DNA from: Lachnospiraceae bacterium
GTDB lineage: Bacteria > Bacillota > Clostridia > Lachnospirales > Lachnospiraceae
Assembly (NCBI GenBank): GCA_024695205.1
Contig: JAILIQ010000294.1
Location: 1 to 37,830, forward strand
Direction of reading: 5' to 3'
Length of the DNA stretch: 37,830 nt
In this document: positions 1 to 37,830 of the stretch, piece by piece
How positions within the stretch are numbered: position 1 is the stretch's first letter
How the letters are laid out: the number at the start of each line of letters is the position of its first letter
The notes under the pieces: generated by a model
The model's input: only the letters and a program-made list of their open reading frames with translations
Told to the model about the DNA's origin: nothing
Database searches by the model: none
Program-made: the position numbers and the translations under genes

Positions 1-183
1 CAGAGAGATACGGAAAACACGGAAAATACCGAGAACACCGAAAATACCGAAAACACGGGAAACGCCGAAAACACCGAAAGCACCGACAACACCGAAAGCA
101 CGGAAAATACCGAAAACACTGAAAACGCGGAAAACACCGAAAACATCGAAAGTACCGGCAACACCGAAAATACTGAAAACACG
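1..183 (+). repeat. 9-bp coding tandem repeat (gaaaacacc-type, Thr-Glu-Asn)
   Basis: About 20 imperfect 9-bp units, read as (T/S/A)-E-N. Confidence 0.9.
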
Positions 184-1944
184 CCGACCGGAGGATCGTC
201 AGGCGATAACGTGCAGGAAATCCGGAACACTATGAACGCTCCTGCTTCGGGCACGATGGAGGCCAGGCTCCTTGAGGACATCCGGAAAATGAATCTGGAG
301 ACCTATGAGGAAGCATCCATCGACCTGACGCAAAGGAAGTATTTCCCGGAAAAAAGAAATGTGGATGCAGTCTGGGATAAGACCGTCTTTTATGTGCTGG
401 AGGGTTACGAGGAAGCGACGGGTTATTCCAGAAAGCATGTCTGTGCCCTGGAGAAAAAGCAGCTGAAAAATGCGGCTAACGGGAACCTGATCCAATACGA
501 GATCTATCTGAACCCCGAAACCGGCATCGCAAACAAGATCGTGTCCATCGAGTACCTGAGCGACGGCCTTGAGGTCACGGAGTATTACTATACCAACCAG
601 AAGCAGATCAGTTTTATCTTCCGCTACCGGACGGATAATTATCTCTCCACCTTCGCAACAGCTGACAAGAAGGGAGAGCGATATCTGTTCGACAACGATT
701 TCATGGTCACCTGGCGGATCGTTTCGGACAGCCTGACGGCCAATTATGTGGTGGGGGAAAAGGAAGCCGGGGAGATCAAAAATTTCCCGGCGGATACGAT
801 CCATATCTATAATACCATGAGCCGGGAGGAGCAGAAGGCTTTTGATGAAAAAGAGCTGGAAATGCTGAATGCCGCATATATTACGTATGATCTGGTGCTT
901 TCAAGTAAAGGGATAGCAAGTATTCAGGGATATGTGTACGACGAAACGGGAACAGCGCTTGCGGACGTGACGGTGCAGCTGTATTCAACCGATTTCGCTT
1001 ATGTGCTGTATACACTGACGACGGACAGTACGGGACGCTATTTCATCTATGTGCCGAATGAGGCCTATGAGTATAACATCCGTGTAAATCTATCCGGTTA
1101 TACGGACTGCGAGATATATGGGATCCGGATCTACAGTGAGCAGCTCAGTGTGTATCAGGAGAGCATCTATCTGTTCCCGTCTTCGTACAGCACGGAGATC
1201 CGGACCGATCTTTTGCTGGGGGATGCGTTCCATTATGCCGAAAACGGGGACGGCATGATGGTGTTGTCGGGTGCGAAAGTCAATGTCCGCCGTGGAATCG
1301 GCAACAGATTCGGAACGCTTGTATTCGAGGCATGGTCTGATGAAACGGGGATGGCTTACCTGAGCCTGCTGCCGGGCATCTATACCATTGAGGTGATCCT
1401 AACCGGCTATGAAACGATGTATTACACAATTACGGTCAATCCTCTGAATCCGGTAGACCGTTATGAGTTTTACGCGGCGCCGAAACTTTCCGACAATGAA
1501 ATGGCGGTGGTGCTGACCTGGGACGTGTATCCCTACGATCTGGATTCCCATCTGTTTACGACAAAGCCTGGGAATGAGAGCGAGCATATCTGGTATGGCC
1601 ATATGTCCGACTCCATGAACAGCTGGCTGGACGTGGACGATACCTTTTCCTACGGGCCGGAGACCATCACGCTCCATAACTTCAGTGCGGAAAATTATTA
1701 TAAATACTGCGTGGTGGATTATACGGATTGCTTCATTGGGAACATCGGGAGCTATGATATGTCCAATTCCGGTGCGAGCGTGCATGTATATGATAAAGAC
1801 GGTCTCGCTGCTTCTTACTATGTGCCGGCGAACTGCTCCGGCGTGATCTGGGAGGTATTCGAGATCCGGAACGGGGTTGTCACACCGATCCAGAGATATT
1901 ACAACAATGTCGCGGATAAGACCTGGTGGGCCGGCGAGAAATAG
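1..1944 (+). CDS. Surface/secreted protein fragment (5' end outside window): TEN-rich linker, two carboxypeptidase-regulatory-like (CNA-B-like) repeats, C-terminal DUF2135/YfaP-like segment
   Basis: Frame of ORF 211..1944 is open to base 1 (QRDTENTENTENTENTENTGNAENTEST...). 'IQGYVYDETGTALADVTVQLYSTD...TDSTGRYFIYVP' and 'SGAKVNVRRG...DETGMAYLSLLPGIYTIEV' are CarboxypepD_reg-like; 'VVLTWDVYPYDLDSHLF' resembles DUF2135. Confidence 0.75.
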   Translation, partial: QRDTENTENTENTENTENTGNAENTESTDNTESTENTENTENAENTENIESTGNTENTENTPTGGSSGDNVQEIRNTMNAPASGTMEARLLEDIRKMNLETYEEASIDLTQRKYFPEKRNVDAVWDKTVFYVLEGYEEATGYSRKHVCALEKKQLKNAANGNLIQYEIYLNPETGIANKIVSIEYLSDGLEVTEYYYTNQKQISFIFRYRTDNYLSTFATADKKGERYLFDNDFMVTWRIVSDSLTANYVVGEKEAGEIKNFPADTIHIYNTMSREEQKAFDEKELEMLNAAYITYDLVLSSKGIASIQGYVYDETGTALADVTVQLYSTDFAYVLYTLTTDSTGRYFIYVPNEAYEYNIRVNLSGYTDCEIYGIRIYSEQLSVYQESIYLFPSSYSTEIRTDLLLGDAFHYAENGDGMMVLSGAKVNVRRGIGNRFGTLVFEAWSDETGMAYLSLLPGIYTIEVILTGYETMYYTITVNPLNPVDRYEFYAAPKLSDNEMAVVLTWDVYPYDLDSHLFTTKPGNESEHIWYGHMSDSMNSWLDVDDTFSYGPETITLHNFSAENYYKYCVVDYTDCFIGNIGSYDMSNSGASVHVYDKDGLAASYYVPANCSGVIWEVFEIRNGVVTPIQRYYNNVADKTWWAGEK

Positions 1945-1977
1945 ATGAGTCACTTGGGACGGTTCTTTCTGACTCAT
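1945..1977. repeat. REP-like dispersed repeat, copy 1 (full length, 33 bp)
   Basis: ATGAGTCActtgggacggttctttcTGACTCAT, 8-bp perfect terminal inverted repeat, directly abutting the TAG at 1942-1944. Confidence 0.85.
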
Positions 1978-1995
1978 TTTCTTCCTGATTTACTG

Positions 1996-2580
1996 TTATA
2001 GGATTATCTGCAGATATTGAACAGGAATATGGTCTGTCAGCCACACGCCGCTGGCCGATCGATAAAACTTATATCCATCCCTGTACATTTCTTCAGCTTT
2101 CACGCCGTACAGGACCAGTTTGCCATGCCGTCTCCCAACGCTCTTTGCCTGCTCAGCGTTCTCAGATAAATGCACGAACTGCCGGCTCTGTTTCAGCAGC
2201 CCCTCCCTCTCAATAGATTCACTGAACCTGGTTGCTGATCCGTGATACAGTACGGAAGGCGGTTGCATTTCTTCATAACCCAGATCGACATCTACTGAAT
2301 GTCCGTGAACAGCCCTTACTTTTTTTCCGTCATCGCTGAACTCATATCTTTGCTTGTCTTTTCCATATGCAAGTTCCTGTAATAGTTCTACGGTAAGCGG
2401 ATATCTGGGCTGCACTTTTTCTATAAGCTGCGCCACATCAGTCCAGCCGTGTTCATCCAGGACAACTCCCGCCTCCTCCGGATGATGCCTGAGCAGCATC
2501 GATACGTACTTGCCCATCCTTTTATTCGTATCCATCTTTTTGACCATCACTTTCTCCGTCGCTTCATCATCCGGATCCAC
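1996..2580 (-). CDS. kptA: RNA 2'-phosphotransferase (Tpt1/KptA family); start possibly downstream at MDTNKRMGKY
   Basis: 'GKYVSMLLRHHPEEAGVVLDEHGWTDVAQLI', 'YHGSATRFSESIEREGL', 'HLSENAEQAKSVGRRHGKLVLYGV' are KptA signatures. Confidence 0.93.
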   Translation of the reverse strand: MDPDDEATEKVMVKKMDTNKRMGKYVSMLLRHHPEEAGVVLDEHGWTDVAQLIEKVQPRYPLTVELLQELAYGKDKQRYEFSDDGKKVRAVHGHSVDVDLGYEEMQPPSVLYHGSATRFSESIEREGLLKQSRQFVHLSENAEQAKSVGRRHGKLVLYGVKAEEMYRDGYKFYRSASGVWLTDHIPVQYLQIIL

Positions 2581-2649
2581 AACCTGATTTATTCTTTCTA
2601 TACTGGCTTAGCATCCGATCTTCTATTTCTTTCAGCAAGTTTGCTCATC

Positions 2650-3687
2650 TCAGTCCCTGTTCCGTCTTTCTCCTACCTGTCGATTTGAGTGATGCAGGTA
2701 TTCTTTCCATAATTTGTACAGCTTGTTTTCCGATTCTTTTATCGCTGCTTTGGTCTCTGGATCCTTTTTGCTGAGAAATAGCGTCGCCATCTCCCGAAAA
2801 ATGAGTTCTTCACTATAAACAACCTCTCCGCTCTCTGATAGTTTCAGGAATACCATAAATATCTTCCGGCAGGCTTCGCATGCATCAAAAAGACGTACCG
2901 TACCCATAAATTCATAGTCTTCGGCCACCATTACTGCAAGGCGGCGGGGCAGATTATTAAACAGGATCCTTCTTGTTTTTCCGCTCATGACCTTCATTGC
3001 ACATTCAAGATCAGCGTTATCCACATCTCTAAGTATCCGCTGAACAGCCTGGTCATCAACCTGTGATAAGACCTCCTCGAGCATTTTTACGACATAGTAG
3101 TATTCATCACCCGTATTAACACATGTTTCAATATCCTCGGAACAAAGGGCGTCCACCTTACTCATATCAAGGTCCGTTATCGCCTGAAGCTCGTCTGATT
3201 CATTCCGTTCTTCCTGTCTTCGTTCATATTCATCTGTAAGTTCCTCAGGTAATATGTAGAGTAACGTCTCCTCGATCAGTCTGGGATTCTTTCCCGCCTG
3301 CATCGCCATGATGCCATACATCATGAGCAGATACTGTAATGCCGCGTAATCACTGAGTGGTGCAGAAAAATACCGGCAGTAAAGTGATTCTTCCAGATCT
3401 TCCTGGAAAGTCCCGTCACAAACAAGCAGTACCATGATCTTCAAATACTTTACACCGGGAAATCCTTCCATTTCGTATGCGGCACTTTCCAACGCAAGAA
3501 GCCCCTCTCGCCTGGCCATATTTGACAGCCACACAAGTTTTTCAACTGTATCAATTAACATATTCTTATTTGCAGTTATCTCCGTTGCTGTCGGTGAAAG
3601 TTCATTTTCAGATATTATGTTTTGCTCAAGGTTTCTGATCTCGTCGATTCTTTTTCTTATTTCAAAAAAATAAATGTCCTTCATCAT
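2650..3687 (-). CDS. Soluble MotA-cytoplasmic-domain/FliG-C-terminal-domain chimera, function unknown (start chosen at MMKDIYFFEI; the longer ORF to 3738 begins inside a repeat)
   Basis: 'LVWLSNMARREGLLALES' and 'GIMAMQAGKNPRLIEETLLYILPEE' match MotA cytoplasmic regions; 'VDDQAVQRILRDVDNADLECAMKVMSGKTRRILFNNLPRRLAVMVAEDYEFMGTVRLFDACEACRKIFMVFLKLSESGEVV' matches FliG C-terminal domain; no transmembrane segment. Confidence 0.8.
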   Translation of the reverse strand: MMKDIYFFEIRKRIDEIRNLEQNIISENELSPTATEITANKNMLIDTVEKLVWLSNMARREGLLALESAAYEMEGFPGVKYLKIMVLLVCDGTFQEDLEESLYCRYFSAPLSDYAALQYLLMMYGIMAMQAGKNPRLIEETLLYILPEELTDEYERRQEERNESDELQAITDLDMSKVDALCSEDIETCVNTGDEYYYVVKMLEEVLSQVDDQAVQRILRDVDNADLECAMKVMSGKTRRILFNNLPRRLAVMVAEDYEFMGTVRLFDACEACRKIFMVFLKLSESGEVVYSEELIFREMATLFLSKKDPETKAAIKESENKLYKLWKEYLHHSNRQVGERRNRD

Positions 3688-4348
3688 GTATGGTATCCTC
3701 CCTATGTGAGTCAATTGGCGCGGTTCTTTCTGACTCATTTACTTCCTTTACGTAGGTAAGTTTAAAGTTCTCACCTTCATATACACGTATAGGGTTTCCA
3801 CGCACGATCTGCGCATGTTTACTCCAGGCGTCATTTTTCTGCCTGTCCTTATTTGTCACATTTATTTCTCTTAAAACAGCAGACAGCTTTCTCATGGCAT
3901 CCTGCCTGTTCGCGAATTGTGAGCGTTCCCTTGTTGACGATACTGTGATCCCTGTAGGCAGATGAATGATCCTTATTCCGGTTTCAACTTTATTTACATT
4001 CTGCCCTCCGGGACCGCCACTATGAAATTTCTCAACTCTGACCGTATCTGCTGCCAGTGTTTCACTGATCTCTTCTGTTTCCGGTATAATGCTTACGTCC
4101 ACAAACCAGTTCTTCCGCTTATGTCCCGGTCTGTATTTACTCTTGCAGATCCATTGCATGGTTCCGTCAAGTTCCGGGAGATCTCGCTCTGACGAGAAGA
4201 TGATCGATGAAAAAGCTCCTTCTACCTCTCCTTTCACCGCGGTTATCATCTCTATATCCGGAAATTCCTTTTCCAGGGCTTTATATATGCCGCCGACAGC
4301 AGCCCTGCATTCCACAGGGCCCATGCCGGAGCTTATCTGTAATATCAT
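3662..4348 (-). CDS. prfH: Peptide chain release factor-like protein PrfH
   Basis: 'EKFHSGGPGGQNVNKVETGIRIIHLPTGITV' GGQ motif; starts directly after the rtcB stop. Confidence 0.93.
   Translation of the reverse strand: MILQISSGMGPVECRAAVGGIYKALEKEFPDIEMITAVKGEVEGAFSSIIFSSERDLPELDGTMQWICKSKYRPGHKRKNWFVDVSIIPETEEISETLAADTVRVEKFHSGGPGGQNVNKVETGIRIIHLPTGITVSSTRERSQFANRQDAMRKLSAVLREINVTNKDRQKNDAWSKHAQIVRGNPIRVYEGENFKLTYVKEVNESERTAPIDSHREDTIHDEGHLFF
3706..3738. repeat. REP-like dispersed repeat, copy 2 (full length), inside the 3' end of prfH
   Basis: GTGAGTCAattggcgcggttctttcTGACTCAT; same 33-bp length and layout as copy 1. Confidence 0.85.
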
Positions 4349-5482
4349 TCAGGCATTTCCTCCCTTGTAGTTATAGACAGGCTTAAGTATCTTACTGATA
4401 GATACAGTGTCCTCTACAGCCTCTTTAATGTAGTCCGCTCCCCTGTACGCAAAAGGAGCTTCGTCCAGTGTATCACTGCTTATGCAGGTGGAATAGATCC
4501 CTTTCATCGATGCCTTAAATTCCGATACGGTATGTGTGTTGTTCGTTGCTTCTCTGGATGCGATCCTCCCTGCGCCATGGGGTGCTGAATAATTCCACTC
4601 TTCATTACTCTTGCCCTTTCCCAGGATCACGCCATCCCTCATATTGATGGGTATGATCACATCCTCATTTTCCCTGGCTGAGATAGATCCTTTTCTGAGC
4701 ACCGGCTTTTCCCCGGAAAGATCAACATAGTTGTGTACGCAGGAGATCACTTCCTTTTCCTTCCATTTCATCCCTTTTATGATCTCGGAAGCGATCACCC
4801 TGCGGTTTAGGTCAGCATACTCCTGCACGACAGCCAGATCGTGGAGATAATCATCCTTTAATTCTTCCGTAAGATAGGTCATCTCATACGGAACATTGTT
4901 TATCCCCTGCTTCTCAAGGGCCTTCTGTCCAGCAGACAGGTAATATTCAACTACTTCCTTTCCGAGATGCCTGCTCCCGGTATGGATGATCATATAGACT
5001 TCTTTGTTTTCCTCCTGATCAAGCTCAATAAAATGGTTGCCACCGCCAAGTGTACCTATGCTTAAAAGAGCTTTGTCGTGACGGATGTGCTTATAACAGC
5101 GCAGTCTCTCCAGATCAAGATCAGCACCCCTGTGCACATTGCTTCTTATCTTAAATCCCGCCGGCACGTTATCCCTGATCACTGCGTCCAGCTTCTGAAA
5201 ATCATTGCGGATCTTTCCAAGCTTTACCGCAAGCATTCCACAACCAATATCGACACCCACAAGTGATGGGAGGATGCGCTCTCCCACTGTCATGGTAAGG
5301 CCGATCGGACCAACCTTTCCCGGATGAACATCGGGCATGACCCTTATCACTGATCCCTCCGAAGCGATGTTGTCACAGATCATCTGCACCTGTGCAAGGG
5401 CATACTGATCCACGTTGGCGCCTTCGAGCTCCTGGTCGCACATAATATGTGCTTCTGTATAAATTCCTTTTACTGATATCAA
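4349..5482 (-). CDS. rtcB: RNA ligase RtcB family (RtcB2-type, PrfH-associated); TTG start proposed at 5482, longer ORF reaches 5542
   Basis: 'MPDVHPGKVGPIGLTM', 'VGVDIGCGMLAVKL', 'GTLGGGNHFIEL', 'IIHTGSRHLGKEV', 'HNYVDL', 'APHGAGRIASR'. GGGGGT precedes the TTG. Confidence 0.93.
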   Translation of the reverse strand: MISVKGIYTEAHIMCDQELEGANVDQYALAQVQMICDNIASEGSVIRVMPDVHPGKVGPIGLTMTVGERILPSLVGVDIGCGMLAVKLGKIRNDFQKLDAVIRDNVPAGFKIRSNVHRGADLDLERLRCYKHIRHDKALLSIGTLGGGNHFIELDQEENKEVYMIIHTGSRHLGKEVVEYYLSAGQKALEKQGINNVPYEMTYLTEELKDDYLHDLAVVQEYADLNRRVIASEIIKGMKWKEKEVISCVHNYVDLSGEKPVLRKGSISARENEDVIIPINMRDGVILGKGKSNEEWNYSAPHGAGRIASREATNNTHTVSEFKASMKGIYSTCISSDTLDEAPFAYRGADYIKEAVEDTVSISKILKPVYNYKGGNA

Positions 5483-5627
5483 AATAAAACCCCCGTCGAA
5501 GTGTCCTTTGCATTTTGCGGTTATATTCGCTGAAACAGTCAAACCATCCGGATGCTTTCTGCCAATCCCTAAGCCAGGTCAGGGAATCTATGTTTGAACT
5601 CTTTGTGAGTGTCTCCTGTAATATAGA

Positions 5628-6275
5628 TCATAGAATGGCTATCTCCCAGGTCGTATATATGGTTTCCGTATAAGTTTCATTCGACGGAGATAGCTCATCC
5701 GAGTTATCGTAGGGCTCAAATTCCTGTTCACTACAGAGCTCCAGACTATCAATCTCACCAACATATACTGAGTTCAGTTCCGGTGCATTCTTATCTGCTG
5801 ATATCAGACCGACAACTTTATGATCTATTGCCCGCGCCATTACCTCGGCCTGTCTCTTCGCATCTTTTAAGGCTTCCGTCAGAAGTTCCTGTCTGATCGC
5901 ATCCTCGTTTGACAGTTTATAATCAACACAGAAGCCAACCTGTGCATTACTGCTATTGGTAATGGATCTTATGTTATTGATCATCTTCATATTGAACTCA
6001 GACTCAATCTCAAGAATACGGTTTGCCCTGTAATAGTCCCTATTGCCATCGTTATGAAAATCTCTAGAAAGGTCAATGGAGTCACTTGACAAAGATATAT
6101 TCGAAATATCTATACCGCTCTTTTTCAAAACCCCCAGAAATTCTTCACATTCACGCATTACCTTTTGAGATGCTTCCTTTGCAGTGTTTTCCTTCGCATG
6201 AAAATCAAGCTTGATCCTCATAAGATCATAATCAACCGTTTTTGACGCGCTTCCTCTTACCTCAAGTTTTCCCAT
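5628..6275 (-). CDS. SIMPL (DUF541) domain protein
   Basis: 'MGKLEVRGSASKTVDYDLMRIKLDFHAKENTAKEA', 'ALKDAKRQAEVMARAIDHKVVGLISA'. Confidence 0.8.
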   Translation of the reverse strand: MGKLEVRGSASKTVDYDLMRIKLDFHAKENTAKEASQKVMRECEEFLGVLKKSGIDISNISLSSDSIDLSRDFHNDGNRDYYRANRILEIESEFNMKMINNIRSITNSSNAQVGFCVDYKLSNEDAIRQELLTEALKDAKRQAEVMARAIDHKVVGLISADKNAPELNSVYVGEIDSLELCSEQEFEPYDNSDELSPSNETYTETIYTTWEIAIL

Positions 6276-6385
6276 GTCAAACCTCCTTAATGATTCTCTT
6301 ATTGCTGTTCTATGATCATATTCTATATGACGGTCTTTTCAATGTCACTTAACTCGTAGTTGAAAAAGAGCCGCTGACGTCCCAT

Positions 6386-7258
6386 TCAATCGTATCCAAA
6401 TACTGTAAGGAGCGCCAGATTGATCTGCGGGTTTTCAAATCCGCCCAGGTCTTCCCTGTTCCCTACCAGATCCGCGATAAGGTGCTTGATATCCGAACCT
6501 CTTACAAATAGTTCGTCATATCTGAAATCATGCGGAAGTTCTTCATGCTGTCCGATCTCACATGCGAACTTATATGGTATCAGGCAACGGCCATAGGCGC
6601 ACTGAGTATGATCCACATCGTCACGTTTAATTTCATCATCAACTATCTCATTCATAAAATCCCTGTATTCAGAGTATTTCTGATGATAGAAATGCTCATA
6701 GTACTCGTCTTTCAGTTTGGGAAGATTTTCAAAGCGTTTAATCGTTGCTTCAGCATCCTTCACAATTTCCATATTGAGATCATCACGTCTGCTGAAACGC
6801 TCTATCTTATCTTTTTGGCACCGAATAAGATCTTCAGCTTTATAAAACAGGAAGAAATGGTTTTCTATTGTCCGTTTAAAATCGAAACTCGTAAATTCAT
6901 AAACGTCTTTTTTGCTAAACCACCTGCCAAGATTGCCATCATAATCCGACAGGTCCACAAAATATCTGGTAAATGAGGCATCTCCAACAATAATGTCCCG
7001 CGCAAACCTCCACTGATTATGAACGCGGAATATAACATTTTCCATGTGCATGTTCTCAATAGATATAGGTATATCATGTGGAAGCGCAATAAGATCAGGA
7101 ATCTCATCATACGTACTGCATTCCTTCAGTTTACTTTCGATTTCCTCTTCTGACATTATCTTGTGCAGATTCTTTCCTGTTACTAAAGCGTAATCTGAAT
7201 CACTGCCCATCCCTCTGAGCGAGGGCTGTGTCAGTATATAGTATTTATCTTCATTCAT
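6386..7258 (-). CDS. Uncharacterised 290-aa protein, 3 bp downstream of the metallophosphoesterase gene
   Basis: Long ORF, tight spacing with the upstream gene; no domain recognised by eye. Confidence 0.75.
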   Translation of the reverse strand: MNEDKYYILTQPSLRGMGSDSDYALVTGKNLHKIMSEEEIESKLKECSTYDEIPDLIALPHDIPISIENMHMENVIFRVHNQWRFARDIIVGDASFTRYFVDLSDYDGNLGRWFSKKDVYEFTSFDFKRTIENHFFLFYKAEDLIRCQKDKIERFSRRDDLNMEIVKDAEATIKRFENLPKLKDEYYEHFYHQKYSEYRDFMNEIVDDEIKRDDVDHTQCAYGRCLIPYKFACEIGQHEELPHDFRYDELFVRGSDIKHLIADLVGNREDLGGFENPQINLALLTVFGYD

Positions 7259-7261
7259 AAG

Positions 7262-7798
7262 TCAGGCCCTCCGAAATGCCTTATTATTCCGGACCAGTTC
7301 CTTAAAGGATACCGGCATATAGTTATTGATGCAGGCCGCTGCGTTCAAAGCCCGCTCTCTCGTCCTCATAAAGTCATAGACCTCATCCCGGTTTCCGTGG
7401 ATATGTCCGTAAATATGCCAGGAGCCATGCCTTGACTTATACCATTCCGCCAGCGGATAATGGCACAGGCAGATCTCCTCTCCCTGATCTGCGATCACCT
7501 GCAGCTCATGGATCGACGCAAACAGGCTCTTTGCGTTTTCATTTTCCGTAACTGCCCGGTCATGGTTTCCCAGGATCAGATGTTTTTTCCCCATAAGCTG
7601 GTTCAGATACCATTCCGGATCCTTCCCGCTCCGATAGCAGAAATCCCCAATGATATATACGTCATCCTCCGGCTGTACCCTGCCATTCCAAAGTGAGATC
7701 ATGATCCTGTCCATTTCCTCAACGTCCGAAAATGGCCTGTGATCAAAGTTGATCACGTTTTTATGCCCGAAATGCAGGTCGGCAATATATAAATTCAT
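7262..7798 (-). CDS. Calcineurin-like metallophosphoesterase
   Basis: 'IADLHFGHKNVINF', 'IIGDFCYRS', 'LILGNHDRAV', 'CHYPLAEW', 'IYGHIHGN'. Confidence 0.93.
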   Translation of the reverse strand: MNLYIADLHFGHKNVINFDHRPFSDVEEMDRIMISLWNGRVQPEDDVYIIGDFCYRSGKDPEWYLNQLMGKKHLILGNHDRAVTENENAKSLFASIHELQVIADQGEEICLCHYPLAEWYKSRHGSWHIYGHIHGNRDEVYDFMRTRERALNAAACINNYMPVSFKELVRNNKAFRRA

Positions 7799-7833
7799 CT
7801 CCGCTCCTATCTGTTGTTTCCTTTTCTATCTAT

Positions 7834-7861
7834 ATTGTATCATATTTTTTCAACTTGTAAA
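7834..7861 (-). promoter_or_regulatory. Candidate promoter for the metallophosphoesterase gene
   Basis: Minus strand TTTACA-16 bp-TACAAT about 40 bp upstream of the start codon. Confidence 0.45.
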
Positions 7862-7970
7862 CCCAATTCTTCTTTCCTCTGAAATATCTCTCCTTCCCCG
7901 ATCAGGATTTTCGGGAAGGGTATCTTTCCATTTTCAGGTTCAGTTGATATAATCCATTATATACCGAAAG

Positions 7971-8011
7971 GCGTATCTGCCCGGTACCCTTTGCCTTCTG
8001 AACAGATACGC
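7971..8011. promoter_or_regulatory. 9-bp perfect inverted repeat upstream of the MATE gene
   Basis: GCGTATCTG (7971-7979) / CAGATACGC (8003-8011), 23-nt spacer. Confidence 0.6.
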
Positions 8012-8061
8012 AGCTGTCCTGAATTGTTATCAAAAGGTTTCCTTTGTTAATGTAAGATAAA

Positions 8062-9423
8062 ATGGAAAGAGAAAAGACAAGCCGCGGTCAGGTTGATCTT
8101 CTGAACGGTCCGATCATGAAATCGCTGATATGGTTTGCAGTCCCGATCTTTATTTCCATGCTTTTCCAGCAGCTTTATAACGCTGCGGATACGGCAATAG
8201 TCGGGAACATCCTGGGGGAAAAGTCGCTTGCGGCCATAGGTGCGGTTTCCGCTGTATTTGAACTGTTCCTGCATCTTGCCACAGGGCTTTGCAGCGGTTT
8301 CGGCATTGTCATCGCAAGAGCCTACGGCTCAAAAGATGAGGATAAGCTTAAAAGATCAGTAGCCGGCGCATTGATGATCGGCATCGGTACAGCCCTGCTT
8401 ATCAGTCTGTTAAGCATCGTCTTCCTGAAGCCTCTTCTTCAACTGATCAATACGCCGGAGGATATTATCGGGGAAGCGCTCTCCTATATCAGGATCGTCT
8501 CCCTGTTCCTGTTCGTCACCTTTACCTACAACCTGGTGTCAGGGGCCCTGCGGGCAATAGGAAACTCTGTCCTCCCTCTTATATTCCTGATCTTTTCCTC
8601 CGTATTAAATGTCATACTGGATTATATCTTTATCGCTTTTTGGGGCGCGGGCGTTCAGGGTGCTGCCGTCGCGACCGTCATATCCCAGGCTGTCTCCGCG
8701 GTATTATGCATCATCTACCTGTTCAGAAAGGTGCCGTTACTGATCCCGGAACCGAAACATTTAAAGATCGATGTCTCGCTGATCAGGGAATTAGCAGGCC
8801 AGGGCTTTGCGGCGGCTCTGATGAGTTCATTGGTGAGCATAAGCTCCATTATCCTTCAGTCCGGGATAAACGGCCTCGGAACGGAGATCATAGCAGCGCA
8901 CATCTCCGGGAGGAAGATATTCTTCCTCTCAGCCATGCCGTTTATCGCGATGCCGATAGGAATTTCCGTGTTCATCTCGCAGAACCGGGGTGCCGGTAAC
9001 GGGCAGAGGATATTAAAGGCCATGAAGGATGCGTATCTGTTCTTTGCGGCGATAGCGGCCGTCATGTCCCTGATCCTGTGGACGTCGGCCCCCGCGTTGA
9101 TCAGACTGATCTCCGGCTCTGATAACCCTTTGATCATATCAAACGGATCGAGGCTTCTTTATGTCTTAGGCCCGTTCCTCTTTATCCTCGGCATCATCAA
9201 TACCACCAGGCATTCGCTTCAGGGCATAGGCTACAAGCTCATCCCCGTCATATCAAGCCTGATCGAGCTCGCCGGGAAGGTTCTTTTCGTGATCTTTCTG
9301 ATCCCGCGCTTCGGATACAGCGCCGTCATATGGTGTGAACCCTCTATATGGGTGTTCATGGCCATTCAGCTTCTTTACGCGTGGTATACAAATGACTATA
9401 TCGCCGGCCTCAGAAAAAACTGA
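8062..9423 (+). CDS. MATE family efflux transporter
   Basis: 'GPIMKSLIWFAVPIFISMLFQQLYNAADTAIVGNILGEKSLAAIG', 12-TM-like hydrophobic pattern. Confidence 0.95.
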   Translation: MEREKTSRGQVDLLNGPIMKSLIWFAVPIFISMLFQQLYNAADTAIVGNILGEKSLAAIGAVSAVFELFLHLATGLCSGFGIVIARAYGSKDEDKLKRSVAGALMIGIGTALLISLLSIVFLKPLLQLINTPEDIIGEALSYIRIVSLFLFVTFTYNLVSGALRAIGNSVLPLIFLIFSSVLNVILDYIFIAFWGAGVQGAAVATVISQAVSAVLCIIYLFRKVPLLIPEPKHLKIDVSLIRELAGQGFAAALMSSLVSISSIILQSGINGLGTEIIAAHISGRKIFFLSAMPFIAMPIGISVFISQNRGAGNGQRILKAMKDAYLFFAAIAAVMSLILWTSAPALIRLISGSDNPLIISNGSRLLYVLGPFLFILGIINTTRHSLQGIGYKLIPVISSLIELAGKVLFVIFLIPRFGYSAVIWCEPSIWVFMAIQLLYAWYTNDYIAGLRKN

Positions 9424-9496
9424 TGACCCGCAAGCCTTTCATTCCATGCCCTGTACTCTGTAAGCAGGCTTAATACGGACATTCTTCCTTATTTGT

Positions 9497-9577
9497 TTAT
9501 TTCTTTTCATATCCCGTCATGATCGTAATAAAAAAACAAATGACAGTAGCCCATGCCCAGAATTTATGGTTCTTCAT
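9497..9577 (-). CDS. 26-aa small membrane peptide MKNHKFWAWATVICFFITIMTGYEKK (absent from supplied ORF track)
   Basis: Strong Shine-Dalgarno (aaggagggatagcaATG), single hydrophobic helix, 46 bp downstream of the P-type ATPase stop. Confidence 0.65.
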   Translation of the reverse strand: MKNHKFWAWATVICFFITIMTGYEKK

Positions 9578-9623
9578 TGCTATCCCTCCTTGGTTATATA
9601 CGAAATCACATCAGATCCATATT

Positions 9624-11705
9624 CTATCCCTTCGGTATAAGAGAAGTCATGCTCTTAAGCCCCAGTGCGACCGTGGATCCGTTATGCAGCATCGCAGAGG
9701 TCGCAGGCGGCATAACACCGGCAATGCCCAGAGCGATCAGAGCCGTGTTGAAGCCCACTATGGTTCTGTAATTGAACCGGATGCGCTTCATTAACAGCGT
9801 GCTCAGCTTTCTTAATACGACAATGCTCTCAAGATCCTCGGAGCTGATCGTTATATCCGCTATCTGCCTTGCGATCTCCGCTCCCTCGCTGATCGCGATC
9901 CCAGCATCTGATGCCGACAGAGCCGGCGAATCATTTATCCCGTCACCGACCATGATCACATGGCGTCCTTCCGCCCTGGCCTTTTCTATGTATCCTGCCT
10001 TATCCTCGGGAAGCACCTCGGAATAGTATTCATCGATCCCGGCCGATCTTGCGATGGCCGCTGCGGTGCGCTCACTGTCGCCCGTCATCATCACGACATG
10101 CTGAAAACCCTGTTCCTTAAGCCTCGCTACGACTGCTGCCGATTCTTTCCTCATCGGATCTTCTATCAGGATGCACGCGCAAAGCTTTCCTTCCTTAGCG
10201 AAATAGAGGTGGGAATATTCGTCGGGAAGCCTGTCGAACAATTCCTGTTTTTCAGGCGGAACGACAGCGCCCTCATCCTCAAACACGAAATGATAGCTCC
10301 CGATCACGGCCTTTTCTCCGTTTATATGCGTAGCGATCCCGTGTGCCACGATGTATTCTGCCTTCGTATGCAGTTCATCATGCAATAACCCTTTTTCATG
10401 CGCGGCATCCACAACCGCGCGTGCTACGGAATGGGGGAAGTGTTCTTCGAGACACGCAGCCTGCCTTAACAGCTCATCTCCCGATTCATCGCAGAAGGAA
10501 ACTACCTCTTTCACCGTCGGACAGGCCTTGGTCAGCGTACCTGTCTTATCAAAAACAATCGTATCCGCATCGGCCACAGCCTCTAAGAACTTCCCTCCCT
10601 TGACGGTTATGCCGTACTCAGTCGCTTCCCGGATCGCAGACAGGACCGATAAAGGCATGGCCATCTTCAGCGCGCAGGAATAATCAACCATCAGCACGGA
10701 TACGGCTTTCGTTGTATTCCGGCTTATCAGCCAGGTTATGCCGGAAGCCGCGAGCGTATATGGAACAAGCCTGTCCGCAAGTCTCTCTGCCTTACTCTCA
10801 AGGGATGACTTGAGCTTCTCTGATTCCTCGATCATCCTGACGATCTTGTCAAAGCGTCCGCAGCCCTCTGTCTGGGTTACCCTGATGGTAAGCTCTCCTT
10901 CTTCCAAAACGGTTCCGGCAAAAACAGCCGCACCCATGCTCTTTCTCACAGCAGCCGGTTCCCCGGTCATGGACGCCTGATTGACCATAGCCTCCCCGTC
11001 CGAAACCTCTCCGTCAAACGGGATCATATTTCCCATCCTGACGATCACGCTGTCGCCGCAGGCAATCTTCGATGAGTCGGTCAGAACCTCCCCTTTGTCC
11101 GTCAGCATCCAAACCTTGTTGACATTTAAGGACATCCTTCTGGCAAGGTCGTCTACGGAACGCTTATGGGTCCACTCTTCAAGGTTATCGCCGATATTTA
11201 ACAGAAACATGACCGATGAAGCGGTTTTACGGTCCCCGGTAAGCATCGCCGCGGTAATGGCTATAGCGTCTAAAAGCTCCACCTGCAGTCTGCGGTTACG
11301 GAACGTCTTCAAGCCCCTGTATATATATTTTATTGTTTTGATGCTTTCCCATATCCAGCGTATCGAAACCGGAAGGAGGATCCGCTTGCCGTAATGAAAG
11401 ATGATGGAGGTTACGATCCTGTCATAATATTTCGCGGACAGTTCCCGGCCGGAGCCCTCAAGCACTCTTTCGGGTACATCGGTTCCCTCAAATGAAAAAT
11501 CCTTAAGGATCTTTATGATGTCCTGTCTGGCACCCTCATATACAATGGCAGCGTCCGCCGTGCGCTCGTATACCCGCACCTCTTTTACCGCGCAAAAGCC
11601 CTTCAGATAATAATCCAGCGTATCCGCTTCCCGGAAGGTCATCCGTCTCATGCGAAGATGAACCCTGATCCTTTTTTTTGATTCATGCTTTATTATAAAT
11701 TTCAT
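9624..11705 (-). CDS. Heavy-metal (P1B) translocating P-type ATPase with degenerate N-terminal HMA-like domain
   Basis: 'DKTGTLT', 'MVGDGINDSPAL', 'MTGEP', TM motif 'DYSCALKMAMP'; N-terminus lacks CxxC. Confidence 0.93.
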   Translation of the reverse strand: MKFIIKHESKKRIRVHLRMRRMTFREADTLDYYLKGFCAVKEVRVYERTADAAIVYEGARQDIIKILKDFSFEGTDVPERVLEGSGRELSAKYYDRIVTSIIFHYGKRILLPVSIRWIWESIKTIKYIYRGLKTFRNRRLQVELLDAIAITAAMLTGDRKTASSVMFLLNIGDNLEEWTHKRSVDDLARRMSLNVNKVWMLTDKGEVLTDSSKIACGDSVIVRMGNMIPFDGEVSDGEAMVNQASMTGEPAAVRKSMGAAVFAGTVLEEGELTIRVTQTEGCGRFDKIVRMIEESEKLKSSLESKAERLADRLVPYTLAASGITWLISRNTTKAVSVLMVDYSCALKMAMPLSVLSAIREATEYGITVKGGKFLEAVADADTIVFDKTGTLTKACPTVKEVVSFCDESGDELLRQAACLEEHFPHSVARAVVDAAHEKGLLHDELHTKAEYIVAHGIATHINGEKAVIGSYHFVFEDEGAVVPPEKQELFDRLPDEYSHLYFAKEGKLCACILIEDPMRKESAAVVARLKEQGFQHVVMMTGDSERTAAAIARSAGIDEYYSEVLPEDKAGYIEKARAEGRHVIMVGDGINDSPALSASDAGIAISEGAEIARQIADITISSEDLESIVVLRKLSTLLMKRIRFNYRTIVGFNTALIALGIAGVMPPATSAMLHNGSTVALGLKSMTSLIPKG

Positions 11706-11721
11706 ACAGGCCTCTCAGATC

Positions 11722-12012
11722 CTATTCTTCTTCCTTTTCCGGGACTTCCTCTTCTGTCTCCTCTTCCTTCGCAGCTCTTTCTTCATTGATAGCCCTGGCG
11801 TCCTCGTAAATATCGGTACAGTTCTCCTGAAGCACTGTCACCTGATCGAGAATGGAATCCTTGACCCGCAGAACGCCTGCCGTACACTTCGTATACACCT
11901 TCTTCGCGTCCTTGGAAGACAACAGCTTGATCCCTTCAAGGCCAAACAGAGTACCCAGTGCAAATATCCCTACTTTTTTCCAGCTCATGTCATTCTCCTT
12001 TCCAAAAAACAT
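11722..12012 (-). CDS. DUF6110-like small membrane-anchored protein
   Basis: 'MSWKKVGIFALGTLFGLEGIKLLSSKDAKKVYTKCTAGVLRVKD'; acidic C-terminal tail; family name from memory. Confidence 0.65.
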   Translation of the reverse strand: MFFGKENDMSWKKVGIFALGTLFGLEGIKLLSSKDAKKVYTKCTAGVLRVKDSILDQVTVLQENCTDIYEDARAINEERAAKEEETEEEVPEKEEE

Positions 12013-12013
12013 A

Positions 12014-12391
12014 TTATTCTATAACAAGATGCGCCTTAAAAAAAGCATCGAGAAGCTCATATGTCTCATCGCTGATCACATGTTCTATGCTGCACGCTTC
12101 CTTTGACGCGGTCTTCTCGCTTACGCCGATCCCCTTAAGGACCTTTGTCAGAAGAACATGCTTTTTGTATACCTTCTCAGCGACCGCCCTGCCGGCCTCG
12201 GTGAAATAAATATGTCCCTTGTCGCTGAAATAGATCATTTCCTTCTCGCGCAGCCTCTTCATGGCATTGCACACGCTCGGTTTCGTAACGCCGAGCTCTC
12301 TTGCTATGTCTATCGATCTTGCATAACCCTTCTTCTTATGAAGCATCAGAATGCTTTCAAGATAATCCTCGGCCGAATTATTCTTCTCCAT
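12014..12391 (-). CDS. DtxR/MntR-family metal-dependent transcriptional regulator
   Basis: 'SAEDYLESILMLHKKKGYARSIDIARELGVTKPSVCNAMKRLREKEMI'. Confidence 0.93.
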   Translation of the reverse strand: MEKNNSAEDYLESILMLHKKKGYARSIDIARELGVTKPSVCNAMKRLREKEMIYFSDKGHIYFTEAGRAVAEKVYKKHVLLTKVLKGIGVSEKTASKEACSIEHVISDETYELLDAFFKAHLVIE

Positions 12392-12404
12392 CTTTTATCC
12401 TTTT

Positions 12405-12593
12405 TTATTTACCGCATGTATAATCCGACTGATTTAAATCCTTCTTGGGACATGACGCGGCATACGGGCATCCGATACAATGCCTGCCCTTCTTTTTTTC
12501 TTTATGGATGTAGACACAGGCACCTCCGATCATGGCAAGCAAAATGATGATGATCACAATATTGGCTATCACAGATTCCATATCCACCTCCAT
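12405..12593 (-). CDS. FeoB-associated Cys-rich membrane protein
   Basis: One TM helix followed by 'CIGCPYAASCPKK...DYTCGK', next to feoB. Confidence 0.85.
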   Translation of the reverse strand: MEVDMESVIANIVIIIILLAMIGGACVYIHKEKKKGRHCIGCPYAASCPKKDLNQSDYTCGK

Positions 12594-12655
12594 AGCTTCT
12601 TCCCTGCAGACTGTCCCAGCTCCGCAGGGAAGAAGCTTTTCATAAGCCGAAACGA

Positions 12656-14647
12656 TCAGCTTAATTTGTACTCAAGTGCCAGCTTCTTCTGGTTGCTCTT
12701 AATGCATCCGAAGATGACCGCCGCAAAGCACACAATAGCAATAAGTCCGCCTGCAAAACCAACGCCGAACGATCCTGTCGTAAACAACGTGCCGAACTGG
12801 TATACCACGAAACCTACGGTAAATCCCGTTGCAAGCTGCAGCCCGATAGCGCCCCACAGCCATTTGGCGGATTTCATTTCCGAATTCATCGCTCCCAGAG
12901 CCGCGAAGCAGGGCGGCGTATACAGGTTAAACATAAGATACGCAAGCGCAGCCACCTTCGTGATACCCATCACGGCTGCCACCGCGTTACCCTCGCCGAT
13001 GAGCTCAAGCTCTTCTGTATCGATCAGGTTGGATATAGCATACACTGTTGCGATCGTACCGACAACGTTTTCCTTGGCAATAAATCCGGTAACCGCTGCC
13101 GCCGCAAGCTGCCACGAAGCGATGCCCACGATCGGAACGAGCAGATATGAGAACGGTCCCGCGATCCCTGCTAAGATCGAAGTGCTTTCGGCTCCCTCTT
13201 CGATGGCCTCAAACTTCCAGTTAAATGTCTGCATGATCTGCACGACCGTATTGCAGACAAGGATGACCGTTCCGGCCTTGATGATGTAGGCCTTGCCTCT
13301 CTCAAGCATGCTCTTTAACGCAAAGCCGAGGCTCGGCACCTTATACTCGGGCATTTCGATGATGAAGAAGCTCTTCCTGTATTTCATGCCGGTAATGGCC
13401 TTGATGAGCAGTGCGCCAAGCAGCACGAGCAAGATGCCTAACATATAGCAGACGAAGCTTACCCATCTTGATTCCGGGAAAAACGCCCCCGCAAACAATG
13501 CGATAACGGGGAGCTTGGCGCCGCAGGGCATAAAGGTCGCAAGCATTGCCGTCGATCTTCTTTCCCTTTCATTTCTGATAGTCCTGCAGGCCATGATCGC
13601 CGGAATTCCGCAGCCGGTCCCGATGATCATCGGGATGACTGACTTTCCGGAAAGCCCCACCTTCTTGAATATGGGATCGAGAACAACCGTAGCCCTTGAC
13701 ATGTACCCGCAGTCTTCAAGAAGCGCGATCAGGAAATACATGACCATAACAAGCGGCAGGAAACCAACGACTGCGCCAACGCCGCCTATGATACCGTCGA
13801 TTAAGAGCGCGTAAAGAAGGGGATTGGCATCGCCTAACTGCTCCCCTGCCCATTCCTGGAAGGTTTCGATCCAGCCCGCGAGCAGTTCGGAAAGCCAGGT
13901 TCCGACCGTTGTCTGGCTGATATAGAATACTAGGAACATGATACCGGCAAATATGAACAGACCGGCGATCGGGTTGGTTACGATCTTATCGATCGCGTCG
14001 CCCTTTGTCTTATCCTTCGTAAGGGTCTTTCTGACCTCTGTTTCCTTAACGATGCCGTTCACAAAATCGAATCGCTTACGGTCGGCTGCTTCCACGGCCT
14101 CCTTGCTTGTCAGGTCCACGTTCCCCTGATGATACGGAGCCTTCTGGCCCTTGCCTTCAAGAGCCGCCGCGGCAGCCACGGCCTCCTTTATTCCCTGCTC
14201 AGAGGTCGATACGGTATTTATGACCGGGCATCCCAACTTCTCCGACAGCTTGGCGCTATCGATCCTGTTTCCCTTTTTATCGTTTATGTCGCTCTTATTT
14301 AGCGCTACCACGACCGGAACATCCAGCTCTAAGAGCTGTGTTGTAAAAAACAGGCTTCTGCTTAAGTTGGTGGCATCCACGATGTTGATGATGGCGTCAG
14401 GATGCTCATTCTTTACATATCCGCTCGTGATACTCTCCTCCGACGTAAACGGGGACATCGAATAGGCCCCCGGCAGATCGACCGCGATGATCTCCTTGCC
14501 TGCGTCATTGTACTTGGCCTTGATCGGACTCTCCTTTCTGTCCACGGTAACGCCGGCCCAGTTGCCGATCTTTTCATTTCTTCCCGTCAGCGCATTATAC
14601 ATGGTTGTTTTGCCGCTGTTGGGATTACCCGTTAGTGCGATTCTCAT
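12656..14647 (-). CDS. feoB: Ferrous iron transport protein B
   Basis: 'MRIALTGNPNSGKTTMYNALTG', 'NWAGVTVDRKE', FeoB core and Gate domains. Confidence 0.96.
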   Translation of the reverse strand: MRIALTGNPNSGKTTMYNALTGRNEKIGNWAGVTVDRKESPIKAKYNDAGKEIIAVDLPGAYSMSPFTSEESITSGYVKNEHPDAIINIVDATNLSRSLFFTTQLLELDVPVVVALNKSDINDKKGNRIDSAKLSEKLGCPVINTVSTSEQGIKEAVAAAAALEGKGQKAPYHQGNVDLTSKEAVEAADRKRFDFVNGIVKETEVRKTLTKDKTKGDAIDKIVTNPIAGLFIFAGIMFLVFYISQTTVGTWLSELLAGWIETFQEWAGEQLGDANPLLYALLIDGIIGGVGAVVGFLPLVMVMYFLIALLEDCGYMSRATVVLDPIFKKVGLSGKSVIPMIIGTGCGIPAIMACRTIRNERERRSTAMLATFMPCGAKLPVIALFAGAFFPESRWVSFVCYMLGILLVLLGALLIKAITGMKYRKSFFIIEMPEYKVPSLGFALKSMLERGKAYIIKAGTVILVCNTVVQIMQTFNWKFEAIEEGAESTSILAGIAGPFSYLLVPIVGIASWQLAAAAVTGFIAKENVVGTIATVYAISNLIDTEELELIGEGNAVAAVMGITKVAALAYLMFNLYTPPCFAALGAMNSEMKSAKWLWGAIGLQLATGFTVGFVVYQFGTLFTTGSFGVGFAGGLIAIVCFAAVIFGCIKSNQKKLALEYKLS

Positions 14648-14679
14648 TTTTCTCCTCCCTTTTATTTAGATAATATTAT

Positions 14680-14717
14680 AGGAAACGGACAAAATGCTTG
14701 CGTTTTGTTCGTTTCCT
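14680..14717. promoter_or_regulatory. 15-bp stem hairpin in feoA-feoB intergenic region
   Basis: AGGAAACGGACAAAA (14680-14694) / TTTTGTTCGTTTCCT (14703-14717), one mismatch. Confidence 0.75.
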
Positions 14718-14721
14718 GCGC

Positions 14722-14764
14722 CGGATTTTGGCCGATTTATCGGCATATTTCCTTGCAAAATCCG
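14722..14764. promoter_or_regulatory. Nested hairpin in feoA-feoB intergenic region
   Basis: CGGATTTTG / CAAAATCCG enclosing GCCGAtttaTCGGC. Confidence 0.6.
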
Positions 14765-14770
14765 TGCGCA

Positions 14771-15010
14771 TCATTTATTATAGTGAACGTTTTTTTCGTT
14801 CACTATAATAGCACCTGCCAACTCAGGATCTATGTTGTATCTTGCATCCTTGATCGACACAACGAGATTCTTCTTCCTGTCCACCACCGTGATATGTTCG
14901 CCGCTGTAGCATCCGAGCGAAAAGAGAAAGCTCTCCATCTCGTCATCCCCGCCCGTATCCACATTTGTGATAACATACTCTTTTCCCAGTTCCGCATCAT
15001 TTAAGTTCAT
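14771..15010 (-). CDS. feoA: Ferrous iron transport protein A (FeoA)
   Basis: FeoA SH3-like fold pattern ('LNDAELGKEYVITNVDTGGDDEMESFLFSLGCYSGEHITVV'), adjacent to feoB. Confidence 0.9.
   Translation of the reverse strand: MNLNDAELGKEYVITNVDTGGDDEMESFLFSLGCYSGEHITVVDRKKNLVVSIKDARYNIDPELAGAIIVNEKNVHYNK
14777..14809. promoter_or_regulatory. 13-bp perfect hairpin overlapping the 3' end of feoA
   Basis: ATTATAGTGAACG ttttttt CGTTCACTATAAT. Confidence 0.75.
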
Positions 15011-15028
15011 ATTCGTTCTTCCCTTCCC

Positions 15029-15046
15029 GGTTAGCTTTCCCTAACC
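15029..15046. promoter_or_regulatory. DtxR-type operator 1
   Basis: GGTTAGctttccCTAACC palindrome. Confidence 0.75.
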
Positions 15047-15062
15047 CTGCGCCGTAAAAAAT

Positions 15063-15080
15063 GGTTAGCATCTACTAACC
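15063..15080. promoter_or_regulatory. DtxR-type operator 2
   Basis: GGTTAGcatctaCTAACC palindrome. Confidence 0.8.
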
Positions 15081-15086
15081 GTCTAC

Positions 15087-15115
15087 ATTATAGTTAGTTG
15101 ATGCTAACCTGTCAA
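15087..15115 (-). promoter_or_regulatory. feoA promoter with operator 3 in the spacer
   Basis: Minus strand TTGACA (15110-15115)-17 bp-TATAAT (15087-15092); the spacer is GGTTAGCATCAACTAAC (operator 3). Confidence 0.85.
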
Positions 15116-15117
15116 GA

Positions 15118-15163
15118 CTTTTTTAAAGATTTTTCCGGGACCTTTTTCAAGAATTTTCCGGGA
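15118..15163. repeat. Two 23-bp imperfect tandem repeats with phased A-tracts upstream of the feoA -35
   Basis: cttttttaaagatttttccggga / cctttttcaagaattttccggga. Confidence 0.7.
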
Positions 15164-15184
15164 CAATTCTTTAGCAGCTCTTTA

Positions 15185-15962
15185 TCACTTCCCAAACAAC
15201 AGCTTGAACAGCCCCATTCTCATATTTGTGATGCTGAACTTAACGTTCTTACTGCCCACAGTTTCGGTGCCGTTTCCGTTTACAAGGATAACGGCACTTC
15301 CCTTGTTCACGTTATTGATATAGCTTATGTTATAAAGCGCAGGATCCACGTCTGTCCAGACCTTATTGACCTTCACCATAACGCGGACCTCCGGCTCAAT
15401 TTTCAAAGCTCACACTGCCGGTTTCACCGTGTCCTACGAATCCCCCACAACGTGATGCAGAAATATCAGCCCAAATTACTACATTCGTAAATGAAACAGT
15501 ATTTGCTATGTGGCTAACCAGACCACTCGCATGAGCACCAGTTCCAGTCATGGTACCCTCGACTCTCAGATTCTTAAATGTCGCGCCATCAACTTTGGGA
15601 AATGGTGCAATATTCCCTCCACCACTGAGCATGAATGTCATGCTATGGCCCTGCCCGTCAAATGTTCCTTTAAAACAATGAGACGACGTGTCTCCAACCA
15701 TGGTTGTGACTGGATCATCCTTTGTACCAATATCTGCAGCCAAAACAACTGTCTTTCCATTGTAATCAGTTGTTCCATCCGTCACATTTTTCGCGAACGT
15801 ATTCCAGTCATCAACATCGTCAATTTTATAGGGATCTTCCGACGTTCCGGTACCGCTAATGGTTCCGTTTTCCGCCCGTGCAATCATAGTTAAACCCGGC
15901 ATCATCCCAAACGCCATCAAAAACACGACTAATCCGACTATTTTCTTAATCATATTTCCCAT
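15185..15962 (-). pseudogene. Secreted GLUG-like protein gene, apparently shortened: signal peptide and N-terminal part (15396-15962) followed out of frame by a C-terminal fragment (15185-15406)
   Basis: 'MGNMIKKIVGLVVFLMAFGMMPGLTMIARA' signal peptide; 'GTSEDPYKIDDVDDWNTFAKNV...FKGTFDGQGHSMTF'; stops at 'GSVSFEN*', overlapped by an ORF with 'VDPALYNISYINNVNKGSAVILVNGNGTETVGSKNVKFSI', typical of such proteins' C-terminal repeats. Confidence 0.6.
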
Positions 15963-15976
15963 CCGTTCTCCTCTAC

Positions 15977-16026
15977 AAAATAAAAGCCGCCATTCCTGAT
16001 GAAGCCTCTTCATCAGGCCTGACGGC
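15977..16026 (-). terminator. Terminator-like hairpin in the leader, about 15 nt before the ATG at 15962
   Basis: Minus strand GCCGTC-ag-gCCTGATGAAGaggCTTCATCAGG-aat-GGCGGC-TTTTATTTT. Confidence 0.65.
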
Positions 16027-16047
16027 ACTTTCCCAATATTAACTTCC

Positions 16048-16119
16048 AAAGGGCATGATCAGAGATGCGTGCGTGCGTATGAATTATAATTCATCTCGGT
16101 CATGCTCGTAAACCCCTTT
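16048..16119 (-). ncRNA. Candidate structured leader RNA (long interrupted stem)
   Basis: Arms AAAGG/CCTTT, GCATGA/TCATGC, GAGATG/CATCTC pair in nested order. Confidence 0.4.
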
Positions 16120-16243
16120 TATAAAAGGCAGATATTTATTGACTGTTATGTATATTATCGAGGGTTTGTAGTACTGAGAGAGATTTGGAATGCCTATACT
16201 GGTTCAAAAAGCAAGGATTTTTTTTAGACAGTTTACAACCTTG

Positions 16244-16286
16244 GAGCCAAAAGTGGCGGTCCCAATTGACTCCAATTGACTCGGGA
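16244..16286. repeat. REP-like repeat, copy 3 (degenerate/partly duplicated)
   Basis: gagccaaaagtggcggtcccaattgactccaattgactcgggac, 21 bp past the stop of the retropepsin-like gene. Confidence 0.6.
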
Positions 16287-16306
16287 CTACCGATACTATA
16301 TTGTGA

Positions 16307-16906
16307 TCACCCTTCATCCGTAAATACAGTAATGCCACTTATGAATATTTCATCTTCCGAAAGATCCAGAGATTCTAACAAGGAATCGCCCAAAACATTT
16401 TTTTCAATAGTCTCTCCGGGAATACATACCACTGGACGGTCATGTTCAGGGTATATTTCTAAATGCTTATCGTTTGCTTTATCGAATATCCGATATGACG
16501 ATCCATGAAATATAAGTGAACTGAGAATCATATTAAATGACGTAATCTGAGGATCATCAGCCACTGCTATGAGCAGATTCTTTACTATATACCTTCCCTC
16601 ACCGTTTTGGTCTTCCAGAACAAACTCAGGTATTTTCCATATATCTCTCTTTTTATAAGAAATTCCTCCGAATCCGGAAATCGTAGTGCGATAATTCGTT
16701 TTTACAGCAGTGGGATAACAGGTTCTCAGAATGAATAACGGCAAACACCAGACAGAAACCAACGCCCCGGTATCTATGAGACAGTCTAGTTTCCCTGCTG
16801 AACTATCCAACGGTATAGTAGGTCTTTTTTTACTTTTATTCAGATTTATTCGAATCACCTTATTCCACCCACAATATATTTCCGGGTAACTCAGTAGTTC
16901 TACCAA
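16307..16906 (-). CDS. Retropepsin-like aspartic protease family protein
   Basis: 'LDCLIDTGALVSVW' (hydrophobic-hydrophobic-DTGA) motif. Confidence 0.65.
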   Translation of the reverse strand: MVELLSYPEIYCGWNKVIRINLNKSKKRPTIPLDSSAGKLDCLIDTGALVSVWCLPLFILRTCYPTAVKTNYRTTISGFGGISYKKRDIWKIPEFVLEDQNGEGRYIVKNLLIAVADDPQITSFNMILSSLIFHGSSYRIFDKANDKHLEIYPEHDRPVVCIPGETIEKNVLGDSLLESLDLSEDEIFISGITVFTDEG

Positions 16907-17165
16907 GATACCCCTTTTTGTTCTTATCAGTCAGGATATCCTCTACCATAGCAAACTCCGGTTCCCTGCATACTACCCTCAATATACCACCTATAACATT
17001 GCTGGTATCATCAATCTTATAATCTGTTATATAAACCCATCTGTTAGGATACCGCTTTACAATATCTGACCAATTCATCCACGTTCCCAGATTAGCATTA
17101 TCTATCATATCTGCCGGGCGTTCTACCTGTTCTGTCATAATCTTACCTCCGCATCTTTCAAACAT
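16860..17165 (-). CDS. Small hypothetical protein, partner of the retropepsin-like gene; start may be at MTEQVERPA
   Basis: 'WSDIVKRYPNRWVYITDYKIDDTSNVIGGILRVVCREPEF'; 3' end overlaps the next ORF. Confidence 0.65.
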   Translation of the reverse strand: MFERCGGKIMTEQVERPADMIDNANLGTWMNWSDIVKRYPNRWVYITDYKIDDTSNVIGGILRVVCREPEFAMVEDILTDKNKKGYLGRTTELPGNILWVE

Positions 17166-17240
17166 CGGTTTCGACTGCCTGTGACACCATTATCATACCA
17201 TTTTAAGCGTTATTTTTCAATCAGCGCATACCCTTCAGAA

Positions 17241-17291
17241 GAGTCAAAAGGGCCGGTTCCAATTGACTCCCAATTGGCTCCCAATTGGCTC
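17241..17291. repeat. REP-like repeat, copy 4 (with internal tandem CCAATTGGCTC units)
   Basis: gagtcaaaagggccggttccaattgactcccaattggctcccaattggctc. Confidence 0.65.
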
Positions 17292-17323
17292 TGTAGAACC
17301 AACCGGAACAGAGGGATTGACAA

Positions 17324-17399
17324 AACCTATAAGCAGATATAAGATATTTTCAAACCTATAAGCAGATATAAGATATTTCAGAACCTATAAGCAGATATA
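17324..17399 (+). repeat. Three direct repeats of 29-bp period upstream of an AAA ATPase gene
   Basis: aacctataagcagatata at 17324, 17353 and 17382; copies 1 and 2 continue agatatttt/agatatttc. Confidence 0.85.
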
Positions 17400-17443
17400 A
17401 TTCAGTTCCCTTTTGGCACTATTAGCCCGCAGAAGGAGATACC

Positions 17444-18487
17444 ATGAACAATAATCCCTTTACCACCATATTCGGCATCGAGCCGCAATCCTTAATACCA
17501 AGAAAAGAAGAATACAATAAGATTACGGGGGAATTTGAAAGCGAAGTGCCTGTCTCACCCGGTTATGTCATAACCGGAGTGCGCGGCTGCGGAAAAACAG
17601 TCCTGATGACCTCCATACAAAATCATTTCACAAAATCGGATAACTGGTACGTTCTGCGTCTGAACCCGGATCTTGACCTTTTTTCCTCGGCCATAAGCCA
17701 ACTTGGAGAATACCTTCCTTTGAAGGAGGAACGGATCACCGGAGCAAATGCTTCGATTGCCGGATTTGGAGGAGGCATTGCCCTGCGTTCATTTTCGGAT
17801 AACGAAACTATCCTTCGTAAAATGTTAAAAGAAGCGGATAAAAGAAAAAAGAGGGTTCTGGTTGCCATAGATGAAGCTTCCGGCACTAAAAATATCAAAG
17901 CATTTGCCCATTCCTATCAGGCCTTCATCGGCGAGAAGCTTCCCGTTTTTTTATTAATGACGGCATTGCCGGAAAATTTCAGCGCACTTTCCAATTCCAA
18001 AAACGCCACATTTCTCCGGCGCCTCCCGAAAATAAAACTTTCGGGACTGAGCAATATCTTAGTCGAAGAAAAATACCGCAGTGTATTATCGGTCACGGAA
18101 GAGAAAGCTGTCGCGCTCTCAAAACTCGTCATGGGCTACCCATATGCTTTCCAGCTGCTGGGATCGCTTTTATGGGATGCCCAAAAAGACGTTGTCGATA
18201 AGGATCTCCTTAACATGCTTGATTCCATGCTCTGTGAAGGCTCTTATCAGGCTATCTGGGAGCACCTGACAGAAAAAGAAAAGCTGGTTGTCCGGGCAAT
18301 TTCTCATAGCACAACCATGTCTGTCAGGGAAATCCGCAGCGCATTGCAGATGGAATCCAACCAGTTCTCCCCTTACCGTGAAAATCTGAGCGAAAACGGC
18401 TTGATCAACACCGACACCTACGGGAAGATCTCGTTTTCCCTTCCCCGCTTTAAAGAATTCGTTATCCGCATGGAGAAATACATGTGA
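17444..18487 (+). CDS. ATP-binding protein (AAA/ORC-like P-loop ATPase with C-terminal wHTH-like region)
   Basis: Walker A 'GVRGCGKTVLMTS', Walker B-like 'RVLVAIDEAS', C-terminal 'LTEKEKLVVRAISHSTTMSVREIRSALQ'. Confidence 0.85.
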   Translation: MNNNPFTTIFGIEPQSLIPRKEEYNKITGEFESEVPVSPGYVITGVRGCGKTVLMTSIQNHFTKSDNWYVLRLNPDLDLFSSAISQLGEYLPLKEERITGANASIAGFGGGIALRSFSDNETILRKMLKEADKRKKRVLVAIDEASGTKNIKAFAHSYQAFIGEKLPVFLLMTALPENFSALSNSKNATFLRRLPKIKLSGLSNILVEEKYRSVLSVTEEKAVALSKLVMGYPYAFQLLGSLLWDAQKDVVDKDLLNMLDSMLCEGSYQAIWEHLTEKEKLVVRAISHSTTMSVREIRSALQMESNQFSPYRENLSENGLINTDTYGKISFSLPRFKEFVIRMEKYM

Positions 18488-18578
18488 ACACCGCCGCACG
18501 GCGTGGGGCACAGGATTGCTGTATTCAGGGAGACAAAACATTCCGTGCGCTTTTTCATCGCCTGCTTTTTTGGTGAAA

Positions 18579-18600
18579 ATGAGTCAGAAAGAAAGCGTCA
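18579..18600. repeat. REP-like repeat, copy 5 (partial)
   Basis: atgagtcagaaagaaagcgtca. Confidence 0.45.
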
Positions 18601-18773
18601 GAGCGCCCCGGGCAAAGACGTCATTAAAAATGTGGAGATTTGCAAAATGACGTCCATAAAAATGTTGCAGTCCTCCTTTTTTAGTACTATAATTATTGGG
18701 AAGGTTATATTGCGCTGAATTGAAGGAAAAGTTGAAGGAAAAGTTGGGCTGAATTTGATATCTTAAGGAGCTT

Positions 18774-20069
18774 ATGCACATGGAGAGAAAGATACTGGAG
18801 CGCCTGGAAAAGTGGAAAAACAGGGAGGACCGTAAACCTCTTTTGCTGGAGGGCGCAAGACAGGTTGGAAAAACATGGGTAGCAAAAGAGTTCGGTTCAA
18901 GATTTTATTCCCAGATCGCATATATCAACTTTGATAAGGAAAAATCACTAAAGGATGTATTTGCAAGGTCATTGTCCCCCGATATGCTGATATCCTCCAT
19001 AAGCGCAGTTCTCGGGCAAAGGATCGATCCGGAGAATACGCTCCTGATCTTTGACGAAGTCCAGGAAGAACCACGCGCGCTGACGTCCCTTAAGTATTTT
19101 TGTGAGGATGCTCCGCAGTATAATATTATTGCCACAGGTTCTTTTATGGGAATAGCGCTGCACCAGGGAACTTCTTTCCCTGTTGGTAAGGTACAGCTGG
19201 AGAAAATGTATCCCCTGTCATTTACCGAGTTCCTTGAAGCCATGGGACATAAACAGATGGCGGATATTCTTGGATCGGGGGATGTTGAAGCGATAACTTC
19301 ACTGAAAGAAACATATAAGGATTATCTCAGAATGTATTATGTTGTCGGAGGGATGCCGGAAGCAGTAAAGTCGTTTGCTGCCAACAGAGATTACAACATT
19401 GCAAGAGATATCCAAAACGAGATAATCGAATTGTATCGGCATGATTTTTCAAAGCATGCGCCGGTAACCATGATACCCAGACTGAATCAGGTATGGGATT
19501 CAATACCTGCCCAGCTGTCCAGGGAAAATCGAAAATTTATGTATGGGCAAATCGCAAAAGGGTCCAGAGCAAAAGATTTTGAGGCGGCGATCACGTGGCT
19601 GTCAGATTGCGGACTGATCCATCTTGTTCACAGGGTCAGCAAGCCCGGCATGCCGCTAAAGTCGTATTCAGAGATGTCGGCATTTAAGATTTTTCTAAAT
19701 GATGTAGGATTACTTGGGGCTTTAGGAGAGCTGGAGGTCAGGGCAGTAGTGGAAGGAAGCCGTATCTTCGAAGAATTTAAAGGCGCAATGACTGAGCAAT
19801 ATGTCCTTCAGCAGCTTATAAGTGAGATGAAGCTGACACCATATTACTATTCGACTGAGAACTCCCGTGGAGAAATAGATTTTCTGATACAAAAGGACGG
19901 GAAGATACTCCCCATTGAAGTAAAAGCGGAAGAAAATCTGCAGGCGAAGAGCCTTAAGGCTTTTACCGGGAAGTTTGATATGCATGGTATCAGAATATCC
20001 ATGTCGGATTATCGTGAACAGGATTGGCTGACAAATTATCCTTTATATGCATTCGCAAAGCTTCTATAA
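18774..20069 (+). CDS. ATP-binding protein, AAA_14/DUF4143 family
   Basis: 'RKPLLLEGARQVGKTWVAKEFG', 'LLIFDEVQEEPRALTSLKYF', 'IATGSFMGIAL', C-terminal nuclease-like 'RGEIDFLIQKDGKILPIEVKAE'. Confidence 0.93.
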   Translation: MHMERKILERLEKWKNREDRKPLLLEGARQVGKTWVAKEFGSRFYSQIAYINFDKEKSLKDVFARSLSPDMLISSISAVLGQRIDPENTLLIFDEVQEEPRALTSLKYFCEDAPQYNIIATGSFMGIALHQGTSFPVGKVQLEKMYPLSFTEFLEAMGHKQMADILGSGDVEAITSLKETYKDYLRMYYVVGGMPEAVKSFAANRDYNIARDIQNEIIELYRHDFSKHAPVTMIPRLNQVWDSIPAQLSRENRKFMYGQIAKGSRAKDFEAAITWLSDCGLIHLVHRVSKPGMPLKSYSEMSAFKIFLNDVGLLGALGELEVRAVVEGSRIFEEFKGAMTEQYVLQQLISEMKLTPYYYSTENSRGEIDFLIQKDGKILPIEVKAEENLQAKSLKAFTGKFDMHGIRISMSDYREQDWLTNYPLYAFAKLL

Positions 20070-20071
20070 GC

Positions 20072-20101
20072 TGAGTCAAAAGGGACGGTTCGAGACCTAA
20101 T
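20072..20101. repeat. REP-like repeat, copy 6, 2 bp after a stop codon
   Basis: tgagtcaaaagggacggttcgagacctaat. Confidence 0.6.
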
Positions 20102-20172
20102 TGTTTCCCTGTTCAGCTTCTTCTCTCTGTGGTACAATACCTGTATCATTTCCGAAAGGGGGTTTTTCTATA

Positions 20173-20829
20173 AACAGACTTTACAATACGATAAAAGCTG
20201 GTATAACCATAGCTGCTCCTGCTCTGGATTTATCCGGCTGTGCAATTCCCGTATACCAGATGCAGACAGTATCACAGGCGGTGCAGCCTGCCGTGGCAGT
20301 GGAAAGTAACGGATCCACATCAGAAGCGGATCGGTCGGCGGAACTGGTAGCGGACATCCCGACCACGCAGGCATTTCTGGAGGAACCCGTAAGCGATGCT
20401 GATATACAAGCAATTCTGACTGCGGGGATCAACTCACCCAGCGCCATGAACAGCCAGCCCTGACACTTTTGTGCAGTCACGGATCCTGCGGTTTTACAGC
20501 AGATAGCGGACGGCATGAGTAAGGGAATGCCTCCGGGAGGCAAGCCTCCTGTCGGAGGGCCGGACGGCAAGGATGCGCCAAAACCGCCTGCACCCGGTGG
20601 CAGCGGACCAAAAGCCGGGATCGCGGATGCCCCTCTTGCCATCATCATCTCCTGCGCAGAGGGCAATGAATTCGATGCTGGTCTTGCCTGCCAGACAATG
20701 TCCGTTGAGGCGCAGCTTTTAGGTTACGGAACCAAGATCATTTCCTCGCCAACGATCGCGCTTAACGGGGAAAAACAGGCGGAATACAAAGATAAGCTGA
20801 AAAAGAGTCAAAAGAACCGTCGCAATTAA
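20173..20829 (+). pseudogene. Nitroreductase-family lipoprotein gene, degraded
   Basis: 'NSPSAMNSQP*HFCAVTDPAVLQQIADGM' reads through a TGA at 20461 where Trp is expected (QPWHF); no ATG/GTG/TTG at the expected start after aaaggggg; C-terminus ends in a REP-like repeat. Confidence 0.7.
20805..20829. repeat. REP-like repeat, copy 7 (supplies the last codons and stop of the nitroreductase remnant)
   Basis: gagtcaaaagaaccgtcgcaattaa. Confidence 0.6.
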
Positions 20830-20871
20830 CAGATAAGACCATTGACGGGTAAATCAGGAAAGGATATTACT

Positions 20872-21858
20872 ATGGCAATAAAAATTGGTATTTTAGGATA
20901 CGGCAATCTCGGCAGGGGCGTGGAAAGCGCTGTCAGACAGAATGAGGATATGGAGCTCTTTGCGGTCTTTACCCGAAGGGATCCGGCTTCGGTGAAGCTT
21001 TTTACGGAAAATATCCCGGTATATCCTGTTTCGGATATCCTGAATTATAAGAACGATATAGATGTGCTGGTTATCTGCGGAGGTTCGGCAACGGATCTGC
21101 CGGAGATGACTCCCGCATACGCAAAGGATTTTAATGTCATTGATTCCTTTGATACGCATGCCAGAATACCGGAGCATTTTGAAAACGTGGACAAAGCCGC
21201 AAAAGAGGGCGGAAAGATCGCCATGATCTCCGTAGGCTGGGATCCGGGGATGTTTTCCTTAAACAGGGCTGTCGCCGAAGCCATACTTCCGGAGGGAAAG
21301 GATTATACCTTTTGGGGAAAGGGCGTGAGCCAGGGGCATTCCGATGCCATCAGAAGGATAGAGGGCGTGATCGATGCCAGACAGTATACGATCCCGGTTG
21401 AGGAGGCCTTAAAGGAGGTCAGAAGCGGCAGCAATCCGGAGCTTACCACAAGACAGAAGCACACAAGGGAGTGCTTTGTGGTGGCAGAGGAAGGCGCCGA
21501 CCGGGAAAGGATCAAAACAGAGATCGTAACCATGCCGAACTACTTTGCGGATTACGATACCACCGTCCATTTTATCAGCAAAGAAGAGCTTGATAGAGAC
21601 CATAAGGGCATCCCACACGGCGGTTTTGTGATAAGAAGCGGGGTTACGGGAATGAACAGAGAAAACAGGCACGTGATCGAGTACAGCCTAAAGCTTGACT
21701 CCAATCCCGAATTTACTTCGAGCGTTCTTATTGCTTATGCGAGGGCCGCTTACAGAATGAACAGGGAAGGCATGTCAGGATGCAAAACGGTGTTTGACGT
21801 AGCCCCCGTTTATCTGAGCCCGAAGGATCCGGCATGGCTGAGGGCCCATGCCCTGTAG
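20872..21858 (+). CDS. ddh: meso-Diaminopimelate dehydrogenase
   Basis: 'MAIKIGILGYGNLGRGVESAV', 'VFTRRDP', 'ISVGWDPGMFSLNR', 'WGKGVSQGHSDAIRRIEGV'. Confidence 0.93.
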   Translation: MAIKIGILGYGNLGRGVESAVRQNEDMELFAVFTRRDPASVKLFTENIPVYPVSDILNYKNDIDVLVICGGSATDLPEMTPAYAKDFNVIDSFDTHARIPEHFENVDKAAKEGGKIAMISVGWDPGMFSLNRAVAEAILPEGKDYTFWGKGVSQGHSDAIRRIEGVIDARQYTIPVEEALKEVRSGSNPELTTRQKHTRECFVVAEEGADRERIKTEIVTMPNYFADYDTTVHFISKEELDRDHKGIPHGGFVIRSGVTGMNRENRHVIEYSLKLDSNPEFTSSVLIAYARAAYRMNREGMSGCKTVFDVAPVYLSPKDPAWLRAHAL

Positions 21859-21894
21859 GCTTTCGGGATTGGATCAAAAGGAACGGTGAAAAAT

Positions 21895-21929
21895 AGCCGA
21901 ACGCATTTCTCCTACGTTCGGCTGTTTTT
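21895..21929 (+). terminator. Intrinsic terminator after ddh
   Basis: AGCCGAACG-11 nt-CGTTCGGCT-gttttt. Confidence 0.8.
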
Positions 21930-21971
21930 GTCGGTTTAAAGCTGATGATTTGGATATGAGCCTGCTGTCTA

Positions 21972-22244
21972 TCAAAGAAATTCAACTATTTCCCACTTTC
22001 CCTGACCGACAAGAGCGATCATTACCCTTGTTCCGGGTTCGAGCAGCGGTCCTGCCGACGGAGAATAGGAAGCAATCGCTTCGGGACCGGCATCGCGTTT
22101 CACTACGTATCTGTTATTCTCATAATGTTCAAACGGCCCTACTACTGTCCCCGGTTCCGTCCGGTATCCATCCAGATCATCTTCACCACCGGCTGCCTTT
22201 CTCATCATCTCATCACTGAGTTCCATGTTCTTATCATCCGCCAT
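21972..22244 (-). CDS. Small (90 aa) protein with GG-leader-like N-terminus
   Basis: 'MADDKNMELSDEMMRKAAGGEDD'; strong Shine-Dalgarno aaaggaggataatacgATG. Confidence 0.75.
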   Translation of the reverse strand: MADDKNMELSDEMMRKAAGGEDDLDGYRTEPGTVVGPFEHYENNRYVVKRDAGPEAIASYSPSAGPLLEPGTRVMIALVGQGKWEIVEFL

Positions 22245-22392
22245 CGTATTATCCTCCTTTGTTCCCGTCCTGTTATCAGAACGTTTTTTTTGTTCTTTGC
22301 CTTATTATACGATGAGGGATCTTTGTGTGTCACAAGTATTGCGTAACCGGTCGTTTTTTGTGTCTATCCGGTAATCCGGCAACAGACTTTTC

Positions 22393-22437
22393 CCGTACTG
22401 CCTTTCGCACCTTAAGCATATCGCTCACATCTCCCTG
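22393..22437 (-). pseudogene. 45-bp remnant of a GNAT gene start region (RBS plus first codons)
   Basis: 41/45 identical to 31142-31186; reads ...VSDMLKVRKAV. Confidence 0.6.
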
Positions 22438-22465
22438 ATCCCTGTCATATTCTTTCGCTTTCTAT

Positions 22466-22510
22466 GTCCGCCGTCCCCACTGACTCATCGAACTGTCCCC
22501 ACTGACTCAC
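22466..22510. repeat. REP-like repeat, copy 9 (tandem pair) over the stop codon of the serine hydrolase gene
   Basis: gtccgccgtccccactgactcatcgaactgtccccactgactcac. Confidence 0.65.
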
Positions 22511-24530
22511 CGAAGTCTCCCAGGAATACCACCTTGCCGCCCTTCGGCAGGGGAATTTCATTTCCCGCATCCTTAATATGGGATGTAAAGACCATATCAC
22601 CGTATTTGCTAAACACATATACCACGCTGTTTTCAGGCATTTCATCGATCATGAAGGACGTGCCCGCAAGGTCATCCCCTATCCGGTACCAGGAAGCCAT
22701 ATCTCCGGTATGACCGATCTCACTTAACGAGCCGCTTAACAAAGGTATATCATCTGAGAAGATGTACTCAGCTCCGCTGCTGAAGGCAAGCCTTGTTTCA
22801 TTCTGATCCTCTTTGACGGTAATGTCAATCACATCCCTGTTGGAGCTTGAGGGCATGGTCATGAACGCGTCCGCGTGGTATTCGTCCCTTATCTTAAGGA
22901 GCCTTGTTCCCTGGCCCGTTATAATGAACAGATATCCCGGAACCTCCCTGCACATATATGCCCTTATTATGCCGGTCTGATAATTGGCGGAAGAGGGGAT
23001 ATCGTTGCAAAGCAGTAAATCTTTTCCGCATCTTGCCTCCCACGCGCTTAAGATCTCATTGCTTACGGGGTTTGCGGTAAGCTTCTCCCCGATATAGGTT
23101 TTCTTATTGTCTGTTCCAAGCCCGGGAACAGTCTTTTTCCTTTCGCAGCCGATATATACGTTCCCCTTTTCATTCCTTTCAAAGGAGAGAACCATTGGAC
23201 TGACCGCGATCTTTGAATCTCTTTTGATATCCTCGACCTCACAGGCAAGCTCGGCAAATTTACCGTCAGTGGTATAAATGTAGTCCGCTACCGAAGTGTT
23301 TATGGGACTTATGTTCTCAACATGCATGTATTCATGCCGGGGAAAGGATATCCTGCACACCACTGCGCCGGCTTCAAGGGCGTTCTGTGTTATGTAGTAT
23401 CCGGCAAGCTCGTCGTACTCTCCCGGAATCTCTCCTGCTGCCATATATTCCCTGACCTCATCATTAATCGAAATATCCCTGTCTTTTAAGACCGTATCCA
23501 TGATCGCCTCTGCCAGCATGCCGTTATATGCGCTTGACCCGCCGTTTGAGAGGACTGCTATGCTTATATCCTCATCCGGAGCCACCATAAGAAAGGCATG
23601 ATTAAGGAGTACATCACCGCCCTTTCCAAGAACCTTCACGCCGCCATCCTCATACTTTTTCTTTGAAACATAGTCCCAGCCAAGTCCGTTTTCATCCGTG
23701 TATTCGTCTGCATTTTCACCGTTCCAGCGTTTAGCCGTCTCATCCTTTTGCTCTTCCTTAAGGAGGAGATCGCTGTCATGAAAGAATGCGGCGCCAAAAT
23801 CAGCCACATCGGAAGCAACGGCATATACGCCGCCTGCGCCTAAACACATACAGCTTTCATTATCGTATAAAAGGTTTCCGGGTACATATGCCGGCACCAG
23901 GTCTTTATCATGTGTTAAGTTAAAGCCGGTTCCTGTCCTTAAGCCGCCTGTAGGTGCCGCGATATTTTCAATGATATAATCCGTATAGGTCATACCGCTC
24001 ACCTTTTCAACGATAAGCTCGAGCAGGTCGAAACCGTCATTGCAGTATGCGGCGTACTCTCCGGGATCCGCCTTAAGCCGCTGACCTTTAAGAGATTCCA
24101 GTAAAGTGTCATGATGTATCATGCTGTTATCCTCATAAAGGAAGGTGCCGATCTGATCGGTCCCGAAGATGCCTGACGTGTGATCCATAAGCATCCTGAC
24201 GGTAATATCCCTATATCTTTCATCAGCCATTTTGAAATCAGGAAGGTATCCGGTGACCGGATCATCAAGAGAAACCTTTCCCTCATCCACAAGGCGCATC
24301 ACCGCAGCCGTCACGTATACCTTGCTGACCGAACCCACGCAGTATATATATTCATCATCGTTTTTTTCAGGGGCGCTGACAGTCACGCTGTCCGCATCGC
24401 CGTTATTTCCGGCAGCCCCGGTATCTGAAGCAGATACAACCTTCCCGTCGTTTACTGCCATAAACGATATCCCGATGATCCCCGCAAGGATCGCTGCTCC
24501 CCAAAAATGTCCTGCTCTTTTATTTTTCAT
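22485..24530 (-). CDS. Serine hydrolase, beta-lactamase/class C family, signal-anchored
   Basis: 'YCVGSVSKVYVTAAVMRLVDEGKVSLDDPVTGYLPDF', 'RMLMDHTSGI', 'AYCNDGFDLLELIVEKVSG'. Confidence 0.9.
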   Translation of the reverse strand: MKNKRAGHFWGAAILAGIIGISFMAVNDGKVVSASDTGAAGNNGDADSVTVSAPEKNDDEYIYCVGSVSKVYVTAAVMRLVDEGKVSLDDPVTGYLPDFKMADERYRDITVRMLMDHTSGIFGTDQIGTFLYEDNSMIHHDTLLESLKGQRLKADPGEYAAYCNDGFDLLELIVEKVSGMTYTDYIIENIAAPTGGLRTGTGFNLTHDKDLVPAYVPGNLLYDNESCMCLGAGGVYAVASDVADFGAAFFHDSDLLLKEEQKDETAKRWNGENADEYTDENGLGWDYVSKKKYEDGGVKVLGKGGDVLLNHAFLMVAPDEDISIAVLSNGGSSAYNGMLAEAIMDTVLKDRDISINDEVREYMAAGEIPGEYDELAGYYITQNALEAGAVVCRISFPRHEYMHVENISPINTSVADYIYTTDGKFAELACEVEDIKRDSKIAVSPMVLSFERNEKGNVYIGCERKKTVPGLGTDNKKTYIGEKLTANPVSNEILSAWEARCGKDLLLCNDIPSSANYQTGIIRAYMCREVPGYLFIITGQGTRLLKIRDEYHADAFMTMPSSSNRDVIDITVKEDQNETRLAFSSGAEYIFSDDIPLLSGSLSEIGHTGDMASWYRIGDDLAGTSFMIDEMPENSVVYVFSKYGDMVFTSHIKDAGNEIPLPKGGKVVFLGDFGESVGTVR

Positions 24531-24552
24531 GATATCTGCTCCTGATCTGTCC

Positions 24553-27081
24553 TTATTCCGTCATAAGCTCATTTACCGAGATCTTCCGTATCCTGCCCGC
24601 GCCCAGATACGTAACGATATAGCAGAATGCCATAAGTACGATATCCGTTACGATGATGACCGGTATGTTCGTTCCGGCTATGATTCCCACAATGGCCAGC
24701 CAGAATATCTTATTGACCCATACCGCGCCGAAAGACGCGATGATGAGCGAGATCAGGATGACCGGCATTAATTTAAGAGCCATCTGTGTCATAAGATCCT
24801 TCGAGGAATACCCGAGTCCCTTCATGATGCCCAAACTGTGCCGCTGCCTTCTTACGCCTGACGCGGCTATGATGGAAAGGATGACCGCTACGATGCCGGA
24901 AATGAGGATAGCCGCGACCACTGTGTATTTCCGGAAGGTATCAGAGATCGGGGCTAACTGCGTCTTGACCATTCCCTCCCAGGTGGATATTTCCTTTATG
25001 ACAAAGGGCCTGCTGTTTCCCGTGATCAGCTGATCGCCTATCCGGATCGCGTAATCGACGCTCGTTACACCGTATCTTGAGAGCATGACCGCTATCTTTT
25101 CGCCCGCAGCTGCCCTTATCCTGTCCTCAAGACTTCCGGAAGGATCATTTTCAGCCATTGCATCCTTGGCACTTATCCCGTATATACCGTTAAGCTTTTC
25201 TTCAAAAGCGTCATAGCTGAACCCGTCGTTAAGATAAACATTGATCCTCGTGGGACGGGCATTCAGATCGATCCTACGGTATCCGTCCGATGTAAGGTAA
25301 AGACAGGAACCGCTGTTCATCATGGAGCTGACGATACCGGTGATCACATAGCTTTTTTCAAGGCCGGCCTTTTCAAGCACGATATTGTCGCCGAGCTCCA
25401 GATTGTCAATGTTCGCTCTGCGGTAAGTGATCATGACCTCATTGTCGTGTTCCGGATATCTTCCGAATGCGGGGAATATGTTTTCCGAATCCCTGTAATC
25501 GTCATAAATCTGCATAGTGGCGGACAGGTCGGATCCCTTAACGCTTATGATGTTAAGGTTATAGGAGATAAGGGCCTTTCTGACCTCCGGCATTGCCATA
25601 AGTTCGTCACGTATCTTTTCCTGATCGACACCGTCCATAAGATCGATCATCATCACATCATCCGTTCCCATCACAGATTCCAGGCCCTTCGTACCGTCTT
25701 TGAAAAAATCATATGAAACAACAGAAAACAGGATCGTTATGCCTGCCGTGATCATACACACGGCAACGCCTATGCAGGATCGTAAGTCGGATGCAAGGCT
25801 TTTCATCGCAAGCCTTACATTGATGTTTTCCTTAGCTCTCTCAAGCGGGAATACGTTCCTCTTAAAACTGTGCGTTTTCATTCCTTTCCTGAAAGCCGTA
25901 ACAGGCGGATACTTCTTGACTGTACGCGCTTTAAGAAGGGCAAAGGGGATAACGATCATAAAGACAGCAAGGGATGCGGCGAGCATTTTCAGAACTTCGC
26001 TATTACCGCTTACCGTGCGGCCAAGGATCGATTCGTTGAAAGCATTCATGCCGGGCGTTATAAGGTACGCCGCAAGGGCTCCGAAAATGCATCCAAGGCC
26101 GGCGGAGACCACATATTCATATAGATAGGCAAGGCTTATCTCATACGCACGGTAACCCAGGGCTTCCAGCACGCCGATCTGCTGCATCTGGTCCTCTATA
26201 TCATTGCTGATCTTGTGCCTTATCATGAACAGGGCCGATATCATGGTGATAAGGGATAAAAAGGCGGTCATCATAAGGAATATATCAGAAAACAGGGTCT
26301 CGTTGGCCTTCTCGTTTTTGTATGAAATATCCTGCGACGCGCCGGACAGATTTTCGGAAGATGCCTCGCTGCATTTATCAAGAAATTCATAATAGTCAAA
26401 ATCATCCGACGCGTCGAAGCATAACCCCGTACACGTATAACTTATTGCGGATTCCGATTCAAAGAGCATGGAAAACAGTTCATAATCCTCATCCGGCAAT
26501 ATACACTTGAAACCGTAGCCGTCACTTGATTCAAGGCCTGTTTCATAGAATCCTGCTATCGTGAAGGGGTAATCTCTGCCGCCTTTTACGATCGTGAAGG
26601 TTTCACCGGCTTTATGTCCTTTTGAGATACTGAAATTGACGGGAAGCCATATGGGATGACTTATTTTTTTAAGTTCGTCGTCGGATAGAGCTTCCGTCTT
26701 GATAAAACGCTCTATCTTACGCTCCGTTCTTTCGGTGGCAAAGAGAAAGTTATAGGAGACCACTTCTCCCTGCTCGTCGCGGACATCAGTCGCTCCCGCA
26801 AATATAAAGGGGTTAACCGAAAGTCTTTCCGGTTTATGATCCCTTTCGAGGATATTCCTGAATTCGTCGTGGTAAACGGATTTTTTAAAGAGCACGATCC
26901 GGTTGACGCTGCCCGACGCGGCAAAGCTCTCATCAAAGGCTTTCTTGATCTTGGAGCCGTTTGCCAAAAAGACGGAAAGCATGAATACCGTGACCATGGT
27001 AAGGAATACGATGGCAGCGGCTTCCCTTTTGTTTTTCCTGAGATTAAAAAGCGATAGCCTTAATATCTTCATCCCTACCAC
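24553..27081 (-). CDS. ABC transporter permease, FtsX-like (MacB/FtsX repeats)
   Basis: Two FtsX-like TM blocks: 'LMMTAFLSLITMISALFMIRHKISNDIEDQMQQIGVLEALGY' and 'ISGIVAVILSIIAASGVRRQRHSLGIMKGLGYSSKDL'. Confidence 0.93.
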   Translation of the reverse strand: MVGMKILRLSLFNLRKNKREAAAIVFLTMVTVFMLSVFLANGSKIKKAFDESFAASGSVNRIVLFKKSVYHDEFRNILERDHKPERLSVNPFIFAGATDVRDEQGEVVSYNFLFATERTERKIERFIKTEALSDDELKKISHPIWLPVNFSISKGHKAGETFTIVKGGRDYPFTIAGFYETGLESSDGYGFKCILPDEDYELFSMLFESESAISYTCTGLCFDASDDFDYYEFLDKCSEASSENLSGASQDISYKNEKANETLFSDIFLMMTAFLSLITMISALFMIRHKISNDIEDQMQQIGVLEALGYRAYEISLAYLYEYVVSAGLGCIFGALAAYLITPGMNAFNESILGRTVSGNSEVLKMLAASLAVFMIVIPFALLKARTVKKYPPVTAFRKGMKTHSFKRNVFPLERAKENINVRLAMKSLASDLRSCIGVAVCMITAGITILFSVVSYDFFKDGTKGLESVMGTDDVMMIDLMDGVDQEKIRDELMAMPEVRKALISYNLNIISVKGSDLSATMQIYDDYRDSENIFPAFGRYPEHDNEVMITYRRANIDNLELGDNIVLEKAGLEKSYVITGIVSSMMNSGSCLYLTSDGYRRIDLNARPTRINVYLNDGFSYDAFEEKLNGIYGISAKDAMAENDPSGSLEDRIRAAAGEKIAVMLSRYGVTSVDYAIRIGDQLITGNSRPFVIKEISTWEGMVKTQLAPISDTFRKYTVVAAILISGIVAVILSIIAASGVRRQRHSLGIMKGLGYSSKDLMTQMALKLMPVILISLIIASFGAVWVNKIFWLAIVGIIAGTNIPVIIVTDIVLMAFCYIVTYLGAGRIRKISVNELMTE

Positions 27082-27836
27082 CCCATCTCTTCCAGGAATG
27101 CGGTCAGTCCGTTGCGGCGTTCCTTTAAGTCATCATCGCCGTAAGGGGGCATCCTGTAATCGCCGACTATACCGCCGTCCCGAAGATAGAGGACCCTGGT
27201 GCCGCGAATGGCGGTCTTAAGATCGTGCGTTACCATGACGATGCTCTGACCGTTTTTATGGATATCGGTGAAGATATCAAGGACCTCGGCACTTGATGAA
27301 GAATTAAGCTGTCCGGTAGGCTCATCCGCAAACAGTATGCCGGGATCGTTGATCACAGCCCTTACAATGCCCACCCGCTGGGCTTCACCGCCCGATAACT
27401 GGTTCGGATACTTCTTAAGGTCCTCATCGTGAAGGCCCGTCTTTTTCAGAAGCTCTTTTGCCTTATTGACAAGCTCGGGGGAATTCTTTCTGACGATCAG
27501 CGCTCCGGTTAATACATTATCAAGAACTGTCTGACTCTCAAGGAGATACACGCTCTGGAAGACGAAGCCGCAGTTGCCGCGGCGGAATATGGCGAGTTCA
27601 TCGTTTGAGCAGTCCTGGATCGGGGTATCCGCAAAGAAGACCTTGCCCATGCTGGGCTTGTCCATACCGGATAACGCATACAGAAGTGTTGATTTTCCCG
27701 ATCCCGAAGATCCCATGATGACGGTAAAGTCACCTTCATATATCTCAAGATCGAGATTTTTGATAACGTGCTGCATCGTGCCGCCGTTTGAAAATGATTT
27801 ACTCAGTTTTTCGGTCCTTAAAATTACAGAAGCCAT
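27075..27836 (-). CDS. ABC transporter ATP-binding protein
   Basis: 'MGSSGSGKSTLLYALSGMD', 'QLSGGEAQRVGIVRAVINDPGILFADEPTGQL'. Confidence 0.96.
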   Translation of the reverse strand: MASVILRTEKLSKSFSNGGTMQHVIKNLDLEIYEGDFTVIMGSSGSGKSTLLYALSGMDKPSMGKVFFADTPIQDCSNDELAIFRRGNCGFVFQSVYLLESQTVLDNVLTGALIVRKNSPELVNKAKELLKKTGLHDEDLKKYPNQLSGGEAQRVGIVRAVINDPGILFADEPTGQLNSSSSAEVLDIFTDIHKNGQSIVMVTHDLKTAIRGTRVLYLRDGGIVGDYRMPPYGDDDLKERRNGLTAFLEEMGW

Positions 27837-27922
27837 ATATCAATACATCCTTTCATCCATGAGTCATGACAGCTCTCTCATGTTACGGTTGTATTATATA
27901 TGGCCCTTAAAAAACCTTCTTT

Positions 27923-27955
27923 ATCAGAGTTTTATTAAATTCTTATCAAATTCTT
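27923..27955 (-). promoter_or_regulatory. Three 11-bp direct repeats, candidate OmpR-type response-regulator box upstream of the ABC operon
   Basis: ATCAGAGTTTT|ATTAAATTCTT|ATCAAATTCTT; TATAAT (minus) at 27893-27898. Confidence 0.65.
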
Positions 27956-27969
27956 AACTGATCAGCTTC

Positions 27970-27991
27970 GACTCACGTCCCTAATGACTCA
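27970..27991. repeat. REP-like repeat, copy 10 (short) over the stop codon of the histidine kinase gene
   Basis: gactcacgtccctaatgactca. Confidence 0.5.
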
Positions 27992-29294
27992 GGGGGATCA
28001 TAAGGGTGATCAGGAGTCCTTCGCCCGCGTTTTCAGCCAGAAGCTCACCGTCCATCTTTTCCATAAGCATCTTCGCGATATACAGTCCGAGGCCGCTGCC
28101 TTCTTCCCTGCTCCCGGCCCAGTCCCTGCCGCGGTAGAACTTGTTTGTGATAAGTGACAGCTCATCCTCGGGAACGCCGGGCCCGTGATCCCGTATCTTC
28201 ATCTCAAGATAATCATCTACAGGCCTGTAAGAAACCTCAATCCCGGTACCTGCGTATTTATAGGAATTAGATATGATGTTGCCGATGACCTGGCTTAATC
28301 GTCTGGCATCAATGTGTATGAGTATCTTTGGAATCTCCTCTGAAGTCACAAGCTCTCTGTCATCATATTTTTTGATGATATCATGAAGTAAAAGCGAGCT
28401 CTCGTCGATGCAGTTTACCTTAAGCTCATCAAGCTCTTCCATGGTCGATGAGAAGAGGTCGCTTACAAGCTTATCGATCTGGTCGGCTTTCCTGTAGATA
28501 TTGTCGATCTTCTCCGAAAGATCCGAAGGGTTTACAGGTGTATCGCCGCCCGCATTAAGTTTTGCCTTTAACAGTTCGCTGGTTACCTTGATCCCGGTAA
28601 CGGGAGTCTTTAAATCATGGCTTAAGGACGCGATAAGCTCGCGCTCCCGCCGCTGAAGCTCTATTTCCCTCTTTTTTGACGCCGTAAGCTCTTCGCGCAT
28701 GATATCGAAGCTTTCGGTAAATGCGCCGAACATATTCCCCTTATCCATGGCAAGCGGAGTATCAAGCCTTCCCCCCGCGATATCCGAGGCGAAATCCTTC
28801 ATATTATCGAAGGGGATGATGATGTTTTTTTCAATGTATTTTCCAAACAGGACGGCCGAAACGATCAGAAGGATCCCGAAGAGAGTCAGACCTGTGATAA
28901 GCTTAAGCCTTGTATGATATAATCTGCTGCGGCTGTCATCCCTTAATATCACATACCCCGAAACCTTGCCGTTTACGGTCACATATGAATACGCCAGGCC
29001 GTTTTTGATGGCATAAGCGATCGATATGTCCTTACCGTCCGTGGGGAAAGACGCATACAAAAGATTATCCGCCGTATCCAGTATGGCAAAATCAACCCCG
29101 TAATCCCCGGCCGAGAGTTCGTTAAGGTCATGAAACGAAGCCCCGGCATCTTTTGTGATATCATTCAGTTTTATGATATCGGTATCCCGTCCCGGTATCC
29201 GGGTACTTACGCCTCCCGTAAAGACCGTAAAGGCAAGTAATGCGAGGAAATACAGGATACCGAGGGATATCACGGTCTTATAGTATTTCTTCAT
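27981..29294 (-). CDS. Sensor histidine kinase (start at MKKYYKTVIS, ATGA overlap with the response regulator)
   Basis: 'ELIASLSHDLKTPVTGIKVTSELL' H-box, 'IRDHGPGVPEDEL', 'GSGLGLYIAKMLM'. Confidence 0.95.
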   Translation of the reverse strand: MKKYYKTVISLGILYFLALLAFTVFTGGVSTRIPGRDTDIIKLNDITKDAGASFHDLNELSAGDYGVDFAILDTADNLLYASFPTDGKDISIAYAIKNGLAYSYVTVNGKVSGYVILRDDSRSRLYHTRLKLITGLTLFGILLIVSAVLFGKYIEKNIIIPFDNMKDFASDIAGGRLDTPLAMDKGNMFGAFTESFDIMREELTASKKREIELQRRERELIASLSHDLKTPVTGIKVTSELLKAKLNAGGDTPVNPSDLSEKIDNIYRKADQIDKLVSDLFSSTMEELDELKVNCIDESSLLLHDIIKKYDDRELVTSEEIPKILIHIDARRLSQVIGNIISNSYKYAGTGIEVSYRPVDDYLEMKIRDHGPGVPEDELSLITNKFYRGRDWAGSREEGSGLGLYIAKMLMEKMDGELLAENAGEGLLITLMIPLSH

Positions 29295-30055
29295 ACCTCT
29301 CCGTATCTCTCCATCATGTACCCGACACCCCATACGGTCTTGATCAGCTGCGGATCCTTAGGGTCAGCTTCCGTCTTTTCCCTTAAGTGCCTTATGTGCA
29401 CGGCAAGCGTTCCTTCTCCGATGAATTCATCGTCCCATACATTCCTTAAGAGTTCATCCTTGGTAACTACCCTTCCCGCATGATCGGCAAGGTATTTCAG
29501 CAGCTTATATTCCATTGCCTTAAGGCTTATCTGTTCACCGTCTTTAAAAAGCTTACGGGTATCCGTATTTAACCTCACCGTGCCGGTAAGCATGAGGATC
29601 ACTCCCGAAGGGTCCTTAAGGCCGGAGCCTGCGTTCCCGGCGGCCGTGTCCGGACCGGCAGCCGCCATGACAGCTGCTTCTCTTGCCTTTTCATACCTGT
29701 CAAGTACTGCCTTCACCTTGGCAAGCAGGATGCTTAAAGTAAAAGGCTTTTTTATATAATCATCCCCGCCTATGTTAAGTGCGATCAGCACATCGTCATC
29801 GCTTGTCCTCGCGCTGATGAAAAGGATGGGCATATCGTATTTTTCCCGGACCTTACGGCATAAGTCAAACCCGGATCTATCCCCCAGATTAATATCAAGA
29901 AGGAGAAGAGATACCGGATGGGTTTCAAGAAAGCGCTCGGCTTCATCAAAGCCCGTTACGTACTCGGTCTTAACGTCAAACATATTGAAGTATTCCGCTG
30001 TGGAGGCAGCTATAACTTCATCGTCATCGATCATAAGTACTTTTATCTGTTCCAT
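29291..30055 (-). CDS. OmpR-family response regulator
   Basis: Receiver 'VLMIDDDEVI...LLLLDINLGDRSG...KKPF' and winged helix 'LSLKAMEYKLLKYLADHAGRVVTKDELLRNVW'-type pattern. Confidence 0.95.
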   Translation of the reverse strand: MEQIKVLMIDDDEVIAASTAEYFNMFDVKTEYVTGFDEAERFLETHPVSLLLLDINLGDRSGFDLCRKVREKYDMPILFISARTSDDDVLIALNIGGDDYIKKPFTLSILLAKVKAVLDRYEKAREAAVMAAAGPDTAAGNAGSGLKDPSGVILMLTGTVRLNTDTRKLFKDGEQISLKAMEYKLLKYLADHAGRVVTKDELLRNVWDDEFIGEGTLAVHIRHLREKTEADPKDPQLIKTVWGVGYMMERYGEV

Positions 30056-30088
30056 ACCGTGGCCTTTCAGATTCTTTAAATCACTTTG

Positions 30089-30104
30089 CTTCCGGTACCG
30101 GAAG
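30089..30104. promoter_or_regulatory. 16-bp perfect palindrome upstream of the response regulator gene
   Basis: CTTCCGGTACCGGAAG. Confidence 0.5.
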
Positions 30105-30185
30105 GCGCGTCAAGCTCATCGAAATCCGGCAGGATTCAATCTGACATCAACGCTTTTGAGGTTTCGATCACATCTTTTAATGGTC

Positions 30186-30614
30186 TTACTTGCAGTTCAT
30201 GAATGCAAGTCCGATCAAACAGATCACAATTCCAACCACTTTGTTCCATGTAAATGCTTCCTGGTAAAGAAAGTGCCCAATAACAAGAAGCATCGCGGAG
30301 AGCACTGCACTTTGTACAATAAAACCGGTACTCACCTGCCACCCTGCCTTATACGCATAAATCCAGCCCGTTTCCAATCCGACGATCACTATACCCAGTA
30401 CAAACGGCGCCCAGTTCAGTTTACTGTATTCTTTTATCAGATTTCCGTTCTTTCCGAGTGTAAAATACAGGATCGCGCTTGCTGCCGCTCCTACGAGATA
30501 TGTTACCGTCAGCGATGCAAACGGGTTGATCTCTTTTGGAACAGATTTCGCACAGATCTGATAGACAACATTTGAAAGGATCACCAGAGCGATCGGCCAT
30601 ACATAGTTGAACAT
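30186..30614 (-). CDS. EamA/SMR-like small membrane transporter
   Basis: Four hydrophobic helices, 'NPFASLTVTYLVGAAASAILYF', 'EAFTWNKVVGIVICLIGLAFMN'. Confidence 0.8.
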   Translation of the reverse strand: MFNYVWPIALVILSNVVYQICAKSVPKEINPFASLTVTYLVGAAASAILYFTLGKNGNLIKEYSKLNWAPFVLGIVIVGLETGWIYAYKAGWQVSTGFIVQSAVLSAMLLVIGHFLYQEAFTWNKVVGIVICLIGLAFMNCK

Positions 30615-30676
30615 ATCTCTGTACCTTCTTATTTCTTTTCTCTTTGCTGCAATAAAAACGGTATTTCAAGCGTATC

Positions 30677-31168
30677 CTATCCCTTTTTCCAATGGTAGGC
30701 GATCCGCGTGGATCCGTCTTTCACATATATGATCCCGCACTTTACAAATCCGTTCCTTTCGATCTGCCGCTGCATAGTCAGATTATCATGGTGCGTGTCG
30801 ATCCTGACGTTATCACACAGATCCTTGCAATAATCAGCAGCGCAGTTAAAAATGCCGTGCGCCTTACCTGCGCTGGCGATCCGGTGGATCGTGATATACG
30901 GCTCATCATTCAGCCAGGAGCCGCCTTCGATAACGCGGTAAGTCGGCTCATCACCCGTACACAGCGCAAATACGCCCTGAATCCCTTCAGGATCAGCTAT
31001 CAGATGGCAGATCCCGGCCTCGATGTCCTTTCGGACCATCTCCTCCTGCGGATACAGATGCCCCCACTGATCCGGGTTGCCGGATCCGATCATATAATCC
31101 TGCGCTTTATGGTATATCTGCATGATAAAGTTTAAATCTTCCTGTACTGCCTTTCGCACCTGCAGCAT
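30677..31168 (-). CDS. GNAT family N-acetyltransferase
   Basis: 'VRKAVQEDLNFIMQIYHKAQDYM', 'ITIHRIASAGKAHGIFNCAADYCKDLCDNVRIDTHHDNLTMQRQIERNGFVKCGIIYV'. Confidence 0.92.
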   Translation of the reverse strand: MLQVRKAVQEDLNFIMQIYHKAQDYMIGSGNPDQWGHLYPQEEMVRKDIEAGICHLIADPEGIQGVFALCTGDEPTYRVIEGGSWLNDEPYITIHRIASAGKAHGIFNCAADYCKDLCDNVRIDTHHDNLTMQRQIERNGFVKCGIIYVKDGSTRIAYHWKKG

Positions 31169-31173
31169 ATCGC

Positions 31174-31365
31174 TCACACCTCCCTGGCCATCTTCTTTTT
31201 GCCGGCGATCTCCGCAACCTGGACATATGTGGCCACATGACCATAAGGAATCTATTTCACTGCTTCATATATCCTCTTTGAAGGACAATCGCTTATCAGA
31301 TCATAGCTCTCGGCTATCATGAGCCTGATGTCCTTATCAGGAACGTTGTCATCATCCGATGCCTC
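31174..31365 (-). pseudogene. Degraded YjbR/MmcQ C-terminus plus MGMT/ATL-like DNA-binding domain fragment
   Basis: One frame reads DDNVPDKDIRLMIAESYDLISDCPSKRIYEAVK*IPYGHVATYVQVAEIAGKKKMAREV*; in-frame TAG where Lys is expected. Confidence 0.6.
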
Positions 31366-31374
31366 CCTTTCCCA

Positions 31375-32301
31375 TCATTCGTAATCAAAAAGCCCGTCGT
31401 TCTTTTCTTCCAGTGCCTTTATCATGTGATAGGTAAATTCATTATATGGCGTAGGGATTCCAAGCTCTTTTCCCATGCGGACGATCGCTCCTGAAAACAT
31501 TTCGACTTCCGTATGTCTTTTTGCGTCTAAATCCTGGAGTGTTGAATATCTCGCTTTCTTATAAACCTTTGATCCCTTTGAAGAAGAAGGATCTGCCGCA
31601 GAGAGGTTAATTCCCTTTGCTTCTGCGATTGCTTCCAGTTCCCTGATCAGGCCATCTCTGAGCGCGGCGACATTTTTGCTGTCACTATATGCCCCGACCC
31701 CCACGCCGAGCATTGCCTGCGGCTGATTGTTTCCGACATTTAACCTGAACTTGCTCCAGATCTCAGATAATATTACATCTGTTTCCCTGTAATGGATCCC
31801 CGTTCCTTCAAAAAGCCCGGCTAATGCCTGTGTTCTTTCCGTGGTTTTACCGTCCTTTTCTCCGAAAATGATCCCTATCGTCGTTTCCGGGTCAAAATAT
31901 ACTCTGTTTTCTCTTCTTTCTGAAGCGACTTTAATAAGCGAAGGAACAATTTGTTTCCCGTCAATCTCGGAAGCTATCACATCCTCACTGTCGACGCCGT
32001 TTAAGAGGCTCATCACTATTGTATGTTCATCAACAATTTCTTTTATATCTGATACAGTCGATCTCAGAGCATTATATTTCACTGCTACTATAACAAGATC
32101 CGCCCCGTGCGCTTCAGCCGGAGTCTTTACAACAGGCCTGTACAGTATGTCATTAATGTAAAACCCGTTTCTTTCAAACCGTTCCTTGCGTTCACCCGAT
32201 GCGACCACAGAAAGCTCCACATTTTCCTTTTGTGAAAGCCCCCACAAAATATAGCATCCGACTGCTCCCGCTCCTATTATAACTACCTTTTTATATTCCA
32301 T
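31375..32301 (-). CDS. Ketopantoate reductase (PanE/ApbA) family protein
   Basis: 'VVIIGAGAVGCYILWGL', 'DLVIVAVKYNALRSTV', 'VMSLLNGVDSEDVI', 'LSEIWSKFRLNVGNNQPQAM'. Confidence 0.9.
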   Translation of the reverse strand: MEYKKVVIIGAGAVGCYILWGLSQKENVELSVVASGERKERFERNGFYINDILYRPVVKTPAEAHGADLVIVAVKYNALRSTVSDIKEIVDEHTIVMSLLNGVDSEDVIASEIDGKQIVPSLIKVASERRENRVYFDPETTIGIIFGEKDGKTTERTQALAGLFEGTGIHYRETDVILSEIWSKFRLNVGNNQPQAMLGVGVGAYSDSKNVAALRDGLIRELEAIAEAKGINLSAADPSSSKGSKVYKKARYSTLQDLDAKRHTEVEMFSGAIVRMGKELGIPTPYNEFTYHMIKALEEKNDGLFDYE

Positions 32302-32319
32302 ATTTCCTATCCTGTCTGA

Positions 32320-33480
32320 TCATTTATTTTGACGAGTTGCTTTTTCCATTTCCTCTGCACGCCTTCTGTGTCTCGTTTTGGCTTCCTTCACGATCCTTTC
32401 AACATCATTTCTTCTTTCATAAAGGGTACATCCGCCGGGATGATCCTCTAAGAGATACCCGCCGTCGCGCAATTTTCTGAACAGTCTTGAGTTCATGGCT
32501 TCCTTCAGGGAAGTATCCCTTACATTGATATCTGAATAAGGTGAGAACGGACACGGCTCAGCTCCCCCATGTGAGTTGATATGGAAAAAACCCCTGCCGG
32601 CTGCAACACATCCTCCCGAACTCTTCTCATCTCCCGGGAAAGAGATAAAAACCATCTCCGGATGATCTTCACGAAGCTGTGCTATCTTCTCTTTCAGATA
32701 TTCACGCTCCTCATCACCGGGAGCCAATTCCACGGAATCATCAGTTACAGGAACGAATTCGACAAAGATAACCGCTTTGCATTCTCTGTCAGACAATTCA
32801 CTTAAGAACCTCTCCGATGTGACTTCTCTGATGTTCTGCGTAGTAACGGTTACTGATGCACCGAAGATCAGACCTCTTTTCCTGAATTCATCCATTCCGT
32901 TTATCAACTGATCGTATACACCCTGTCCGCGTCTTTTATCAGTCAGTTCCCTGTCGCCTTCTATGCTCATAATCGGGATCAGATTTCGGCTCCTGTCGAA
33001 AAGCTCATAATACTTCTCACTCATGAATGTCCCGTTCGTAAAGATCGGAAAGAGTATATCCGTTCTTTTCGACGCCGCCTCTATCACATCATATCGAAGC
33101 ATCGGTTCACCGCCTGCCAAGAGGATGAAGCTCACTCCAAGATCGTTCGCTTCATCAAAGATTGCAGACCATTCTTCACCTGTCAGCTGCTTTACGGGTT
33201 CACTGTCAGTCGTTGCATGATTGCATCTCGAATAACATCCCGCACAGTGAAGGTTGCAGCGGCTGGTGATGCTGGCTATAAGAAACGGCGGAACATGTTC
33301 GCCTGCATCCTCTGCTTTCTTTCTTTTCTTTGAAGACGCCTTGCTGGCAAGGGCAAACCTCGCCATATATGCACTCTCTCTGGGATTCCTGAAAGTCGCT
33401 CTTACCGCATCGGAAACTACACGTTCCACGCCCCGCGTCATATATGATTGGATATCAAATGCTTTGTCCATGTATATCAT
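32320..33480 (-). CDS. Radical SAM protein
   Basis: 'ITSRCNLHCAGCYSR' CxxxCxxC, 'LLAGGEPML'; C-terminal Cys residues; ATGA overlap with the upstream MarR gene. Confidence 0.93.
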   Translation of the reverse strand: MIYMDKAFDIQSYMTRGVERVVSDAVRATFRNPRESAYMARFALASKASSKKRKKAEDAGEHVPPFLIASITSRCNLHCAGCYSRCNHATTDSEPVKQLTGEEWSAIFDEANDLGVSFILLAGGEPMLRYDVIEAASKRTDILFPIFTNGTFMSEKYYELFDRSRNLIPIMSIEGDRELTDKRRGQGVYDQLINGMDEFRKRGLIFGASVTVTTQNIREVTSERFLSELSDRECKAVIFVEFVPVTDDSVELAPGDEEREYLKEKIAQLREDHPEMVFISFPGDEKSSGGCVAAGRGFFHINSHGGAEPCPFSPYSDINVRDTSLKEAMNSRLFRKLRDGGYLLEDHPGGCTLYERRNDVERIVKEAKTRHRRRAEEMEKATRQNK

Positions 33481-33908
33481 CCCTCAAGGAACTTATACAG
33501 CAGTCTGTATAGTTCCTTTACGTCATTTTCGTTCAGGGGATATCCGTTCTTTGCGAGTTCAAGCGGTATATCCTTGCACTTCTCTTTTAGATCATTCCCT
33601 TTCTTTGTGATAGTCACTACCGTTACGCGCTCATCTTCCCTGGATCGTTCTCTCGTCACATACCCTTTTTTTTCAAGGGTCTTAAGAAGAGGGGTAAGTG
33701 TCCCGGCATCCAGATGAAGGATGTTCCCGAGCTGTCCCACATTTACACTCTCCTTCTCCCACAGCACCATGAAGACTATGTACTGTGTATATGTCAGTCC
33801 CAAGGGCTTCAGATACGGATTGTACGCCGTAACGATCTTCCTTCCGCATGCATACATCGGAAAGCATAACTGGTTTTCAAGTAATAGCTGCTTATATTCC
33901 TGCGCCAT
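33477..33908 (-). CDS. MarR family regulator, OhrR-like
   Basis: 'LLLENQLCFPMYACGRKIVTAYNPYLKPLGLTYTQYIVFMVLWE', 'LHLDAGTLTPLLKTLEKKGYVTRERSREDERVT'; N-terminal Cys in the OhrR position. Confidence 0.9.
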   Translation of the reverse strand: MAQEYKQLLLENQLCFPMYACGRKIVTAYNPYLKPLGLTYTQYIVFMVLWEKESVNVGQLGNILHLDAGTLTPLLKTLEKKGYVTRERSREDERVTVVTITKKGNDLKEKCKDIPLELAKNGYPLNENDVKELYRLLYKFLEG

Positions 33909-33918
33909 GACCTGCTCC

Positions 33919-34461
33919 TTACAGTAATCCCTCTACGCATTTATCTACGTTTTCCATTTTCTCTGTAGGCTCAAACCTTGCTATCACATTTCCGCTTCTG
34001 TCCACAATGAACTTGGTAAAGTTCCATTTGATCTCCGGGTTGTTCTTATAATCCCTGTCGATCTTCTTAAGCATCGCACTCATCGCAAGAGCAGTGGGAC
34101 CCTTACCGAAGCCCTCGAAGCCCTTCTGCTCCTTCAGGTACTTAAACAGCGGTATCGCGGTCTCTCCGTTCACGTCCGCTTTCTTCATCTGAGGAAACTG
34201 AGTATTGTACTTAAGCTGGCAGAACTCATGTATCTCATCATCCGTGCCCGGCGTCTGTCCTGCGAACTGGTTGCAGGGCACATCGATGATCTCAAATCCC
34301 CTGTCATGATACTTCTCATACATAGCTTCGAGATCCTTGTAATGGGGAGTGAAACCGCATCCTGTCGCGGTATTCACGACAAGGACTACCTTTCCTTCGT
34401 AATCCCTCATAGATATCTCTTCGCCTGCTGCTGTCATTATACTCTGATCATAAAATCCCAT
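33919..34461 (-). CDS. Glutathione peroxidase family protein (Cys type)
   Basis: 'VLVVNTATGCGFTPHYKDLEAMYEKY', 'VPCNQFAGQTPG', 'IKWNFTKFIVDRSGNVIARFEPT'. Confidence 0.95.
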   Translation of the reverse strand: MGFYDQSIMTAAGEEISMRDYEGKVVLVVNTATGCGFTPHYKDLEAMYEKYHDRGFEIIDVPCNQFAGQTPGTDDEIHEFCQLKYNTQFPQMKKADVNGETAIPLFKYLKEQKGFEGFGKGPTALAMSAMLKKIDRDYKNNPEIKWNFTKFIVDRSGNVIARFEPTEKMENVDKCVEGLL

Positions 34462-34503
34462 GATATGTACCTCCGCTGAAATCGTTTTGTTATCTTTTGT
34501 CGT

Positions 34504-34532
34504 ATTATATTTTGTCAAATATATTTTGTCAA
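34504..34532 (-). promoter_or_regulatory. gpx-operon promoter containing an 18-bp palindrome
   Basis: Minus TTGACA (34527-34532)-17 bp-TATAAT (34504-34509); TATATTTtgtcAAATATA at 34506-34523. Confidence 0.7.
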
Positions 34533-34663
34533 GAACTTTTTTCGTTTTTCTGAAAAGAGCGCAGACCGCCTATGGTTCAAGAATTGCTCTGCGCCATTGC
34601 CAGAAAGCTCTCACCGTGTGATTTCTGATGATAGCACGCAGGCTGAACACATGTTTTAAAAAA

Positions 34664-34690
34664 GCGGTAAGTCTTTGTGAAACTTACCGC
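34664..34690 (-). terminator. Intrinsic terminator (minus direction)
   Basis: GCGGTAAG/CTTACCGC stem followed on the minus strand by TTTTTTAAAA. Confidence 0.65.
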
Positions 34691-34723
34691 CAATAATAAT
34701 CAATCAATTCTCCAATGCTTTTA

Positions 34724-34888
34724 TCATACTGTAAATGTTATGCCGTTTATCGTTGCAAGCCTGAGTTCTTTTCTCAGCTCTGAAATCCATCTCATCTGCT
34801 TTTCCAGGCAGCGTAAAGCCATTTCCCTGATCTCCGTTTTTGCTTCTTTCCTGCTGGTATCCTGTACATCTCCAAATCTCATTGTCAT
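34724..34888 (-). CDS. 54-aa small protein (absent from supplied ORF track)
   Basis: MTMRFGDVQDTSRKEAKTEIREMALRCLEKQMRWISELRKELRLATINGITFTV*; purine-rich RBS gagaggaaatgacaATG, terminator downstream. Confidence 0.5.
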   Translation of the reverse strand: MTMRFGDVQDTSRKEAKTEIREMALRCLEKQMRWISELRKELRLATINGITFTV

Positions 34889-35021
34889 TTCCTCTCTTTC
34901 TTTACAAAGTTTTAACTATGGAATCGAAAATAGCAGATTGTTTTCTGTTCTGGTTGTATATTATCGAAAAACAGGATATAATAACATAAGATTCGTTGGA
35001 TTTTATGTGAATTTATTTGTT

Positions 35022-35798
35022 ATGAAAAATGGTCATGAAATGCTATTTCAAAAAATGGATCAGTCCCTGAACGAATATCTCTTCCGCCAGCGTGAGGAGA
35101 ATTTCAGACATGCCACCTACAGCGAAGAAATGTCTTCCATCCAGCCTGTCAAAGACGGGAATCTGAAGGCCGTGGAAAAAGTGATCAAGGCGCATAAGAG
35201 CCAGGAGTTTTCGCAGCTTTCCGCTTCGCCCCTGTTAAGCCATAAATTCCTGTTCGTGGCTGATGTAACTGTATGCTGCCGCTTCTGTATCGAAGGGGGA
35301 ATGCCTCCATCTGAATCGTACGGGCTTTCCGACCTCTACATCCAAAAGACAGACCAATGCCAAACTGTGGACGACGTTGAGGAATTATATGGGACTATGA
35401 TGATGGACTATGCCCGCAGGATGAAAAAATATAAGGAAAAGCGCCGTGAACTTTCTCCGAAGATCATCCTCTGCATCAACTATATCCAGAATCATCTGCA
35501 TGACAGGATCACGGTCGCCGACATCGCAGGGGAGCTTGAAATGAACGCCTCCTACCTCTCCACGCTTTTTTCGAAAGAGACCGGCCTTTCCGTGTCCGAA
35601 TATATCCGCAGGCAGAAAATAAGCGCAGCAAAGCATCTCCTGCAATATAAAGAATACAGCTGCACGGAGATTGCAGAGTATCTCGGGTTCTCCGGGGAAA
35701 GCCACTTTTCTGCCCTGTTTGCGAAGCAGGAGGGTATTTCTCCGAAGGAATACCGTAAGCAGGAATACCAGAAGCATTTTGAAAGGAAGCAGCCGTAA
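35022..35798 (+). CDS. AraC family transcriptional regulator (probable start 35022)
   Basis: 'CINYIQNHLHDRITVADIAGELEMNASYLSTLFSKETGLSVSEYIRRQKISAAKHLLQYKEYSCTEIAEYLGFSGESHFSALFAKQEGISPKEYRK'. Confidence 0.92.
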   Translation: MKNGHEMLFQKMDQSLNEYLFRQREENFRHATYSEEMSSIQPVKDGNLKAVEKVIKAHKSQEFSQLSASPLLSHKFLFVADVTVCCRFCIEGGMPPSESYGLSDLYIQKTDQCQTVDDVEELYGTMMMDYARRMKKYKEKRRELSPKIILCINYIQNHLHDRITVADIAGELEMNASYLSTLFSKETGLSVSEYIRRQKISAAKHLLQYKEYSCTEIAEYLGFSGESHFSALFAKQEGISPKEYRKQEYQKHFERKQP

Positions 35799-35843
35799 CC
35801 CTTGGAAGCATTGCATGAAGTGTCCGAAATGGGTTATAATTAG

Positions 35844-36704
35844 TCATCTTATTAACTGTTCCGAATCTTCCTCAATAAACATTCCGGTAAGCTTCGGAAC
35901 ATCAAATCTATTCATAAACAAATCGCACTTACACAGAAATTCATAGAAAATGTGCCGTCCCTGACCGGACAGGGATTCATAATTGCCCTGTCCTTTCGCC
36001 AGGATCACATCCGCCTCATCAAGCGCTTTTCTTGCATCCTGCGGCATCATGTTGTATATCGTTCCTGCAATCGCTTCGCCGTTTGATATGATACCCGCCA
36101 CCTTATCAAGCCCGATATATCTCGCATCTTCTACTGTCGCATCATTAAGGACTTCCCCACCGCGCACCAATGCTTTTACACGTATCTGTGGGAATCTTTT
36201 TATCAACTGTTCTATCATGAGCTTATCAATGACGATCTCTCCGCAGTTATCACAGATCAGCAGAAAGGAAGCTGCCCTTTCGCATTCCTTTAAGAATGAT
36301 CTGTAGGTTTTCTCATCATCCTCACGCATCTTTGTATCAGAAAAAAGAGCAAGGAACTCATCCTGATCCACATGATCCATAGCTCCAAAGTCTATGTAAT
36401 TGCCTATTCTTGCCAGGACAAGTGCTTTTGCCAGCGGATCTTCCGATTTTTCTATTTCCACGCGGAGTTTTTTCTCCAGATTAAGCATCAGATCGTTATA
36501 CTGTTTCTTGATCTCAGAATAGTCCGCGCCTTTTCCAAAATACTTTACATGGACTTTGTTAAACAGATAAACCATGTAAGGGCTTGTGTCGTTTTCACCT
36601 CTGCCGTCAAGCAGCTCTTTGATCTCTTTGAGGTATTGAACGTTATCTGTTTTATTCAGTTGTCGATCATACAGGCATTTGGCACAGCTCTCTGATATTC
36701 TCAT
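35844..36704 (-). CDS. DUF89/ARMT1-like damage-control phosphatase family protein
   Basis: 'CAKCLYDRQ', 'LLICDNCGEIVIDKLMIEQL', 'ADVILAKGQGNYESLSG'. Confidence 0.88.
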   Translation of the reverse strand: MRISESCAKCLYDRQLNKTDNVQYLKEIKELLDGRGENDTSPYMVYLFNKVHVKYFGKGADYSEIKKQYNDLMLNLEKKLRVEIEKSEDPLAKALVLARIGNYIDFGAMDHVDQDEFLALFSDTKMREDDEKTYRSFLKECERAASFLLICDNCGEIVIDKLMIEQLIKRFPQIRVKALVRGGEVLNDATVEDARYIGLDKVAGIISNGEAIAGTIYNMMPQDARKALDEADVILAKGQGNYESLSGQGRHIFYEFLCKCDLFMNRFDVPKLTGMFIEEDSEQLIR

Positions 36705-36749
36705 TTTACTATCCCTGAAAGTTTATCTGCTGCATCTTCATAAGATATT

Positions 36750-37830
36750 CTATTCTTCTGAAAAGTCCGTATCCATTGCTACTTGTAATTGATATTCGGG
36801 ATAATTCTTCTGTACATTATCAATGGTATCTTTATATACAGCTTTTCGATCTTTAGCGTCAAAGCTGATAACAATATCAAATCTCATGGTTTTCTTTTCC
36901 TTATCCATGTAGAAGCCATGCATCTGTAATACATGGGGATGGGAGAAGACTATTTCCGTAACTTTCTTTTTTGCTTCGATGATATCCTCATCCCTTGTGT
37001 TCACGGAATAAACACCGATTGCCGTCAGAATGACCTGATAGTCTTTATAAATCTTCATCTGTATGCTTCGTATAAGCTGATCAAGCTGATCCGCGGAATA
37101 GGTGTCCGGAACCTCTATATGAACCGAGCCGTTCCATGTATCCGGGCCGTAATTATTCAGCACAAGGTCATATGCGCCCTGCACATCAGGGAATGACGTT
37201 ACGGTTTCCTTGATACTTCTTGCCAGATAAGGATCGTTACGTTCTCCGAGGATCTGGGAGATGGTCTCTTTCAACATTTCAAAACCCGATTTTATGATCA
37301 CGATTGAAATGATCGCACCGAGCCATGCTTCAAGAGATATATGAAAGACAAGAAAAATCCCTGCCGCCAGAAGTGTTGACGCAGATATTATCGAATCGAG
37401 AGTAGCATCCTCGCCCGAATTGATGAGCGATGAAGAATTGACCTTTTTCCCGACACCCTTTACATATCGTCCCAGAACTATCTTTACAACAACAGCGACA
37501 GCAACTATGACCAGAGAGAGGGCTGAATAATCCGGAGTGTCAGGATTTATGATCTTTTTAACAGACTCGATAAGCGATGTTATACCTGCATATAACACGA
37601 TGACCGATATGATCATCGCACTCATATACTCGATGCGTCCGTATCCGAACGGATGCTTTTTGTCTGCCTCCCGTCCGGCCAGTTTTGTTCCGATTATTGT
37701 AATAAGCGAGCTGCCCGCATCCGAGATATTGTTCACAGCGTCCATAACGATGGCAATGGAATTGCTCGCAAACCCAATGATTGCCTTAAATATGGCAAGC
37801 ATTACGTTAGCAACAATGCCGATAATACTC
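36750..37830 (-). CDS. Cation diffusion facilitator (CDF) transporter, N-terminus outside window
   Basis: 'SNSIAIVMDAVNNISDAGSSLITIIGTKLAGREADKKHPFGYGRIEYMSAMI'; frame remains open beyond 37802. Confidence 0.93.
   Translation of the reverse strand, partial: SIIGIVANVMLAIFKAIIGFASNSIAIVMDAVNNISDAGSSLITIIGTKLAGREADKKHPFGYGRIEYMSAMIISVIVLYAGITSLIESVKKIINPDTPDYSALSLVIVAVAVVVKIVLGRYVKGVGKKVNSSSLINSGEDATLDSIISASTLLAAGIFLVFHISLEAWLGAIISIVIIKSGFEMLKETISQILGERNDPYLARSIKETVTSFPDVQGAYDLVLNNYGPDTWNGSVHIEVPDTYSADQLDQLIRSIQMKIYKDYQVILTAIGVYSVNTRDEDIIEAKKKVTEIVFSHPHVLQMHGFYMDKEKKTMRFDIVISFDAKDRKAVYKDTIDNVQKNYPEYQLQVAMDTDFSEE

Follow-up and report, generated by a model that had tools for sequence, protein, structure and literature searches.

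The stator protein MotA carries four transmembrane helices that form an ion channel together with MotB. Genetic pairing in Escherichia coli links MotA R90 to FliG D289 and MotA E98 to FliG R281 (PMC4030992). EpsE, the clutch of Bacillus subtilis, is encoded in the eps operon rather than in a flagellar one and is thought to bind FliG and to disturb the MotA–FliG contact (PMC3000366), while YcgR binds both MotA and FliG (PMC10140304). As for RNA repair, the pair PrfH and RtcB2 rescues E. coli ribosomes after cleavage by colicin E3 and repairs them (PMC9223846), and E. coli cells without rtcA or rtcB reach three times as far in soft agar (PMC5175333).

Here, we analyse a soluble chimera of MotA and FliG parts that is encoded beside prfH in a Lachnospiraceae genome, within a window of 37,830 nucleotides (the whole stretch of DNA under study). 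Like FliG (TIGR00207/PF01706), the chimera possesses the homologous C-terminal helical domain and keeps the charges of the torque face; unlike FliG, it has neither FliG_N nor FliG_M, and hence no route to FliF or FliM, and its whole-protein score is 68.1 bits against a cut-off of 226.7. With the MotA/MotP/PomA stators it shares the cytoplasmic loop and the C-terminal tail, in the same order and with equivalents of R90 and E98, but it lacks all four membrane helices and its whole-protein score is 37 against a cut-off of 394. As a cytoplasmic protein of a non-flagellar operon with a proposed action at the MotA–FliG contact, it would be comparable to EpsE; however, EpsE is a glycosyltransferase, whereas the chimera is put together from pieces of the motor and carries no enzyme domain (no glycosyltransferase match in Pfam). 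Its proposed binding to both MotA and FliG would likewise recall the YcgR brake, but YcgR is a c-di-GMP effector and no PilZ domain was matched in the chimera (Pfam). Finally, the chimera gene shares a probable operon with the RtcB2–PrfH ribosome-repair module in the window genome, in contrast to the other prfH loci that we inspected.

We found no published report of soluble MotA–FliG fusions in the literature consulted, the 2016 survey of RNA repair by Burroughs and Aravind lying outside that scope; the preliminary description of this DNA, too, had been aware of no described role for such a fusion.

A membrane-free protein made of MotA and FliG parts

The chimera gene (2650..3687, minus strand) encodes 345 aa, a soluble MotA-type cytoplasmic domain followed by a FliG C-terminal domain. 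A longer frame starting at an in-frame ATG at 3738 is possible, but we favour the ATG at 3687 because a GGGAGG ribosome-binding site lies 9 nt upstream of it. The MotA-type part is matched by the NCBIfam models MotP (2.3e-9) and MotA (3.1e-8) as two collinear pieces. The first (aa 40–97; 3397..3570, minus strand), which contains ARREGLLALE, corresponds to the cytoplasmic loop after TM2, and the second (aa 117–149; 3241..3339, minus strand), GIMAMQAGKNPRLIEETL, to the tail after TM4 (NCBIfam PomA 4.3e-6, profile positions 213–245), both also being recovered by alignment with flagellar MotA. In this alignment TM1–TM2 and the TM3–TM4 hairpin are missing and the loop continues into the tail via a short bridge. 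The hydropathy of the chimera reaches a maximum of 1.2 (Kyte–Doolittle, 19-residue windows), versus 2.4–3.0 for flagellar MotA, as expected for the membrane-free polypeptide proposed in the preliminary description. The FliG C-terminal helical (torque) domain follows at aa 205–290 (2818..3075, minus strand; Pfam FliG_C, E=1e-17). The domain had been called near full; the match holds, but it covers only the C-terminal helical subdomain, and the FliG N-terminal and middle domains are absent. Neither Pfam nor NCBIfam revealed a nuclease or an RNA-binding domain in the chimera.

Comparison with PDB sequences retrieved both FliG (2.6e-15) and MotA (1.1e-5), and structure prediction agrees with the profile searches, so that both similarities originally noticed from the letters have been recovered, at levels well beyond chance. 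The AlphaFold model, built on an alignment of 19 family members, has a mean pLDDT of 86.8, although the two halves are placed relative to each other without a confident fixed arrangement (pTM 0.58). A Foldseek search of this model against the PDB returned FliG 1qc7_B (TMt 0.91, rmsd 1.0 over 86 columns) and also MotA chains, including both the FliG and the MotA partners of the solved MotAB–FliG complex 8ucs. The MotA–FliG chimera is real. The same architecture occurs in independent genomes, which rules out an assembly artefact, and a broken stator gene is excluded by the in-frame junction of loop and tail and by the conservation of the family at about 20–43% identity.

Residues of the rotor–stator contact were mapped by hand onto the alignments, using what we take to be the E. 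coli numbering of the FliG and MotA sites. R59 and E67 of the chimera, both within ARREGLLALE, are the equivalents of MotA R90 and E98, and K232, R249, E256, D257 and R265 stand at the positions of FliG K264, R281, D288, D289 and R297. Of 19 family members, 17 carry a basic residue at the R90 position and 16 an acidic one at the E98 position; the FliG-side positions are mostly kept in those members that have the FliG half, though their charges vary. The conservation of these charges may be structural.

The rtcB–prfH–kptA neighbourhood and its repeats

The minus-strand gene order is rtcB, prfH, chimera and kptA, and the location between prfH and kptA already given in the preliminary description is borne out by the Pfam and NCBIfam matches of the neighbours. 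The RNA ligase gene rtcB (4349..5542, minus strand; Pfam RtcB 1.5e-55) lies immediately upstream of prfH, encoding peptide chain release factor H (3662..4348, minus strand; NCBIfam TIGR03072, 176.5 bits, over the cut-off), and the next gene downstream of the chimera is kptA/tpt1, encoding RNA 2'-phosphotransferase (1996..2580, minus strand; Pfam PTS_2-RNA 7e-39), the true start of which is probably at 2534–2546. These genes likely form an operon, since rtcB and prfH abut and the 3' end of prfH shares 26 nt with the chimera gene. The window shows no recognisable flagellar gene, as previously stated, though the genome encodes FlhA and FliG elsewhere.

Further along the window, a calcineurin-like phosphoesterase gene is present upstream of rtcB (7262–7798). 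A 37% relative of it (L119, 7804–8298, genome G112) lies about 2 kb from prfH, and this phosphoesterase is possibly a recurrent accessory of the prfH–rtcB system. At the other end, positions 1–216 hold an array of ~9-nt repeats that encode repeats of the Thr-Glu-Asn type, just before an ORF at 211–1944.

Two direct repeats of 41 nt bracket the chimera and kptA. Copy 1 (1946..1986), with a TGAGTCA...TGACTCA palindrome, is located just after kptA, and copy 2 (3707..3747) in the 3' end of prfH, where the prfH profile match stops at 3764, just before the repeat, and a C-terminal extension then reads through it. The copies are 90% identical and are the only two in the genome, so that a high-copy element is ruled out; looser sites with the core GACAAAAAGAACCGTCC and different stems occur elsewhere and may belong to a related small element. 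The flanking repeats are compatible with the arrival of the chimera and kptA as one cassette. It is possible, if somewhat doubtful, that the chimera acts on the motor while its placement with rtcB and prfH is a neutral accident, the chimera having come in, perhaps with kptA, as a cassette between the repeats, with no regulatory tie to RNA damage. The exact bracketing of the two genes by the repeats, the absence of both from 23 other species of the genus and the unrelated contexts of other chimeras all favour such an accident, as do the other inspected prfH loci (see below). However, the chimera gene overlaps prfH closely and has a strong ribosome-binding site, features reminiscent of a settled operon, and the reading frames are intact. 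The placement beside prfH, between short repeats, is known from one assembly, which is fragmented (371 contigs, 86% complete, 6.8% contamination).

Distribution and variants of the chimera family

We screened 397 Lachnospiraceae genomes with a profile built on the MotA-like half and detected chimera-type proteins in 15 of them (E 1e-18 to 1e-63, whole model matched). Flagellar MotA was set apart from the chimeras by matches of ~1e-15 or weaker covering the loop only. The weakest carrier, G143 (5e-14, model 15–114), was counted since its ORFs leave no room for membrane helices and since a second search gave a whole-model match. When all fetched loci were searched again, the same split between chimeras and MotA was obtained and three more members were added (L121, L123 and L124). 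Elsewhere in the class sample (291 genomes) we did not detect the family, and neither the chimera nor kptA was present in the 23 congeneric species. The chimera is also absent from the phage and viral collections searched, and plasmids gave only FliG-type matches to the C-terminal part, so that these collections lend no support to a prophage or plasmid origin. A scan of genome contigs with the single protein gave no matches, and one with the alignment mostly true MotA.

A tree built on the shared columns gathers 18 of 21 chimeras in a single supported group (95/93) that is distinct from flagellar MotA; outside this group fall L036, L124 and the long-branched L037. This topology makes one origin of the chimera family likely, with these three outside the main group. 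The family is sporadic and fast-evolving in Lachnospiraceae. The window protein pairs with L113, to which its MotA half is also nearest (41–45% identity). The L113 locus (1419–12598) carries on one strand a kptA gene (46% identity to that of the window), a LigT 2H phosphoesterase, a macrodomain gene and a probable toxin–antitoxin pair of the HigBA type, and suggests an association of the chimera with kptA. Most neighbour functions at the carrier loci were assigned by inspection of the sequence, Pfam being applied to selected proteins.

Most family members have both halves, and three (L038, L039 and L113) consist of the MotA half only. One of the latter, L039 (3044–3517, minus strand, contig C323; 157 aa), is a second family member in the window genome, in an unrelated context. 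Two chimera copies are found 3 kb apart in L110. In L037 (7015–7980, plus strand), both halves are preceded by an N-terminal helix-turn-helix of the Cro/C1 type (Pfam HTH_3 1.2e-13), and a gene resembling the FlhB C-terminus (5675–5953) lies about 1 kb upstream; this member could possibly be a transcription factor reading the state of the motor. L118 (5988–8484) contains two tandem MotA-type ORFs beside genes resembling NMN adenylyltransferase and ADP-ribosylglycohydrolase, and pncA/pncB-like genes adjoin L124. Together with kptA in the window, the neighbours of L118 and L124 may point to an NAD/ADP-ribose theme.

The N-terminal motif of FliM binds CheY-P. When 2,222 ORFs were scored with a position-weight matrix of FliM/FliY N-terminal peptides, the highest-ranking pair apart from FliM and FliY themselves was a 74-aa protein near the L034 chimera and the chimera variant L111. 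In L111 (6314–6943, minus strand), a charged helix ending in VLNQDEIMELL, a peptide of the FliM/FliY CheY-binding type, replaces FliG_C; a model of this variant made without an alignment has a pLDDT of 55, too low to be of use. The small Ala/Pro-rich protein (L034, 5826–6050, minus strand) ends in VLSQAEIDALFAAMT, with the FliM N-peptide VLSQAEIDALF, and its gene, situated at a distance of about 1.1 kb from the chimera, follows a PfkB-like kinase gene in divergent orientation.

The accessory surroundings of some carriers also bring to mind a defence function, in which the chimera would lock the motor against phages that need a rotating flagellum and would travel in accessory islands together with conflict genes. 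Near L033 there are an integrase and Abi-like ORFs, and near L114 and L118 TraG/VirD4-like genes (all named by eye), and PrfH–RtcB is itself a counter-toxin system (PMC9223846). We nevertheless regard a defence role as improbable: PADLOC matched the chimera to 0 families, the phage, plasmid and viral collections searched lack it, and its contexts are too varied for a defence island.

Flagella, RNA repair and a candidate motor clutch

The profile search placed prfH over its curated cut-off in 19 of the 397 genomes. Among 18 prfH loci inspected, a chimera adjoins prfH in the window only; in the remaining 17 (1.5 kb flanks), rtcB is always present and a chimera never. Two of the 15 carriers also possess prfH, versus 0.7 expected (p=0.16), and in the second of them, G112, prfH and the chimera are 22 kb apart. 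At the other carrier loci neither prfH nor rtcB was found, and kptA was encountered once, 5 kb from the L113 chimera. By contrast with 211 of the 397 genomes overall, all 15 carriers encode FlhA, a flagellar export protein (hypergeometric p=6e-5, uncorrected for shared ancestry; p=1.1e-4, likewise uncorrected for phylogeny, when the window genome is excluded). The genomes of L121, L123 and L124 encode it as well, which brings the count to 18 of 18 tested carriers. This co-occurrence could partly stem from duplication in flagellated lineages and from shared ancestry. The carrier loci are not themselves flagellar operons, as a search with proteins from three flagellar regions matched only chimeras, response-regulator genes and the FlhB-C-like gene beside L037.

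The preliminary description had inferred the reuse of a torque-pair module, whether as sensor, scaffold or switch, within a ribosome and RNA-repair response, and had proposed a survey of homologues for co-occurrence with prfH, rtcB and kptA. The linkage to rtcB and prfH is genuine in one genome, but it did not recur at the loci inspected, and RNA repair is not supported as a role for the family, given 1 of 18 prfH loci and 18 of 18 flagellated carriers. It had also named, as a result that would speak against this reuse, homologues lying mainly in flagellar operons without such linkage; the loci turned out to be non-flagellar, while recurrent linkage is indeed absent. A flagella-independent function in RNA repair, with ribosomes, PrfH or RtcB as targets, seems improbable to us. 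The operon position between prfH and kptA and the kptA, LigT, macrodomain and HigBA-type genes around the nearest relative would fit it, but the carriers are all flagellated, variants with FliM-type peptides exist and the chimera matches no domain for RNA binding or cleavage. The RNA-repair setting is particular to the window genome, that of a gut bacterium.

The relatives of the chimera are scattered and confined to flagellated species, so that a motor clutch is a likelier role for it than one in RNA repair. With moderate confidence, we favour a cytoplasmic protein that would attach to the flagellar motor and act there as a clutch or brake, a reading drawn from the co-occurrence with FlhA, the kept contact charges, the FliM-type peptides, the fold match to 8ucs and the precedents of EpsE, YcgR and rtc-dependent motility. 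Since it lacks the membrane helices, FliG_N and FliG_M, the chimera cannot be a stator or rotor subunit. The family would copy one or both faces of the rotor–stator contact, namely the FliG-binding loop of MotA and the MotA-binding torque domain of FliG. The MotA half would then bind FliG on the rotor and the FliG half the MotA stators, and the chimera would compete with the drive contact or bridge it, so that rotation is slowed or disengaged. A two-sided clamp cannot be the general mode, as L038, L039 and L113 have no FliG half and the FliG-side charges vary.

A self-assembling scaffold unrelated to the motor, held together by contacts between the MotA half of each copy and the FliG half of its neighbour, is suggested by the presence of both partners of a known contact on one chain and by the loosely predicted arrangement of the halves. 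We consider it very improbable: such assembly is impossible for the three single-half members and for the member with the FliM-type peptide, and it leaves the strict co-occurrence with flagella without explanation.

Returning to the clutch, the carrier loci are non-flagellar and mutually different, a pattern suggesting that control over production of the protein lies with the local operon, whose expression would set the timing of the motor cut. In the window, the rtcB–prfH–kptA operon would suppress swimming during the repair of cleaved rRNA or tRNA. That RNA repair and motility are connected has a precedent, because loss of rtcA or rtcB increases the spread of E. coli in soft agar, and this effect, together with ribosome repair by PrfH and RtcB2, makes a damage-triggered swimming stop plausible. 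Such a coupling possibly exists, with the motor as the target, but we hold it only tentatively, from a single genome. Equally tentative is the wider picture of plug-in clutches assembled from the MotA loop, the FliG torque domain, the CheY-binding peptide of FliM and sometimes a DNA-binding domain, placed in varied operons and here hard-wiring RNA repair to a swimming stop.

The soluble stator–rotor hybrid proteins are a new family, whose mode of action would, by analogy, be a variant of the known clutches EpsE and YcgR. If the motor reading is true, torque-transmitting surfaces have been recycled into free-standing regulators, unlike the c-di-GMP and glycosyltransferase clutches, and the chimera is a natural soluble probe of the rotor–stator contact. 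In the window genome, the repair of ribosomes and tRNA would be tied directly to motor output, which would offer a testable mechanism for a link such as that seen on loss of RNA-repair genes in E. coli (PMC5175333).
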